Source: Cyanidium caldarium (Eukaryota > Rhodophyta > Bangiophyceae > Cyanidiales > Cyanidiaceae). From it: a DNA stretch of 64,000 nucleotides. This document shows positions 1-64,000 of the stretch, in pieces (position 1 is the first letter of the stretch; every line of letters starts with the position of its first letter). A model generated the notes under the pieces. That model searched no databases. It was not told the DNA's origin and saw only the letters and a program-made list of their open reading frames with translations. The translations under genes were made by a program, and so were the position numbers. Location: NCBI GenBank assembly GCA_026184775.1, contig JANCYW010000008.1, positions 424,040-488,039 on the forward strand, given 5' to 3'.

Positions 1-323
1 ACACCAACTTGATGAGCACCGAATTGGCCTTGCCTCGCGCCATCACTCGATCGCTATCTCTCTGAAGCAGTTCTCACCGCCGAGGAGGTGCTCGGTGTCG
101 AGCCAGCGGTCGCGGGCCTCCGACTTGGCAGCGAGCGCCCGCCGCGCGAGATGCCGACGGCGCGTCTCGCCCGGTCTGGAGCGCTGCACCTCCAAAGCGC
201 CCGTTGAAGTGAACGACGACCGGAACGCGTCCCTGGGGTGGTGCATCAGCGGTTGGGGACGCAGCGGATCGTGGAAAGAGACGCGATCGACGCCACTCGC
301 AGTCCAATCCACCCTCCTCCACG
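1..323. other. Upstream region of complex I 51-kDa gene
   Basis: No gene recognised in these 323 bases. They sit just upstream of the ATG of the complex I subunit and presumably hold its promoter and 5' UTR. Overlapping frames here have no protein-like features. Confidence 0.5.
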
Positions 324-1820
324 ATGTGGCGAGCGCTGACGGGGCGGACAGCGCTGCCGGAACCACTACGCTCGGCAGCTCGACGGCTCGTCTCGCAATC
401 TCGATGCCTCAGTGCCGCATCCGCCAGCGCTACGCCCAGTGTCTCGGCAGCTGCCAGCGATGGGAAAGAGGCCTGGCGAGCATCCAACGCCGAGCGCACT
501 TTCGGCGGTTTGCAAGACCAGGACCGCATCTTCACGAATCTGTACGGCGAGCACGATCCCCTCCTGCAGGGCGCACTGCGACGCGGCGACTGGTACCGCA
601 CCAAGGATTTGATCGGGAAAGGGCGCGACTGGATCATCAACGAGCTCAAAGCGAGCGGTTTGCGCGGACGCGGCGGTGCCGGCTTCCCCACCGGGCTTAA
701 GTACTCGTTCATGCCGAAGCAGAGCGCGGACGGCCGGCCGAATTACCTGGTGGTCAACTGCGACGAATCGGAACCGGGCACCGCCAAGGACCGTGAGATC
801 ATGCGCCACGACCCGCACAAACTGGTGGAGGGCATGTTGTTGGTGGGTGTGGCCATGGGCGCGCGCGCCGCCTACGCCTACGTGCGCGGCGAGTACGTGC
901 ACGAACGCCACCAGCTGGAGCGCGCGGTGCAAGAGGCGTACGCGAACGGCCTGCTGGGGCGCAACGCCTGCGGCAGCGGCTACAATTTCGATGTGTATGT
1001 GCACTACGGAGCTGGCGCGTACATCTGCGGCGAGGAGACCGCGTTGCTGGAGTCACTGGAGGGCAAGCAGGGCAAGCCGCGCCTGAAACCGCCCTTTCCG
1101 GCCAATATCGGCCTGTACGGCTGTCCGAGCACGGTCACCAACACCGAGACCGTGTCGGTGGTGCCCACCATCCTGCGTCGCGGCCCGGACTGGTTCGCCT
1201 CGCTCGGCCGCAAGAACAACAGCGGCACCAAGCTGTTCATCGTCAGCGGACACGTCAACAGCCCGTGCGTGGTGGAGGAGGAGATGAGCATCCCGCTGCG
1301 GGCGCTGATTGAACGGCACGCCGGCGGTGTGCGCGGCGGCTGGGACAACCTGCTGGCGGTCATCCCGGGCGGCAGTTCGGTGCCGCTCATCCCCAAGTGG
1401 ATCTGCGACGATGTGATGATGGATTTCGATGCACTGCGCGACGTGACCAGCGGACTGGGCACCGCCGCCGTCATCGTGATGGACAAGTCGACCGATGTGG
1501 TGGCGGCCATCCGGCGCCTCTCCTACTTTTACAAGCACGAGTCGTGCGGCCAGTGCACACCGTGTCGTGAGGGCACCGGCTGGCTGTGGCGCATCATGCA
1601 GCGGATGGAGCGCGGGGAGGCGCGCATGGCCGAGATCGACATGCTGTGGGAGACCAGCAAGCACATCGAGGGGCACTGCATCTGCGCGCTGGCCGATGCC
1701 GCCGCCTGGCCGGTGCAGGGACTGATCCGGCACTTTCGGCCCGAGATGGAACGACGCATCCGGGAGTATCAGGCGCAGGCGGCGACGGCGGTGAACGGCG
1801 AGAAGACGGCGACGGCGTGA
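324..1820 (+). CDS. NDUFV1: NADH:ubiquinone oxidoreductase 51-kDa flavoprotein subunit (NDUFV1/NuoF)
   Basis: A 498-residue subunit of mitochondrial complex I that binds FMN and NADH and carries the N3 4Fe-4S cluster, so it is the electron entry point of the respiratory chain. Residues 1-~45 are rich in Arg, Ser and Ala with no acidic residue until Asp46, as expected of a mitochondrial presequence. The FMN-binding glycine loop [13 protein letters not shown] lies near residues 112-124, and the NADH-site stretch [14 protein letters not shown] follows in the middle. The cluster ligands are Cys408, Cys411 and Cys414 (ESCGQCTPC), with a fourth at Cys454 (HCICAL). Length and motif order match the family. 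It is nuclear encoded, and the ATG at 324 gives a complete presequence. Confidence 0.97.
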
Positions 1821-1900
1821 GGTGTTACGGTAGAGGCGTTTCAGTGAGTGAGTATACCTTTACAACACCGCGCCGATCCGTATCCACCTCTTTCCCGCTT

Positions 1901-4147
1901 TCAACGATAGGCCGGCTGACAAATGTTCACCGTCTGCCAGCCGACGCCGGCCGCCTGCAGCGCCAACACACCGGTCACCGCCACGTACAGTACCGCGCCC
2001 AGGGCGGCCAAGAACGCGAACGTCAGCGCCAGCACGAACAGCGCCTTGAGTTGGTAGCGCTCCACGAAAAAGTACACCAGCATCACCCCGAAATAGCTGC
2101 CCAGCAGTGCCCACAGGCCGTAGAACAGCGAGTAGCTGATGTTGATGCGTCCGTCGACCAGAAACACGAACGCGCCCGCAGCGCCGGCCACCAGATTCAC
2201 CACCGACATCGACGACTGCACCGTGACCAGGTCGGTGTGCGCCACCACGTACAAGTAGGGAATGAGCAGCGCGCTGCTGCTGAGGCCGGTCCAGGCGTCG
2301 ATGGCGCCGACCACCAGCGAGAACGCCGGGTACACGTACAAATTGGAGCCGCTCCACCGCATGTCGGTCATGCCGTCGTGCTCGAACCACGGATAGCCGA
2401 GGCGCGCTCGCAGGCGCCGCAGGCGCCGGTTGCGCCACACGGTCAGTACGCCAATGGCCAGCAGCAGCGCCTCCTGGACGGTGAACAGCACCCAGAAGGC
2501 GGCACCGCACAAGCCGATACCTGCAGGGGAGCGCGCATACCGCGAGCCCGACAGCAATTGAAGGATGAGCAGAATGAGGAAGCAGATGAGCAGCACCAAC
2601 ATGTAACGCCACTGGAACCACGGTCGCTCCGCCTCCAGCATCTCCTCCAGCGTGGTGCTGGACAGGATCGGGTCAACGTGGCGGGCGATTCGGGTGCAGG
2701 GGTGTTTTTCACGACGGTGGACCTCGTGGTGGTCGTCGACGTCGTCGTCCTCGTCGTCACCGCCAGCACTCGAATGGAGAAAGGCGGCGACCGGAGAGGC
2801 GGAGCGTGGCATCGGCCATTCGGACGACTTGATCGAGTCTTCCGGTCCGGGCGCATCGACGTGCATCGTGTAGTGACCGGACACGTTCTCGTACAGCGAG
2901 GTGATGTGCACGAGGCCGCTGTGAGTGCGGCTGCGGGGCAGGCACGACGCGGCGGCGGCGGCAGCTCCGCTTCGCAGACCGCGACGACGGCGGTGGACCG
3001 GTTTTTCATTGCGCGGATCGCTGCCGAGCGTGTGCCGCCGCGGTGACGACGCTTCCGGCGGGCCATCGAGGGCAGCGCCAGAGGCGGCGTCGCTGGCGGA
3101 GGGCATTGGCGGCGCGCCGTGCTGCTCGGCTTCCGTCGACACCGACTGAGCAGCGGTCGACGACGCCTCGCCACCGTCGCTCTCTGCGGTGCTTTCGCCG
3201 CCACGCTTACGGTCCCCTGCTTCCATCGCCGACGCGGCGTTCGACTCCACATGCTCCATACGCGTCGCTGGCGACTGGCGCCGCTCCGCCCACACGTGCT
3301 GCGCTCGCAGTCGCTGCCGTCGTTCGCGCAGCTGCCGCTGCGCCATGCGATAACCGGAGTAGCCGCTCTGTATCGATAGCAGCAGCAACATCAGCGCCAG
3401 CACAAACGAAGTGAAGTAGCCCGGAAACGTGGTGTTCAGCATGTAGCCCAGCGTCGTGCCGCCCAGAAAAAACGGCATGGTGCTCACCACCAGGTTCCAG
3501 TCGATACGGGGTGCGTCGCGGATGACGTGCCGCTTGCCGATATTGAAGGCCATGTTGGAGAGCGACGCGCCGACGATGAGCGACTGCGAGTTGGCGCTGG
3601 CCTCGGGCAGCGGGAAACCGCCCAGCAGCGCCAGCAGCGGCACGAAAATCAGGCCACCGCCCACACCGCCCGCATTGGATAGCCCGGCTGACAGGAACAC
3701 CAGCACGATGAGGAGACCCTCTTGCCACGCGAAGTCGACAAACACGCCCTGCACCTGGCACAGACCGATGTCCGCGTTGCACACGTGCCGCGCCGTGCAC
3801 TCGGCCGAATCGGTGCACCGGTAACAGGTCTGGGTGGAGGCGTTGCACGCCTTGCCGATGCTGGTGCAGTAGTCACACGCCTCGACGGCCTGCACCGAAG
3901 TGGGCGTGTAGGTCAGCAGGGCCACGCAGACCAGGAGGAACGGGAGCAGCGAGAGCGCCCGGTCGATTCCCCACCAGGTACCGCGGTGATGAAGATAACA
4001 GCGTCGATTCCCCCTTGGCCACGTGCGTCCATAGGGCATGACGTCTTCGGCCCACCAGGTTGATGCCGAGCGTACCCAGGATCCGAGGCGCGGTGCCGAG
4101 CGTTTCACGCGCGCGGTAGAAAAGCACCCCACCCGCGCCGTGACCAT
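1901..4147 (-). CDS. TauE/SafE-family membrane transporter (sulfite exporter-like) with Cys-rich lumenal domain
   Basis: A 748-residue polytopic membrane protein of the TauE/SafE (DUF81) anion-exporter family. After a hydrophobic signal-anchor there is a short Cys-rich segment (CDYCTSIGKAC, then CYRCTD and CNADIGLC), followed by the family's first half with GLSNAGGVGGGLIFVPLL and LIVGASLSNMAFNIGKRH. A ~200-residue hydrophilic loop with acidic and His/Asp clusters separates it from the second membrane half. Plant homologues share the Cys-rich N-terminus plus two membrane halves. The substrate is probably sulfite, sulfonate or another small anion, but nothing in the sequence fixes it. The ATG at 4147 is used; an ATG at 4039 (residue 37), closer to the signal anchor, is an equally plausible start. 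Confidence 0.85.
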   Translation of the reverse strand: MVTARVGCFSTARVKRSAPRLGSWVRSASTWWAEDVMPYGRTWPRGNRRCYLHHRGTWWGIDRALSLLPFLLVCVALLTYTPTSVQAVEACDYCTSIGKACNASTQTCYRCTDSAECTARHVCNADIGLCQVQGVFVDFAWQEGLLIVLVFLSAGLSNAGGVGGGLIFVPLLALLGGFPLPEASANSQSLIVGASLSNMAFNIGKRHVIRDAPRIDWNLVVSTMPFFLGGTTLGYMLNTTFPGYFTSFVLALMLLLLSIQSGYSGYRMAQRQLRERRQRLRAQHVWAERRQSPATRMEHVESNAASAMEAGDRKRGGESTAESDGGEASSTAAQSVSTEAEQHGAPPMPSASDAASGAALDGPPEASSPRRHTLGSDPRNEKPVHRRRRGLRSGAAAAAASCLPRSRTHSGLVHITSLYENVSGHYTMHVDAPGPEDSIKSSEWPMPRSASPVAAFLHSSAGGDDEDDDVDDHHEVHRREKHPCTRIARHVDPILSSTTLEEMLEAERPWFQWRYMLVLLICFLILLILQLLSGSRYARSPAGIGLCGAAFWVLFTVQEALLLAIGVLTVWRNRRLRRLRARLGYPWFEHDGMTDMRWSGSNLYVYPAFSLVVGAIDAWTGLSSSALLIPYLYVVAHTDLVTVQSSMSVVNLVAGAAGAFVFLVDGRINISYSLFYGLWALLGSYFGVMLVYFFVERYQLKALFVLALTFAFLAALGAVLYVAVTGVLALQAAGVGWQTVNICQPAYR

Positions 4148-4326
4148 CGAAGGTGTCCCGGTCCGCTGCGATGCGCGTGCGTGTGTTCACTCGGATTCGG
4201 ATCGAGGGCGCGCTCTCCGCGCACCGGAGCACGTTGACGGGGTCTGTCAGACGCGGACAGGCGTCTACAACGACACCCGTCGCCCAGCGCACACCCGACC
4301 ATAAATTTATTGTCTCTCATCTCTCC

Positions 4327-5673
4327 TCACAGATACAATCCATCGGGCACGCCCTGCTGCTTCTTGTACAGCACGGTCTCCTTCGCTTTGCGAAAGTCGC
4401 CCTGCACCACCCGCATCCGTCGCTCGCGCAGCGCCAGCATGCCCGCCTCGGTGCAGATGGCCTTGATGTCGGCGCCGCTGAGCGCATCCTTGCTCATCAC
4501 AAACTCCTCCACGTTCACGTCCGGCGCCAGGCTCATGCGGCCGGTGTGGATGGTGAAGATGCGGCGGCGGGTCTTCTCGTCCGGCAGCGGGAACTCGATC
4601 TTGCGGTCCACCCGGCCGGGGCGCAGCAGCGCCGGATCCAGCAGGTCGATCTTGTTGGTGGCCAGGATCACCTTCACGTCGTTGCGCGCCTCGAAACCGT
4701 CCAGTTGATTCAGCAGCTCCAGCATGGTGCGCTGAATCTCCCGCTCGCCGCTCGAGGTGGCATCGTACCGCTTGGTGCCGATGGCGTCGATCTCGTCGAT
4801 GAACACGATCGACGGTGCGTTCTCCTCGGCGATGCGAAACAGCTCGCGCACCAGCTTCGGCCCGTCGCCCAGATGCTTCTGGATGAGCTCGCTGCCGGTG
4901 AGCCGCAGAAAGGTGGCCGAGGTGGAGTTGGCCACCGCCTTGGCCAGCAGCGTCTTGCCGGTGCCGGGCTCGCCGTACAGGATCACCCCTTTGGGCGGTT
5001 TGATGCCGATATCTTCGTACAGCTCCGGGTGGGTGAGCGGCAACTCGACGGCCTCCTTGATCTCCTGGATCTGCTCGTCCAGGCCGCCGATATCGGCGTA
5101 CGACTCCAGCGGCGCCTTGTCCACCTTCATCACCGACACCGTCGGGTCGGTGTCGTCCGGCAACAGGCCCACCACCGACAAGACCTTGTTGTGCAGCAGC
5201 ACCGAGCAGCCTGGCTCTATCTGATCCTTGTCCACAAACGAGCACATGGTGACGTAGTACTCCGGTCCCATCGCCGACGACACGATGGCGTGGTGCTCGT
5301 CGATCAGCTCCTCCAAGGTGCCCACACCCAGTGGCGTGCCGCGGATGGCGTCGATTTTGTTGCGCTCCTCCTCGGTGCGCTCCTCCACCGGGATGGACGC
5401 GATGGCGTTGCCCACGTACTCCTCCTCCATGAGCAGGTAGTCCTTCACCCGCTCCAACCGCAGCAGGCGCAACTTGCACTTGACCGACGGCGCCACGTTG
5501 GGCAGTTTGTGCGCGGCGGCCGGGCCCTTTTGACGACGTCGTCGGCCGAGGCGCGGCGGGCCCAGTGGCGCCTCCGGGCGCTTCCGCTTGGGCTGGTCGC
5601 CGCGGTCGGCCCCGCGTCGACCGCCCGCACCGAATGACCCGCCGCCTGGCGGGAGAGACTGCCCGTTGCCCAT
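4327..5673 (-). CDS. RPT2: 26S proteasome regulatory ATPase subunit RPT2 (PSMC1)
   Basis: A 448-residue AAA+ ATPase of the 19S base ring that unfolds ubiquitinated substrates and gates the 20S core. The start MGNGQS is an N-myristoylation signal, a feature known for RPT2. The Walker A motif GEPGTGKT is at about residues 234-241 and Walker [10 protein letters not shown] follows. The C-terminus GLYL is a HbYX tail, which docks in the alpha-ring and opens the gate. The OB-fold region with [11 protein letters not shown] precedes the ATPase domain. Length fits RPT2 exactly, and myristoylation plus the LYL end separate it from the other five RPT paralogues. The ATG at 5673 is fixed by the myristoylation motif. 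Confidence 0.97.
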
Positions 5674-5909
5674 AGATAGAATGAGGGGTGGGGAGAGGGA
5701 GGGAAGAGGACCTCCTCACGGGTGGGCGAGCCGATGCCGCTGCGGAAAAGCGAAAGCGCGTCCGACCCAGGGCGTGTCGCGCGCGCAGAATCGTCTCCGG
5801 CGGACGACACCCTGCTGGCGTCGGGAGACCGATGCGTCGCCGAGCACGAACGACACTGGCCCAATTGAATTTATAGGATATTCCTCCTCCCCGTTGAACC
5901 CACCGCTTG

Positions 5910-8900
5910 TTACTCAACCACCATAGACTGATGCTCATCGCCCTCTCCTCGGCTCTCTCGTCTGTCCTTCCCCTCCTCTCTCTCACTCTCCGCGGGCGTT
6001 CTCGGCACTCGATTCCTCCCACTGCGGGTGTCCTTCAACAGGGCGTCGCGCAAGCGAATGGCGGGCCGCCACTTGGCGCGTGAATTGGCCTCGGTCTCGG
6101 AGACGCCGCGCTCTTCCAATCGACTGACGATACGCGTGGCCGCTCCGACGCACACCTCGCTCTTCATGCGTGTGGAGAGGGCGGTGCCGACCACCTCCAG
6201 CCACTCCAGGTCGGTCTGGCCATCGGCGCCACAACCGAGCCCGTGATCGATCACCGCGTCCAGGAGGCGCTCGGTGCCTTGGCCGGGCTTGGCAAAGGCG
6301 CTGCGCGCCGCGATGGCCGCGGCCACGTCGTGGGCCGCATTGAGGCCGAGGGCGGTGCGGGCGAGTCGGAGCGCTTCCAGCTCGACCTCGTACAGGCGTT
6401 CGGGTCCGTAGCGCTCGCGCAGTTTGCCGTGCAGGAACTTGGCCACGGCGCCGAGCGGATCGCGGTAGCAGGTCTGGTGGCCGGGCGCGCCCACCACCAC
6501 GGCGGCAGCAGCGGTGGATGCGGCGCCCGACGGCCGCGGCGACAGAAACACCAGCGGAATGGCCTGCAGGCGGCGCGGCAGGGTGCCGCACAGCACGCCC
6601 TGCGCAATGGCCAGCAGCGCCATGGTGCATCGTTGGGGAATGAGCAGCGTGCGACTGTGCTCTTCGATGAGCGCCCATAGCGACTCAGGGGATGGAGCGT
6701 GCTCGGCAGCCGCGCCCACCTGCTGCGCGCGAGCGACGTTCACCATGGACACCAGCACTTCCAGGGCCGCCGCGCGCACCGCTTCGTCCTCGTCCAGGCG
6801 CACCAGCTCGGTGATCCCCTGCAGCGCTTCTGTCAACTCCACACATTCGTCGTCGTCGGTGGCGGTTTCACGGCGCTCGGTCACGCGCCACAGTACGCCC
6901 GCAAACAGGATGCGGCAGGCCAGCACGGCGGTAGTGGCGGACCAGCGCGCATCGCCCGACGCCCGCTTCTGTAAGATACCTCGCACGGCGCGTAACACAT
7001 CTAGCGAGGACGATGGCGGCGGCGGTGCCACGTTTTCCAGCAGGGCCAACAGCCGTCGCAGCGTGTCCTCGTCGGCGTCCGCCTCCAGCTGTGCGCTGGC
7101 AGCGCTCAGGAGCACTTGCAGGGGTGCTTGCGCCGCCGCGGCCGCCGCGACCGCGTCGCCATCGGCCATGACCCGTAGCGCCTCGGCGGCCGCTCGCAGC
7201 ATCTCCAAGTGCTGTCCGTGCCGCTCGAAAGCGTCGCGAATCAGCGTCGCCAACGCGACTGCCTCCTCGGATGCCGCTGCCTGGTGCGGCACCAGGCGCA
7301 GCAAGTAGGCCAGCATGGGCGGCTCGGACTGGAAGCGCCGCAGCAGGCGCGGCAGCGCCACGCGGCTCACCATCGCGCATTGCGCCTGCGCAGCGCCGGC
7401 ATCCAGCTCGTCCGCAGTGCCGCGACGCGAGGCGCGCTCCTCGGCAGCGCTGGCCACGCGCTCCGCTGCGGCCAACCACAGCTTGCACAACGCCAATCGA
7501 TCGGCATCGGAGAGAGGCTCGGAGCCGTCGACCAACACCATCTCCTCCTCCAGCAAGGCCACATACGCGCTCCAGTCGCAGAGGGAGGCGGCCGCCGCGC
7601 CCCACAGCGCCTCGCACACCACTGCAGCTGGCACCTGGGCGTCGCTCATGACCAGAAAGACGATCTCGCGCAGTCGGGCGGTGTTGCGGCGCTCGGCGCC
7701 ATGTTGACGGAGATAGTCGGCGTTGGCGGCGTCGATGTACTCGATGACAAAGGCGCCGGCGGCCGCGCGCACCACCGCGCCCACGTCGTCGGTGACCAGG
7801 TCGAAGATGGATTCGAGCTCGTTTTTGGAGAGCGCATCCACCGGCACCAGCTTTTGCGCGGTGGCAATGGCGACGGCGGCCACCTCGTCGTCCTTGTCGC
7901 GGCACATCTCCACCACCCGCGGACCGAAGCGGCGCACAAACGTATCCAACGCTGCCAAGTACTCCGAGCGCTGGAACAAGGTGTGTATGGCGTGCAGAGC
8001 AGCGCGACGCACTTTGGCGTCCTTGTCGTACAACAGCCATCCGAGATACTTGAGATGGCGGTCTTGCAGGAACGTGGTCGGCCGCGCATCGACCCAGCGG
8101 CCCAGTGCCTCCACGCACATCGCCCGCAGCTCCGCATAGACGTCGCGGTAACGGCGCGCAAACACGCCCTGAAACAGATGCTGCACCAGGTCGGCCACAT
8201 CGGAGCACTTCATGCGCGCTCGTTCACAGCTGGCTTCGCTGGCGCTGCCGCGCTGCTGCAACGCGGCCAGCTCCTCGGCCGCACCGCGGTCGACGTCCAG
8301 CAGGCCGTCCACGAAACGCAACGCCGCCAGGGTGGCTGCTAGCCGCAGCGGGCGCGAGCGGGCGCCGGACAGCAACACCATCCATCCCAGCAACTTGTCC
8401 ACGAACTCGGTGTCCAGCAGCACCGCGTCCGGAGAGTCGCGCGCCAACTGCAGGAAGAAGCTGGTGTACTGCGTGCGGAAGCGTTTGCATTCCCGCTGTG
8501 GCGCATGCAGCGGCGGCAGCGCCCAGTTGCTGGCGGCCGCCTCTCCCAGGCTGGCCGGCTCGCTCACCTGCTGCGACAGCCGCTCCACCAGTGCCACCGC
8601 AGTGTCGTGCTCGGCCTGCTCCTCGGCCTTCAGTGCCGGCGCCTCTTGCAGGATGCGCTGCAATGCGCCGCACACGTCTCCACGGTTCATCAGCGGGAAC
8701 GGCACGGCCGCCAGCACCAGCAAGTGCACCAACGCCCGCAGCGCCGACCCGGGCGCCGTGCGCGCCTGCTGGTACACTGCGCGCACCAACTGCCGCCCAG
8801 CACCGCGCGAGCGCCGCAGCGACGCATAGATGTAGGTGGAATCGCTGGGGTCGTCCAAATCGACAGCCAGCTCCCGCACACTGCTGTCGTTGAACTCGAA

Positions 8901-9161
8901 GCGCGAGTCGTCGCCCACGGCACGCTCCATGCCGCCGCGACTCGCCTCCTTGATGGTGTCGCGCGTATCCTCCTCCCTTGAGGTGTCCCCGTCCGTGTGC
9001 TTTGCCATTCGCTCCTGCACCTCCCCCCTTCCCACTGCCCCCCGGGCGCCTCTGGTGGTGACCATAATGAAAGCGAGCGCCTGTACCAGCGACAACGCCG
9101 AGGCGCCGGCAGAGGGCGCGCTGCTCGAATTTGGCGCCAAATTCACCGCCCGCGCCGACAT
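5910..9161 (-). CDS. SCC3: Cohesin subunit SCC3/STAG (stromalin)
   Basis: A ~1083-residue helical-repeat protein that binds SCC1 in the cohesin ring and is needed for loading and sister-chromatid cohesion. Diagnostic is the stromalin conserved domain at roughly residues 324-405, containing LVQHLFQGVFARRYRD, LRAMCVEALGRWVD and FLQDRHLKYLGWLLYDKDAKVR. An upstream STAG-like helical stretch (YTSFFLQLARDSPDAVLLD) and an acidic, disordered N-terminus also fit. The frame extends to 9305 only through a TTG codon, so the first ATG (9161) is used; ATGs at 9065 and 9008 are alternatives. The next gene upstream on the same strand is a securin candidate, which links two cohesion regulators. Confidence 0.88.
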   Translation of the reverse strand: MSARAVNLAPNSSSAPSAGASALSLVQALAFIMVTTRGARGAVGRGEVQERMAKHTDGDTSREEDTRDTIKEASRGGMERAVGDDSRFEFNDSSVRELAVDLDDPSDSTYIYASLRRSRGAGRQLVRAVYQQARTAPGSALRALVHLLVLAAVPFPLMNRGDVCGALQRILQEAPALKAEEQAEHDTAVALVERLSQQVSEPASLGEAAASNWALPPLHAPQRECKRFRTQYTSFFLQLARDSPDAVLLDTEFVDKLLGWMVLLSGARSRPLRLAATLAALRFVDGLLDVDRGAAEELAALQQRGSASEASCERARMKCSDVADLVQHLFQGVFARRYRDVYAELRAMCVEALGRWVDARPTTFLQDRHLKYLGWLLYDKDAKVRRAALHAIHTLFQRSEYLAALDTFVRRFGPRVVEMCRDKDDEVAAVAIATAQKLVPVDALSKNELESIFDLVTDDVGAVVRAAAGAFVIEYIDAANADYLRQHGAERRNTARLREIVFLVMSDAQVPAAVVCEALWGAAAASLCDWSAYVALLEEEMVLVDGSEPLSDADRLALCKLWLAAAERVASAAEERASRRGTADELDAGAAQAQCAMVSRVALPRLLRRFQSEPPMLAYLLRLVPHQAAASEEAVALATLIRDAFERHGQHLEMLRAAAEALRVMADGDAVAAAAAAQAPLQVLLSAASAQLEADADEDTLRRLLALLENVAPPPPSSSLDVLRAVRGILQKRASGDARWSATTAVLACRILFAGVLWRVTERRETATDDDECVELTEALQGITELVRLDEDEAVRAAALEVLVSMVNVARAQQVGAAAEHAPSPESLWALIEEHSRTLLIPQRCTMALLAIAQGVLCGTLPRRLQAIPLVFLSPRPSGAASTAAAAVVVGAPGHQTCYRDPLGAVAKFLHGKLRERYGPERLYEVELEALRLARTALGLNAAHDVAAAIAARSAFAKPGQGTERLLDAVIDHGLGCGADGQTDLEWLEVVGTALSTRMKSEVCVGAATRIVSRLEERGVSETEANSRAKWRPAIRLRDALLKDTRSGRNRVPRTPAESEREEGKDRRESRGEGDEHQSMVVE

Positions 9162-9456
9162 CGGTGCGGGCGCGTCGAACGTTGTGTTCACGGCCGCGCG
9201 GTACGATGCGCGAAGCGCCGAAGGGAGAGGTGGGATGAAGGAGGCGCCGCCAACAGAATATGCACAGGAGAGAAGGGCGTGAGTGGCGTCCCTGAATATT
9301 TCCAAAGGTTTACGGTGTACACCGGGGAGGACGTTTTCGTATCGACAACCACTTGGCAGGGAGCTGCAGTCGGTGCCGCCCTCCCGATAGCCGCGGTGCT
9401 CTGTTATTGCGCAGGTGCCACTCTCTCACACTCGTATGCTGTCGTCGCCTGCCGCC

Positions 9457-10236
9457 TTATTTCGGTTCGGGACCCCTTGTCCACGGTTGCCTCTCCGGTT
9501 CCGTCGAGGGAGGCGGCAGCGCTGGAAAATCGGCGGTGAGCGCCTCGAGCAACTGCTCGTCGGTGAGCAACGCTGCATCGTTGGCATACCACGAGGGCGC
9601 TTCTGCCGCAGATCCCTCGGGAGCATCGCCCAACAACTCCTGCAACAGCGGCACTGCCACATGGGCCAGAGTCCCGCTGGGCGACAGCGCCGCTGGCCCT
9701 TCCTCCAATGCCTCTTGCACTTGCGTCGGCCCAATGCTCATATCCTGGTCACTGAACATCAGCGCCGGTTCGTACGGCGGCCGCAGCGTGGGGTCTAGCG
9801 CGGCGCGCGGCATCACCTCCACCTCCTCCATCAGGTCGTTGTCATCCAGCGGCGGTGTCCAGTCGCCCGCACGGAGTGGCCACGGCCAGCTCAGCTCGGG
9901 CGTGCCCGCCTTCTCGCCCCGGACCACGCGCAAGCCGTCGTGCGGATCTTTGACGGCACTTCCAGCTATGCGCTGCACGGCATCTTTCAGGGCGCTCGTG
10001 TCTACTGGCGCCTCGGTCTCGCCCGCTCTCTGTCGGTTGAGCACGTTGCGCGCGTCCCCCAGCGGCGCGCGCCGCCTCCGCGCCACCACCGCCTGCGTCT
10101 TGTGATAAGATGCGGGGCCAGCCGCCGCCGCCGCAGCCTCGTGCCCCTTCAAGCTCACCGCCCAGTGCGCCTCATTCTCCTTGTCCACTGAACCGTACGC
10201 CCTCCGTGACGCCGCGGCACTCTCCTCGGTGTTCAT
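9457..10236 (-). CDS. Candidate securin-like APC/C substrate (KEN box, D-box, separase-binding-like motif)
   Basis: A 259-residue, probably largely disordered protein without a recognised fold. Near the N-terminus is a KEN box (residues 19-21) and a perfect destruction box RAPLGDARN (residues 56-64, RxxLxxxxN), both recognised by the anaphase-promoting complex. An acidic segment follows with EEVEVMPR (137-144), which resembles the pseudosubstrate stretch by which securins block separase. This order (KEN, D-box, acidic ExE..P segment) is the securin layout. Identification is by motif only, since securins share almost no sequence; another APC/C substrate such as sororin or shugoshin is possible. 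The frame upstream of 10236 is Arg-rich and ends in the shared divergent promoter, so the ATG at 10236 is preferred. Confidence 0.55.
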   Translation of the reverse strand: MNTEESAAASRRAYGSVDKENEAHWAVSLKGHEAAAAAAGPASYHKTQAVVARRRRAPLGDARNVLNRQRAGETEAPVDTSALKDAVQRIAGSAVKDPHDGLRVVRGEKAGTPELSWPWPLRAGDWTPPLDDNDLMEEVEVMPRAALDPTLRPPYEPALMFSDQDMSIGPTQVQEALEEGPAALSPSGTLAHVAVPLLQELLGDAPEGSAAEAPSWYANDAALLTDEQLLEALTADFPALPPPSTEPERQPWTRGPEPK

Positions 10237-10633
10237 AACTGCGGAACGTCGGTGCACCACCTCGACGCCCGCAATGCCCACGTAACCGCCACGCCAGCGC
10301 CGAACCCGTCGTCGGAGGCGCCTCGCGGCCGCCCACCCGCCGTAGACGCCTGTCCGCGCTACCGATCCACACACGGAACGGTGCGCGGCCCGAGAACAAG
10401 TAGCCGTTACAAAATTTTCGAACACCCTCCCCCCCTGTCCGAGAACGTTCGTCGCGATCGGCTCGACGGCTGCCGTGGACGGGTGCCGAGGTTGGAACCC
10501 GACGCATGGTGTGTCGGCCGGAGGGAGCGCGGTCTATGGTGGCAGTCCGTGACTCGCACTGTGGTCATCGACTCGTCGTCTGAACAGGCGGTATGGAAAT
10601 AGGGTCATATCACTGAGCAGCCCTCTGTTTTTC
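10237..10633. promoter_or_regulatory. Divergent intergenic region (securin candidate / SNase gene)
   Basis: About 400 bases between two divergent start codons; it must hold both promoters. I see no TATA-like element or repeat that I can name with confidence. Confidence 0.4.
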
Positions 10634-12223
10634 ATGCCGTTCGCCTACCGGATCCCGTACAAGATCGAAGCGTGCGTGTCCCACGCGCAGACGCCACCGC
10701 CGCCGCTGTGGCCGTGGGACAATGCCCGTGCCCGGAAGCGGGAGATTCGGCGCATACGCCGGCGACTGCAGCAGCACTGGCAGACGTGGGCGGTGGCCGC
10801 TCGACGGAGCTGGAAGGCGGCTTGCGGCGTGCCAGCGCACGTCGCTGCAACCTGGCGGCGGCAGTGGGGTGCCTTGGAAAAGTCCGTGATAGCCGCTCCC
10901 GCTCAGCAAGCGCACCAGCTGCAGCGTTCGCTCGTCTCATTCCTGCAGCACGCCTCGTGGGCAGTGCCACTGCAGCAGAGCGCCGCGCGGCTGCGGCATA
11001 TGCTGCACACCGGTGTCGCCGAAATGCAGCGCGACGTGCACGCTTGGTCGGCACCGATGACGTCCCGCCACTCCGCCACTCCATGTACGCCCACTCGTGC
11101 CCGACGCCCATCCCAGCGGCGGTGGGAGCCGTGGCAACGGGTCGCCCTGTGGGGATTCAGCGTCGGCGCCGCGTTGCTCACCGCGCGGCTGCTGCACTGC
11201 GGCGTGCATCGGTATGCCACTGCGGACCATCTGCCGTCGCACTTCTTTCGGGCGTCCGATGCGGCCACTGCCACCGCTGGTGGCGGCTCGCGAGCCGCCC
11301 GCAATGCCCTATGGGTGGGCGGTGCGCGCTTGCGGGGTATCGTGGTGCATGTCGGCGACGGCGACAACTTTCGCGTGCTGCACACGCCCTTTCTGACGCG
11401 TTGGTGGACGTTGTTGTGCGCCCGTTGGAACGGTGGCCGCGTGCCGCTGCGTGGCAGTCTCAGCACGCAGACCATCCACGTGCGCCTGGCCGGCATTGAC
11501 GCGCCCGAGTGCGCCCACTTTGGGGCGGCTGGCCAAAAGTACGGCCCGGAGGCGCGCCAATGGCTCACCCACTGGCTGCACCATCGCACCGTGCACCTGC
11601 AGATGTATCGGCGGGATCAGTACGGTCGGGTGGTGGCGCACGTGTGGCGCCCTGCGGATCTGCCGCTGCTGCGCTGGTTGTTGCCCTGCAAAAACGTCAG
11701 CTTGGAGATGGTGCGTGCCGGCTGGGCAGAGGTGTATCGCGGCACCGGCGCCAGCTACGGCGGAATGCGCGACGCCCTCGAGGTCGCCGAACTGCGCGCT
11801 CTGCGTCGCGGCCTGGGCATGTGGCAGCAGCAGCAGCGACGTCGCGGCTCCGTGCTGCGCGGCAACTGGTGGCGACGGTGGCTGGGCTGGGACACCAGCG
11901 GTGTCGCTTCGGCAAAGCCGATGGCAACACGGCCGAAGGACGTCAGACCCACGCCGCCGCTGCCGCAGATCGTCCGACCGGCCGACTACAAGCGCGCCTT
12001 GCGCGGGCACGCGATGCTGTCCGCCCCGATGGCCATCGCCGACTCGACGACAGGGATGAACGGCCTGATGCAGCCGGCGGCCAGCGCGCTGGGCACCACG
12101 GAATGGAGTTACCGGCCCACCGAAACGGCGGGCGTGCTGCGCCCGCGTGTATTCCTGCGCGCCGTGAGCGCCACCGCCTCACGGCTGTGGAATGCCTCGC
12201 ACCGCGATGAAGCGAGCATCTGA
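10634..12223 (+). CDS. Staphylococcal-nuclease (TNase) domain protein with membrane anchor, LCL3-like
   Basis: A 529-residue protein with a single SNase domain and a likely membrane anchor (around WQRVALWGFSVGAALLTARLL). The catalytic set known from staphylococcal nuclease is visible: Asp244 in GDGDNFRV, Arg284, Asp289 and Glu292 in RLAGIDAPE, and Arg332 in QYGRVVAHVW. All key positions are kept, so it is probably a calcium-dependent nuclease. One membrane segment plus one SNase domain resembles fungal LCL3 (mitochondria) and the anchored plant CAN nucleases; the location here is not determined. The N-terminal ~150 residues are Arg/Trp/Gln-rich and predicted helical. The first ATG (10634) is used. 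Confidence 0.85.
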   Translation: MPFAYRIPYKIEACVSHAQTPPPPLWPWDNARARKREIRRIRRRLQQHWQTWAVAARRSWKAACGVPAHVAATWRRQWGALEKSVIAAPAQQAHQLQRSLVSFLQHASWAVPLQQSAARLRHMLHTGVAEMQRDVHAWSAPMTSRHSATPCTPTRARRPSQRRWEPWQRVALWGFSVGAALLTARLLHCGVHRYATADHLPSHFFRASDAATATAGGGSRAARNALWVGGARLRGIVVHVGDGDNFRVLHTPFLTRWWTLLCARWNGGRVPLRGSLSTQTIHVRLAGIDAPECAHFGAAGQKYGPEARQWLTHWLHHRTVHLQMYRRDQYGRVVAHVWRPADLPLLRWLLPCKNVSLEMVRAGWAEVYRGTGASYGGMRDALEVAELRALRRGLGMWQQQQRRRGSVLRGNWWRRWLGWDTSGVASAKPMATRPKDVRPTPPLPQIVRPADYKRALRGHAMLSAPMAIADSTTGMNGLMQPAASALGTTEWSYRPTETAGVLRPRVFLRAVSATASRLWNASHRDEASI

Positions 12224-12241
12224 TGGATAAAGCGCGCGCAC

Positions 12242-13834
12242 CTAGGACGGGTTGTACTCTTGTCGCGCGGACACACCGAATACCCGCGCCGCCAAGTTGG
12301 CGTGCCCAGCGACACGGGCGCCTGCTCGCGGTCTTCCGTCCGCGTCGCGCGAGTCCACTGCCGACGGCATCGCATCCGACGTCCTCACCATCGTCACCAG
12401 AAAGCGCTGCAGCTGACCTGACAAGCGCTGACAGGACGGCGGCCCGAAGGATCGCAGCGCCGGACATGCTGGCAGGTCGTCTGCCGTGAACGGTGCCAAG
12501 CTCGGCAGCCAAAACACCAGCCGCCCACCCGGTATCAAAATATGGGAGGCGAGGTGGAACAGCGCCTCCAACTGCTCGTCCAGCGCCACCCGTCGGGTCG
12601 CCTGCCGCCGTGACGGAATACGCTTATGGGAGGCGGCGGCCCGGCGCGTGCCCTCCCGAATGCCGTACGGTGGGTCACAGATGATGGCATCGCACCAGCC
12701 CGCGGAAGCACCGGGTCGACCGGCCCACATCGGTTGCAACATGTCCGCGCGCACCACGTCCGGCCACTGACTCCGACGTATGCCGTAGGCGGCAAAGTTG
12801 CGACACATCGCCGGTCGCGATGCCGCACAGGTCCCGTCGGCCACAGGCTCTCCGGGAGGCGGATTCCCGTCCACGTTTTCCCTGCAGGGAATGAAGCGAT
12901 GCGTCACTTTGCCGATGCCGCGCAATACCCGCATGTCCAGGTCGGCACCGAGCAGCACGCCAGCGCCCATCACCGCACCGGCGACCAGAATGGAGCCCGT
13001 GCCCACGTACGGATCCAGCACCACGTCGCCCGCCCGCACGCCGGCCACATTGGCCATGAGAAACGCCAACTCGGCATCCATGGAGGTGGTGCCGATAAAG
13101 GGGCGTTCGGGTAACGCGTAGTACGCCACACCACGACCGCGTTCCGCGTCGCCCACGCGGGTGTAAGCGCCGGACGCCAGCCAGCGTCCCACCAGCACCC
13201 GATGCGTGCATTGCCGGGCGTCGCGGTGGTCCTCCACGATACCGATGCGCTCGGCATCGGGTGCATCCAGCGCCACCTGCATGCCGCACTCGTCGCGAAG
13301 GCGACGCACAAAGGGAGCGTACTGACCGAACACGGCCATCTGGGACTCCATATCCACACGCTTGCCGCACGGCGAGTAGACGAAGCGAAAGTGTCGGCGG
13401 CGGCCAGCATCGGGCAGCAACTCGGCAGTGAGGGCATCGCCGGCAGCGCGAGCGAGCAGTCGGTGAGCGCATTCGGCGTGTGTGGCGCCCTGCACCCACA
13501 ACCGCATCACATATCGCAGCAGGATGCTCCTCGAGGCGATCTGCCGGGCTTGCACGTCGGTCAGGCCGGTGCTGCAGTACAGCGGCGACGATCCGCTCTT
13601 GACACACCAGCACAACGGCCGAAATGAAAACTGGGACTGCACGGACGCCATGCTGGTGTCCGAATCGCCGACACTCCCTACCGGCGTCGGTGCGGTCTCC
13701 CTCCCATACGGTCCCGACGGCTGGCGTCGTACCCCACTGCAGAGCGAACACCACTCGGCCACGGCAAACTCCTCCAGGTGCTGTGCCCGAAAGAACCACA
13801 GATGCATATCGTCATCTTCAACGCCCGTCACCAT
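12242..13834 (-). CDS. TRM11: tRNA (guanine-10-N2)-methyltransferase catalytic subunit TRM11
   Basis: A ~530-residue enzyme that, with TRM112, methylates G10 of tRNAs. The SAM-binding motif DPYVGTGSILVAG lies near residue 272, and the catalytic motif CDPPYGIREG (Asp387-Pro-Pro-Tyr) is the N-methyltransferase NPPY/DPPY signature. The N-terminus (HLWFFRAQHLEEFAVAEW) is the typical start of the THUMP-like part of TRM11. The open frame continues to 14164 but that part is low-complexity Arg/Thr sequence and overlaps the divergent NOP12 gene; ATG 13834 (or 13807, directly at MHLWFF) fits the family better. It ends 18 bp from the convergent SNase gene. Confidence 0.93.
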   Translation of the reverse strand: MVTGVEDDDMHLWFFRAQHLEEFAVAEWCSLCSGVRRQPSGPYGRETAPTPVGSVGDSDTSMASVQSQFSFRPLCWCVKSGSSPLYCSTGLTDVQARQIASRSILLRYVMRLWVQGATHAECAHRLLARAAGDALTAELLPDAGRRRHFRFVYSPCGKRVDMESQMAVFGQYAPFVRRLRDECGMQVALDAPDAERIGIVEDHRDARQCTHRVLVGRWLASGAYTRVGDAERGRGVAYYALPERPFIGTTSMDAELAFLMANVAGVRAGDVVLDPYVGTGSILVAGAVMGAGVLLGADLDMRVLRGIGKVTHRFIPCRENVDGNPPPGEPVADGTCAASRPAMCRNFAAYGIRRSQWPDVVRADMLQPMWAGRPGASAGWCDAIICDPPYGIREGTRRAAASHKRIPSRRQATRRVALDEQLEALFHLASHILIPGGRLVFWLPSLAPFTADDLPACPALRSFGPPSCQRLSGQLQRFLVTMVRTSDAMPSAVDSRDADGRPRAGARVAGHANLAARVFGVSARQEYNPS

Positions 13835-14043
13835 AGTGCCCGATGTGTCCCATTCCGAGACCTGTTCGTTCGCCGTCCTCGGGCGCGAGCACCCCCACAC
13901 ACACCCGCACCCACGGCCGCGCCGGTCGGTCTTGCGGCCACCGCGCCGTCGACGACGCGTGGTCGTCGTCGTGCGGCCGTCGTGGCGCTCGCGTATCCAC
14001 CGTCGGGTGGGTGCACTCGGCTGCGCACGGCACCTCGACGACC

Positions 14044-15207
14044 ATGCGTGGCGTGGTACAGGCGACGATGAGGCGGATGAGAGGAGAGGAGGGAGCGGTG
14101 TCGGGAGGCGTGTCCAGGAGGGATGGACCCGTGGTGCAACCGGAATGGGGCGCCCCAGTACCACTCGACCCGCGGGGAGAGGACACCGGGGAGGTCGACC
14201 CGTCGACGTGCGACTCCGAGGGGACGCTGCGGCGGACGGTGTTTTGCGGCAACATCCCGGTGGGCACTACGCGACGGGCGCTGGAGCGATTCTTTCGGGC
14301 GGCCGGTTGTGGCGCGGTAGCTTCGTCGCGGCTGCGGTCGTGTGCGCCGGAGCGACTGGGCGTGCCCAAGCGGGCGGCCATTTTGGGCGGGGCGCTGCAT
14401 CCAGCTCGCGGCAGTCTGAACGGGTATGTCGTGTTTCGAGAGGCGGCGTCGGTGGCGTGTGCACTGCAGCGGAACGGTGCGGTGTTTGCCGGTCCGGACG
14501 GGCGAGCGTGCCACCTGCGGGTGGATCGCTGCTGGATGCCGCCGCAGCGTGCGCGCGCCAAGAAAGGGCACGCGGTGCAAGGGGCGGTCGGCGTCGAGTT
14601 GGATCATCGTCACTCCATTTTCCTGGGCAACGTGCCGTATGACGCGTCTGAGGAGGAGCTTCGGGCGCTGTTCGCCGACTGCGGCCGCATCACCAACGTG
14701 CGCATCGTGCGCGACGGCCGCACCGGCATGGGCAAGGGGTTCGCATACGTCACCTTCACGCCCGAGTCCAATGTGGACTTGGCGCTGGCTCGTCATGCGG
14801 CCGTCCAGGTGCGCGGCCGGGCGCTGCGGGTGATGCGCTCATCCGCCAGGTTGGCCACCAAACGCCAGCGCGAGGAGCACCCGTACGTGAGCGAAAACCG
14901 GAGGGATGATGGAGGAAGCAAGCGGCAGCGAAAGGGCGGACGTTTTACCACCAGAGGCGACCATGTGCTCGGTGGGTCGCCGAGCCACCGGCATTCCGGC
15001 AAGACGCATGCGACGGCGACAGACGACCATCGGGCGCCACGCACCGCTTCCCATCTCTCTACGCTGCGCCAGCACCGCAGACCGCAACGCACCCGCAGCG
15101 CGACCGCGCTCAGTCGCACGGAGCGCCGCCAGAAGCGCATACGGAAGGAGAAGACGCGCGCCCGCAAAGCCGCCCGCGGCAAGCCGAGCTTTGTGGCTCG
15201 TCGATGA
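14044..15207 (+). CDS. NOP12: Nucleolar RNA-binding protein NOP12/RBM34
   Basis: A 387-residue protein with two RRM domains that acts in 60S ribosomal subunit assembly in the nucleolus. RRM1 spans about 64-160 (RNP2 TVFCGNIPV; RNP1 region GYVVFRE), with the insertion between them typical of NOP12/RBM34. RRM2 runs from about 190 to 265 (SIFLGNVPYDASEEEL; GKGFAYVTF). The C-terminus is a Lys/Arg-rich tail with nucleolar-targeting character. The phrase ALQRNGAVF followed by a basic linker and then RRM2 is characteristic. The open frame begins at 13843, but the ATG at 14044 avoids overlap with the divergent TRM11 start and precedes a natural acidic N-terminus. Confidence 0.88.
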   Translation: MRGVVQATMRRMRGEEGAVSGGVSRRDGPVVQPEWGAPVPLDPRGEDTGEVDPSTCDSEGTLRRTVFCGNIPVGTTRRALERFFRAAGCGAVASSRLRSCAPERLGVPKRAAILGGALHPARGSLNGYVVFREAASVACALQRNGAVFAGPDGRACHLRVDRCWMPPQRARAKKGHAVQGAVGVELDHRHSIFLGNVPYDASEEELRALFADCGRITNVRIVRDGRTGMGKGFAYVTFTPESNVDLALARHAAVQVRGRALRVMRSSARLATKRQREEHPYVSENRRDDGGSKRQRKGGRFTTRGDHVLGGSPSHRHSGKTHATATDDHRAPRTASHLSTLRQHRRPQRTRSATALSRTERRQKRIRKEKTRARKAARGKPSFVARR

Positions 15208-15543
15208 TAGGAATATCGGCGCCGCCTCGAGACTCGCCCTGGCGACGAGCGTGTTGCCGAGCTTTTTCCCACCATGGTAAATACCCACCACCGAGGGCGA
15301 TGCTCTCCTGGCTCTCTTTCCTAGGCGCTCGTCGTGTGCTTGCGCTTCCTCGCTCCCGCGCATATCGTTGTCTCTCTCTGTCTCTCTCCCGCGGGTATCG
15401 AACATCCACCGTCTGCGTTGTCTGCCGGCTTGCCTGCCTGCCTGCCTGAACTGGGTGCTCTCTCTGTCGCTCTGTCCAAGAGACGGCAACACGGCGACCT
15501 CATGGGCGTCCGCTCTTCATGCCACTGAACCTTGTATAACGTC
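15208..15543. repeat. Intergenic spacer with CT-rich and TGCC microsatellites
   Basis: Between NOP12 and DNAJC11. It contains a pyrimidine tract with repeated CTCT/TGTCTC units (about 15370-15400) and four TGCC repeats (about 15427-15448). Pyrimidine tracts are common in promoters of compact algal genomes; no gene is visible. Confidence 0.6.
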
Positions 15544-17439
15544 ATGAACGGGCCGAGCGAGGAGGACGGGGAGGGCCATCGCGCTCGACTAGGGGCGGCC
15601 GACGACGCGCTGCCGCCCAACCACTACTACGCGGTGCTGAACGTGCCGCCGACCGCCAGCCGGGAGGAGATACGCGCGGCGTACCTGCGGCTGAGTCAGG
15701 CGTACCATCCGGATCGCCACACGGACGATGAGGCGAAACGGGCGGCGACGGACCTGTTTACCGAGATCAAGGACGCCTACGAGGTGTTGTCGCACCCGCT
15801 GAGGCGGGAGGTGTACGACGCGTACGGCGCCGACGGGCTGCGGGCGCTGGAGAGCACGCAGCTGGCCACTTTCGATGAGGCGCGAGCGCACTTTGAGAAG
15901 CAGCGGCGGTACAAAGAGGGCGGCGCTGGTGCTTTTGGCGAGGACGGCTGGCGGGATGCGTTTGTCGATGGTGTGCCGGTCGGGGCACCCGACTCGTACC
16001 TGTCGATGGGTCACTCGGTGAATGTGGCGGTGGACGGCACCGGGCTGGCACAGCTGCTGCCCGATCTGGCCAATGGCGACTGGCGGTATGTCGGCTCGGC
16101 CATGGCGGTGCGCGGAGCGGTGCTGGGCACGCAGGGCACGCTGTACCTGTCGGCGAAGGACAGTGTGTCGGTGCAGTACGACGTGACCACCGGTGGCCGG
16201 TCGACGGACGGGGACCACGGTGGCGGCTGGCCGGCGGCAGCTGCCAACGGGGTGAATGTGACGGCGCGGCGGCAATTCTCCTCGAACATGGTGGGTGAGG
16301 TGGGATTGGCGTGGCTGGCCACCACCACGTCGGGAGCCGTGCGACGCGGTGAAGGCGGCGGCGCCTCTTTTATTCCGCTGCCGGTGCTGACCGGCAAGAT
16401 ATGGCGCCGCACCGGCGCCTACGCCACGCTGTCGCTGGAGGCATCCTATTCGGCGACGCGACAGGAGGGCCTCATGTTGGTGCTGACGCATGCGCGCCAG
16501 CTCACCGACCAGTGGCAGGGACAGCTGTCCTGGGCGGCGGGTCTGGCACCCGGCTGCATGGCCACCTTTGTGCGCGGCGACGACAAATGGGCCGTGTCGC
16601 TCGGCGCCAGCATCGGCATGGGCGCCACCGGCGTCAAAGTGACGCTGCGCCGCGCCATCGACTTTCTCAAGGACACGCACGCACGTCTGCGCGCGCAGCT
16701 CACGTTCGCCGGCTGGGCGTTGGAGATGGGCGTGGCGCGTGAGTTCTCCCTCGACGGCATTCTGGCGGCGGCCGTGCAGATCGCCCACGCCGGGGTGAGT
16801 CTGAAACTGAAAGTCGGTCGGGGGAATCACCGACTCGGCGTGCCGATCCTGCTGGTGCCGCATGCGGACCCGATGGCGTTTGCCGTCCTCACCGGCTCGC
16901 TGGGCGCGCTGGTGGCGGGCACCGATCGGTTGCTGCTGCGACCGATGCGCCAAGCGGCCCGCGAGCGCGACCACCGACGCCACCGGGAGGCGCGTCTGGG
17001 TGTCCTCGCCGAGCGGCGACGCAAAGCGCAGCAGGCGCTGGAGTTGTTGCGCGGTGCCGCCGAGCGTTCTCGCCAACAGGAGCGCGAGCACGGTGGTTTG
17101 GTGATCGTGCGCGCGGTGTACGGCGATGCCGAGGCGGTGGCCGGCCTGGATGCCGCCTCCATCGCCACGTTGGCGGTGGACGAGCTGGAGGGGGTGTGCG
17201 ACGTGACCGATGCGCTGCAGGTCATGGTGGAGCATCACGACTCGTCGTTGCGGGTGCATGGATCGATCAGCAAAGCGTCCCTGAACGGGTTTTATGATCC
17301 CACGCTGCACGACGGGGAGAGAGTGTTGCGAGTGTGGTATACGCATCGTGGGCGCGCCTTGGATGTGACCGTCGGCGACTTGGAGCCGCTGGTGCTGGGC
17401 GGCACCAGCGCCAACGGGATGAACGCTCGGACGGTATGA
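15544..17439 (+). CDS. DNAJC11: DNAJC11-like J-domain protein
   Basis: A 631-residue protein with a J domain at residues ~20-90 (YYAVLNVPPTASREEIRAAYLRL, HPDRHTDDEAK), including the HPD motif needed to stimulate Hsp70. A long region rich in beta-strand patterns follows, then a C-terminal domain like DUF3395, the arrangement of DNAJC11. In animals that protein belongs to the mitochondrial intermembrane bridging (MICOS/MIB) complex; the role in red algae is inferred. The frame upstream of 15544 opens only with TTG, so the ATG at 15544 is used. The J domain is complete. Confidence 0.85.
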   Translation: MNGPSEEDGEGHRARLGAADDALPPNHYYAVLNVPPTASREEIRAAYLRLSQAYHPDRHTDDEAKRAATDLFTEIKDAYEVLSHPLRREVYDAYGADGLRALESTQLATFDEARAHFEKQRRYKEGGAGAFGEDGWRDAFVDGVPVGAPDSYLSMGHSVNVAVDGTGLAQLLPDLANGDWRYVGSAMAVRGAVLGTQGTLYLSAKDSVSVQYDVTTGGRSTDGDHGGGWPAAAANGVNVTARRQFSSNMVGEVGLAWLATTTSGAVRRGEGGGASFIPLPVLTGKIWRRTGAYATLSLEASYSATRQEGLMLVLTHARQLTDQWQGQLSWAAGLAPGCMATFVRGDDKWAVSLGASIGMGATGVKVTLRRAIDFLKDTHARLRAQLTFAGWALEMGVAREFSLDGILAAAVQIAHAGVSLKLKVGRGNHRLGVPILLVPHADPMAFAVLTGSLGALVAGTDRLLLRPMRQAARERDHRRHREARLGVLAERRRKAQQALELLRGAAERSRQQEREHGGLVIVRAVYGDAEAVAGLDAASIATLAVDELEGVCDVTDALQVMVEHHDSSLRVHGSISKASLNGFYDPTLHDGERVLRVWYTHRGRALDVTVGDLEPLVLGGTSANGMNARTV

Positions 17440-17537
17440 AGCGGCGCGGAGGCGGGTGCATCGATGGTGGCGGCGCTGTCGTTCGTCGCCTCACCGTCGC
17501 CGCAGCCGACCTGCACAGCGCATCTTCAGTCTGCGGC

Positions 17538-18644
17538 TCACAACGAGGCATCATCGAAATCAATGAGTTGCAGTACGGCGCGCTCTTTGCGCGGCTTCTG
17601 GCGGCGTGGCAGGGAGGGCGGATGGGCGGTGCTGTCGCTGTCGTCGTCGGTGCTTTGCGACGGCGCCGTCGGGTCGGGCCACGGGCTGGGCGGCGCGCAG
17701 GCGGCGACGGTGCGACTGCTGCACTCTTGCCAGAATCGGGCGATACCGGATTCGTCGGCCTGACTGAGCGATTCGGCGGGCGTCGGCTGCCACTCGTCGG
17801 ACGAGGTCAGGCGCGAGCTGTCGGAAGACGCCGACTCGAACATGTTGGAGCGTTCCAGGGTGGTGGGCGGCTGCGCGTCCGGCTCGATCTCGAAGCGCAC
17901 GTGCACTCGCTGCACCAGCGCCGTGCTGCGCTCTAGCAGCGCCTGCCACGGACGTTGGCGATACCACTGCAGTAGCCGTCGCCACGCCTCCCCCAACGCT
18001 GCGGCGACGGTGGTGTAAAGCTGTCGCAGACCGTAGCGTTCCGCAACGCGCCGCCAGCAGCGGCGCAGGTGGACGGTGCGCCGCAACCAAACGTCGTACA
18101 ATCGACGCCACAACGGTGGCAGCCACGGATACATTCGCGCGCCCATCTGCCGCACCGCGGGCCATAGCACCCGACGCCACGCCGTGCCCACAGCTGCCGC
18201 CATCCGTCGCAAGATGGTCACCACCAGCGCGCGCCAATCCACGGACCCCATCGATTTCGGTGCGGCCACGGTGCTGACGGTGCTCGCGCCCGCGATCGGC
18301 GGCCGTGGTCGTGCCCACCCCTGCGCGGGCCGCCGACCACTGCTTTCGCCGTCAGCAGCATCAAAACTACCGTCTCCCGTGCGTGAGGTGCATCCAGTCA
18401 GTCGAGAGCGCACGGTGTCCTGCAGGAGGAAGCGCGGTGTGGAGTGTGGGTCGGACGGTCGACGTGCCCCCGGGTGTCGCTTTCGGGGCGGTCGGGCGTC
18501 GGGCCGCTTCGGGACGGTGCCCGTCTCGCCAAACACTTGCTTCAGCGAATCGAGTGCCACGCTCTCGTCAGAACGCTCGGTGTTCCCACTGTGTTCGTTC
18601 TCCTTGGCCATCTCGTCGCCAACGCTGCCGTCCGTGCGCACCAT
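17538..18644 (-). CDS. Hypothetical protein with Arg/Trp-rich amphipathic helical core
   Basis: A 368-residue protein I do not recognise. A Ser-rich disordered start (with a KEN tripeptide near residue 14) is followed by a ~130-residue core dense in Arg, Trp, Leu and Tyr (for example RRMAAAVGTAWRRVLWPAV, LPPLWRRLYDVWLRR), which would form long amphipathic helices able to lie on membranes or lipid droplets. The C-terminal third is acidic and Ser-rich and ends LIDFDDASL, similar to adaptor- or clathrin-binding tails. The frame extends to an ATG at 18860 that overlaps the start codon of divergent DPH5; ATG 18644 or 18611 is more likely. Confidence 0.55.
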   Translation of the reverse strand: MVRTDGSVGDEMAKENEHSGNTERSDESVALDSLKQVFGETGTVPKRPDARPPRKRHPGARRPSDPHSTPRFLLQDTVRSRLTGCTSRTGDGSFDAADGESSGRRPAQGWARPRPPIAGASTVSTVAAPKSMGSVDWRALVVTILRRMAAAVGTAWRRVLWPAVRQMGARMYPWLPPLWRRLYDVWLRRTVHLRRCWRRVAERYGLRQLYTTVAAALGEAWRRLLQWYRQRPWQALLERSTALVQRVHVRFEIEPDAQPPTTLERSNMFESASSDSSRLTSSDEWQPTPAESLSQADESGIARFWQECSSRTVAACAPPSPWPDPTAPSQSTDDDSDSTAHPPSLPRRQKPRKERAVLQLIDFDDASL

Positions 18645-18858
18645 CACTCCCGGGAGGGCGGGCGGCGTGCGCGGTGCTGACCGGCCCCGCGCCGAGCGTG
18701 TGTTTGAATTCCCGGGGCGGCAGACCGGCGCGTCCCCTGGAGGGAAATCCCTTATGGTGATCGGGGGGAGTCGAGGGAATCTCTGCCTCCGCCGACGATC
18801 CCGCTGCGCGGCTTGGTGGCCGCGCGTGCCCCCTCGCGACCCCTCCTCCTCCTCCTCC

Positions 18859-19746
18859 ATGGTGTTCTACTTGATCGGTCTCGGATTGGGAGATGAGCAA
18901 GACATCACGTTGCGGGGGCTGGAAACAGTGCGATGGTGTGCGCGGGTGTACCTCGAGGCGTACACCTCGGTGCTGCCGGTGGATGTCGCGCGGCTGGAGC
19001 GACAGTACGGACAGCGGGTGATGTTGGCCGACCGGGAAATGGTCGAGGACGGTGCCGACGATCTATTGCACGGCGCCGACACTTCCGATGTGGCCTTGTT
19101 GGTGGTGGGCGACGTGTTCTGGGCGACGACGCACCAGGATCTGTGGTTGCGAGCGCGTCGACGCGGCATCGAGTGCGCAGTGGTGCACAACGCAGGTATT
19201 ATGAACGCGGTGGGCGTGTGCGGTCTGCAAATGTACCGCTTCGGGGAGACCATATCGTTGGTGTGGTTTACCGAACGGTGGCGACCGACCAGTTGGTATC
19301 CTCGGTTGGCGGCGAATCGCCAGCGCGGCCTGCACACGCTGTGCCTGTTGGATATTCGGGTGAAGGAGCCCACCGAGGAGAGTTTGGCGCGCGGCAAACC
19401 GGTGTATGAGGCGCCGCGGTTTATGAGCGTGGCCGAGGCTGCCCAGCAGTTGTTGCAAGTGGCCGCGTGGCGAAGAGAACGGAGGAACGGGCAGGCGAAC
19501 CCGACCAACGACGCCGAAGCGCCTGAGCCATACTGCGCATGCGCGGAGGCGTACACCGCGCAGACGCTAGGTATCGGGCTGGCACGTGCCGGTCAGGCCA
19601 CTCAGCAAATTCTGGTGGGCACCTTGGAGCAGCTGGCGCGTGCCGAACTCGGTCCGCCGCTGCACGCATTGATCATTCCCGGCGAGCTGCACGCGCTCGA
19701 GGCGGAGTTTGTGGCCACGCTGCCCCAGGTCAGCGGGCGGCAGTGA
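18859..19746 (+). CDS. DPH5: Diphthine methyl ester synthase DPH5
   Basis: A 295-residue S-adenosylmethionine methyltransferase that makes diphthine, a step in the diphthamide modification of elongation factor 2. It begins with the family signature MVFYLIGLGLGDEQDITLRG, contains VLLVVGDVFWATTH-type loops (here DVALLVVGDVFWATTH), the conserved HNAGIMNAVGVCGLQMYRFG and DIRVKEPTEESLARG, and ends in the expected GELHALEAEF region. One known-family difference: many DPH5 proteins have GDPFVATTH where this has GDVFWATTH, so two residues of that loop differ. The ATG at 18859 lies in a CCATGG that also encodes an ATG for the opposite-strand gene. Confidence 0.95.
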   Translation: MVFYLIGLGLGDEQDITLRGLETVRWCARVYLEAYTSVLPVDVARLERQYGQRVMLADREMVEDGADDLLHGADTSDVALLVVGDVFWATTHQDLWLRARRRGIECAVVHNAGIMNAVGVCGLQMYRFGETISLVWFTERWRPTSWYPRLAANRQRGLHTLCLLDIRVKEPTEESLARGKPVYEAPRFMSVAEAAQQLLQVAAWRRERRNGQANPTNDAEAPEPYCACAEAYTAQTLGIGLARAGQATQQILVGTLEQLARAELGPPLHALIIPGELHALEAEFVATLPQVSGRQ

Positions 19747-19772
19747 GAGCGCGTAGTGAACCCCCGCGGGCG

Positions 19773-20870
19773 TCATCGGAAACGGTTCATCACATCGGAG
19801 TGAAAGAGCGGCTGCCGCAGGCACGCCTCGACAGCGCGTGCGCGAGACATCGATTGCGGCGTTTCGGCGACGATCCGCTGTGCGTCAGCAATGGTGGGCA
19901 TGCCAAGCGGTACCGCTTTGGCATCGGTCGTCGTCGGCCCTGCTCCGAATGATCCATTCATTTTCGGGAGGTACTTGTTGATGATGGTGTTGGCATGTCG
20001 TTCGGCGGCACTCACGGCGGTGCCGTGCACAAACACCGTCAGCTGCGCGTCGTAGCGAAAGCGGGTGTCGTCCGTGCACGCGGCTTGCACGGCCTGTTGT
20101 TCCGCGCGCAGCATCGCCTCGACGAGTCGTCGACGATGCTGTCGCTCCCGGCAGTGGTGGCGGTACCGACGGCACTGCTGCCTCCGATACTGCACGTCTG
20201 GCTTGTCGGCATAATAGGAGACGATAACCAAATGCTGTCGTGAGGGATGAAAGTCGACGGAAGCCTCTAACGCGCCAGTCGCCTCCTCTCCCGGGAGTCC
20301 TATTCGATAGTCGGCAAAGCGCTGCGCTGCCAGGCGTTGATACTCGCGGTGCGGCCGGTGATTCCCGGCGACGACTGCCTGCTCGCGCGCCATATCTGCC
20401 TCACGCGGTGGTTGTGGGAAGCGCGACGTCCTCTCTCGCCAACGCCACTCATACCGCAGCGCAGCGCCCAGCGGGTAGGCCTCTCGTCTGGGAGGCCGGT
20501 CCTCGTTGGCAGCCAGCTGTTGCTCGGCGCGCCGTTTCGCTTCCAGGCCTAGCGTGCCACGCCCCAGAGTGCGCGCTGGCACACATGTCTTTTCCAACGT
20601 CGCAACCGCTACGCTCCCACCGTTGCCTGGGTCAGCGCACCTCCACAGGCTCTGGATCACCCCGCGGACGGGCGTGTCTGCGTCGTGTACGTCGGCCTTC
20701 CACGCGCGGAATCGTCTCCGCGCACTCTCCCTATACACCACGAGCTCGACGGCGCGGCAGCGCGACGCGTAGACCCGTCGCGCCTCGGCCCTCTGTCGGT
20801 GAGCAGTGTTCGCGCAGTGCGCCGTATACCGCTCGGCTGCCCACCGACGATACCCCTCCAAAGTGTCCAT
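19773..20870 (-). CDS. Hypothetical basic, helical protein
   Basis: A 365-residue protein I do not recognise. It is rich in Arg, Ala and Gln with many short helical segments (for example CRRYRHHCRERQHRRRLVEAM), suggesting coiled or RNA-binding helices. No catalytic motif or membrane segment is visible. The C-terminal 80 residues are less biased and look folded. A GTG codon lies further upstream; the first ATG is at 20870. It ends 26 bp from convergent DPH5. Confidence 0.55.
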   Translation of the reverse strand: MDTLEGYRRWAAERYTAHCANTAHRQRAEARRVYASRCRAVELVVYRESARRRFRAWKADVHDADTPVRGVIQSLWRCADPGNGGSVAVATLEKTCVPARTLGRGTLGLEAKRRAEQQLAANEDRPPRREAYPLGAALRYEWRWRERTSRFPQPPREADMAREQAVVAGNHRPHREYQRLAAQRFADYRIGLPGEEATGALEASVDFHPSRQHLVIVSYYADKPDVQYRRQQCRRYRHHCRERQHRRRLVEAMLRAEQQAVQAACTDDTRFRYDAQLTVFVHGTAVSAAERHANTIINKYLPKMNGSFGAGPTTTDAKAVPLGMPTIADAQRIVAETPQSMSRARAVEACLRQPLFHSDVMNRFR

Positions 20871-21207
20871 TCCGATCTCCACCCGATCCGTCCGTGACGA
20901 ATCTGGCACCTGCCCTATTCACTCCACCCCATCAAACGACTGCTCCTCAACGCCCTCCTCTCTTTCTCATCTCATTCGTCGCACCCGACGGACGTGCAGG
21001 GACGCGTTCGAACCCGCGCGCCCGCCGGGCGCCGCTCCGGTCGGGGGTCCACGCGAGGCGTTCGCTCCGCACTCCAGCTCGACGCCACCTCAACACGGTA
21101 CGCCACCGTCGCTGCGATGCTTTTGTCTGCACGTCGAAAGGGAATTTCTCCGCCGAGCTAGATGAAGCAGGTCGATCTCTCCGTTATCTCAGCCCGGACC
21201 GCACGTC
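20871..21207. promoter_or_regulatory. Divergent intergenic region
   Basis: 337 bases between the starts of the basic hypothetical gene and the NYN nuclease gene. A GTTCGAAC-like string near 21006 resembles a tRNA B box, but the flanking stem does not pair, so no tRNA is called. Confidence 0.4.
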
Positions 21208-22095
21208 ATGGTCCCTGTGGATGGATCGCGACTGCGAGAACAGCTGCAGCAGTTCATCGATGGACACCTGCAGACCGCGTTGGGCGAGGAGGTCTGGCGC
21301 GACTTTGCGCCACCGCTCGGGAGCCGTCTATCCGAACTGTTGCGTTTCGTGCGGCGGCGGTGGTTTGCGGTGTTCTCCGAGACGCGGCTGGCCGACGTCG
21401 GCTACGACGCGGTATGTGAGCTGGAGCGACGGTGCCGCCGTGCGGAACGCGGCGACCCAGCGGTCGACGAGGCGCGTCAGCAGATGCTGCTGGGGCAATT
21501 GATTCGGGTGCTGAACGCTCCAGAACGGCCCCGAAACGGTGTTCGGGCGGCGGCTCAGCGGCAGGACGATCTCCCTCCACCGCCAACAGCGGACGCGCCA
21601 CGCAACGACATCGTCGACGGCTCACCGGCCGACGAGCGCATGCAGGTGGAGTCGGGAGTCGACAGCGTCCATACACATTCGGCCAAGCCGCTGGCGGTGG
21701 TGGACGGCGAGAACGTCGGCTGGCAGTACGGTCAGGGCGTGCGTTTTCAGCCGCGCGGCATTCAGCTGTGTGCGGAACATCTGCGACAACGCGGGTACCA
21801 CGTGGTAGTATTCCTACCGCATTATCGACGGCGGCATGCGGCGCTGCCTTCACTCGCTGACGGTATGTACGTGTTCACACCGCCAGGCGATTACGACGAT
21901 ACCTTCGCGCTGGCGTACGCCCTGCGACATCGCGGCATCCTGGTGACCAACGATCAGCTGCGCGATCACCTGGATCAGTTTTACGAACACGAAGAGGCGG
22001 CGCGGGAACGCATGCGCGTCTGGCTCGGGCGGCATCGCTGCTCGTTCACCTTTGCCGGTGAGGAGTTCATACCACATCCGTCGTTCTTCGTGTGA
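21208..22095 (+). CDS. NYN/PIN-like ribonuclease (Zc3h12a/Regnase-type domain)
   Basis: A 295-residue protein whose C-terminal half is a Regnase-type NYN nuclease domain. The acidic metal-binding residues are all in place: Asp166 in VVDGENVGW, Asp230-Asp231 in GDYDDTFAL, and Asp249 and Asp253 in VTNDQLRDH. The intervening GIQLCAEHLRQRGYHVVVFLPHYRR is the usual second helix and strand. The N-terminal ~120 residues are helical and not recognised. It probably cleaves RNA; there is no CCCH zinc finger, unlike animal Regnase. It meets the nucleotidyltransferase-JmjC gene tail to tail with only 3 bp between stop codons. Confidence 0.82.
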   Translation: MVPVDGSRLREQLQQFIDGHLQTALGEEVWRDFAPPLGSRLSELLRFVRRRWFAVFSETRLADVGYDAVCELERRCRRAERGDPAVDEARQQMLLGQLIRVLNAPERPRNGVRAAAQRQDDLPPPPTADAPRNDIVDGSPADERMQVESGVDSVHTHSAKPLAVVDGENVGWQYGQGVRFQPRGIQLCAEHLRQRGYHVVVFLPHYRRRHAALPSLADGMYVFTPPGDYDDTFALAYALRHRGILVTNDQLRDHLDQFYEHEEAARERMRVWLGRHRCSFTFAGEEFIPHPSFFV

Positions 22096-22098
22096 GCG

Positions 22099-24036
22099 CT
22101 AGGCCGCGTCCACCCTGCGGGTGACCGATACCGACCAGTCGTGTCCGACGGTCTCGATGTGATGCGGCGTGTAGCTGGGGAGGAACAGTCGGTCGCCCGG
22201 TTGGAGGGATACCGTCTGGGCGGCGAGGCCCCCTGATGGTTGCACCTCCCCCACGTACGACTCCACGTCACGGATGCGCGACCGTCGCTGCAGCGGATGT
22301 CCGACCGGGTACATTTGCAACCGAGGAATGTCCTCGGGGGCAAATAGTGTCACCCGCTTGCGGCCGCGCAATTGCACCAGCTCGGTGGGGTACGCATCGT
22401 AGTGCAGCGGGGTGATGGCGCCCGGGGCGCTGATCCACACACGCGGCGCCTGTGCCTCGCGCCGTCGCGAGAAGAGCAGGCGGGCCAGCCAACGAGGCCG
22501 CAGTGCTGTCTGGGTGTATATTTGCTGCGGGTGGTCAGCGATCACCGCCAGCGGAATCCACAGCAGTTGTGAGGGCGCGGTGAACCAACCGCTCTGCACC
22601 TGCGGATGTCCCGTCTTGCAGAAGATAAATCGCGGTCGGTGATAGGCGCGAGCTACCCGCGCTTGCGCCACACTCGCCCACCCGCGTCGGGTGCGTACGG
22701 CGGCGGCGCGCGCCCAGTACAACACGGTGGCCGCGATGAGCGGGTGCACGCTTCGTGGCTGGTGTCGGAATGCGATCGGTCGCCGAGGCGTTGCCGTAGC
22801 GCCTGGTGGGGGTATCGGTCGAAGGATACCGCGAGGCCGACGAGCCGGTCGCGCAGCGGCAGACAACGGTGGGAATGCCGATAAAAGTCGTTCGCCCAGG
22901 GCCATCGGCTCCTCTGCTCTTGATTTCTCCTGCCAACGCGGTGCCGCCTTGCCGACGCGATTTGATATAGATGCCCCGGACGTGAGCGGTGCTCGGCTTT
23001 TGTGCACCACGCCGCTGACATCCGCGTAAGCGAGGGTCAGATAGGCATCTGTCAGGCGTTGCACGAGCTCGGTGGCGGTTGCGACCACGTCCGACGCTTT
23101 CCTGTGTTGGCATCTGGCACCGCAACAGATCTCCAACGCGGCGAATAAGCATTGCGACAGAGCGCCATCGCCTCCGCGCCGTGCAGCCTGCTCCGCAAAG
23201 TGTTCGTAGCACAACACCAGATCGCGCGTCCATCGCGGGTGCTCCATGTCGTGCTGCATCATGGACAACTCCAGCGCCGCGCGAATACACCGCTTGAGCA
23301 GCCACACCCAAGGGCGACCGACGGTGCCGGGCGCAGACGCTTCGCTCGACAGAGGCATGGCCATGGCGCGTGCCAGACCGTCCTCCAGGTCGACCAGCAG
23401 CCGCGGCGTATCGTAGCGAAAGCCGGGCAAATGTGGCAAGATGTCTTGCGGGCTGCGCGAGTGGGCATCGGCCGTCGGTCGTGGCCAAATGCACACCGAC
23501 TGCGTCTGCAACTTGAACGCCACCGGCTCTGGCAGCGAAGCCACATTCCGGAACGGCACCAGCTCCGCGTCCACCACCGGCTCCAACTGCAGTGCCCGCC
23601 GATCACTGGAGCAGCGGGCCTGCCACGCTACCTCTTGCCGCCAGTCCGGCTCTACCCAGTGCTCGTCCGACCAGAGGGGATGCTCTCCTCTTCCTCCCAT
23701 CCTGTCCATCGGTTGCATCAACAGCACCACGTCCAGGTCCGACTCGCCCTCCTTGGCCAATCCGCGCGGCACACTCCCGCGCACGTACGCCGAGTGAACG
23801 CGCCACCGCTCCGCATCACCCCCACACGGCGCGTTCCAGTCCTGCAGCCGCTGCACAACGCGCTCCACCCGCGCTCGCCACGGCGGGGCCACGTGCTCCA
23901 CCGCGGCATCGTTCTGGATGTATCCGGTGGTCGGACAGACCGTCTGCCATCTGCCGCGGCTCCAATCAATGCTCCGATGGATAGGATGCGGTGGTTTCGA
24001 TTCTGTCCAAGCGGCCCGCACGGCGCCGACGAACAT
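22099..24036 (-). CDS. Nucleotidyltransferase - JmjC/cupin_8 oxygenase fusion protein
   Basis: One uninterrupted 645-residue frame with two enzymatic domains. The N-terminal half is a pol-beta-type nucleotidyltransferase: Gly87-Ser88 in VRGSVPRG, then Asp100 and Asp102 in ESDLDVVLL, with a third carboxylate probably Asp156 or Glu158 (VVDAELVPF). After a Pro/Arg-rich linker (about 380-430) comes a cupin_8/JmjC domain: iron ligands His545 and Asp547 (LHYDAYP), RGRKRVTLF, LQPGDRLFLP and His625 or His626 (YTPHHIETV). The cupin half resembles FIH and TYW5 hydroxylases. Substrates are unknown. An internal ATG at MALGERLL could in principle start a separate protein, but no stop separates the halves. 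The frame upstream of 24036 opens only with GTG. Confidence 0.8.
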   Translation of the reverse strand: MFVGAVRAAWTESKPPHPIHRSIDWSRGRWQTVCPTTGYIQNDAAVEHVAPPWRARVERVVQRLQDWNAPCGGDAERWRVHSAYVRGSVPRGLAKEGESDLDVVLLMQPMDRMGGRGEHPLWSDEHWVEPDWRQEVAWQARCSSDRRALQLEPVVDAELVPFRNVASLPEPVAFKLQTQSVCIWPRPTADAHSRSPQDILPHLPGFRYDTPRLLVDLEDGLARAMAMPLSSEASAPGTVGRPWVWLLKRCIRAALELSMMQHDMEHPRWTRDLVLCYEHFAEQAARRGGDGALSQCLFAALEICCGARCQHRKASDVVATATELVQRLTDAYLTLAYADVSGVVHKSRAPLTSGASISNRVGKAAPRWQEKSRAEEPMALGERLLSAFPPLSAAARPARRPRGILRPIPPPGATATPRRPIAFRHQPRSVHPLIAATVLYWARAAAVRTRRGWASVAQARVARAYHRPRFIFCKTGHPQVQSGWFTAPSQLLWIPLAVIADHPQQIYTQTALRPRWLARLLFSRRREAQAPRVWISAPGAITPLHYDAYPTELVQLRGRKRVTLFAPEDIPRLQMYPVGHPLQRRSRIRDVESYVGEVQPSGGLAAQTVSLQPGDRLFLPSYTPHHIETVGHDWSVSVTRRVDAA

Positions 24037-24184
24037 GCGCCGCCGAGCGCAGCCCCCTGAAAGACCGACACAAAGCCACGTTGCCCGGAGGACATTCCCA
24101 GCCGCACCGGGGCTCGACGTGCACACACCGTTCACCGTTTATGCACCGCATGCTCTCCCTGTCATATGCACACCGCGCTCGGCA

Positions 24185-25399
24185 TCAACGCTTGATGGCA
24201 TGTAGACAGCCGTAACTGACCCGGTAGTGCATGGCGTGCACACAGCCGCGCCAGTGCACCCAGGCGGCGATGAGCACCAGCAGGTGGAGGATGTTGTGCG
24301 AGTTGAACGCGAGGTCGAACGCACCCGGAAACCACCGCTCGGGCACCCGGAAGGCAAACACCAGTCCGGCAATGATGTACAGGATGCAGGCCGCGGCAAG
24401 TGGCACAAAGTGGTGGGTGAACTCGCGGCTGGAGGCGCCGTACAGGTGCGCCTGATGCACCAGGGCGGTGGACACCAGGAAACCCTGTCCGATGAAGAGA
24501 AACGTGCGGGCGACGATCCAGCGCGACGAGTCGCTGCCGGGCATCAGCACGGCGGTGATGACCAATGCCGTGGCCACGGCGGTAAGCCAGCCGTAGGGGC
24601 GTATCCACTCCGGGCTGCAGTAGAAGCCAAAATGGTTATGCATGATGGCGTGGCCACCGACCAACAGCGCAATGCCCGCATAGTCCACGCGCGCTAGCAC
24701 TTGTAGGCTCTTGCGGCTGACGTGGTTGAAGATGTGGAAGAGGGTGGACGACAGCAGGCACACCATGGCCGCCAGCAGCATCGGCAGCATGGCGCGCCGG
24801 TGTGCCGTGGCCACCTCCTGCCACAGCTGGCTGGAAGCGTCACGGACGGTGTCGTGAGCGGAGTGGCCAGCCCGAGCGCGGTGCAGCCAGATGTGCGGCA
24901 GGCTGTGCAGCCAGCGGGTGAGGCCGGCGGCAGTATCCGACGGCGCTGCCGCCGGCACATCACCCCAGTGCGTCTCGTGGAGCGCGGCGTTCACCAAGCG
25001 CGGCTCCAGACGCACCAACGTGTACAAGGTTACCAACACGAACAGCCAGAATCCCACAAAATGGGAGTAGATGTTGATCGTCTCGTTGTGCAGCCGACCG
25101 AATCCGATCACGATAGCTTCACGCCACGACACGTCAGGGTGCCGATAGTACCGGCGCACGTACACGTTATCACGCATCCAATTTGGAAGTTGATGAAATT
25201 GCAGCCAACTGCGATGGGCTGCTGCCCGAGATGGTGTCCCTGCGTCCGAGGCGCCACTTTTACCGTCCCCGTCTGCCGCTGTGGTGCCTGCCGCTTCTGC
25301 CGCCAACTCCGATCGTTTACCCTGCGCCACGGTTCTCCTCCTCTCCCCACTGCTCCCCTTCCGGATGATATTCCCTGCTTGCCCGTGCTCTCGGGCCAT
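24185..25399 (-). CDS. PAQR-family seven-transmembrane protein (adiponectin-receptor/hemolysin III type)
   Basis: A 404-residue membrane protein of the progestin and adipoQ receptor family, members of which are zinc-dependent ceramidases or receptors. The family signature is complete: RLHNETINIYSHFVGFWLF before the first membrane helix, STLFHIFNHVSRK (zinc His), ARVDYAGIALLVGGH (conserved Asp) and SHNILHLLVLIAAW (HxxxH zinc site) in the last helix. Seven hydrophobic segments are visible. The first ~100 residues are hydrophilic and cytosolic in this family. The frame extends to an ATG at 25591, but ATG 25399 leaves room for the divergent promoter. Ceramidase activity is known for some homologues, not shown here. 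Confidence 0.93.
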   Translation of the reverse strand: MAREHGQAGNIIRKGSSGERRRTVAQGKRSELAAEAAGTTAADGDGKSGASDAGTPSRAAAHRSWLQFHQLPNWMRDNVYVRRYYRHPDVSWREAIVIGFGRLHNETINIYSHFVGFWLFVLVTLYTLVRLEPRLVNAALHETHWGDVPAAAPSDTAAGLTRWLHSLPHIWLHRARAGHSAHDTVRDASSQLWQEVATAHRRAMLPMLLAAMVCLLSSTLFHIFNHVSRKSLQVLARVDYAGIALLVGGHAIMHNHFGFYCSPEWIRPYGWLTAVATALVITAVLMPGSDSSRWIVARTFLFIGQGFLVSTALVHQAHLYGASSREFTHHFVPLAAACILYIIAGLVFAFRVPERWFPGAFDLAFNSHNILHLLVLIAAWVHWRGCVHAMHYRVSYGCLHAIKR

Positions 25400-25580
25400 C
25401 CTGCCACCCAATGATCGGCGTTCCCGAACGTCGGAGCGACACCCGCGCTCACCCACCCACTCCATCCACCGACGATCGGCGATGATCCGCCCGCCCAGGC
25501 ACACACACATTCGTGCAGCCTGCGTGTGCGGGGTGCGTGTGATGATGTTCTGCGAGCGCTGGATCGGGGCACCGGAGCAT

Positions 25581-27095
25581 ATGGGGTTCATCGGGATCGT
25601 TGGTGTGCGGGGTAAGAGTGCGACTCGGCGGGGGAGAAATGCCCCGATACGAGCAGGTCTCGGATATCAGAGACGGCAGCTGCTGCTATGGCAGAATTCC
25701 ACGGCCGTGCGGACGTTGCAGGCGGTCTCGCTCCTGTCGCTGGGCAGCGCCGACGCCCGTCAGCACCTCCGGCTGGGCAACGAACGCGTGAACGGCAGAC
25801 GATCACTGTATGTCACGCGGGATTTCAGTGCGGGTGCCGAGCTTATCAACGTGGACGAGACTGGATGGGAGCGGGCCGACGTGGTGCGGGAACGGTGGGC
25901 ACTGCGCGACGAAACGTGGGACGAGCCGGCCGCCCTGGCGCTGTGTTATTTGGCGGCGCAAGTCGCCGAGGCGAAATCGAAGATGTCGCCGCAGTTGCGG
26001 GAAGTGTTGCGGGACGATAGCGTGCGTGAGCGGCTGCCGCTGTTGTGGGACGACGCGGTCATGGAGGCGTTCCGAGGCACCGAGGTGCGTCGCCGGTGGC
26101 AGGAGCGCCGACAGCGGGCCCAGCAGCAGTGGAAGTCGATGGATGGTGCGTTGCGGCAACGACTGGGCCTGGCGCATTCGGTATCCTTTGAGGATTATCT
26201 GGTGGCGTTGGCGGTGGCCACCGACCGGATGATCACCGCAGCCGACGATTCGGCGGCGGCGCCGGCCTATTTGGCGCCCGGCCTGGACGAGGTGCAATGC
26301 ACTGCACCGTCGGATGCATCGGCGGAGGTGCGTCGACGTCAAGTGGGCCTCTTGCGCAACAGACAGGTGCTGACGCTGGTGGCGTTGCGGGCGTTGCGAA
26401 CCGGCGAGGAGGTGCGCGTCGGTTGGAACGCGTCAGACGTCATCGAGTGCTTTCTGCAACATGGGCGGGTGGACGATAGCGAATCGGGAGTGGAAACAGC
26501 CACCGCCGATGAGGCATCGCCGTGGGCACCGGCGCTCACTTTCGAGTTGAGCACCATGGACCGCTTCTTCGACGACAAGGTGGACATTTTGGAGGCGGTG
26601 GCGACGCGCGGCGGTCCCGCCGGTGCTCCGCGATACACCTTCGCCATCTCGGAGGCGGATGTGCGGGCGTACCGCGCCAGTCAGTCGGGTCCGCTCGGCG
26701 ACCTGATGCAGTTGTTGCGGCTGGTGTGCCTGGCCGGCGCCGATGCGTTTCTGCTGGAGAGCGTGTTCCGCGGCAGCGTGTGGGATCACATGGCGCTGCC
26801 GGTGAGCGACAGCAACGAGCGCGCCGCTTACGACTACATCATGGCCGCCTGCGAGGAGCGCCTGGCGGAAATGGGAGCCGCCGAGGACGCCGCCGGAGAC
26901 GCGGCCACGCCGCGGCAGCGTCACCTGGCGGAGCGCTTCCGGCACGCCGAGCGAGCGGTGTTCCGCGCCATCATCGACTGTTTCCAGGAACAGAAAGCGC
27001 TGATGGGCACCTTTGAGTACTATCAAGAGCGACGGCTGCGCGATCTGGATCTGCTGCGACCGGTGGATCCGTCCGAGGTGGTCGACACCGACTGA
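25581..27095 (+). CDS. SET-domain protein of the Rubisco-LSMT/SETD3 type
   Basis: A 504-residue protein methyltransferase. The SET part starts at RSLYVTRDFSAGAELINV and ends with the pseudo-knot-like RTGEEVRVGWNASDVIECFLQHG (family usually YG.NSNxxLLxxYGF). The C-terminal third is the Rubisco-LSMT substrate-binding domain, with YTFAISEADV, LMQLLRLVCLAGADAFLLESVFRGSVWDHMALPVSDSNE. The N-terminus is basic and could be a plastid transit peptide. Targets in this family include Rubisco, aldolase and, in animals, actin His73; the substrate here is unknown. The usual NHS/NHxx SAM-pocket motif is weakly conserved (the region around AYLAPGLDEVQC), so activity should not be assumed. ATG 25581 is the first ATG after the divergent PAQR promoter. 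Confidence 0.85.
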   Translation: MGFIGIVGVRGKSATRRGRNAPIRAGLGYQRRQLLLWQNSTAVRTLQAVSLLSLGSADARQHLRLGNERVNGRRSLYVTRDFSAGAELINVDETGWERADVVRERWALRDETWDEPAALALCYLAAQVAEAKSKMSPQLREVLRDDSVRERLPLLWDDAVMEAFRGTEVRRRWQERRQRAQQQWKSMDGALRQRLGLAHSVSFEDYLVALAVATDRMITAADDSAAAPAYLAPGLDEVQCTAPSDASAEVRRRQVGLLRNRQVLTLVALRALRTGEEVRVGWNASDVIECFLQHGRVDDSESGVETATADEASPWAPALTFELSTMDRFFDDKVDILEAVATRGGPAGAPRYTFAISEADVRAYRASQSGPLGDLMQLLRLVCLAGADAFLLESVFRGSVWDHMALPVSDSNERAAYDYIMAACEERLAEMGAAEDAAGDAATPRQRHLAERFRHAERAVFRAIIDCFQEQKALMGTFEYYQERRLRDLDLLRPVDPSEVVDTD

Positions 27096-27160
27096 CGCCG
27101 CTGGGACACGCGCAACACGAAAACTCTGGCGACCGGCGCGGCCGGCGTTTCAATCCTCTC

Positions 27161-27451
27161 TTACCCGCCGTGGAGCGTCGAGATGAACGCCACGTGATCA
27201 CCAGGCTGCAGTTCGTATCTGGTGGTGCCCTCTAGCTCCCAGTCCACCTCGTTCACCAGCACCAGCACACCAGGTCGAACGGTGGCCTCGCTCACGGCGA
27301 ACATGTCGTGCTTCTCGCGGATGCAATTTCGTCGCACCCACGTGATGAGCTCGCCGAGGGTGCGCACCGGCGCGTCCACCTGCAGGCGCTTGGTACGGTC
27401 GGCAACGATGGCATCCAGTCCGCCGCCAAACTCCAACTTTACCTGCACCAT
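27161..27451 (-). CDS. URM1: Ubiquitin-related modifier URM1
   Basis: A 96-residue beta-grasp protein that serves as sulfur carrier for 2-thiolation of tRNA wobble uridines and as an oxidative-stress protein modifier. It ends in STLHGG, the Gly-Gly tail that is adenylated and thiocarboxylated by UBA4. MVQVKLEFGGGLD, LGELITWVRRN and GVLVLVNEVDWELEG match the family. Length equals that of yeast and human URM1 (~99-101). The frame runs further upstream to 27679 with no similarity; ATG 27451 is the clear start. Confidence 0.96.
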   Translation of the reverse strand: MVQVKLEFGGGLDAIVADRTKRLQVDAPVRTLGELITWVRRNCIREKHDMFAVSEATVRPGVLVLVNEVDWELEGTTRYELQPGDHVAFISTLHGG

Positions 27452-27622
27452 AACGAAGACAAGGGTGGAGCGTGCGGGGACGAGAGCGAGCGAGCGAGAC
27501 CCGGGGGGAAGTGCGATCCCGTCGCGCGACGCCCAACGCGTGTTCCGCGCGCGAATGCGTGTCGCCGTGTGTGTCGTGCGAGAGGTTCTGGTGTGTCCGC
27601 CGTTCCCGATTTTCCGAAACAT

Positions 27623-28189
27623 ATGCCGTGTGATCCTTGCCTGAACATCGAGTACTACTTGCCACCAGGTGTCCTGCATCTACTGCTGTCGCTGCCTGCC
27701 CGGACGTTCGTTGAGCTGGTGGACGAGAACCTGTTGCGAGTGTTGGTGGACCGGTGCCGACCCAACGAGAATGCCGACCCTCGCCTCTGCGGTACCATAC
27801 TGGAGGGACTGTCCGTTCGGTTGGAAGAGTTGCTGTGCCTCCTAGAGGAGGAGGTCATGAGAGCGTGGACGACGGGCGGGGGTGTGGCGGCGGTGGGGAG
27901 AACGACTCGACGGATGGAGTTGTCGCCTCGGGGAAGCGATGCGATAGGGTTGTGCGCTCCGGCACCGACGCTGACCGTCCAAGAGGTCAAGGAAGAGTGC
28001 AACACCTCCTCTGCGTATTCACCAACCACTACCCGGTCGGGTGAGCGGGTTGAGCGCACGCCCGAGACAATATCCGTGCCGGGAGGGGAACCGCCCAACA
28101 CCGTATGCTGTGAGGGTGTCTTGGCAAACTGGCGCGCTCGCTGGCAATCCGCGTTGGAGCGCGTCGCGCAGCGACAGCAGCAGGCGTGA
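27623..28189 (+). CDS. Hypothetical small protein
   Basis: A 188-residue protein I do not recognise. The N-terminal 85 residues are folded-looking and Leu-rich (PPGVLHLLLSLPARTFVELVD, LEGLSVRLEELLCLLEEEV), compatible with a helical bundle; the middle is Ser/Thr-rich and disordered, and the end is again helical (RARWQSALERVAQRQQQ). It is divergent from URM1 with 171 bp between start codons. No motif, signal peptide or membrane segment is visible. Confidence 0.5.
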   Translation: MPCDPCLNIEYYLPPGVLHLLLSLPARTFVELVDENLLRVLVDRCRPNENADPRLCGTILEGLSVRLEELLCLLEEEVMRAWTTGGGVAAVGRTTRRMELSPRGSDAIGLCAPAPTLTVQEVKEECNTSSAYSPTTTRSGERVERTPETISVPGGEPPNTVCCEGVLANWRARWQSALERVAQRQQQA

Positions 28190-28277
28190 AGCGCGAGGGA
28201 TCGGTGGATTTCCACAGAGGTTGAATGAAGATGACCGTTGAGTGGCGTGCGATCATGTAAAAGTGGCCCGCAAAACT

Positions 28278-30071
28278 ATGTCGTCGCCATCGACGCCACC
28301 GGCTGTTGTGGAGTGTGCGCTCGAGGATTCCACGTCCGGGAGCGACCACGACAACCGTGCTGAGCGAGGCGGGCACACTCCCGACGCGTGGCCTCACGGT
28401 GAGCGTCACGTTTTGCGCAGGAAACGGGTGGGTGCAGTGATGGAGAGTGCCGGGACAGAGGCATCTGCCGCCGACGAGGTGTGTGTTCGGGAGGATCGGT
28501 CGCTCACACAGAGAGACACCGGCGCGCCTGCCGCTGCGCGGCGCGTTTCCCTCGCCGCACCGCCGACCGACGTTTGCTCTCGGCGACGGCGTTTCTGGGT
28601 GTGCGCGTCCAGTGTTCATACCGACGCCACTCCAGCGCCGCGAAAAGCTCCGGATGTTACCCCGTCGGGGAGCCCGGGCTGGACACACGCTCGCCGTCGC
28701 TTCTCGTTCCAGTCGCCGGCACCATCCGAGGCGCATCCACCGCCGACGCCTAGTACGAATGAGCGGCAGCAGCCAGCGCGCCCAGCGGCATCGCCGGGGG
28801 TGTATCGCACGCCGGCACCCAAGGCGACATCTCTCTTGTCGGCATCCGCGGAGCGCGGCGGCAGCAGTGGCACCAAACGCATTCGATTGTGCCCCGACAC
28901 GCCGGCAGCACCCAAGGTAGACGAGCACGGCGCACAAGGACATGCGCACCCGACACCAACTGTGACGGCAGTGTCCCGCATCGCTCTCACCGATTCGGTT
29001 CGACGGCGGCTGCTCTCCCGCCTGCATACGCCCACCGTGCGCTCGCCCGAGGTGGATGTGGATGAAGCGTGGGGCGCGAGTGCGACATCCGCGCCGCCGC
29101 CTGTGTCCGATGCGTCTTCGCTCTCTGCGGCGCCCGTGCAACTGGCCCGGATGCTGGCGTCGTGGGAATCGTCGCGGCTGTCGTTGCTGCTGCCGCACGA
29201 GGCGACCACGCCCGGCACCGATGCCCGAATGGTGCGGGCCGTGTGTGCCCGGGAGCTGGGGGAGTGGCGCGCCCGGCATGGCTGGGTGCAAGTGCAGATT
29301 ACGGAGATCACCGCTTCCCCGGCGGACCGGCCGCCGTCCGATAACCCCACGGCGGTGCAGATGACGTTGGCGCGGGTAACGGGCAAGACGCCGACGGATG
29401 TAGCTCCCAGTCTGCCGTGCGGAGAGGTGGTGCTGCTCTTGTTGCCGGCGAATGCCATCGCGGGTATGCTGGAGGTGGGCGCACAGTTGCTGCTTCCGGC
29501 CTGCTTTTGGCACACGAGCGCGTGGCCCTCCACTGCGGCGAGGCCGGCGATGCCCTGGCCGGTGATATGTGCGGCGCTCGCGATACGATTGGGCGGTGGC
29601 GCGGGATCACCCGATGAGCCGCGCGGCAAGCCGCAAAGAGGAGAGCCGACGGATACTCCGGGCCATCCCGCGCAAGCGCCCCCGCAACGCACCCGTGGCC
29701 GTGTCCATGTGCATGACTTGGCCGACCTGAGTGGTCGCCTCTTTCTCACACAACCATACGTGAGTGTTCGGGGGCGGCCTCGGCGACGCCTGCCGCACGG
29801 CAACGCCATCCTGGTGCAGGACATCGGTACGCCGCGGTTTGCTTGCATCATCATCACCACCACCACCACCACCACCACCACCCATTTTTCCGAGGCGTTC
29901 ATGGCGAAGCTGGCATGGGGCCGCGTGCACACGTTCGAGCACTTGTCACTCACACATATCGATGACGAGCCGCCGTCCAGCACGGCCGTCGAGCACATCG
30001 CGTGGGTGTTGCGAACCAACCCGGACACCCGCGTCTCCCTCCTCGACTCGCACCCACTGCAATGCGTGTAG
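28278..30071 (+). CDS. Hypothetical protein with disordered N-terminus and possible OB-like C-terminus
   Basis: A 597-residue protein I do not recognise. The first ~270 residues are low complexity (Ser, Pro, Ala, Thr, Arg), with repeated SP/TP sites that could be phosphorylated. The C-terminal ~300 residues alternate strands and helices (for example GEVVLLLLPANAIAGMLEVG, HVHDLADLSGRLFLTQPYV) in a pattern that could be OB-fold-like. A CACC-type microsatellite (29849-29882) encodes a run of nine threonines inside this part. The frame starts upstream with GTG; ATG 28278 is used. Function unknown. Confidence 0.55.
   Translation: MSSPSTPPAVVECALEDSTSGSDHDNRAERGGHTPDAWPHGERHVLRRKRVGAVMESAGTEASAADEVCVREDRSLTQRDTGAPAAARRVSLAAPPTDVCSRRRRFWVCASSVHTDATPAPRKAPDVTPSGSPGWTHARRRFSFQSPAPSEAHPPPTPSTNERQQPARPAASPGVYRTPAPKATSLLSASAERGGSSGTKRIRLCPDTPAAPKVDEHGAQGHAHPTPTVTAVSRIALTDSVRRRLLSRLHTPTVRSPEVDVDEAWGASATSAPPPVSDASSLSAAPVQLARMLASWESSRLSLLLPHEATTPGTDARMVRAVCARELGEWRARHGWVQVQITEITASPADRPPSDNPTAVQMTLARVTGKTPTDVAPSLPCGEVVLLLLPANAIAGMLEVGAQLLLPACFWHTSAWPSTAARPAMPWPVICAALAIRLGGGAGSPDEPRGKPQRGEPTDTPGHPAQAPPQRTRGRVHVHDLADLSGRLFLTQPYVSVRGRPRRRLPHGNAILVQDIGTPRFACIIITTTTTTTTTHFSEAFMAKLAWGRVHTFEHLSLTHIDDEPPSSTAVEHIAWVLRTNPDTRVSLLDSHPLQCV
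29849..29882 (+). repeat. In-frame ATC/ACC trinucleotide microsatellite
   Basis: Three ATC codons followed by nine ACC codons inside the hypothetical gene at 28278-30071, giving an Ile-Thr run. Such a repeat can change length by slippage without breaking the frame. Confidence 0.85.
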
Positions 30072-30293
30072 AGCCGGCACACGCTTCTCGTCTCGCGGGA
30101 CATGCGTTGTGAGCGCCTCCCGATGGCTCATGCCGCACGCCTCCCGGTGGCACGACGACGCGATGCGCCCTCCCGGTGCGATCCGCTGTCGTTGCACGCC
30201 TTGTCCCGTTACGCTTCCCTCTGTCCGTCCTCCTCGTTTTCCTCTGCACCGGACACGCATCTAGGTTAGCGTCCACGACTTGTCCACCTTTCC

Positions 30294-30932
30294 ATGCCAT
30301 TTGTGCAACCGCCGCCAGTGCCACTGCCGCTCCATCCTCTCCAACACCTCGGGGGCGCCTTGCTCCCCCGACGCACGCGACTGGCGCACATCGCCACACC
30401 GCCCGTCCCGCACCGCTTCCTCCGCTCCCTTCTCGCCCGCGCGCCACCGCCGCCGCCGCCGTCGTCGGACGGACGCGATGCGGCCGTCACTGCGCTGCGG
30501 GTGGTGCAGACCGCTGGCGACGGGCGATGTCTGTTCCGGGCCATCGCCAAGTGTCTGGCGCACTACGGCCAGCGGCCGCTGCCGGAACGGCTGGAGCGCG
30601 CCGACGCCGACGCCCTCCGCGAGGCCGCCTACGAGGAGATCTGCCTGCGACGCCGCAACGAATTCCAGAAAAAGGGCGTCATCGAGGGCGATATCCACGC
30701 CTACTGTGCCGAGCTGCGCTCGCCCGAGTTTTACGCCGGCGAAGCCGAGATGTTCGTGCTGTCGGACGTGCTGCAGACGCCCATCGAGGTGTATCTGTAC
30801 CAGCGGGAGCAGCATCGGGTGGTGAAGATCGTGGAGTACGGCGGGAGGTATCGACAGGCCGCCGACGCTGCCCAGCCGGTGCGCGTGCTGTACAACGGAG
30901 TGAATCACTACTCGGCGCTCCTACCCCAATGA
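30294..30932 (+). CDS. OTU-family cysteine protease (deubiquitinase)
   Basis: A 212-residue protein that is essentially one OTU domain. The catalytic loop AGDGRCLFRA places Asp76 and the nucleophile Cys79, and the C-terminal NHYSALLP carries the catalytic His205. PIEVYLYQREQHRVVKI matches the conserved central strand pair. The first ~60 residues are Pro-rich with several Arg and could be a targeting signal or a flexible tail. Full-length OTU domains of this small kind occur in plants and algae and cleave ubiquitin chains; the linkage preference is unknown. It converges on glycerol kinase with 10 bp between stops. Confidence 0.92.
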   Translation: MPFVQPPPVPLPLHPLQHLGGALLPRRTRLAHIATPPVPHRFLRSLLARAPPPPPPSSDGRDAAVTALRVVQTAGDGRCLFRAIAKCLAHYGQRPLPERLERADADALREAAYEEICLRRRNEFQKKGVIEGDIHAYCAELRSPEFYAGEAEMFVLSDVLQTPIEVYLYQREQHRVVKIVEYGGRYRQAADAAQPVRVLYNGVNHYSALLPQ

Positions 30933-30942
30933 GAGCGGAGAT

Positions 30943-32595
30943 TCACTTCTCATCCTCGTCTCCGTCCTCGACCGCCCATCCCAACGACCGCTCTACCGCC
31001 TGACTCCAGCGGCGATGACGCGCCTGGCGTTCTGTCGCGCCGATCTGCGGGGTAAACTCGCGCTCCTGCTGCCACAACGCGCGGACGGCCTCCATATCGG
31101 TGAACACTCCGGCGCCGATGGCGGCGGCCGCGGCTGCGCCCAACGCGGTCGCCTCGCCGACCCGCGGTCGCACCACCGGCATGCCCAGCAGATCGGCCTG
31201 GATCTGCATCAACAGGTTATTGGCGGCCATACCGCCGTCCACCCGCAGCGCGTCGTGCTCCAGCGCCAGTCCGGCCTGCTGCAGATCCGATTCGGCGGCG
31301 CGCAACACCTCCGTGGTCTGGAAGCACACCTGCTCCAGCATGGCGCGCACCAGATGCGCCCGCCGGGTGAACTGGGTCATGCCGACGATGGTGCCGCGGG
31401 CGTCGCTGCGCCAGCGCGGCGCGAACAGGCCGCTAAACGCCGGCACCAGGTACACGTCGCCGGTGTCGGGCACCGATGCGGCCACCTGCTCGGCCTCCTT
31501 CACACTACCGACTATCTGTAAATGGTCTGCCAGCCACTGCACCCCGGCGCCGGCCACCGCCACCGAGCCCTCCAGCGCGTAATGCATCGGGGCGCACGCA
31601 CCCAGTCGGAACGCCGCCGTGGTCAGCAGACCGTGCGCGCTGGGCACGGCGCGTTCCCCGGTGTGCACCATCAGGAAACAGCCGGTACCGTAGGTGCACT
31701 TGGCGGTGCCTACATGCAGGCACGCCTGGCCCACCATGGCGGCGTGCTGATCGCCCAGCACGCCCGCGATGGGCAACCGGCCGTCCCAGGCGCAGCCGGT
31801 GCCGCTCAGGGTGCCGTACACCTCGGCGCTGCTGCAGATGCGCGGCAGACACGACTCGGGAATGCCGAACGCCTGCAGCAGCTGCGCGTCCCAGCGCTGC
31901 CGTTGCAGATCCATCAGCAGCGTGCGGCTGGCGTTGGTCACGTCGGTCACGTGCGCGCGCTGCTCGGTCAGTCGGTACAGCAACCACGAGTCCACCGTCC
32001 CGAACAGGGCGCTACCCGACAGGATGGCGTCGCGCACCGACGGATCGTGATCCATCAGCCATTTCAGTTTGACGCCCGAAAAGTAGGTGCTGATCGGCAG
32101 GCCGGTCCGCTCCCGAAAGCGATCCGCCGGATGATCGTGTCGATCGGCACCTTTGGCGGCAGCGGCCGTCCGCCCGGTGCGTCGTCGCTTGTGATCTTCA
32201 GCACCGTCCACCTCGGCCATCAACGCCCGACACGTTTCCCGCGTGCGAATATCCGACCACACCAGCGCCCGGTGCAACGGCCGGCCGCTCTCGCGATCCC
32301 ACACCACGGTGGTCTCGCGCTGGTTGGCGATGCCCACCGCCTTCACCGACTCCACCGAGATGCCCGCCTCGCACGCCTTATCGCATACCACTCGGATGCA
32401 CTCCCGTGCCTGCTCCAGTATCTCTTCGGCGTCGTGCTCGATCCAGCCCGGCTGCGGGAAGTACTGGCGGTGCTCTCGTTGATGCGACGCGGCCACGGTG
32501 GCGTCGCTCGTGTCGAACAAGATGGCCCGAGTCGAGGTGGTGCCCTGATCCAGTGCCAGCACATAACAAGGTGATGCACTATTCGTGTCGGTCAT
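30943..32595 (-). CDS. GUT1: Glycerol kinase
   Basis: A 550-residue FGGY-family kinase that phosphorylates glycerol to glycerol 3-phosphate, relevant for algae that use glycerol as carbon source or osmolyte. The phosphate loop is at the start (YVLALDQGTTSTRAILFD), with PGWIEHDAEEI, NQRETTVVWDRESGRPLH and the C-terminal ALRVDGGMAANNLLMQIQADLLG. It has an insertion of roughly 25 residues, rich in Lys/Arg/His (DHKRRRTGR, ADRHDHPAD), just before the TGLPISTYFSGVKLKWL strand, compared with the bacterial enzyme. The frame runs to 32724, but ATG 32595 (MTDTNS) directly precedes the domain. Confidence 0.96.
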   Translation of the reverse strand: MTDTNSASPCYVLALDQGTTSTRAILFDTSDATVAASHQREHRQYFPQPGWIEHDAEEILEQARECIRVVCDKACEAGISVESVKAVGIANQRETTVVWDRESGRPLHRALVWSDIRTRETCRALMAEVDGAEDHKRRRTGRTAAAAKGADRHDHPADRFRERTGLPISTYFSGVKLKWLMDHDPSVRDAILSGSALFGTVDSWLLYRLTEQRAHVTDVTNASRTLLMDLQRQRWDAQLLQAFGIPESCLPRICSSAEVYGTLSGTGCAWDGRLPIAGVLGDQHAAMVGQACLHVGTAKCTYGTGCFLMVHTGERAVPSAHGLLTTAAFRLGACAPMHYALEGSVAVAGAGVQWLADHLQIVGSVKEAEQVAASVPDTGDVYLVPAFSGLFAPRWRSDARGTIVGMTQFTRRAHLVRAMLEQVCFQTTEVLRAAESDLQQAGLALEHDALRVDGGMAANNLLMQIQADLLGMPVVRPRVGEATALGAAAAAAIGAGVFTDMEAVRALWQQEREFTPQIGATERQARHRRWSQAVERSLGWAVEDGDEDEK

Positions 32596-32892
32596 ATTCA
32601 AGAGTGCGTCGAGGCGCAGTGGAAGCGCAGACGTCTCCGGCAAGCGACGCGTGCGGAACGCCCGCCCCGACCGACCGGGTGGGGCGCGCTCGGTGAGGGC
32701 GCGGTGGCTCGGCGGCAGCCGCATCGGTGGGCCGCTCGAAACGGCCCTGTCGGTCCGCTTCCCTCCTCTGATTCGTCACCCTCACGCTCAGTGGCTATCC
32801 AGGGTCACGCACTGCGTCGTTACCGGGCAGTGCGCGTCATCTCTGGTGAGAAAACCGGGCACAGGGTGCTTTTGGTTCAACCCCGGCGTCGC

Positions 32893-33834
32893 ATGCGCTA
32901 CTTTGAGGAGGGCCCGCTCGGCCCGGAGTCGCTGCGGCACCACCGCCGACGAGCGCGCTTCTGGGGAGCGGCCACGGCCACGGTCAACTGGTGTGAGCGG
33001 GACTATGCCATTACGCCGTACGTTGCGGAGTTCTACAACGCCCTCTCCAGCTTGGCGTTCGTCGCGTACGCCGCGCTCGGCCTGCGGCTGTACGGCGACC
33101 GACGGGTGTACGAGCGGCGGTTTGTGGTGGCGTTGTGGTTTCTGGTGGGGGTGGGTGTGGGATCGGCCCTGTTCCATGCCACGCTGTGGCGCAGTATGCA
33201 GCTGCTGGACGAGTTGCCCATGGTGTACGTGGTGCTGGTGCAGCTGTGGGTGTTGCTGGAGCGGTGGTCGGTGCGGCGGGGGCGGCGCCGGGGACTCGGA
33301 CGGGCGTTGGCGTTCTCCATCGGAGCGGCTGCCTTCACGGTGAGCTATGTGTGGATATGGCGGTCGGCACTGTGGCACCAGGTGGTGTTCGGCGCCCTGA
33401 TGGTGTGGGTGACGCTGCTGAGCGTGCGGTGTCTGCGCGAGACCGCTCAGGTGCGCGCGCGTCGTCTGTACACCACCTCGGTGGCGCTGTATGCAGTCGG
33501 GTTTGTGCTGTGGAACGTGGACAACCAGTTTTGTCACTGGGTGCGGCCGCTACATTTGCATGCAGTGTGGCACCTGTGCATGGCCACCGGCGCGTGGCTG
33601 GCGTTTTCGTTCGTGCTGTACGATCGGCTGCGGCGATTGGCGGCGAGTCCGGAGGTGCATCTGGCCTGCGGACTGCTGCCGTATGTGGTGGCCGGCGCCG
33701 GCAAGCCCGACGGACCGCCGACACGCGTGCCGGTCAAAGCCGGCCGAGCAGTGCCAGCGCCCATGCGTACCGATGTCACTACCCCGAAACGATTGCACAA
33801 GGTGCGCAGCCGCGTCGAGTTTTTCACCTTGTGA
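32893..33834 (+). CDS. Alkaline ceramidase (ACER/YPC1/YDC1 type)
   Basis: A 313-residue multi-spanning hydrolase that splits ceramide into a sphingoid base and fatty acid in the ER or Golgi. Diagnostic motifs are WGAATATVNWCERDYAITPYVAEFYNALSSLAF near the N-terminus (shown here in part), SALFHATLW, LLDELPMVYVV and LHAVWHLCMATG, which carry the conserved Asp, His and Ser of the zinc site. About seven membrane helices follow. It begins MRYFEEGPLGP at ATG 32893; the longer frame from 32704 is low-complexity. Its stop lies 4 bp from that of convergent tocopherol cyclase. Confidence 0.93.
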   Translation: MRYFEEGPLGPESLRHHRRRARFWGAATATVNWCERDYAITPYVAEFYNALSSLAFVAYAALGLRLYGDRRVYERRFVVALWFLVGVGVGSALFHATLWRSMQLLDELPMVYVVLVQLWVLLERWSVRRGRRRGLGRALAFSIGAAAFTVSYVWIWRSALWHQVVFGALMVWVTLLSVRCLRETAQVRARRLYTTSVALYAVGFVLWNVDNQFCHWVRPLHLHAVWHLCMATGAWLAFSFVLYDRLRRLAASPEVHLACGLLPYVVAGAGKPDGPPTRVPVKAGRAVPAPMRTDVTTPKRLHKVRSRVEFFTL

Positions 33835-33838
33835 CGTT

Positions 33839-35173
33839 CTATACGCGCACTCCGCGCGGCCGACGACCCTCGCCCGCGTACACCAGCGCTTTCAACGGTG
33901 GCGAAAAGGCGCGGCGCTCGGCGGCCCATCGCGGCGGCTGGCATGTCGGTGCCCAGTCGCCGCCGACCTCCACCGCCGCATGGCGTCCGGTGCGTGCGTC
34001 GAGAATCACGCGTCCGGTGCGACGGTCGCGAATGCTCAGCTGCAGCGCGCCGCGCGCCCCGTCGCGCACCACGAATTCCATACCGCGCGTCGTCGGCCCC
34101 AGCACCAGCGCGCCGTCGTCACGCGCGTCTGCCCACGCCTCCACCACGGCGGTGTAGCGGTGACCGTCGGCCTCGATGTGCCAGTGGCCCCAGCCGGCGT
34201 CCCATCGCACCACCTCGCACGTCCACGGGGTGAATTCCCAAAACGCGCCGCCCACGTGCACGCCGATCATACCGATGCGCTCGCGCGTCAGCACCGCTTG
34301 CGGTCGGCCCGGCAGGCACAGATCCCGCATGGCGCCCACGGCGGTGAGCGTCAGCAGGGTGTGCGGATCGAACGGGGCTTCGGTAAAGTATTCCGGTTGC
34401 AGTTCGATGTGCTCAAACTGCTGGCACTGCAGCCAGAACCACCGCGACGGGAACGCCGCCCCCCAGTTCTTCTCCACGTACGTCGGCGCGTGCTCGAAGG
34501 CGTACCGCCGTCCGCGCCAATCCATCAGGGTGCCGCTGGAGAGCGCGTAAGCGCTGAGTACTTGCCAGCCGGGCTCGAAGATCTGCAACTGCGACAGCCA
34601 CGTGGCCGTGGAGCGCTGGCCATCCGCGCCCCAGCCGATCAGCGGCGTGGTGCGCAGGTTGTACGCGCAGACGATGCCGGTGCGCAGACCGGTGGCACTA
34701 GAGCGCTGCCAGTCGATATCCTCCGAGCGGACGCTGCCGCAGTGCTGCAGCGCGTTGAGCTGATACCCGGTGAGGATGTGCTGGTGAAAGAGCGCGGGCG
34801 CCAACGGTCGCGCCCCAGACAGCTCCACGTCCTGCGTGCGCCACCACTGTCCGAGATCGAGTCGGCCGGTGGGCGTGTGCGCCGGTCGCGGAAAGCAGCC
34901 GCCGCGTGCCTCCCGCGTGACCAACAGCTCGTCGGTCTCCATGCCCAGCACTTGCATCCGCCCCCGATCGCCCTCCTCCAGACTATACATAAAAGCGAAC
35001 GGAGACGGCAGTGACGGCGAGCAGATGCGCACGTACCACCCCTCAAAGTAGCCCGGCTTGTTCGGTGCCCGATGCGTGCCCGAGTGCGGCGGATTGGGGA
35101 GCGGAGGGCGCGAGCCACTGTGGAGTCTGAGCGCCCCCGAAAGAGGGAGAGAATAGGCGAGGAAAAAGGGCAT
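33839..35173 (-). CDS. VTE1: Tocopherol cyclase (VTE1)
   Basis: A 444-residue plastid enzyme that closes the chromanol ring in tocopherol (vitamin E) synthesis. The family start GTHRAPNKPGYFEGWYVRI follows a short N-terminal leader (MPFFLAYSLPLSGALRLHSG) that could serve for plastid targeting. Further conserved stretches are NWGAAFPSRWFWLQCQQF, GVHVGGAFWEF and FVVRDGARGALQLSIRD. Arabidopsis VTE1 has 488 residues including its transit peptide, so length agrees. The next gene, divergent, is a CTP-dependent lipid-kinase relative that might be phytol kinase, another tocopherol enzyme. Confidence 0.95.
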   Translation of the reverse strand: MPFFLAYSLPLSGALRLHSGSRPPLPNPPHSGTHRAPNKPGYFEGWYVRICSPSLPSPFAFMYSLEEGDRGRMQVLGMETDELLVTREARGGCFPRPAHTPTGRLDLGQWWRTQDVELSGARPLAPALFHQHILTGYQLNALQHCGSVRSEDIDWQRSSATGLRTGIVCAYNLRTTPLIGWGADGQRSTATWLSQLQIFEPGWQVLSAYALSSGTLMDWRGRRYAFEHAPTYVEKNWGAAFPSRWFWLQCQQFEHIELQPEYFTEAPFDPHTLLTLTAVGAMRDLCLPGRPQAVLTRERIGMIGVHVGGAFWEFTPWTCEVVRWDAGWGHWHIEADGHRYTAVVEAWADARDDGALVLGPTTRGMEFVVRDGARGALQLSIRDRRTGRVILDARTGRHAAVEVGGDWAPTCQPPRWAAERRAFSPPLKALVYAGEGRRPRGVRV

Positions 35174-35737
35174 GGGAGAGACAGAGGATGAGAGAAAGAG
35201 AGGTTACGAGGAGAGAAGCGTGGTGCCGAGCCGTCGCCACTTCATCCTCGTGGCGCGAGAGAGGAGCACGGACACTCTTCAGCGTGCATGCAACCTGTGT
35301 GTGACCGAATGCCGCATTCGACGTGACGAATTCCGAGAAATGCGCGGCTTCTCCTGCGACCATCTCGCGCCGCGGGCACCCGCGTCGCTCTCCCGGCGAA
35401 CTGCTCGATCAACCAAACTCGCTGTCGGGCGCAGACACCCATCGGCAACAACGCACACGAGCATGCCGTGAGTTGCGGCATGTTCTGTGTCGGCTATCGA
35501 CAGAACGGGTATAGGCACGCTAGACTGCGAAGCGTTTCCGCGGCGGTAGGCCGTTCTCGACGCCCTGGCGAAATGGACGTCTGCGCCGATGAACCGCGCG
35601 GGTGTAGCAATTCGCAACGGAAAGCGTTTTCGACTCCAGCAACCCGTAGCGTGCATTGCGCACGATCCAGCGCGCCCAACCGTTGGGGGCCTGCTCCTTC
35701 CACGCTCTCCCAGCTCTCCCTCGGCACACCGTCTCCC
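35174..35737. promoter_or_regulatory. Divergent intergenic region (VTE1 / lipid kinase)
   Basis: 564 bases between the two start codons, one of the longest gaps in the gene-dense part. It holds a purine-rich AGAG tract next to the VTE1 start (35174-35215). No gene or RNA recognised. Confidence 0.45.
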
Positions 35738-36472
35738 ATGCTGCCCTCGCGGCAGGCGCTGCACGTGGAGCGCAAGCTATTCCACTTCATCAACGGCGCG
35801 CTGCTGATGGTGATCTTCAATCAGTACCTCACACCGCACGATTACGTCACTCTGGTGGGCAGTTTCTGGGTGGTGCAGATGGCGGCGGAGATTCTGCGCC
35901 TGCGGTACGCGCGGGTCAACGCGTGGGTGACGCGCGCTTTTCGGCCCGTTATGCGCGCGCACGAAATGCGACACTTTAGCGGCATGCTGGCGTACGTGTT
36001 CGGCACGCTGCTGGTGGCGGCCCTGTTCAGCAAGCACGTCGCCATCGTGTCGGTGATGTTGCTGGCCACGTGCGATCCGGTGGCCGCGCTGGTGGGCAAC
36101 CTCGCGCGGCGGTTTCCGCGCCTCGATCGCCGCACCCGACTGCGCAACGGCAAGTCGGTGCTGGGCGCGGCCGCCGGCATGCTGGTGGCCGGCGCCAGCG
36201 CGTATCGCATCTTCGCCTGCTGCCGCCCGTCGCCCATCGGGTTCATCGGGCGACCGGCGGTGCTGCTGCTGTGCGCGTGGTTGGCGCTGGCCGCCGCCCT
36301 CGCCGAGCTATTCATTCCCACGCCGCAGGTCACCCTGCCGTTCAAGTACTTTCCGTTCGCCCTGGACGACAACACCATGATCCCGCTGGTGGTGGCGCTG
36401 TGCTTCTCCACCGCCACCGTGGTACTGCACTTTCCCAGCAACAGCGCGGTGGCTCCGTGGATATTGTGGTAG
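35738..36472 (+). CDS. CTP-dependent lipid kinase of the DGK1/SEC59/VTE5 superfamily
   Basis: A 244-residue integral membrane protein with about six hydrophobic helices. It carries the superfamily motifs: HVERKLFHFINGALL at the N-terminus, LATCDPVAALVGNLARRFP (the DPxA loop) and RLRNGKSVLGAAAGMLV (the GKS loop that binds CTP). The families sharing this are diacylglycerol kinase DGK1, dolichol kinase SEC59 and the phytol or phytyl-phosphate kinases VTE5/VTE6. Small size and the DPVAALVGN form lean toward DGK1; the location next to VTE1 leans toward phytol kinase. ATG 35738 precedes the conserved region directly. Confidence 0.78.
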   Translation: MLPSRQALHVERKLFHFINGALLMVIFNQYLTPHDYVTLVGSFWVVQMAAEILRLRYARVNAWVTRAFRPVMRAHEMRHFSGMLAYVFGTLLVAALFSKHVAIVSVMLLATCDPVAALVGNLARRFPRLDRRTRLRNGKSVLGAAAGMLVAGASAYRIFACCRPSPIGFIGRPAVLLLCAWLALAAALAELFIPTPQVTLPFKYFPFALDDNTMIPLVVALCFSTATVVLHFPSNSAVAPWILW

Positions 36473-36556
36473 GCGACGGGCTCCTTCCGCGAAAGGTCAT
36501 GCTCGCGTTGCGGTCTCTCCCGAGGAGGTAAACGTGCAGCGGCCCGACCGACGCCC

Positions 36557-36817
36557 TCAGTCCGACTCTTCCCCAGCGTCCTCCGCGTCGGTCGGGCGAA
36601 CGCCCTGCTCTTCTCCCTGTCGCTGTTCATTCACCAACGGGGTGAGCCATTCCGAGGCCTGCTCGCGCAGCTGCTTCAACTGGCCCGCCAGGCTGGGATA
36701 ATCCGTGCACGCCGCCGACGCCGAGCGCTGTTGCTGTCGGGCGGACGCACCTGCGCCACCCGCTTCCGCCCCTCGCACCTCCACCCGCAACTCGGCCGTC
36801 GCCTTCAGGTCGGCCAT
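36557..36817 (-). CDS. Small acidic protein, candidate GON7 subunit of KEOPS
   Basis: An 86-residue protein: a beta-hairpin-like start (ATAELRVEVRG), a Ser/Gln-rich linker, a helix (LAGQLKQLREQASEWLTPLVNEQR) and an acidic tail (DAEDAGEESD). This is the layout of GON7/C14orf142, the smallest subunit of the KEOPS complex that makes the t6A tRNA modification; the human helix also reaches a PLV step followed by an acidic tail. GON7 is very poorly conserved, so the call is by architecture only and could be chance. ATG 36817 is the start; the frame upstream opens with GTG. Confidence 0.45.
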   Translation of the reverse strand: MADLKATAELRVEVRGAEAGGAGASARQQQRSASAACTDYPSLAGQLKQLREQASEWLTPLVNEQRQGEEQGVRPTDAEDAGEESD

Positions 36818-36970
36818 CTTGACGGGAAGCACTGCAGTGTCCGGTGTGCTGGGAGGAGCGTGCGCAAGCGCTCATCAACAAGTGCCACGTGTCGGGCCGG
36901 TTCTCGCGTTCTCTCGCTGGAGACACGCTTCTCGTACCCAACGAGTACGCTCAGTGAGTCGATGCCTCGT

Positions 36971-39900
36971 TTACCGACACGTTCGGTCATCCCCTGGTGT
37001 GTGCGCAAACTCTCCCGCCGCTGATAGGCTCTCCGGTTTGGTCAGCAGGTGCGCATCCCAACTGTGCCGAAATACCTCCCGCAGCGCGACGCGCACCTCA
37101 GGGGCGCTGGCGGTGCCGATCATCTCCACCAGATCCTCGAACAGTACCGAGAAGAACTGGCGATACGCCTCGTCGGGCAACTGCGCCAGCCGCTCCAGGA
37201 TGAAACACACCACCGGGGTGAATGCCTGCATCTCGCGCTGCTCTTCCACCGACGGCACGCGCGCCGCCTCGGATAGCGGCGCATCGTCGTCCGCGCCCGC
37301 ATCCGCTGGTTCATTCAGACCCGTCTCGTGGTCCGTCGCAGCCGCTCCCTGTCCGGTGCGCACCTTGCGGTTCATCTCGCGGATGCACTCGAGACACATC
37401 TCCCGCAGCGGCGCCTCGGCCGGGGCCGCATACGCCGGCCGCTCGTCCGCCATCAGCCGGAACAGCGCCAACAAATACACCATCCGGCCGGTGGTGTCCT
37501 GCCGGAACAGATTCGGCACCTGGGACATGAAGCCGGCGCGCCACAGCCCGAACCGCAGGCCGAAATCCGCGTTGAACGCGCGGGCAAACGCGAACGAGCG
37601 GCGCACGCTGCCGGCCAGCGCCAACACATCCGCCACCGCCAGGTGTTGGTAGTGCGTGTCGATCATCTCCCGCACCAATTGGATGAGCAGCAGTTGCACC
37701 ACGCACTTGCAGCGCACCGCGCGGAAATCGATGCGGTGGCGCGCGGCCGCGCGCTCCGCCCCCGGCGACGACGGTGGGGATTCGGCGGCTGCACTGCCCT
37801 CGTCTGTCGGCGGCGCCATGATTTCGTGCGGCGTCATCGTCTCCACCGCCTCGTCGATCAGACGTGTCACCTGCTGCCACTCGTCGGGCGACATGCTCGC
37901 CGCCGACTGGTCCACCAGCCGCTGCAGACACCCGACGCCCTCGCGGCTCACCGCCTCGTGCTCCTGACACACCCAATTGCGCAGCAGATCGAGCATGTCG
38001 GCGAACAGCCCGCGCATCACCGCGAAATGCGCCTCGAAGACGGTCAGCAGACCGCGCAACGCCCCGGCGCCGGTGGTCTTGGCCCAGTCGCGGCTGTCGT
38101 GACCGCCCACATCGCCGTCCAGCTGTGCCTCAAAGCGGTCGCCGCCGGGCAGGTGCCGAATGTCGTCGAAGATGGGCGCGAGCACGCCGCGAAACACCAG
38201 CTGCCAAAACTCCGGCGGGAACGTGCCGCCGTACTCCACCAATGCCCGAAACAGTAGATCCGTGGCCTGGGCGCGCAACGGCTCCCGTTCATCCGCGCAC
38301 ATGTTGGCCAGCGCGGTCAGCAGCGGGAACCACAGCCGACCCAGATCGCTCGCCGCCGCCTCGGGCACGCCGGTGCGCTGCTCGGCCACCATCAGCGGCG
38401 CGCGCACGCCCAGATGTTCCAGGGCGCGGGCGGCCACGGCGCTCGACGCGCGATTGGCCGCAAACACCGCCAACGCGTGCAGGCCGTCCACAAACACATC
38501 GGGCACGCTGCCGAAATAGGTGCGCACGATCGAGTCCAGGATGGCGAACGCCGCCTCCACCACATCCTCGCTGCGGTCTTCGGCGGCATGTTGCAGCACC
38601 GCAAACGCCGTCTTCCAGCCCGACTTGAGCAGCGCCGTCTGTGTGTGCACCAGCTGCGACACGCAGTCGAGCGCGTACAGCTTCAGCTCGCGCGACTCGC
38701 TCAGCTGCATGCACGCCTCGAACGGCCGCAGAAACTCGCGCTGGAAGCTAAAATTGGCCAGCTCCGGCTTCTCCAGAAACTTGACGGCCATCTGCCGCAG
38801 CGACTCCACCGCGTACGTCGCCACCACCGACTGGTTCGGGTGCCGAATGCACGACTCGATAAAGGTGGAGATTTGGCGCCAGAGGCGCGACCACTCCAGG
38901 CGGATGCGGCCCATGTTGTAATGCGACACCTCCACCACCTTTTGCAGGCAGAAGAGGCGCGGTGGCGAGGAGGCGTCGGCGTTCTCCATCTCCTCCAGCG
39001 CCACGATGCACAGCGCCTGCACGAAATCCGACACGCCCTTGCCCGACAGCTGGACGGTGCCGGGGAACAGCTGCTCCAGCTCGGCACTGCGCAGCACCAG
39101 CTGCAGCGATTCCCACACCGGGGGCGGTAGCGCAGGTGGGGTGGCAGAGGTGGCGGATGGCGATGGCGGCCCCAGTGCAGCGGCGGTGGGGCTGTCGGTC
39201 GCCCCAGGCGTCGAGCTGTTATTCTCCCCGGCCAGCATCGCCCGCACCCGTTCCAGCTGCGACACGGCCCGCAACACATCCACCCAGGTCTCGCCGAGCA
39301 TGTCGCCGTCCGCCACGGCCACCTGCAGCAGAATGCGCACGCATTCCACGTTGCGCCGGCGCACATCGCGCAGCGAATGCAGCTTGGTGAACTTGGCAAT
39401 AGAGGTGGCCAGCGCCTTGCGCTCGGTCTCCATCTCAAACAGCGACGCGATGTGCAGCGCGATGGACAGGCCCTCGGTGCACTGCTGCACGGTGGTCGCG
39501 TCGGCGTCCGGCGTGGTCTCCATCAGTTGCGCAAACGTGGCCAGCAGCGGATACCAGGCCACCTCCAGCATCAACCGCACATGCCCGATGTTGTTGGCGG
39601 TAAAGTACACTTCGGGCTCGGCGGTCGGGGACTCCTCGGTGGCTTCGCCCGCCCGCGGCGTCTGCGAACGTTGGCTGCGGCGCTGCGCAAACAGCTCCCG
39701 CGTCTGCGCCAGCAACCGTTCGCTCTCCTCCTTGAACAGCTGCATACGCTGCTGCTCGCCGAGGAAGGCAGCGTGTGCCAGCCGCAAATCCGGCACGCCA
39801 CCCGCCCCGCCAGCATCAAACAGGTGCGTGCCCGAGTCGGCCAGGCGGATCTCCTGCGCGGCAATGCGCCGGTAGATGCCCACCAGCAGCTCGCGCGGCA

Positions 39901-42322
39901 GATCCGCCCCGTCGTCGATGCCGCGGTTGTTGCGCACGAAATCCTCCACGGTCATCTTCTTGCGCACCTGCGGGTTGTGCAGATCGGTGTTGAGCATGAT
40001 GACCGAGTAGGCCAGCACGTACGCCGTGTCCGCGCTGGCGAACACGTTCGCATTGCAGGCGCAGTAGCGCTGGGCGAACTTCTCCGCGATGCGATCGATC
40101 TTCTGCGCCTCGCCCGGCAGCCGGAACGTCGACAGATGCCGCCGCAACGCATCGTCGATGCGAGCGTCGGTGAAGTCGGCGGCGTCGGTGAAGGCGTGCA
40201 TCACTTGGCGCGCGAAATCGTCGGCTCTTCCCAAAAACTCACCCAACTGCCGCTTGTCCAGACCGGCGGTGGTGCGCAGCCACCGGGCCACCGCCGCGGG
40301 GTCGTCCAGCGAGAGCAGCTGGTGGTCGCGTGCCCACTGCAATCCCTCTTCGGGGCTCTTGTTGAAGCGCGCTACCGCCTCGCTCAGCTCCTGCTTGCGG
40401 CGCAGCGTCTGCACCAGCGCGGCATCGGTGCCGGTGGCGGCCGCGCCCTCGCTGCCGAAGGAGATATCGGCGGCGCGCTCCGAACCGCTGTTCACCGCGC
40501 CCCCGTCGGTGCTCAGCGGGGCGCTCTCGCCATCAGCGGCAGCGAGGTCCTCCAGCCGCGCCCGCGCCAGCGGCTCGCACCAATCGCGCAGCGAGCGCAG
40601 CAGGTGCAGAATGCACTCCAAGCCGGCGTGACGAATGCTCTGCGCGGCGCCGCGCTGCACGCCGTGGTGCAGCGCGCCGGTCGCCAGCTTGCCCAGGTCG
40701 TCCACCAGTCGCTCGAAGATCTTGGGCGACGCCATATCGCAGTCGTAATTGAGGAACAGGTCCATCAACATCTGCTGGTCGTCGACGATCTGGCGCACCG
40801 AGTGCAGCACGCGCTCCCGCTGCGCATGCGACACCGTGGGGCTCTCCAGAAACCGGAACACCACCGTGTGGAACACCGCCGACACCTCGGTTTTGAGGTG
40901 CGCCCGGAAAGTGCTCAACAGCAACTCAAAAATGTCCAGCGCGGCACTCAGCACCACATTCGCCTGCAGCATGCAGTTTTGCAGCACGCTCGGCACCAAA
41001 TACTCGCGGATAGCGTACACAAAGCGCTCGCTCTGGGACATCAGGCGGCCGCACTGGCGCAGCACGTCCGCCACGAGACGCAGTGCCAGCAGCTTGGAGC
41101 GCACCGGCAGCGCGTCCGCGCTCATGCTGGCGGTGTCCGGCATGCTCTTCGAAGACAGCTTACACAGCGCCCGAAACAGCAGGTAGGCGTCTTTGTGTTC
41201 CAACGTCGTCGCTGCGGTTGCTGGCACATTCGTCGCATCGTCCGTCGGGCGTTCGGCGTCGGCGATCGCCTGATGGGTCAGCACGGTGCCGGCCACCACC
41301 GCCGCCGGCTCCAGCGTGGGCGACGCGGTCGCCGCGGCTGCCGCCTGCTCTTGCGACTCCCAGTCGGAGAACACCATGCTGACAATTTGGATGGTGGCGG
41401 CGCGCGCGGTGGTCTGCGTCGACGGCGACCGACTGGACAGGTAGATGTTGTACAGCGTGCGGATCGCCGCCAACAGCGATGACTGGTGCAGGCCGTGCGC
41501 CGTGCTGGTGGCCGACGCCAACAGCACCTGCGTAATCCGAATCAGGGCGGTCTCGTCCTTGGTGTCCACCGCATCACAAGCCGTCTGCACCAGCTCCTCG
41601 AATTGCTCCTCGGAAAAGTGCTCCGCCCGGTGCGGATCCAGAAAGCCGTACGTGAGCAGCCGCTGCAGGGTGTCCAGGGCGATGTCCATGGCGGCCGCCT
41701 TGCCGCAACGCACCGTCGCCAGCAGCGCGTGGAACGCCTCCGCACAGTCGGGTTCGGCCCCCGACTCGAGGCGCTCCACCGCCTGCCGACACGTCGCCGT
41801 GACCTCGGCGTACTTGCGCGAAGCGAGCGTCTCCAAAGTGCGCCGCAGACCGCGCAGCGCGATGAGGCGCGCCACTTCGGTGTTGCGCGCCCGAGCGCGG
41901 CCGTCGTCGGGCGCGAGCGCCGTCTCCAAGTTGGCGCGGCGGCTGCCCGGCGGCGGCGCGCGATCTTTCCAAAGTGCGCTCGAGTCGGTGGAGCTACGTG
42001 GGGCAGAGTCTGCGGTGCTCGGCGGTGACGCCGAGTGCGCGATTGGAGTGCTGTTGGCGCGGGGAGAGGAGCTGGGCAAATGCCCAGCGCTCACTCGCAG
42101 ACTCAAGTCCGGCGCAGGACTCCTCTCCTCTGTCGCCGCCGACGCCTCCTCGTCGGTCGCCATCTCCTCCACTGGCGGCACCGACCCGCTCCCGCTCACG
42201 TCCGCGGCAGGTGCAGCCGGTGTTAGGTTCACGGGGGGGTCGGCAGCCGCCCACCATCCACCGTCCGGTGGGACAGCACCCCCCGCGCCCTGCCGCGGCG
42301 GGGAGCCGTCCTCGGTGACCAT
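36971..42322 (-). CDS. BIG-type Sec7 guanine-nucleotide exchange factor for ARF
   Basis: A ~1783-residue guanine-nucleotide exchange factor that activates ARF GTPases at the trans-Golgi and endosomes. Order of domains: disordered start, DCB and HUS regions (with the HUS box around LLMDLFLNYDCDMASPKIFERLV, shown in part), Sec7 domain with catalytic Glu738 in FRLPGEAQKIDR, then HDS repeats to the C-terminus. In the Sec7 domain AYSVIMLNTDLHNPQVRKKM carries the Tyr-Ser, Asp and Met residues typical of brefeldin-A-sensitive exchange factors. The frame extends upstream to 42766 through GTG; ATGs at 42484 and 42322 are the realistic starts. Confidence 0.95.
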   Translation of the reverse strand: MVTEDGSPPRQGAGGAVPPDGGWWAAADPPVNLTPAAPAADVSGSGSVPPVEEMATDEEASAATEERSPAPDLSLRVSAGHLPSSSPRANSTPIAHSASPPSTADSAPRSSTDSSALWKDRAPPPGSRRANLETALAPDDGRARARNTEVARLIALRGLRRTLETLASRKYAEVTATCRQAVERLESGAEPDCAEAFHALLATVRCGKAAAMDIALDTLQRLLTYGFLDPHRAEHFSEEQFEELVQTACDAVDTKDETALIRITQVLLASATSTAHGLHQSSLLAAIRTLYNIYLSSRSPSTQTTARAATIQIVSMVFSDWESQEQAAAAATASPTLEPAAVVAGTVLTHQAIADAERPTDDATNVPATAATTLEHKDAYLLFRALCKLSSKSMPDTASMSADALPVRSKLLALRLVADVLRQCGRLMSQSERFVYAIREYLVPSVLQNCMLQANVVLSAALDIFELLLSTFRAHLKTEVSAVFHTVVFRFLESPTVSHAQRERVLHSVRQIVDDQQMLMDLFLNYDCDMASPKIFERLVDDLGKLATGALHHGVQRGAAQSIRHAGLECILHLLRSLRDWCEPLARARLEDLAAADGESAPLSTDGGAVNSGSERAADISFGSEGAAATGTDAALVQTLRRKQELSEAVARFNKSPEEGLQWARDHQLLSLDDPAAVARWLRTTAGLDKRQLGEFLGRADDFARQVMHAFTDAADFTDARIDDALRRHLSTFRLPGEAQKIDRIAEKFAQRYCACNANVFASADTAYVLAYSVIMLNTDLHNPQVRKKMTVEDFVRNNRGIDDGADLPRELLVGIYRRIAAQEIRLADSGTHLFDAGGAGGVPDLRLAHAAFLGEQQRMQLFKEESERLLAQTRELFAQRRSQRSQTPRAGEATEESPTAEPEVYFTANNIGHVRLMLEVAWYPLLATFAQLMETTPDADATTVQQCTEGLSIALHIASLFEMETERKALATSIAKFTKLHSLRDVRRRNVECVRILLQVAVADGDMLGETWVDVLRAVSQLERVRAMLAGENNSSTPGATDSPTAAALGPPSPSATSATPPALPPPVWESLQLVLRSAELEQLFPGTVQLSGKGVSDFVQALCIVALEEMENADASSPPRLFCLQKVVEVSHYNMGRIRLEWSRLWRQISTFIESCIRHPNQSVVATYAVESLRQMAVKFLEKPELANFSFQREFLRPFEACMQLSESRELKLYALDCVSQLVHTQTALLKSGWKTAFAVLQHAAEDRSEDVVEAAFAILDSIVRTYFGSVPDVFVDGLHALAVFAANRASSAVAARALEHLGVRAPLMVAEQRTGVPEAAASDLGRLWFPLLTALANMCADEREPLRAQATDLLFRALVEYGGTFPPEFWQLVFRGVLAPIFDDIRHLPGGDRFEAQLDGDVGGHDSRDWAKTTGAGALRGLLTVFEAHFAVMRGLFADMLDLLRNWVCQEHEAVSREGVGCLQRLVDQSAASMSPDEWQQVTRLIDEAVETMTPHEIMAPPTDEGSAAAESPPSSPGAERAAARHRIDFRAVRCKCVVQLLLIQLVREMIDTHYQHLAVADVLALAGSVRRSFAFARAFNADFGLRFGLWRAGFMSQVPNLFRQDTTGRMVYLLALFRLMADERPAYAAPAEAPLREMCLECIREMNRKVRTGQGAAATDHETGLNEPADAGADDDAPLSEAARVPSVEEQREMQAFTPVVCFILERLAQLPDEAYRQFFSVLFEDLVEMIGTASAPEVRVALREVFRHSWDAHLLTKPESLSAAGEFAHTPGDDRTCR

Positions 42323-42756
42323 GCTGTTGCTCGGTGCACCACCTCGGCCACGCTGCCTTGTGTCCGGTTTCCACACCGCACGGTGCCCGACAGCACACGG
42401 CTGCGGAGCCAGCGAGCGGTTTCTCCGCCAAAACGCTCCGATGGGCGGCCATCGCGGCAGTCGGTCGGGCGGGATGGCCGGCATGGCCAAGCACCCCGAG
42501 CCGCAGATGGGAATATAGGAAGAAAAATGCCAGCAGAGGAGGGAGCAGTGTCTAGTTCGCGCTCGTTGACGAGCTCCTCGGCGGTGTTCAGAGGGCCACG
42601 AGTCACGGTCTCGTCCACCTGTCACTGGGGCGCCGTCCGTGTCGTTCAACGCGCCCGGGCAGGAAATGCCCTGCAGAACCTCGAGTTGTGGGGCTGTGAA
42701 TACTCGCACCACCACCACCATCACCACCACCACCGCCCACTCTCCGCAACCCGTCG
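42323..42756. promoter_or_regulatory. Divergent intergenic region with CAC microsatellite
   Basis: 434 bases between the BIG gene and a small hypothetical gene. It includes a CAC/CAT trinucleotide run at about 42709-42736. If the BIG protein starts at 42484 the region is shorter. Confidence 0.45.
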
Positions 42757-43320
42757 ATGCAACCACTCCGCAGAGGCGTCGGCAAGGTGCGCACCAAGAC
42801 CACGCTGTGCAATATCCAACCCGACGCCATCCCTCGCGCCGTGGCTTGGCGACACCTCACTGCCACATATCGCGACACCAAAGAGCACCTGAGCACCCTG
42901 CTGCATCCACACACGCTAGCGCCGTTCTGCGTTCGTCGCGCCGGTGTCGATCGCGCCGAGCAGTGCTGCACCGACGCCATGGCCTGTGTCGATGCGCAGC
43001 TCACGCTTCTGATCGGCCATTCCATGCGCTACTGGGAGTCGTTCGCACAGCATCCGCTCGGTTTACGTGACGTGCTGGTTCGCAAAGCTTTCCTACAATC
43101 CTGCCGTCGGCGGCTGGCACGCAGTGCCGCAGCGCTGCGCACCGGTCTCTACACCATCGTGCGGGAGCGGCTGGAGCTGGGTGACCGGTCCGCCGCCGCT
43201 GCCGCCGCCGCCACAGCCACTTGTGCTCAGGCTGGCACTTTCCCGCCGTCGGAATCCGCATCGGCACCGTCCGAGTTCTCCGCGTCCCCCTCTTCCCGTT
43301 CCACACTCGACACCCGGTAA
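42757..43320 (+). CDS. Hypothetical protein overlapping the ISE2 3' end
   Basis: A 187-residue protein I do not recognise. Residues 1-145 look like a helical fold (KTTLCNIQPDAIPRAVAWRHL, DAQLTLLIGHSMRYWESFAQH) with several Cys and His; the rest is an Ala/Ser-rich tail. The last ~94 bases overlap, on the opposite strand, the end of the ISE2 gene, so the Ala/Ser tail is constrained by the other gene. The composition of the first part is protein-like and the ATG at 42757 is well placed, so it is probably real. Confidence 0.5.
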   Translation: MQPLRRGVGKVRTKTTLCNIQPDAIPRAVAWRHLTATYRDTKEHLSTLLHPHTLAPFCVRRAGVDRAEQCCTDAMACVDAQLTLLIGHSMRYWESFAQHPLGLRDVLVRKAFLQSCRRRLARSAAALRTGLYTIVRERLELGDRSAAAAAAATATCAQAGTFPPSESASAPSEFSASPSSRSTLDTR

Positions 43321-46300
43321 GTAAAGGCATCGGTGACCGGATATCGGTCCATCAGGGCGATGGCCCGTCGCGCATTTCGTCGCAACGACTCGGGCACCAA
43401 CGGACTGGGCGCCCGCGTACCATCCGCCAGCACCCGCGCCGTCAGCGCCAGCATCGGCAGCTGCCGCAGCGTGTCCAGACCGCGCCGCAACAGCCGCACC
43501 ACATCGCCCTCGTCCAGCGTGGTGCCTTTCAGCAATTGCGGCCACGATGCGCCGCGCGCCCACTCCTCCACCAGCCCCACCAGTTCGGTGGACAGCGTCA
43601 GCGACGGAAAGTTCACCTCGGGCACCTCGGCCAGCGATTCCGGTTCCGAAAACTGCACCACCGCCTCCGTCTGGGCCTCGTCCACCATTTGGCGCAACGG
43701 CTCCAGCACGTCCTGGCACAAGTGCACCACCGCGGCGCTGGGCGCATACGCGCACTGCACACTGGAGGGCGGCGCCACATCCACCGCCAGCGCCGCCATG
43801 GTCGCCGCCAACTGGTGCGGTGCCAGCCGCGCTAGACGGTCGGCGCAGCCAGCGATGGCCACCGCCAGCCACACCTCGTTCTCGGCGCGCAGCTCCGCCA
43901 CCAGCCGCCCAAAATCGGTGACCGCGAAACGCACATCGGAAGCGTCGCTGCGCAACGAGTCGACGAGGGCGACGGCGCCACGCTCGTGCAGCGGCTGCAG
44001 ACACTCGAAGCGCAACAGCACCTGCACCAGGCCGAGGAAAGCACGCCAACTGGCACCCGCCGACGCCTGCATCTCCGTGCGCAACTGCTCGCCGCGCAGC
44101 CGATTCACCTGCGCCTCCAGCTGCGACAGCGTCTTGCGAGCGTGCAGCACCACCGGCTTGTTGGGCGCGGCGTATACCGCAAACTGTGCCAAACGCGCGC
44201 GCAGTTCCTCTACCCGCTCCCGCTGCGCGCGCACTTCCGGTGGCTCCGCGTCGTACAGCGGGTATTCGGCACGCACCGGTGCCATCGTCGCACGCTCCTT
44301 GTCCTCGTCCTCCTCGTCGTCCTCCTCGTTGTCATCCGCTGCCGGCACCTCCACCAGAGCGCCGCCGCCGTCGTCGTCGTCGTCAGCAGCAGCAGCAGCG
44401 AGGCGGTGCACAAACCACGCCACCGTCGACGGGTCCACCACGCTCTCCTGACTGAGGCTCGCTTCGCCGCACCGGCTGCGCACGTGGGACACGCGCCGCC
44501 ACGACAGGCGCCGCAGCGCCACCCCATCGGTGCGCCATACGTCGTCGGGCATGCCCTCTAACACCAACTCCTCGTCGGACAGCACCGAAGCGACGTACTG
44601 TGCGTCGCACACGCACAGGCGACCGTCGCGCGTCAGCAACGCGTACCGTGGCAGGCCCTCGCGACACCACGGTCCGGCGTCGGACACCACCCCCACAAAC
44701 ACCGCCCGCTCGCCGGTGCGCCGTAGCTGCACTTGCATGCCCGCCGGGCAGAAAAGCAGCACGTCCTCCATCGTCTCGCGGTGAATGCGATCGTGATTGG
44801 CGCGCAGAGAGCGCAGAATGCGGCGCTCGTTGCGGACCCGATCCCGCAGCTTTTCGTAGGCGCGCACCTGCTCCACACCGCCGTACTGCTCTAGCAGTTG
44901 TCGCGTCTCCTCCAGCCGCGCCTCCAACGCCGGCAAACTGTTGTTGCTGCTGTCGTCATCGTCGCCGTTGCGTTTGCCGCGCGACCGCCGCTGCATGGCC
45001 ATGAAACTGCCAAACGAGCGCTCCACATACCGCCGCGCATTCACCAGACCGATGCCCGGGTGGCGCAACAGATTCAGCACCATGCTGTACGTGGGGGCAA
45101 AGTTGGATTCCAGGGCGTCCGGGCCGCCCGCGAGCAGCTTGTAGGCCAGCGGGGCGCTGGGTTCCCACGGCGATTGCACGATGATGGCGAAACCGACGCG
45201 GTCCATGCCGCGACGGCCCGCACGCCCGGCCATCTGCAGCAGCGCGTTGGGCGTGAGGTTCACGATACCCGAGGCGCCCGCGCGTTTGCTCAGCGCGGTG
45301 ATGACCGTCGAGCGCGCCGGCATGTTGATGCCGGCCGCCAGCGTCTCGGTGGCGAACACGCACTTGATGAGATTGGCCTGGAAGAGGCGCTCGGTGAGCA
45401 TCTTCCACATCGGCAGCATGCCGGCGTGGTGCGAGGCGACACCCTGCAGCATGGCCTGGCAGCGCGTCTGCGCGTCGGCGGTCTGCAGCATCTCCGGGTG
45501 CTCGGCGAGGAACGCATCCAGTCGCGTCTGCAGCTCGGCGCGTTCCGACGGCGTCAGCAGCTCCAGTTCGGTGTTGCTGGCCAGCACATCCCGCATCGCC
45601 TGGTCGCAACCGCTGCGCGAAAAGATGAACACGATCGCCGGCAGCTTGTGGTGGCGATGCAGTCGCCGCACCAGGAACGGGTACGTGGGCACTTCCTCGC
45701 GCAGCTCGCTGCGTACCTGGCGCTGTCGTTGGCGGCGCAGCAGGTCCGCGACCAGCTCGGCGTGGGAGACGCCGGCCAACGGCTCCGACGGCCGCGGCCG
45801 TCGCAGAAACTCCAGGTGCCGCGCCGGCCGCCGCAGCGCCGGGTTCAACATCCATCCATCGTGGGCCCAGTTGGAGCGCGCTTGCACCTCTTTGCGCGCT
45901 GCTCGGCTGCGCGTGGGCATGAACCCGCGGTGCGGTTTGGCGTCCGGCCGCTGCTCCTCGCGTACCAGCAGCGGATACAAGCCGTCGCGGTTGGCGTACA
46001 CAAACTGCAGTGGCACCGGCCGAAAATCGCTCGCCACCAGCTCGGTCGGTCCATGCACCGCATTCATCCAGGTGCAGATGTCGCGCGCATTGCGCATGGT
46101 GGCCGACAGCGCCACCAGCAGTGTCTGCGGCGAGCTGCCGATCACCGACTCCTCCCACACCGTTCCGCGCTCCACATCGTTCATGTAGTGGAACTCGTCC
46201 AGCACCACCGCGAACACGTCGTCGGTCAGCTCGATGGCGTCGCCGTCGCCGCCCTCGCCGCCAGCATCGCCCACCGCCTTTCCCAGCCGAGTGCGATACA

Positions 46301-46871
46301 GCATGTTGCGGTACACCTCGGTGGTCATCACCAGCAGTGGCGCGCGTGCGTTGATGGACACATCGCCGGTGAGCAGCCCCACGTGGCGTAAACCGAAGCG
46401 CTCGCAAAAGTCGCCGTACTTTTGGTTGGAAAGCGCCTTGAGCGGCGTCGTGTAAAATGCCCGCATACCCCGCGACAACGCCAAGTGCAGCACCGCCTCG
46501 CCCACCACCGTCTTACCCGAGCCGGTCGGCACCGACACCACCACCGAGCGGTTGCCCAGCACCGCCGACAGCGCATCCTCCTGGAACGCGTCCAGCTCGA
46601 AGCCGAACAGCGGCGCCAGCTGCTCCAGCGAGCGGATACCGTTCAGGGCAGAAGCGGCGCCCTCCCTCAGCCAGTCGGCAAACGGCCGACCGTTGCGGTC
46701 GCCGTCCGAGGTGGTGGCGTCCAGCACCGCCCGCAGGTGGTTCGGGGGCGGCCAGCGCGGTCGTCGGCGCCGGAAGAGGGGACACGGACGCCGCGACGCC
46801 GTCGGTGCACTCCCCACCCAAGCATGACTACCACCAGTACAGAGGGGCAGTCGCACTGCCACAAAGACCAT
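43227..46871 (-). CDS. ISE2: Plastid DExH RNA helicase ISE2 (SKI2-like)
   Basis: A 1214-residue superfamily-2 RNA helicase. ISE2 in plants acts in plastid RNA processing and in regulation of plasmodesmata. The Walker A motif is PTGSGKT (Lys120), the DExH box is VLDEFHYMND, and YTTPLKALSNQKYGDF, GLLTGDVSINARAPL, MTTEVYRNMLY and ATETLAAGINMPARSTV are all SKI2/MTR4-class motifs in the ISE2 form. QMAGRAGRRGMDR is motif VI. The C-terminal DSHCT-like domain is present (FEPESLAEVPEVNF region). The N-terminus (MVFVAVRLPLCTGGS) with an aromatic residue near the start and later Arg/Pro content suits a red-algal plastid transit peptide. The frame upstream opens with TTG; ATG 46871 is used. Confidence 0.9.
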   Translation of the reverse strand: MVFVAVRLPLCTGGSHAWVGSAPTASRRPCPLFRRRRPRWPPPNHLRAVLDATTSDGDRNGRPFADWLREGAASALNGIRSLEQLAPLFGFELDAFQEDALSAVLGNRSVVVSVPTGSGKTVVGEAVLHLALSRGMRAFYTTPLKALSNQKYGDFCERFGLRHVGLLTGDVSINARAPLLVMTTEVYRNMLYRTRLGKAVGDAGGEGGDGDAIELTDDVFAVVLDEFHYMNDVERGTVWEESVIGSSPQTLLVALSATMRNARDICTWMNAVHGPTELVASDFRPVPLQFVYANRDGLYPLLVREEQRPDAKPHRGFMPTRSRAARKEVQARSNWAHDGWMLNPALRRPARHLEFLRRPRPSEPLAGVSHAELVADLLRRQRQRQVRSELREEVPTYPFLVRRLHRHHKLPAIVFIFSRSGCDQAMRDVLASNTELELLTPSERAELQTRLDAFLAEHPEMLQTADAQTRCQAMLQGVASHHAGMLPMWKMLTERLFQANLIKCVFATETLAAGINMPARSTVITALSKRAGASGIVNLTPNALLQMAGRAGRRGMDRVGFAIIVQSPWEPSAPLAYKLLAGGPDALESNFAPTYSMVLNLLRHPGIGLVNARRYVERSFGSFMAMQRRSRGKRNGDDDDSSNNSLPALEARLEETRQLLEQYGGVEQVRAYEKLRDRVRNERRILRSLRANHDRIHRETMEDVLLFCPAGMQVQLRRTGERAVFVGVVSDAGPWCREGLPRYALLTRDGRLCVCDAQYVASVLSDEELVLEGMPDDVWRTDGVALRRLSWRRVSHVRSRCGEASLSQESVVDPSTVAWFVHRLAAAAADDDDDGGGALVEVPAADDNEEDDEEDEDKERATMAPVRAEYPLYDAEPPEVRAQRERVEELRARLAQFAVYAAPNKPVVLHARKTLSQLEAQVNRLRGEQLRTEMQASAGASWRAFLGLVQVLLRFECLQPLHERGAVALVDSLRSDASDVRFAVTDFGRLVAELRAENEVWLAVAIAGCADRLARLAPHQLAATMAALAVDVAPPSSVQCAYAPSAAVVHLCQDVLEPLRQMVDEAQTEAVVQFSEPESLAEVPEVNFPSLTLSTELVGLVEEWARGASWPQLLKGTTLDEGDVVRLLRRGLDTLRQLPMLALTARVLADGTRAPSPLVPESLRRNARRAIALMDRYPVTDAFTYRVSSVEREEGDAENSDGADADSDGGKVPA

Positions 46872-47095
46872 GCTGTGCAGTCGTCCGCCACACACCCCCT
46901 CCTCCGTCGCTCCCGCCAACGCCAACCGAGGCGTTCACGCCTGTCGTGCTCGCGCGAGCACGGCGACCGGAATCCGCCACCGCGATGGTCGCGCGCCAAT
47001 GGGCGCGCCCCTTGCCGGAGGTGCTCGGGCACCACGGGAGGCCGGCTGGAGACGCCGTGCAGAGGTGCACAGAGCGCGGAGCGGGGTGTCGTGTG

Positions 47096-48889
47096 ATGGG
47101 AATGGAGGAGGATGCAGCCGGTGGGTCGAGTGATGTGCTCGACCCAAAATGGCTATCGAAAGTGCGTCAACGAGAGTGCGGTACGGGTGGTGGGGAAGGC
47201 GCGGCTTGGCGGCGGTCGTGTCGTCTGCAAGCGCTGCGAGAGGCGTACCGTTGGCGCTGTGTGCCGACGGTGCGGGCTATGCGTACCAAGCGGTATGACG
47301 TTGATGTGGAGAGCGCCAGCGCGGACTTGGAAGGTGGTATACCGCTATCGCTAGCCATCCGGGAGGACCGACTGCTGAGCCTGGTGTGTTTCGGGCGAGA
47401 GATACAGGTGCACGAGCACGCCTGTCTGCGGGATGCTGACGCCACCGACTCGTTCCGCGTGGGTATGGTAACGCCACCGCCGCCGGCGCAGCGAGACGCT
47501 AACGGCAGCGGTGGCGGCAGTTGGTCGCGATACCTACGGCGGTGGGAGGGCGCGCAGTGGCTGCCGCGCCGCGATGTCGCCCGCGTGGCCGCTTTTCGCC
47601 GCGACGCGCTCTTGGTATATGACCTGGAGCGCGACCCGCCGGAGGCGGGACTCTCCAACGGGCATGCCGGTGGTGGCGAGTGGCTGGGAGCACCGCACCG
47701 GCAGCTGCGACTGCTGAACGGAAAACGCGGACGCCTCACCTCCATGAGCGTGTTGGTGGACGAGTCCGGTGCGGCCGGTTTGAACAGCCACACCATCGCC
47801 ATCGGCGGCGGCAGAGGCACCGGGGCGTTTGCGGCGCTGGCGGATATGCGCAGCGGCCGCGCCGAGCACAGTCTGCTGTATCTGGCGCTGGCCAATACGC
47901 GAGTGCATGTGGACGACTGGCCCACCGGCGTGCTGCAGCTGAACCCGTTCGTCGCACCATTCCTGCTGACGGTGGTGGAGCGGGGCGCTCTGCAGCATCA
48001 CGACGTGCGCATGGCCAGCACTTGCGAGCCGCGACCGCCGCTCCGCAGGCAGGAGGGCGCGCCAACCTTGTTCAGTGTCGACGTTCCCGGTGGCGGGCCA
48101 TCCTCGTTTCTGGGATACACTCGGCACGATGAGCGGGATGTGTCCTCGGTGGTGCCGCTGCCGCCGGCGGCACAGCCCGGCGGCCACATTTCGTTCGCCA
48201 TGGTAGTCGGACATGGTCGCCGCCTCCAGGTGTTCGATGTGCCGCTGCGCGCCATCGGTTGCTCGCCCGGCGCCGATCAGAATGCGGCTCCGTCGCGGGA
48301 GCGGTCGAACGAGTGGTGTTGTCGGTGGAGCTTTGCGGCCGGTGATGAGGAGCGGACGTCGCCGGCGGCACCGCAACCGGCCGACGAGCAATTACGAGAG
48401 AGTGCAGCGGTCCGGCGGAGGCGAACCGATGCTCCGCCGCCGCCGCCGCCCTCGTTTGTGTTGCGGGAGCGCAGCATGGATACGGCGGCGTTTTTCGGCG
48501 ATAACGTCACTCCCGGGGCACCCCATGCGCTGCAGCGCGTATGCAAAGTGTGCCGACCGGCCTGCAGCGTGTACCCCGATGGGCAGACGGTGCATCTGTT
48601 CACCGCGTTGCGCAAGCTTGAACAGGACCGCAACGCGCTGTACGTCTTCGACGTCTCAAGGCATGCGGGCGGGCGGGCCGCGGTGGACGGCGTGCCGCCC
48701 CTGGTGCGTCGCCCGCTGTGGTGTGGAGAACGATGGTCGCACAGCATGTTCTCTCTGGACGGCGTGGCGGTGGAGAGTGGTGTCGAATCGCCGGCGGCGC
48801 TGGTCAGCCACAGCCTGGCGCAGGTGCCGTTTTGTCGATATCCGGTGGTGTTGAGCGCCTGGGAGCCTCGGCTGCGGTGGGGAGCTTGA
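47096..48889 (+). CDS. Hypothetical protein, possible beta-propeller
   Basis: A 597-residue protein I do not recognise. After a helical N-terminus (WRRSCRLQALREAYRWRC) it shows repeated short strand patterns with conserved-looking DLER, LALANTRVHVDDW, VVGHGRRLQVFDVPL and LYVFDVSRHAGG segments, which fits a WD40-like propeller of degenerate repeats, such as a DCAF or WDR scaffold. There is no clear GH-WD repeat set, so this is a structural guess. ATG 47096 (MGMEEDAAGG) is used, leaving 224 bp to divergent ISE2. Confidence 0.55.
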   Translation: MGMEEDAAGGSSDVLDPKWLSKVRQRECGTGGGEGAAWRRSCRLQALREAYRWRCVPTVRAMRTKRYDVDVESASADLEGGIPLSLAIREDRLLSLVCFGREIQVHEHACLRDADATDSFRVGMVTPPPPAQRDANGSGGGSWSRYLRRWEGAQWLPRRDVARVAAFRRDALLVYDLERDPPEAGLSNGHAGGGEWLGAPHRQLRLLNGKRGRLTSMSVLVDESGAAGLNSHTIAIGGGRGTGAFAALADMRSGRAEHSLLYLALANTRVHVDDWPTGVLQLNPFVAPFLLTVVERGALQHHDVRMASTCEPRPPLRRQEGAPTLFSVDVPGGGPSSFLGYTRHDERDVSSVVPLPPAAQPGGHISFAMVVGHGRRLQVFDVPLRAIGCSPGADQNAAPSRERSNEWCCRWSFAAGDEERTSPAAPQPADEQLRESAAVRRRRTDAPPPPPPSFVLRERSMDTAAFFGDNVTPGAPHALQRVCKVCRPACSVYPDGQTVHLFTALRKLEQDRNALYVFDVSRHAGGRAAVDGVPPLVRRPLWCGERWSHSMFSLDGVAVESGVESPAALVSHSLAQVPFCRYPVVLSAWEPRLRWGA

Positions 48890-49013
48890 CTTTCGGGTTG
48901 TGAACTATTCTCGGGACAGAAGCGGCAAGTCGGCTAGCGCCATCCGCGAGTCCTCACGCCCGGCCGGCATATGGCTAAAGCCACTGACGCACTTGCAGAG
49001 CAGGCTCATCTTC

Positions 49014-50255
49014 ATGCAAGCAGGAGCCAGGGCAGTGGCTGCGGGTGCGTGTCGGCTGCCACGGGCGCGGTCCGCCGCCTTTCGGGAGGCGTTGCAGCAG
49101 GCGGCGGCGCTGCCGGAACTGCATGAAGGCAGTACGGCGGCGCTGCAGCGGGCGGAGCAGGTCGCCGACGCGCTGCCGTCGAGCTCGCTGTTGCCGGCGG
49201 CCATTCACGCCGCGGTGGCGGAACAGCGGTCGTGGCTCGGCGAGCCGCACCTGACGGCGTCGGGAGGCAACTACGCGCGGGCGCGGACCACCTTGGGGCA
49301 GCAGACCGGTGCCGACGGGCGGCGCGACTGGGCAGCTTGTGTCAACGCCGAGGCCGCTCAGCGCACCGGGCTGCGGTGGAGCGGTGTATCCGCGGACGCT
49401 GGTGTGCAGATGGACGCGGACGTGGAGCGAGGCGGGAGCGACTTGGCGGAGGTGGAAGCACTGGGGCTGAAATGGCACGCTCTCCTGCTCAGCGTCCGAC
49501 GGCATCTAGATGCGGATGCGGCGCCGGTGCCCTGGACGGATATGCGACAGCGCGCGCAGCGTTTGTTGGAAAGTCTGTCGGTGGGGGAAGAATCGTTCGA
49601 GGCACTGCGTGGTCGCGCGCTCCTCACGCTGGGTGCGGCGCTACGGGTACCCGATTATCTGCAGGCGGCGCTGGTGCGCTATGACAGCCGCTCTCCATCC
49701 GACGCCAGAGCCGATGCATTCGCACAAGTGACCGCCTTGTGTGAGAATGCCGGCGTGGTGCTGTGGCCCGAGGGACAGCGGCCGGCGCCGAGCGCCGCCG
49801 ACGCCAATCAGAGCGAGTCGCTGCTCACGCGCGCGCTGGAGCTGGCCAAGCAACCGCCGTACGCCGACTCGTTCCTGTCGCTCATGCCGCTGTACCATCT
49901 GGCGATTTTCTTCGACCGGGCGCGCAACGACCCCATCACCGCCGAAGGGCTGTTTCGGGCGTGCCTGGACAGGGCGTCCGCCGACACCCTCGCGGCTCCG
50001 TTGGATGCAGACGTGCCCGCGTTCAGTCCTGCCGAGCGACAGTGCCTCCAACGCAACGCCATGCTCGCCTACGCGTCGCTGTTGCAGCGAGTGGAGTGGA
50101 ACGGCCGCCGCCGCACCGCCGACGCCGAGGCGGTACACCAGCAGATGCGCCGGCAGTGTCTGCCACCGATCGCCGACCAGCGTCCGGTCATCACGCCCAC
50201 CTGGCAAATCTGGCACGCGCACGCCTGCCGCCGCCTCGGCGATGTGACGTGGTGA
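49014..50255 (+). CDS. Hypothetical protein, helical-repeat-like
   Basis: A 413-residue protein I do not recognise. The start (ARAVAAGACRLPRARSAAFREAL) is basic and could be a mitochondrial or plastid leader. The rest is almost entirely helical with Ala/Leu-rich segments, compatible with TPR-like repeats (for example SLLTRALELAKQPPYADSF, LMPLYHLAIFFDRARNDPIT). No catalytic motif. Upstream frame opens with GTG at 48900; the first ATG is 49014. It ends 19 bp from the convergent Dpb3-like gene. Confidence 0.55.
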   Translation: MQAGARAVAAGACRLPRARSAAFREALQQAAALPELHEGSTAALQRAEQVADALPSSSLLPAAIHAAVAEQRSWLGEPHLTASGGNYARARTTLGQQTGADGRRDWAACVNAEAAQRTGLRWSGVSADAGVQMDADVERGGSDLAEVEALGLKWHALLLSVRRHLDADAAPVPWTDMRQRAQRLLESLSVGEESFEALRGRALLTLGAALRVPDYLQAALVRYDSRSPSDARADAFAQVTALCENAGVVLWPEGQRPAPSAADANQSESLLTRALELAKQPPYADSFLSLMPLYHLAIFFDRARNDPITAEGLFRACLDRASADTLAAPLDADVPAFSPAERQCLQRNAMLAYASLLQRVEWNGRRRTADAEAVHQQMRRQCLPPIADQRPVITPTWQIWHAHACRRLGDVTW

Positions 50256-50274
50256 AGGCGCAAGGCGCCCTCGC

Positions 50275-50718
50275 TCACGCCTCCATCCCGTCCTCCTCTC
50301 CGACTTTTGCAGGCGCTTGCACAAAGCTCAGAATGTCCCTCACTCGGCGTCTCTCGGGCACGATATCCGCCAGAAAGTGCAGCGCCTCGATTTCCCGCAC
50401 CGTCCGACTCAAGTCAGCGTACGTCAGGCGTTTCACCGCGTGCCGTGCTTGTCGACTCGCTTCCCGGTACGTCTCCTCCACCAGGTACTCCAGGAATAGT
50501 TCCGCGGCGCGCGCCACCGCCACCACCGCCTCCTCGCGCACGTTGGTCACCTCGTCGTCGTACTTCATGATCTTGCGCACCCGCGCCAACGGCAACAGCG
50601 GCTGCGCGTCCGTGTCTTCCGTGACGGTATCAGCGCCGTCAGCATCGGCATACTCCACGTCCTTGTCCCCGTGTCCGTTGTACTCTGTATTGGCGTCTGC
50701 TTCAGCGGCTGGAAGCAT
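50275..50718 (-). CDS. Histone-fold protein, Dpb3/POLE4 or NF-YC type
   Basis: A 147-residue protein with one H2A-like histone fold at about residues 45-120: LPLARVRKIMKYDDEVT, EAVVAVARAAELFLEYLVEET, RLTYADLSRTV and ALHFLADIVP. The segment ARAAELFLE is typical of DNA polymerase epsilon subunit Dpb3/POLE4 and CHRAC proteins, while RKIMK and DIVP resemble transcription factor NF-YC. It would need an H2B-like partner (Dpb4 or NF-YB). The choice cannot be made from sequence alone; Dpb3/POLE4 is slightly favoured. The N-terminus is acidic. ATG 50718 is used; the longer frame overlaps the divergent ALDH promoter. Confidence 0.78.
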   Translation of the reverse strand: MLPAAEADANTEYNGHGDKDVEYADADGADTVTEDTDAQPLLPLARVRKIMKYDDEVTNVREEAVVAVARAAELFLEYLVEETYREASRQARHAVKRLTYADLSRTVREIEALHFLADIVPERRRVRDILSFVQAPAKVGEEDGMEA

Positions 50719-50847
50719 GACCGGGCGATCCGTGCACGGTGTTCGGGCGGACGCCGCAGACAGAGTCCATCGCCCCCGCGCGCGCCCATTCGCTGCGCAG
50801 CTCGTCGACGCATTCGCGGTGGGGTGCGTCTCTCGAGTCCACTCAGC

Positions 50848-52431
50848 ATGACCGGCCACCAGGAGCTGTTGCTATCGTTGAGAAAGACTTTCTGGAGCGG
50901 GCATACTCTGTCGTTAGCATGGAGACGGGAGCAGTTGCGGGCGCTGCACCGAATGGTGGAGGAGAACCGGCAGGAATGGTGTGCGGCGCTGCGGGAGGAC
51001 CTGGGCAAGTCGGTGTGCGAGTCGCTCATCTGTGAGATAGAGGTGGGGCTGCAAGACGTGGCGTTGGCGCTGCGGTGTTTGCCAGAGTGGGCCGGGCGGC
51101 GGCGGGTGGTGGCGGCTGCTGGGCGGTGGTGGCTACCGCCGCCGCGGTGGATGGCGCGGCTAGCGCACGCGCTGGCGCCGTGGTGGGGCGGGTCGGGTGC
51201 CTCGGAAGCGCCGGCCGGCATCGGCGGCACCTCTATCGCTTCGCTCATCGAAGACCGATACGTGCAAGCGCAGCCGCTGGGGGTGGTGCTGATTATGACC
51301 GCGTGGAACTATCCGCTGGCGCTGGCGATGTGGCACCTGACGTCAGCGTTGGCGGCGGGCAACTGTGTGGTGCTCAAACCGAGTGAGCAGGCGCCGGCCA
51401 CCGCGCAGTTGTTGCAGCGTCTGATGGACAAGTATTTGGATCGGCAGGCGGTGCGGGTGGTCCTGGGCGACGCCGCGGTGGCCAAGGCGCTATTGCATGT
51501 GGCCGGGGAGCCGGCGCCCAGCTCGGCGGATGTGCTGTCGGCGTGTCGTTGGGATCTGGTGCATTTCACCGGCGGGTGGCGCATTGCGCGGCAAGTGAGC
51601 CGGGCTTGCGCCGAAACGCTGACGCCCTGTGTGCTGGAACTGGGCGGCAAGAATCCGGTGGTGGTGGATGCCGGGTCGTTGTCGCCGCAAGCGCTGGGCC
51701 GCGTGGCCCGCATCATTATGTGGTCGAAATTGATCAACGCCGGGCAGACGTGCCTCGCCGCGGACTATGCGCTGTTGGTGGGCGCGGACGCCGCCGCGAC
51801 AGCGCGCTTCAGCGAGCAGCTGGCGGCCGCGGCGGTGGCCATGTACGGCGAGCGGCCGCTGGACAATGCCGACTACCCGCGCATCGTGAGCACATCGCAT
51901 GTGCGTCGAGTGGCCCAGTTGTTGAAAGAGACCGGCGGCACGGTGGTGCACGGCGGCGAATGCCTCGAGGCGCAGCGGTACGTGCAGCCGACCATCGTCA
52001 GCAACGTGTCGGCGGACGATGCGCTGATGCAGGAGGAGATATTCGGTCCGGTGCTGCCGCTTCTCAGCGGCTGCGCTGACGTCGAAGCGGCGATGCAGCT
52101 ATTGCAACAACGCGCCCATCCGCTGGTGCTGTACGCGTTCAGCAGCGCGCCGCATTTCGTCCAGCGGCTGGAGACGCATATCGCCAGCGGCGCGCTGGTG
52201 GTCAACGACATCATGTCGCAGGCGACCTCGCCGGGCCTACCTTTCGGCGGTGTGGGCCTGTCGGGCCACGGCAACTCCCGCGGCCAGGCCGGTTTCGATG
52301 CCTTCTCGCACCTGCGCTCGGTGCTGAAGAAATCGCTCTGGAGCGAGCGCCTGGCCTCCGACCGCTACGCGCCATTCACCGAGTCGGGCGCCCAGCATGT
52401 GACCTCGCTAGTGCACGTGCCGCCGCCGTGA
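50848..52431 (+). CDS. Aldehyde dehydrogenase, class 3 (fatty aldehyde type)
   Basis: A 527-residue NAD(P)-dependent dehydrogenase that oxidises medium- and long-chain aldehydes to acids. The catalytic Cys302 lies in NAGQTCLA and the general base Glu264 in VLELGGKNP. PLGVVLIMTAWNYPLALAM and LKPSEQAPATAQLL are class-3 motifs. FTGGWRIAR replaces the usual FTGS. Class-3 enzymes include the fatty aldehyde dehydrogenase that acts in sphingosine breakdown. The C-terminus lacks the hydrophobic membrane tail of the animal microsomal form. ATG 50848 (MTGHQELL) begins the usual N-terminal helix; the longer frame from 50671 overlaps the divergent promoter. Confidence 0.94.
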   Translation: MTGHQELLLSLRKTFWSGHTLSLAWRREQLRALHRMVEENRQEWCAALREDLGKSVCESLICEIEVGLQDVALALRCLPEWAGRRRVVAAAGRWWLPPPRWMARLAHALAPWWGGSGASEAPAGIGGTSIASLIEDRYVQAQPLGVVLIMTAWNYPLALAMWHLTSALAAGNCVVLKPSEQAPATAQLLQRLMDKYLDRQAVRVVLGDAAVAKALLHVAGEPAPSSADVLSACRWDLVHFTGGWRIARQVSRACAETLTPCVLELGGKNPVVVDAGSLSPQALGRVARIIMWSKLINAGQTCLAADYALLVGADAAATARFSEQLAAAAVAMYGERPLDNADYPRIVSTSHVRRVAQLLKETGGTVVHGGECLEAQRYVQPTIVSNVSADDALMQEEIFGPVLPLLSGCADVEAAMQLLQQRAHPLVLYAFSSAPHFVQRLETHIASGALVVNDIMSQATSPGLPFGGVGLSGHGNSRGQAGFDAFSHLRSVLKKSLWSERLASDRYAPFTESGAQHVTSLVHVPPP

Positions 52432-52877
52432 ATGCAATGCAGCGAGCGCTGCAAGCAAAAAACAGCCTCACCTGCCGCCCGCAGAGGTGTGTCGCCTCCG
52501 TCTGAAACGCCGCCACCGCTGTCTCCTGAAAGCTGCTCGATTTCTCGCCTCGCCCAGTGCGGAGAACTTACGCGCTGCGCTTTGGGTGAGCACACACACC
52601 CGCGAAGCATAGAGAGTTTCACGGGCAGGCGCCCTGGCCGCGGACTCCTCCCCGGCAGCGCAACGCAGCGAGTCGCTCGCTCAGAAGGCGACCATCTCCT
52701 CGAATCGCGCGCGCGTGCGTGCGTGTGTGCGCGCAGCAAAATTGTCTGTTTAAAGACGTGTGTGCGGGTGCGGGTGATCGGCTGGCGCGCCGATACGCCT
52801 TGCGGCAGGCGCGTGACGTGGCACGTTGGCGCTGTTCGGGTACCCGGCCGCGGTGTGTCCAGCGTCCGTTCTGCGTC
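52432..52877. other. Intergenic spacer between ALDH3 and FA2H
   Basis: 446 bases between two genes on the same strand; no gene or repeat recognised apart from a short GCGTGCGTGTGTGCG stretch near 52713-52730. It presumably holds the FA2H promoter. Confidence 0.5.
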
Positions 52878-53888
52878 ATGAGCGGCGACTACGTGCTGAC
52901 GCGACGGGTGGTGAAGGCGCACAACACGGAGCGAGACGCTTGGGTTGTCGTGAACGACAACGTGTACGATGTGACGCTGTTCCTGCGGCATCACCCGGGC
53001 GGCGCGGAGGTGCTGCGCGCGCACCTGGGCGAGGATGTGACGGCGCTCATGGCGGGCGCGGAGGGCGCGGAGCGGCACTCGCACTCGAAGAACGCCTATA
53101 AGATACTGCGGGCGTACTTGGTGGGGCGGTTGGCGGACGCGGGAGCGAGTGCTGCGGAGGCGGTGGCGGTGGACGGCACGCTGGACGAGGACGGCAAGCC
53201 GTTGGTGGATTTTCACAAGCCGCTGCTGCACCAGGTGGGCATGCTGGGTGACAAGTACGAGCGGTGGGTGCACTCGTTTCCCACTGGTGATCACCAGGTG
53301 CATCTGTTTGCGCACCCGACGTTGGAGTCGCTCACCAAGTGCCCGTGGTACGTGCCGCTGCTGGTGTGGCCGCCGGTGATGGCGGTCGGTTTCGTGTATG
53401 CGTTCGGGGTGCGCGGCTGCGACTTTTGGGGCACCTTTTTGCCGTGTGCCGTCGCCGGCTACGTGTTTTGGATGCTTTTCGAGTACGCCCTGCATCGGTA
53501 CGCGTTCCACGCCGAGACCCGCACCTACTGGGGCAACATCGTACATTTTCTCATTCACGGTCACCACCACCTGGCGCCGCAGGATTACGCGCGGCTGGTG
53601 TTTCCGCCGGTGCCGGCGGCGTTGGTGTCGCTGCCTGTGTGGGCGGGAGCACTGCGGCTGTTGGGGTCCGTGGGCGGCCTCTGTTTTATGTTCGGGTTCG
53701 GTGTCGGCTACCTCAGTTACGACATGACCCACTTTCTGATCCACTACACAGTGCCGCAGTTTGGCTTTCTGCGCGCTCAGAAGCGGCGCCACATGCGGCA
53801 TCATTTTCGCACGCCCAACGCCAACTTTGGCATCAGCAACCACGCACTAGACATACTGTTTGGCACTCTGGATCATGAGTATGCCTAG
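52878..53888 (+). CDS. FA2H: Fatty acid 2-hydroxylase (FA2H/SCS7) with cytochrome b5 domain
   Basis: A 336-residue ER membrane enzyme that adds the 2-hydroxyl group to fatty acids of sphingolipids. A cytochrome b5 domain fills residues 1-85, with heme ligand His39 in HPGG and a second His at 67 or 69. The fatty-acid hydroxylase domain follows with its His boxes: HRYAFHAE, HFLIHGHHH, THFLIH and RRHMRHHF. Hydrophobic segments lie between the boxes. Length equals family members that carry the b5 domain. ATG 52878 (MSGDYVLTRR) starts the b5 domain. The stop lies 48 bp before the MYSM1-like gene. Confidence 0.95.
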   Translation: MSGDYVLTRRVVKAHNTERDAWVVVNDNVYDVTLFLRHHPGGAEVLRAHLGEDVTALMAGAEGAERHSHSKNAYKILRAYLVGRLADAGASAAEAVAVDGTLDEDGKPLVDFHKPLLHQVGMLGDKYERWVHSFPTGDHQVHLFAHPTLESLTKCPWYVPLLVWPPVMAVGFVYAFGVRGCDFWGTFLPCAVAGYVFWMLFEYALHRYAFHAETRTYWGNIVHFLIHGHHHLAPQDYARLVFPPVPAALVSLPVWAGALRLLGSVGGLCFMFGFGVGYLSYDMTHFLIHYTVPQFGFLRAQKRRHMRHHFRTPNANFGISNHALDILFGTLDHEYA

Positions 53889-53935
53889 GACGACGCTGTA
53901 AAACGTACGAACATCTATGACCTGTCGAATGTGCG

Positions 53936-55615
53936 ATGCAGCAAGGACGGAGCGCTCCGGCGGGGGAGCGAGGGCGGCGCTGGCGCGGAAATTTTCGGTT
54001 TGGCGCGAGGCAACGCAACCACATGGTGGCCGATCCGCAAGCGGAGGACCAAATTCAGAACGACGCGCTGCTGGCGCAGATCTTGATGCAGCAAGAAGAG
54101 GAGGAGGGGGAAGAGAACGACTACGCGGCGTCGTCGTGGGATGTCTGGGGCGGCGTGGCGGACAGTCCGGTGGCCAAGCGACCGCGATCGCGCAAACGCG
54201 GCAACGACCTCGAAGCGGGTGACGACGACGACGACGACGACGACGAGGACTGGTGTGAAAGGCGCAAGGCACCGGCGCCGCGAGGACGAGCGTCCCATGA
54301 AAAGGTGGAGGTGGGCGGGGGCAAGGCGCCGCGGCAGCGACCGTCGGCGTGGAGTGCAGAGGAGGAGCGGCGATTTCTGGAGGCGCTGGAGACGTACGGG
54401 CGCGACTGGCAACGGTGTGCTGCGCACGTGGGCACGCGCAGTGCCAACAACTTTCGGTCGCACGCGCAAAAGTATTTCATCAAGTTGTACAGCGAGGGCC
54501 AACCGGTGCCGTCCAAAGTGGCCGAGAGCGGCGCCGGCCACACGCTCAGCGGCAAACCGCTGGACCCGAACAGTGCCGCTGCGCGGGCGTACCTGAACGG
54601 AGCGGTGTACCGGAGAGAGTTGCAGCGGCGGAATCGGGGGGCAGGAGAGGAGGAAAGCGATGAGGTGGCCGCGCAGATGGCGATGGATGCGGCGTTGCAG
54701 CCAGAGGAGCAGCAGCCGGAGGGTGAGTTGGGGAACCGCGAACCGACCGAGTACGTGAGACAGCGGCCGAAACGGACGACGGTCAATAGGCGCAGCATCG
54801 CCTCGCTGTACAACGTGTCTACTGAGGCGGACGAGTTGCGATTCGTCAACTGCATGACGTATGAGGACGACGACGATGAGCAGCCGTTTGGCGTTCGGGT
54901 GCAGCCGCGAGCTGCGTTGCTGATGGACTTGCACGCACATTTGGATGAGAATGAGGTGATCGGCTTCTTGGGCGGGCGGTACGAGGCGGCGCAGCGGCAA
55001 GTGCAGGTGGTGGACGCCTTTCCGTGTCGCGCGGCGGGCGGATCGGCGGGCCACACCGATGTGGAGCTGGATGCGGAGTCGGCGGTGGAGGCGCGCGCCC
55101 ACATCGAAGCCTCAGGTCTGGAGGTGGTGGGATGGTATCACTCGCATCCGACGTTTCGGCCGGATCCGTCGGTGCGGGATGTGGAGAATCAGCGCAACTA
55201 CCAGCGGCAGTTTGAGGGGGAGCGGGCGGCGGCGCCGTTTGTCGGTGCGATTGTGTCACCGTACGATATGGCGCTGCCGACGGCGTGCTCGCGTATTCGC
55301 TGGTTTCACGTGGGCATTCGCGCCGGCGACGACGGCATCGCGTACCTGTTGCGGGAGGAGAAGGTGGGGGGAGTGTTGTTTGCCGGGGAGGAGGAGCGGG
55401 AGAGTTTGGTGGAGAGGGTGGGGGAGTTGTTGAAACAGAATCGGGTGCGGTGGGATAAGCGGTGGATACACCATAGCGAGAAAGGGGAGCTGCTGAGGCT
55501 GGCGAGGGTGGACAAGGTGAGGGAGAGTCTGCTGGCACACGTGGGGGAGGAAGACGAAGACGGGAGGGAATGGGTGGAGTGGGTAGTAGAAAAAGTGAGC
55601 GAGCTGGGGATGTGA
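53936..55615 (+). CDS. MYSM1-like SANT/MYB - JAMM deubiquitinase
   Basis: A 559-residue protein. After an acidic Asp run (about 96-104) a SANT/MYB domain of the SHAQKYF class lies at 137-183 (WSAEEERRFLEALETYGRDW, RSHAQKYF). The C-terminal half is an MPN+/JAMM metalloprotease: Glu340 in ENEVIGFLGG and His402, His404, Ser412 and Asp415 in HSHPTFRPDPSVRD. This pairing is that of MYSM1/2A-DUB, which removes ubiquitin from histone H2A. Human MYSM1 has a SWIRM domain between them; I see no SWIRM here, only ~150 residues of linker. An alternative start is ATG 54023. Confidence 0.88.
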   Translation: MQQGRSAPAGERGRRWRGNFRFGARQRNHMVADPQAEDQIQNDALLAQILMQQEEEEGEENDYAASSWDVWGGVADSPVAKRPRSRKRGNDLEAGDDDDDDDDEDWCERRKAPAPRGRASHEKVEVGGGKAPRQRPSAWSAEEERRFLEALETYGRDWQRCAAHVGTRSANNFRSHAQKYFIKLYSEGQPVPSKVAESGAGHTLSGKPLDPNSAAARAYLNGAVYRRELQRRNRGAGEEESDEVAAQMAMDAALQPEEQQPEGELGNREPTEYVRQRPKRTTVNRRSIASLYNVSTEADELRFVNCMTYEDDDDEQPFGVRVQPRAALLMDLHAHLDENEVIGFLGGRYEAAQRQVQVVDAFPCRAAGGSAGHTDVELDAESAVEARAHIEASGLEVVGWYHSHPTFRPDPSVRDVENQRNYQRQFEGERAAAPFVGAIVSPYDMALPTACSRIRWFHVGIRAGDDGIAYLLREEKVGGVLFAGEEERESLVERVGELLKQNRVRWDKRWIHHSEKGELLRLARVDKVRESLLAHVGEEDEDGREWVEWVVEKVSELGM

Positions 55616-55779
55616 AAAAGGCGATTTTTTCGGCTATACAAACTTTCTTACACGAGCTTTTAATGCATGCCATCACGAGCACAATAGCGCACTTTGGTGA
55701 TCAAGTGGTCCGATGGTGTGGTGTAGGTGCCGCACTGCTTCGACGGGTCCCGGCACACACACAGAACGAGGCCGCGGTG

Positions 55780-56110
55780 TCATAGGTAGTGAATGGTGAA
55801 TGGTGGCGCCGAGTTGCCGCTGGCTCCCGCGGTGTAGGTGCAGTCCCGGGTGGCGGTGTTGCAGCACTCGGGACCGCACGGTACATACGTAGAGCTAATC
55901 GGCCCCAAACCGCTGTCGTCGGTGGCCGCCACTATCACTGCTGATTTCGCCGATTGACACACACACACAACCTGCGACACCTTGTGACAACACTCGCCGA
56001 CGTCGCCGAACAGCAAGCTCGAGTGCTGTCGCTTCTGAACTCGCCGAGCTGGCGCTGCATCTCCAACAACTCTCCGTACGCGGCGTCAGCATGCTGAAAA
56101 GGTGGACTGA
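55780..56110 (-). pseudogene. Cys-rich coding remnant with one frame change
   Basis: On the minus strand the last ~76 codons before the stop at 55780 read like real protein, poor in Arg and rich in paired Cys (GECCHKVSQVVCVC, CGPECCNTATRDC). Just upstream, in another frame, HADAAYGELLEMQRQLGEF looks like a coiled-coil segment. Joining them needs a one-base change near 56041. A pyrimidine tract ending in CAG (TTTTCAG, about 56094-56100) precedes the coding-like part and could be a splice acceptor, so a spliced exon is the alternative to a pseudogene. Not identified. Confidence 0.35.
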
Positions 56111-56561
56111 TCGGCACCCGGAGTGTGATCGCGGCAAACAAGTGCTTGTGGCACGGCAGACTCGACCGAAAGAGAACAAGGATCGGCGGTCCGAACGAGC
56201 ACCAGCCTGCTGCAGGGGTTGGGGCTTCGGTCCCACGACCTCCTTGGTTGCACGCTGGCCAGGCACCTTCCCCACTGCTCTGGGAAGAAAACGCAGCAGC
56301 TCTGTGTCCGGTTTCGTCAACGGCGATCGCCAAGAGGGGTGACGATACAGAGGTGGCGAGCGAGCGCTGGTCGACCTTCTGCACCGTAGCGGCTGATTTT
56401 GTCGGTGGCCGCCCTGCTGGAGGTCTCGCTGGACCCATCGTCCAGGCGTTGTTTGACACGCTGACCACGGGACATGCACCGAGCTCACAGACAGCGACCG
56501 GGGAGGCAGCTCGATTGGCGGAGGGCGAAATCGCGCGACCAAAGTACCGCGAGTTTTTCCG

Positions 56562-57499
56562 GTGTTTTGCGTCACCGACAGAGAGCGGTGTCCTCTGCTC
56601 TCCGAGTTGTGGTCGCCATCGTCGGGGTCACCGCTGGGATCACCGCGTCCGCAGGAGCGTGCGCGTGCCGATACTGCTGGCGGAGCGCTCGGTCTGCTCG
56701 ATGCCGCTGAGCAGCGAGAGGCCCGGGATACCGCTTCGAAGCCAGCACCAGCACGCCGTATTGGCTACGTTTGTCGGGATTGCCGAGATGCTCGGAGCTT
56801 CCCGCGTCACCTGCAGCACGAACACGAGGGCGAACGTTGCAACCTGGATCGCGATGCCCACATGGTCGTCATCCCCTCGGATGAGGCACTCGCTTTTGTG
56901 CCGCCCAACGGGGGGCGGTCAGGGACGTGTTCCCGATCCCTGCGATGCGTTTCATCTGGTGCCCCGCGAGCAGAGTGCACGTTTCGCAGGACGCGTTCTG
57001 CGAGCGAATGGAGCACGCGGAGCCGGTGCACGTACACGTGGGCATTCCGCTGTTCAGCATCCGGGGCTTTGCACTGCAGCGAGTTGTGAAGAATGACCCA
57101 AATCGGAGACAGAGGCGAAGAGTACCCCACCGGGACGACATCAGCTTCGGCCGAGCCGCCGCTGCGAACACCCGTGTTCGTTGCGCCACAGGATGTGCAA
57201 GCCGCCTGGGATCGTCTGCGTCCGATCAGCGGTACGCAAGGAACTGCGCCACCGTTGAGTGTGCCCCTTGGACGCGTTCAAGACGCTGATTAGCGGACAG
57301 CGTCGCGGAGGATGCGTCAAGGGAGAGGCAGTTTTCAGGCCGTCGAACACCACTACGGACGATCGCTCCCCTGTGCTGCTTCCGTCGCGGTTGCCCAAAG
57401 TGGAAGCAGGTGCACCGACGTCTGGGGCAGTCGAGAATGCGGCCTCGGAGGTCACTCTCCAGTGGGACACAATTGCGAATTCAGAGCGCTCCCTCTGAG
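56562..57499 (+). pseudogene. Frameshifted coding remnant, weakly Tic22-like
   Basis: Coding-like stretches follow one another on the plus strand in changing frames: RIGYVCRDCRDARSFPRHLQ with HMVVIPSDEALAFVPP (frame of 56562), then HVHVGIPLFSIRGFALQRVV (frame of 56927), then TPVFVAPQDVQAAWDRLRP (frame of 57093), then VPLDAFKTLI-like and GEAVFRPSN (frame of 57259). The order of a PxF strand, an xxDVxAAWxRL helix and a VPL..F strand reminds me of the plastid import protein Tic22. The resemblance is weak and several frame changes mean it is broken if real. Confidence 0.3.
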
Positions 57500-58489
57500 G
57501 CAGCAGGCCGCCACGAGGGAGCGAACGCATCAGAGTCGCGTTTGATGGACCGCGAGCGAGTTTGGCTCCGAGCGCCGTGCGCTGGCAGCGATGAGGCGAC
57601 GGGACTACCGACTGCGTTGGTGCATGTGCGTACGACTGGGTATGTGGGTGGGTAGGCAGCTCGGGTTGTGCAGGTGCTCGTGGGACACTCGTGTTGTGTG
57701 TCGATACCCTCTGGCTACAAACCTTCTCGAGTCGCAGAGGCGCTGATGCGCCCCCGAAACAAGCGCTGAACCATCGTGATGGGCTCGCAGACGACGCAGC
57801 CAGTCGAATGCGGGAGCAAGCGCACATCTCGTTTAGGCGCGGCTGGAAATCGATGCAAGCACCGCGGAAGCATGAGGGATACGTTTGGGCATCCGATTCC
57901 ATGAATGGAATCACTGACTTGGGCTGCGGCAGAGGAGCTGAGGTCGCGCCCGCGACTGCCCAACGCAGACAGTCAACGTGATGTGCCGGCACAGAGGCTG
58001 GAGTTTTTTATCGTGAGCGCATCGGCGGCCACGCATCCTCCACGGACATGTGCCGACGAGGTGCCCGGCGACGCTGCAAGGCGCTCTGAAGCAACAACTC
58101 GTGCGCACCGAAAGACGCTGGCACTGAAATGCCTCTCCGTGCCGTGTCTTGCGTGACGACGTTTGTCGTTCACGCAGCGGGCTCTGGCGTCATCGCAGCA
58201 GACGTGGATTCTCAAGCGCTCTCGACTCCAGATCGGGCCAGGAGTTGCGCCATGTCGCAGCATTCGACAAACGCAGCACTGGGAGTGCTTTCCACCGGTG
58301 GGGTCACAGCCCCGCCACCCCATCATGCCATGCTGAGCCATTCGGCGACGAAACGCAACCATGACGCACCACGGAGTACCGCCACCGATAGGCAGCTGTT
58401 ACCAAAGCACCCATCATGGCAGGCGCGGATCGACACGAAAACGACCGGGACAGGACAGCTGCTTGCGCGGTGCAGCCGTTTTGCGCGAC

Positions 58490-59325
58490 TCACCGTCGGT
58501 GACAAAGCCCCTCACAGAGGGTTGCAGGAGGCACGGCACCCGCAAACGGTTTCACCGTCCAGCTGTGCATATCAGCGTACACAAGGTGGCCACTGTCGTG
58601 CGCCAACGATTTCCCGTCGCTCGTTTCGACAGAGCCTCCTTCCAAAGCGAGACGCGCCCCAGCAGAACGGGGTTTCAGCTCCTCGTGATGCCGCCGACCT
58701 CGATGGAACCACTCCAGCGCCGCGTATGCGTGCGGCGAGATCGCGCAGATGTCCACGCCACATCCGTGTGCGAGCGCCTCGATCGTAAAACGCCGGACAT
58801 GAGAGGGTCTCGGCGTCACATCGCACTGGCCGTAGCATGATGGCGAGGGGTACGGCATTTCGGTCGCCGTATCCGGCCGCTCCCCCGATGCGACCATACC
58901 GGATGCGGGTCCGTCGACCGTCAAGTCGTTGAGAAACGGCGAGGTGAGGGGAGCGCACAGTGGCTGCGGACCATTCCGATCTCGTCCAGGTCCCGGGAGG
59001 GCAACACCATGAGCGCCAGAGGCGACAGGTCGGGATTCTGGCAGCCAGTCGTGGTCAGGACACCCGCCACGCCCATAACCAAATCGCTGCCAACTGCACC
59101 CAATGATGGATCCATGCGGGTGGCAGCACTCAACGCCGTCGGATCGGTGCGCCTCGGCCCCAGTGCAGGAGAGTCCTCGGCGGAGAGTCGCGAGCGCTGC
59201 CACAAGGCATAACGGCCACTGAGCACACGTCCGTAGCCGACGACGGAGTTGCCAGTGTTGTTGTCACCCGGTGTCCCGTCAAGAGATGTCTGCGAGGAGT
59301 GCCGGAGCCCTCGACTCACAGACAT
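58490..59325 (-). pseudogene. Frameshifted coding remnant, unidentified
   Basis: Minus-strand stretch that reads protein-like in two frames: from an ATG at 59325 to about 58950 (for example VVGYGRVLSGRYALWQRSRL, SDLVMGVAGVLTTTGC) and then in another frame to a stop at 58490 (VRRFTIEALAHGCGVDICAI, AYAALEWFHRGRRHHEELKP). One frame change near 58950 would join them. I do not recognise the product. It may be a decayed gene, or chance in GC-rich DNA. Confidence 0.28.
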
Positions 59326-60496
59326 ACCGACACCGAGCGCTGGGAATCCGAGTATAGGTCGAACACAGCCCGTGCTGACCGAGACGCGGCTCGTCCGAGG
59401 CACTCTGCGTCGGTGCCCAGCGAGGGAGACGGCGGCGCACTGACTGCCAACCCAGCGCTGGTCGTCGTCGTGGCGCTGGTGAGGCCACTACCACAGCCGG
59501 TGTTCTGATCGTCGTTCAGGCCAACCGCGCGCGGTGCCGCCGCCAGAGCGCCACTCGCCAAGCTCGCGCACCGCTGCCGCTGCCGCCCAAAAGACGCACA
59601 GCGCCCCGGGGCCGGCGGACTCCGGCCAAGACCCCCCAAACTCGTCAAGCGCTGGCCACCGGAGCCAGCGCCGCCCGGCATGGACGTAGCCCACAACCCC
59701 ATTCCACCCCCCGCGCGCATTTTCCGACTCCGGTCTAGCACCGGACCACAGCACAAACTCGTGTCGAACGACACCCAGCACGCGCTGCCCTGCGCAGCGA
59801 CAAGACGACCGGCTCGTCCAAAACCGTCCCCGGTGCTCAGCGCCGCGGCGTCGCGGCCACTCGCTCCTCTTGCCGCGCCAACATACAACTCCGAGTCGAG
59901 AACCGGTGGTGAACGCTCCCGCTGCAACGTCCTCGTCGGGCGCTCTCGACCCGTCTCCGGTGCGAGCCGAATCGAACGGAACCGAGAATCAGGCGAAACG
60001 AGTGCCATGGCGCCGCTGACAGACGGCGATTCGAGGCGGTGGTCCCTGCGCGCACGCCTCCGTTCTTCCCCCGGGCGGGTTGTGTTTCGAGTCCAGTGAC
60101 CTGCTGCGCGTTCGCTCACCTGGGCTGAGCACAGCCGCGCTCGGCAAGTTTGTCTGTGGGGCTTGCGTGTGACGCGCGATCCGGAGGGCGCGGGAAGCAT
60201 ACAAAGTCGCCCAGCTCGCTCCGGTGCTGGCCGCGGGGTTTGCTAGACTGTGCGTTTGCCAGGAACGTGGGCTTCCTCGAAGGTGGCGGCAGCGGCGGTC
60301 ACGTCGGCGACACGGCGAGGATCTGTGGTGCCGCCACCGACCACAATGGCGAGTGGCAGACGGACAAGTAGAGTGACTGCGGCTCCGAACGCGCAGCGGG
60401 TCACCTCTGCACGGAGGCTCGGGCCTGCTTCGGATTGAGAGACGCTCTCGCTCAGCCGCATTTCCCAACACTGGCACCTACACAGGCCACGGTGAG

Positions 60497-60983
60497 GGTG
60501 TCGCTCGATGAGGAGCGGCTGGCGGCATGGGCATCCGGCGGAGCGCATCGGGTGCATCAGCAAGAGGGGGTCGTGACCCGGACCGGGACTGGCCCCGACG
60601 GATGGAATAAACGTGCGCGGTATCTGCGCCGGGGTCCCTCTTACTGAGTGTGTGCGTGGGGGGCGGTGCGACGATCGCGATTGCGACGAGGCCGTCGCTG
60701 CGGGATGTGTGGAACAGTGGAAAACCGTCACGGAGCGGCAGAGGCGTGACGGTTTTGGGGCGTACGGCTTGCGCGGACGCCCGCTTGTGGCCGCTGCCAT
60801 GAAAGCGGATGGAGCTGTGATGACTGGGCCGTGTTGCGAGAAAGATGGGTCATCACGGCCGCTATCGGTTGCGGTCTTGGGCAGCGGTGCGGCGGCTATG
60901 GCGGCGGTCATTGCAGCGACGGAACGCGGCGCGCAGGTGCACGTAGTGGAGCGCGCCACCGTTGGCGGCACCTGCGTGAATGT
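60497..60983 (+). repeat. Direct repeat, copy 1 (merA promoter and 5' coding part)
   Basis: The 487 bases from here are repeated at 62291-62777, offset exactly 1794 bp, with only two differences (A at 60777 versus G at 62571; A at 60803 versus C at 62597). This copy belongs to the intact merA. Confidence 0.97.
60721..60756. promoter_or_regulatory. Perfect 12-bp inverted repeat upstream of merA
   Basis: AAAACCGTCACG (60721-60732) and CGTGACGGTTTT (60745-60756) are exact inverted complements with a 12-bp spacer. The dyad ends 42 bp before the merA ATG. It could be an operator-like site for a dimeric regulator or a hairpin in the 5' UTR; the same element is kept unchanged in the duplicate (62515-62526 and 62539-62550). 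Confidence 0.7.
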
Positions 60984-62277
60984 GGGTTGTGTGCCGTCGA
61001 AGCATCTCGTTCGGAGTGCGCAGCTGCAGCACTGGTGTGATGAGCACGTGGAGATCAGCGACGGCTGCCGTTGTGACGGAGTGCCGAACGCGCACAAGCT
61101 ACACGAGTCTCGTCAGGCGCTTGTTGAACGGTTGCGTTGGCAGAAGTACGAGAGCGTGCTGGACGAGAACCCTCACGTTACGGTATGGCACGGGGAGGCC
61201 AGCTTTGAGGACTCGCGCACCGTTCGCGTTCGGTCATTGGCAGCGCAAGCGACACAGACCGAGACACTGCTTCACTTTGATCGCTGTCTGATTGCTGTCG
61301 GCGCGGAACCGTACATTCCTCCGATTGACGGGCTTGCGAGTGTGCCTTTCTGGACATCGACCGAAGCGCTGGCAAGCGATACGGTGCCGCACCGCCTCGG
61401 AGTGGTGGGCTCCTCTGCGGTGGCGCTGGAGCTGGCTCAGGCGTATGCTCGTCTTGGCAGCCGAGTGACGATCTTTGCTCGCCGCGGCCTGTGCACGCGA
61501 ACAGACCCTCTCGTGGGCGAAACGTTGATGCAGGCCCTGCTGGATGATGACCGCATCCGGATCCACTGCGGGGCGCTGGTAGAGAGTGTGCAGTGCGAGG
61601 ATGGGGTGTTCAAGGTGACGCTGACGACGTCGCAAGCGGTCTTTATGACGGATGCGCTCCTAGTGGCGAGCGGCCGGAGGCCGAGCACTGCGGCGCTGGA
61701 CATGGCAGCGGCTGGAGTGTCCTGGCACGCTGCTTCCGGCCAGATACCGGTGGATACGCACATGCGCACGAATGTGCCACATATTTACGCGGCGGGTGAT
61801 TGTGCGCAAATGCCGCAACTGGTGTATGTAGCGGCAGCGGCTGGCACCAGAGCTGCGATCAATATGACGGGTGGGGAGGCATGTTTGGATCTGTCGCTGG
61901 TACCGTGGGTGATTTTCTGCGAGCCGCAGGCGGCTGCTGTCGGCCTGACCGAGGCCGAAGCTCAGGCTCGCGGTCTGCGCACCGAAACTCGGACGCTTCC
62001 GATCACGAGCGTACCGAGGTGTATTGTGCATGGCGAGAAGTTTGGGTTCCTGAAACTCGTGGCGGAAACACCGAGCATGCGGATCGTTGGTGCGCAAGCC
62101 GTGGCTGCTGAGGCCAGCGATATGATCTCGACGGTGGCTGTGGCGATGCGAGGGCACCTGACAGTGGCGGATCTGTCAGGCATGTTGCTGCCGTACCTCA
62201 CCGCGAGCGAGGCGGTGAAACTTGTGGCGCAGTCGTTCACGCGTGACGTGCATCAGCTCTCGTGCTGTGCCGGCTAG
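60799..62277 (+). CDS. merA: Mercuric reductase MerA (bacterial type, no N-terminal HMA domain)
   Basis: A 492-residue FAD-dependent disulfide oxidoreductase that uses NADPH to reduce Hg(II) to volatile Hg(0). The FAD loop is [22 protein letters not shown], the redox pair is Cys59/Cys64 in GTCVNVGCVPSK, and the C-terminal Hg-binding pair is Cys489-Cys490 in the QLSCCAG end, identical in form to proteobacterial MerA. WTSTEALASDTVPHRLGVVGSS, NIYAAGDC-like HIYAAGDCAQMPQLVYVAAA and AAINMTGGEA are near-bacterial. The NmerA heavy-metal domain is absent. It most likely came by transfer from bacteria, as known for mercury genes in Cyanidiophyceae. The longer frame from 60613 opens with GTG; ATG 60799 fits the core enzyme. 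Confidence 0.96.
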   Translation: MKADGAVMTGPCCEKDGSSRPLSVAVLGSGAAAMAAVIAATERGAQVHVVERATVGGTCVNVGCVPSKHLVRSAQLQHWCDEHVEISDGCRCDGVPNAHKLHESRQALVERLRWQKYESVLDENPHVTVWHGEASFEDSRTVRVRSLAAQATQTETLLHFDRCLIAVGAEPYIPPIDGLASVPFWTSTEALASDTVPHRLGVVGSSAVALELAQAYARLGSRVTIFARRGLCTRTDPLVGETLMQALLDDDRIRIHCGALVESVQCEDGVFKVTLTTSQAVFMTDALLVASGRRPSTAALDMAAAGVSWHAASGQIPVDTHMRTNVPHIYAAGDCAQMPQLVYVAAAAGTRAAINMTGGEACLDLSLVPWVIFCEPQAAAVGLTEAEAQARGLRTETRTLPITSVPRCIVHGEKFGFLKLVAETPSMRIVGAQAVAAEASDMISTVAVAMRGHLTVADLSGMLLPYLTASEAVKLVAQSFTRDVHQLSCCAG

Positions 62278-62290
62278 TGGGATGCAGCAC

Positions 62291-63734
<1,444 letters not shown>

Positions 63735-63858
63735 GTGTGAGTTGGGTGAGATCGGGCGACCGGGTGTGAGTTGGGTGGGATCGGGCGACCGGGTGTGAGT
63801 TGGGGGGGGATCGGGCGAAGGGGTGTGAGTTGGGTGAGATCGGGCGACCGGGTGTGAA
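63735..63858 (+). repeat. 29-bp subterminal tandem repeat
   Basis: Four units of about 29 bp beginning GTGTGAGTTGGGTGAGATCG (starts at 63735, 63764, 63793, 63823) plus the beginning of a fifth at 63852. Units differ by a few bases and one extra G. The array joins the telomere repeat directly. Confidence 0.93.
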
Positions 63859-63860
63859 TT

Positions 63861-64000
63861 AGGGGGGAATGGGGGGGAATGGGGGGGAATGGGGGGGAAT
63901 GGGGGGGAATGGGGGGGAATGGGGGGGAATGGGGGGGAATGGGGGGGAATGGGGGGGAATGGGGGGGAATGGGGGGGAATGGGGGGGAATGGGGGGGAAT
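63861..64000 (+). repeat. Telomeric repeat array
   Basis: Thirteen exact 10-bp units GGGGGGGAAT (63871-64000) preceded by one variant unit (AGGGGGGAAT). Read as AATGGGGGGG this is one G longer than the Cyanidioschyzon merolae telomere repeat AATGGGGGG. It runs to the end of the window with the G-rich strand 5' to 3' toward the end, so this is a right-hand chromosome end. Confidence 0.93.

Follow-up and report, generated by a model that had tools for sequence, protein, structure and literature searches.

Does the 645-codon open frame considered here, which runs from a predicted nucleotidyltransferase into a predicted JmjC/cupin oxygenase, represent one gene for one protein in the hot-spring red alga Cyanidium caldarium, and what might such a protein do? 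The window, by which we mean the whole stretch of 64,000 bases that was analysed, forms the end of contig C8 (488,039 bases) in a genome of 8,787,356 bases on 20 contigs, and its G+C runs between 0.63 and 0.69. The genome paper gives 8.79 Mbp, 20 chromosomes and 65.7% GC for C. caldarium 063 E5, with close-packed genes at a mean intergenic distance of 319.7 bp and with 44 introns in a table, or 46 in another passage (PMC9812998); a second paper spreads 44 introns over 41 genes (PMC13353863).

The sequence-only reading had placed the frame at 22099..24036 without naming a strand. The frame is indeed open for 645 codons, on the minus strand, the plus strand across the same interval being interrupted by stops, and each residue named in that reading (S88, D100, D102, H545, D547 and H625/H626) lies at the position given for it. 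The features of the frame are as follows, in window coordinates.

22099..24036, minus strand: the whole open frame, 645 residues plus TAG, with ATG at 24036 and TAG at 22099-22101
22999..23931, minus strand: nucleotidyltransferase module, residues about 36-346, an AadA-like palm plus C-terminal helical bundle, from relatives, profile, model and fold match
23731..23778, minus strand: signature G87-S88 ... D100-x-D102 (GSVPRG...SDLD), from aligned bacterial rows
23563..23565, minus strand: E158, a possible third carboxylate, fitted by eye and displaced by one column in the MAFFT alignment
22771..23010, minus strand: linker, residues 343-422, rich in Ala, Pro and Arg and of poor codon bias, from codon scoring and a stop scan
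22903..22905, minus strand: Met378, a possible separate start for the oxygenase, with no other in-frame Met between residues 264 and 575
22123..22461, minus strand: Cupin_8/JmjC oxygenase core, residues 526-638, from Pfam and PDB matches
22396..22404, minus strand: H545-Y546-D547, the predicted iron-binding HxD, with T542 three residues before it, from alignment with FIH
22357..22359, minus strand: K560, 15 residues past H545, aligned with a Lys of FIH
22162..22164, minus strand: H625, the predicted distal iron ligand, paired in the alignment with WWHHIES of FIH

That both catalytic modules lie in one frame, as that reading had claimed, is borne out by profiles built without the query. One from 35 bacterial transferase rows matches the fusion protein at 80.9 bits, in two pieces (residues 36-108 and 172-283), and one from six cupin rows covers residues 519-641 at 66.9 bits. 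When 500 shuffles of the fusion protein were searched with both profiles as controls, none reached E 100 in either search. Across residues 23-340, and again across 423-620, codon scores are mostly positive. They are negative in the stretch that separates the two and at both termini, where residues 1-22 and about 623-645 carry no coding signal. The fusion frame gives a single full-length match in its own genome. It is very probable that the fusion is one gene.

Residues about 36-346 are, as predicted from alignments and a structural model, a nucleotidyltransferase of AadA-like fold. It belongs to a bacterial family without a name, whose members have about 280 residues and occur in Bacilli, Streptomyces, Vibrio and others. 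The algal half corresponds in length to this bacterial module and shares with it an N-terminal G-Y/F-I motif, the GSVPRG...SDLD signature, Arg252 (35 of 35 rows) and Asp272 (33 of 35), at 19-27% identity across the 35 aligned rows; G87, S88, D100 and D102 are present in every row. A transferase profile containing the query spans residues 35-346. Pfam NTP_transf_2 falls just below its cut-off of 21 bits in the whole-protein scan (19 bits, E 0.0018) and above it in the genome scan (22.6 bits). The predicted model has the two-domain AadA-type fold, with AadA, AAD(9) and ANT enzymes as its best full-module matches in a structure search, and the family profile, run against solved structures, finds kanamycin nucleotidyltransferase first (E 2.6e-4). 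The likeness to the AadA/ANT(3'')(9) and AAD(9) adenylyltransferases is one of fold, at about 10-13% identity; the fusion protein matches none of the NCBIfam families, so it stays below the cut-off of the AadA/ANT(3'')(9) model, and among five bacterial kin three score 14.5-22.6 bits against the ANT(9) model, whose cut-off is 340, while two are unmatched. E158 may correspond to position E87 of AadA, and the column neighbouring it holds Glu in 20, Asp in 4, Gly in 9 and Ala in 2 of the 35 rows. The 11 actinobacterial rows (from Streptomyces and Nocardia, locus L049 among them) have Gly (9) or Ala (2) at this likely third-carboxylate column, and this lineage may therefore lack activity or rely on a different base.

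The sequence of residues about 526-638 identifies a putative 2-oxoglutarate/iron oxygenase core of the FIH/JMJD5 kind. Pfam Cupin_8 matches at E 4.8e-17 (63.1 bits, cut-off 27.4) and JmjC_2 at E 2.5e-5, also above its cut-off. A PDB search with the oxygenase half alone ranks FIH (2.4e-12) above JMJD5 (3.4e-8) and TYW5 (9.7e-5), and a seven-row cupin profile that includes the query ranks JMJD5 above FIH. FIH is an asparaginyl hydroxylase, JMJD5 an arginyl hydroxylase and TYW5 the tRNA yW-72 hydroxylase; TYW5 shares the Cupin_8/JmjC superfamily with the algal oxygenase but is a weaker match than either of the others. Over algal residues 531-637, to which the alignment with FIH is limited, the H-x-D...K...H pattern is kept, with one gap and one insertion that cancel out. 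H545, D547 and H625 are presumably the iron ligands, and we assume that the FIH lysine aligned with K560 binds 2-oxoglutarate. FIH has C-terminal dimerisation helices after its core, its chain running 64 residues past the aligned stretch (271 of 335), whereas the algal protein stops 20 residues after H625 and so lacks an extension of this type.

Residues about 423-525, where the N-terminal half of the cupin domain should lie, gave no clear profile match. The Pfam match starts only at profile position 128-129 of 252, with about 100 in-frame residues preceding it; there the codon signal is weak and mostly positive, and a single tblastn match, from Nocardia, reaches back to about residue 486 (E 4e-4). 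Structure prediction of each half, proposed earlier as a check, gave the AadA-like fold for the transferase and a poor model for the oxygenase, built from a three-sequence alignment, with a pLDDT of 39.9; over the first half of the domain the pLDDT is under 50 and the model unusable. With this low-confidence model Foldseek ranked FIH at the top and JMJD5 not far behind (TM about 0.3, best E 2.8e-8), which we take as support only.

We give a probability of about 0.62 to the reading that one nuclear gene encodes a protein of about 70 kDa with two functions, in which an AadA-like transferase and an FIH/JMJD5-like hydroxylase work in sequence. The frame probably yields one polypeptide as a main product, and the NTP and metal signatures suggest that both halves would be active. 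In the proposed mechanism the oxygenase half, with Fe(II) and 2-oxoglutarate, would hydroxylate a substrate, and the transferase half, held to it by the Ala/Pro/Arg-rich linker, would then put a nucleoside monophosphate on the new or a nearby hydroxyl. AadA-type enzymes place AMP on hydroxyl groups, so this order would be chemically natural; we know of no precedent for such two-step hydroxylation and nucleotidylation, and coupled chemistry of this kind is a tentative and rather doubtful part of the reading. It is very unlikely that one enzyme, evolved in an extremophile red alga from two families otherwise seen apart here, performs both steps itself, hydroxylating its substrate and capping the hydroxyl just made with a nucleotide. 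The transferase shares its fold with enzymes that modify aminocyclitols, and for this reason a small metabolite or a peptide would be a likelier substrate than RNA. Should the frame yield one protein, hydroxylation that depends on oxygen, iron and 2-oxoglutarate would be physically tied to nucleotide transfer, a two-step modification would be open to testing in a genetically simple alga, and the fusion would be a functional clue to a large, unnamed family of bacterial nucleotidyltransferases.

The linker is where other readings find their footing. Over its 80 codons it scores -16.8, like out-of-frame DNA; of 638 in-frame windows taken from 21 long frames of the window, some of these frames doubtful, 95.6% score higher. 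It is stop-free in all three frames, which 1.2% of 2,000 first-order random sequences equal. We think it is probably disordered; disorder or an old double frame change could explain its poor codon bias.

Two overlapping products are the first alternative, and an unlikely one: the oxygenase would be made mainly from Met378, the transferase would be a read-through or minor product, and the frame would reflect a recent or chance joining of neighbours, an ordinary arrangement in a compact genome if two products are indeed made. Met378 sits in the linker ahead of the oxygenase, at the point where the coding signal drops out, and the short intergenic distances noted above fit such a joining. Translation beginning at Met378 could give a free-standing oxygenase preceded by a basic, Arg/Ala/Pro-rich leader, and this leader could send the enzyme to an organelle. 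The transferase frame, on the other side, lacks a stop codon, and the linker offers none in any of the three frames; a transferase message would therefore continue into the oxygenase. The start context of Met378 is also weak, with C at -3, though Met1 has the same, and the A/P/R-richness that suggests a leader is equally typical of GC-rich DNA read in a wrong frame.

A second alternative, which we regard as quite unlikely, is that the fusion is real, with its middle 50-80 residues misread owing to two compensating frame changes (real or errors of assembly) or to an unrecognised intron. In 25-codon windows starting from residues 373-403, frame +1 scores 0.8 to 1.5 against -2.2 to -9.3 for the frame as read. 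This +1 signal is small, however, and no frame is positive over the whole linker; Pfam scans of the +1 and +2 peptides gave no family. By patterns that we chose, residues 330-440 contain neither a strong donor nor an acceptor rich in pyrimidines, though an intron with weak sites may escape these patterns. An 80-codon window at or below -16 also occurs in 5 of the 21 long training frames, not all of them proven genes. An RNA-modifying enzyme that couples a tRNA hydroxylase of the TYW5 type with a nucleotidyltransferase acting on tRNA is highly improbable: TYW5 is among the PDB matches and the cupin profile recovers it at E 7.3e-36, but FIH and JMJD5 outscore it in both searches and the transferase half folds as AadA, AAD(9) and ANT enzymes do, so the earlier suggestion of an RNA or protein target, while possible, is not favoured.

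The bifunctional protein that we prefer seems to join two familiar kinds of enzyme in a new pairing, observed in a single genome. Our paper searches found no described protein that pairs a nucleotidyltransferase with a JmjC/cupin oxygenase, in agreement with the sequence-only reading, and nothing on the fusion gene itself beyond the C. caldarium genome papers; a term search of the main text of a paper on horizontal gene transfer in Cyanidiales found no nucleotidyltransferase, cupin or JmjC (PMC6629376). Against the protein database the full frame matched only itself among 7,994 candidates scored, where uncertain coverage of Cyanidiophyceae makes this no evidence of absence, and neither half alone had a match at E 0.001. 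Its own genome revealed no close second copy of either module. Among the best candidates scored, a bacterial member of the transferase family (L013) matched the fusion gene only, and the cupin half matched the fusion gene and a weak stretch containing a stop on contig C10 (E 0.048). Further NTP_transf_2 matches on contigs C5 and C3 are, by eye, poly(A)/terminal-uridylyl-like enzymes, and further Cupin_8 matches on contig C11 are, again by eye, an F-box/JmjC-like protein and a PHD-JmjC protein.

We kept 80 of 334 bacterial relatives of the transferase. A script alignment used 76 of them (open frames of 225-345 residues; the four omitted have 74, 181, 395 and 519), and 35 of the 80, which we selected, entered the final alignment. 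Unlike in the alga, no oxygenase is fused to or adjacent to the transferase at any of the 80 loci, with flanks of up to 4 kb, shorter in some. An operon was rejected as an explanation, none of 3,999 translated pieces of at least 60 residues from these loci (648,240 bases) matching the cupin profile at E <= 1. Among ten transferase-bearing bacterial genomes that we picked from the 80 loci, one has a weak cupin match (E 2.6e-5). The algal branch of the transferase tree is too long (3.04 changes per column) for its origin to be placed.

Viral relatives of the transferase were likewise rejected, none of ten pattern matches being a relative. Two of 21 pattern matches in the viral cupin search are contigs with unfused oxygenases, and a second alignment found them again; a search with the Eleftheria protein alone gave no match, and the cupin half was unmatched in phage records. 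The two contigs encode Cupin_8-like oxygenases (L097:1404-2429 and L098:1227-2357) whose N-terminal extensions align with each other. The fusion protein matched no PADLOC model. Two of four bacterial kin touch PDC-S09 over about 60 palm residues (E 1e-7 and 1.5e-8), other matches being weaker, and one of the kin touches the MntA antitoxin model at 23 bits against a cut-off of 60. We read these matches as a shared palm and rejected a defence system.

The neighbourhood offers several minor observations. Tail to tail with the fusion gene, its end 3 bases away, lies a frame with a Zc3h12a/NYN ribonuclease domain (21208-22095, plus strand; PF11977, E 3.4e-17) and a weak PRORP match. Next upstream on the same strand as the fusion gene is an HlyIII/PAQR-type membrane protein (24185-25591, minus strand; E 8.9e-39). 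A frame at 25365-27095 on the plus strand has a Rubisco-LSMT substrate-binding domain (E 7.7e-13) and is thus probably a SET-type methyltransferase, and one at 18859-19746, also on the plus strand, has a tetrapyrrole-methylase-family domain (PF00590, E 3.3e-17), its product being, we assume, diphthine-synthase-like. At the end of the contig (62001-64000) the GC skew climbs to 0.45, and this stretch is probably telomeric or subtelomeric sequence.
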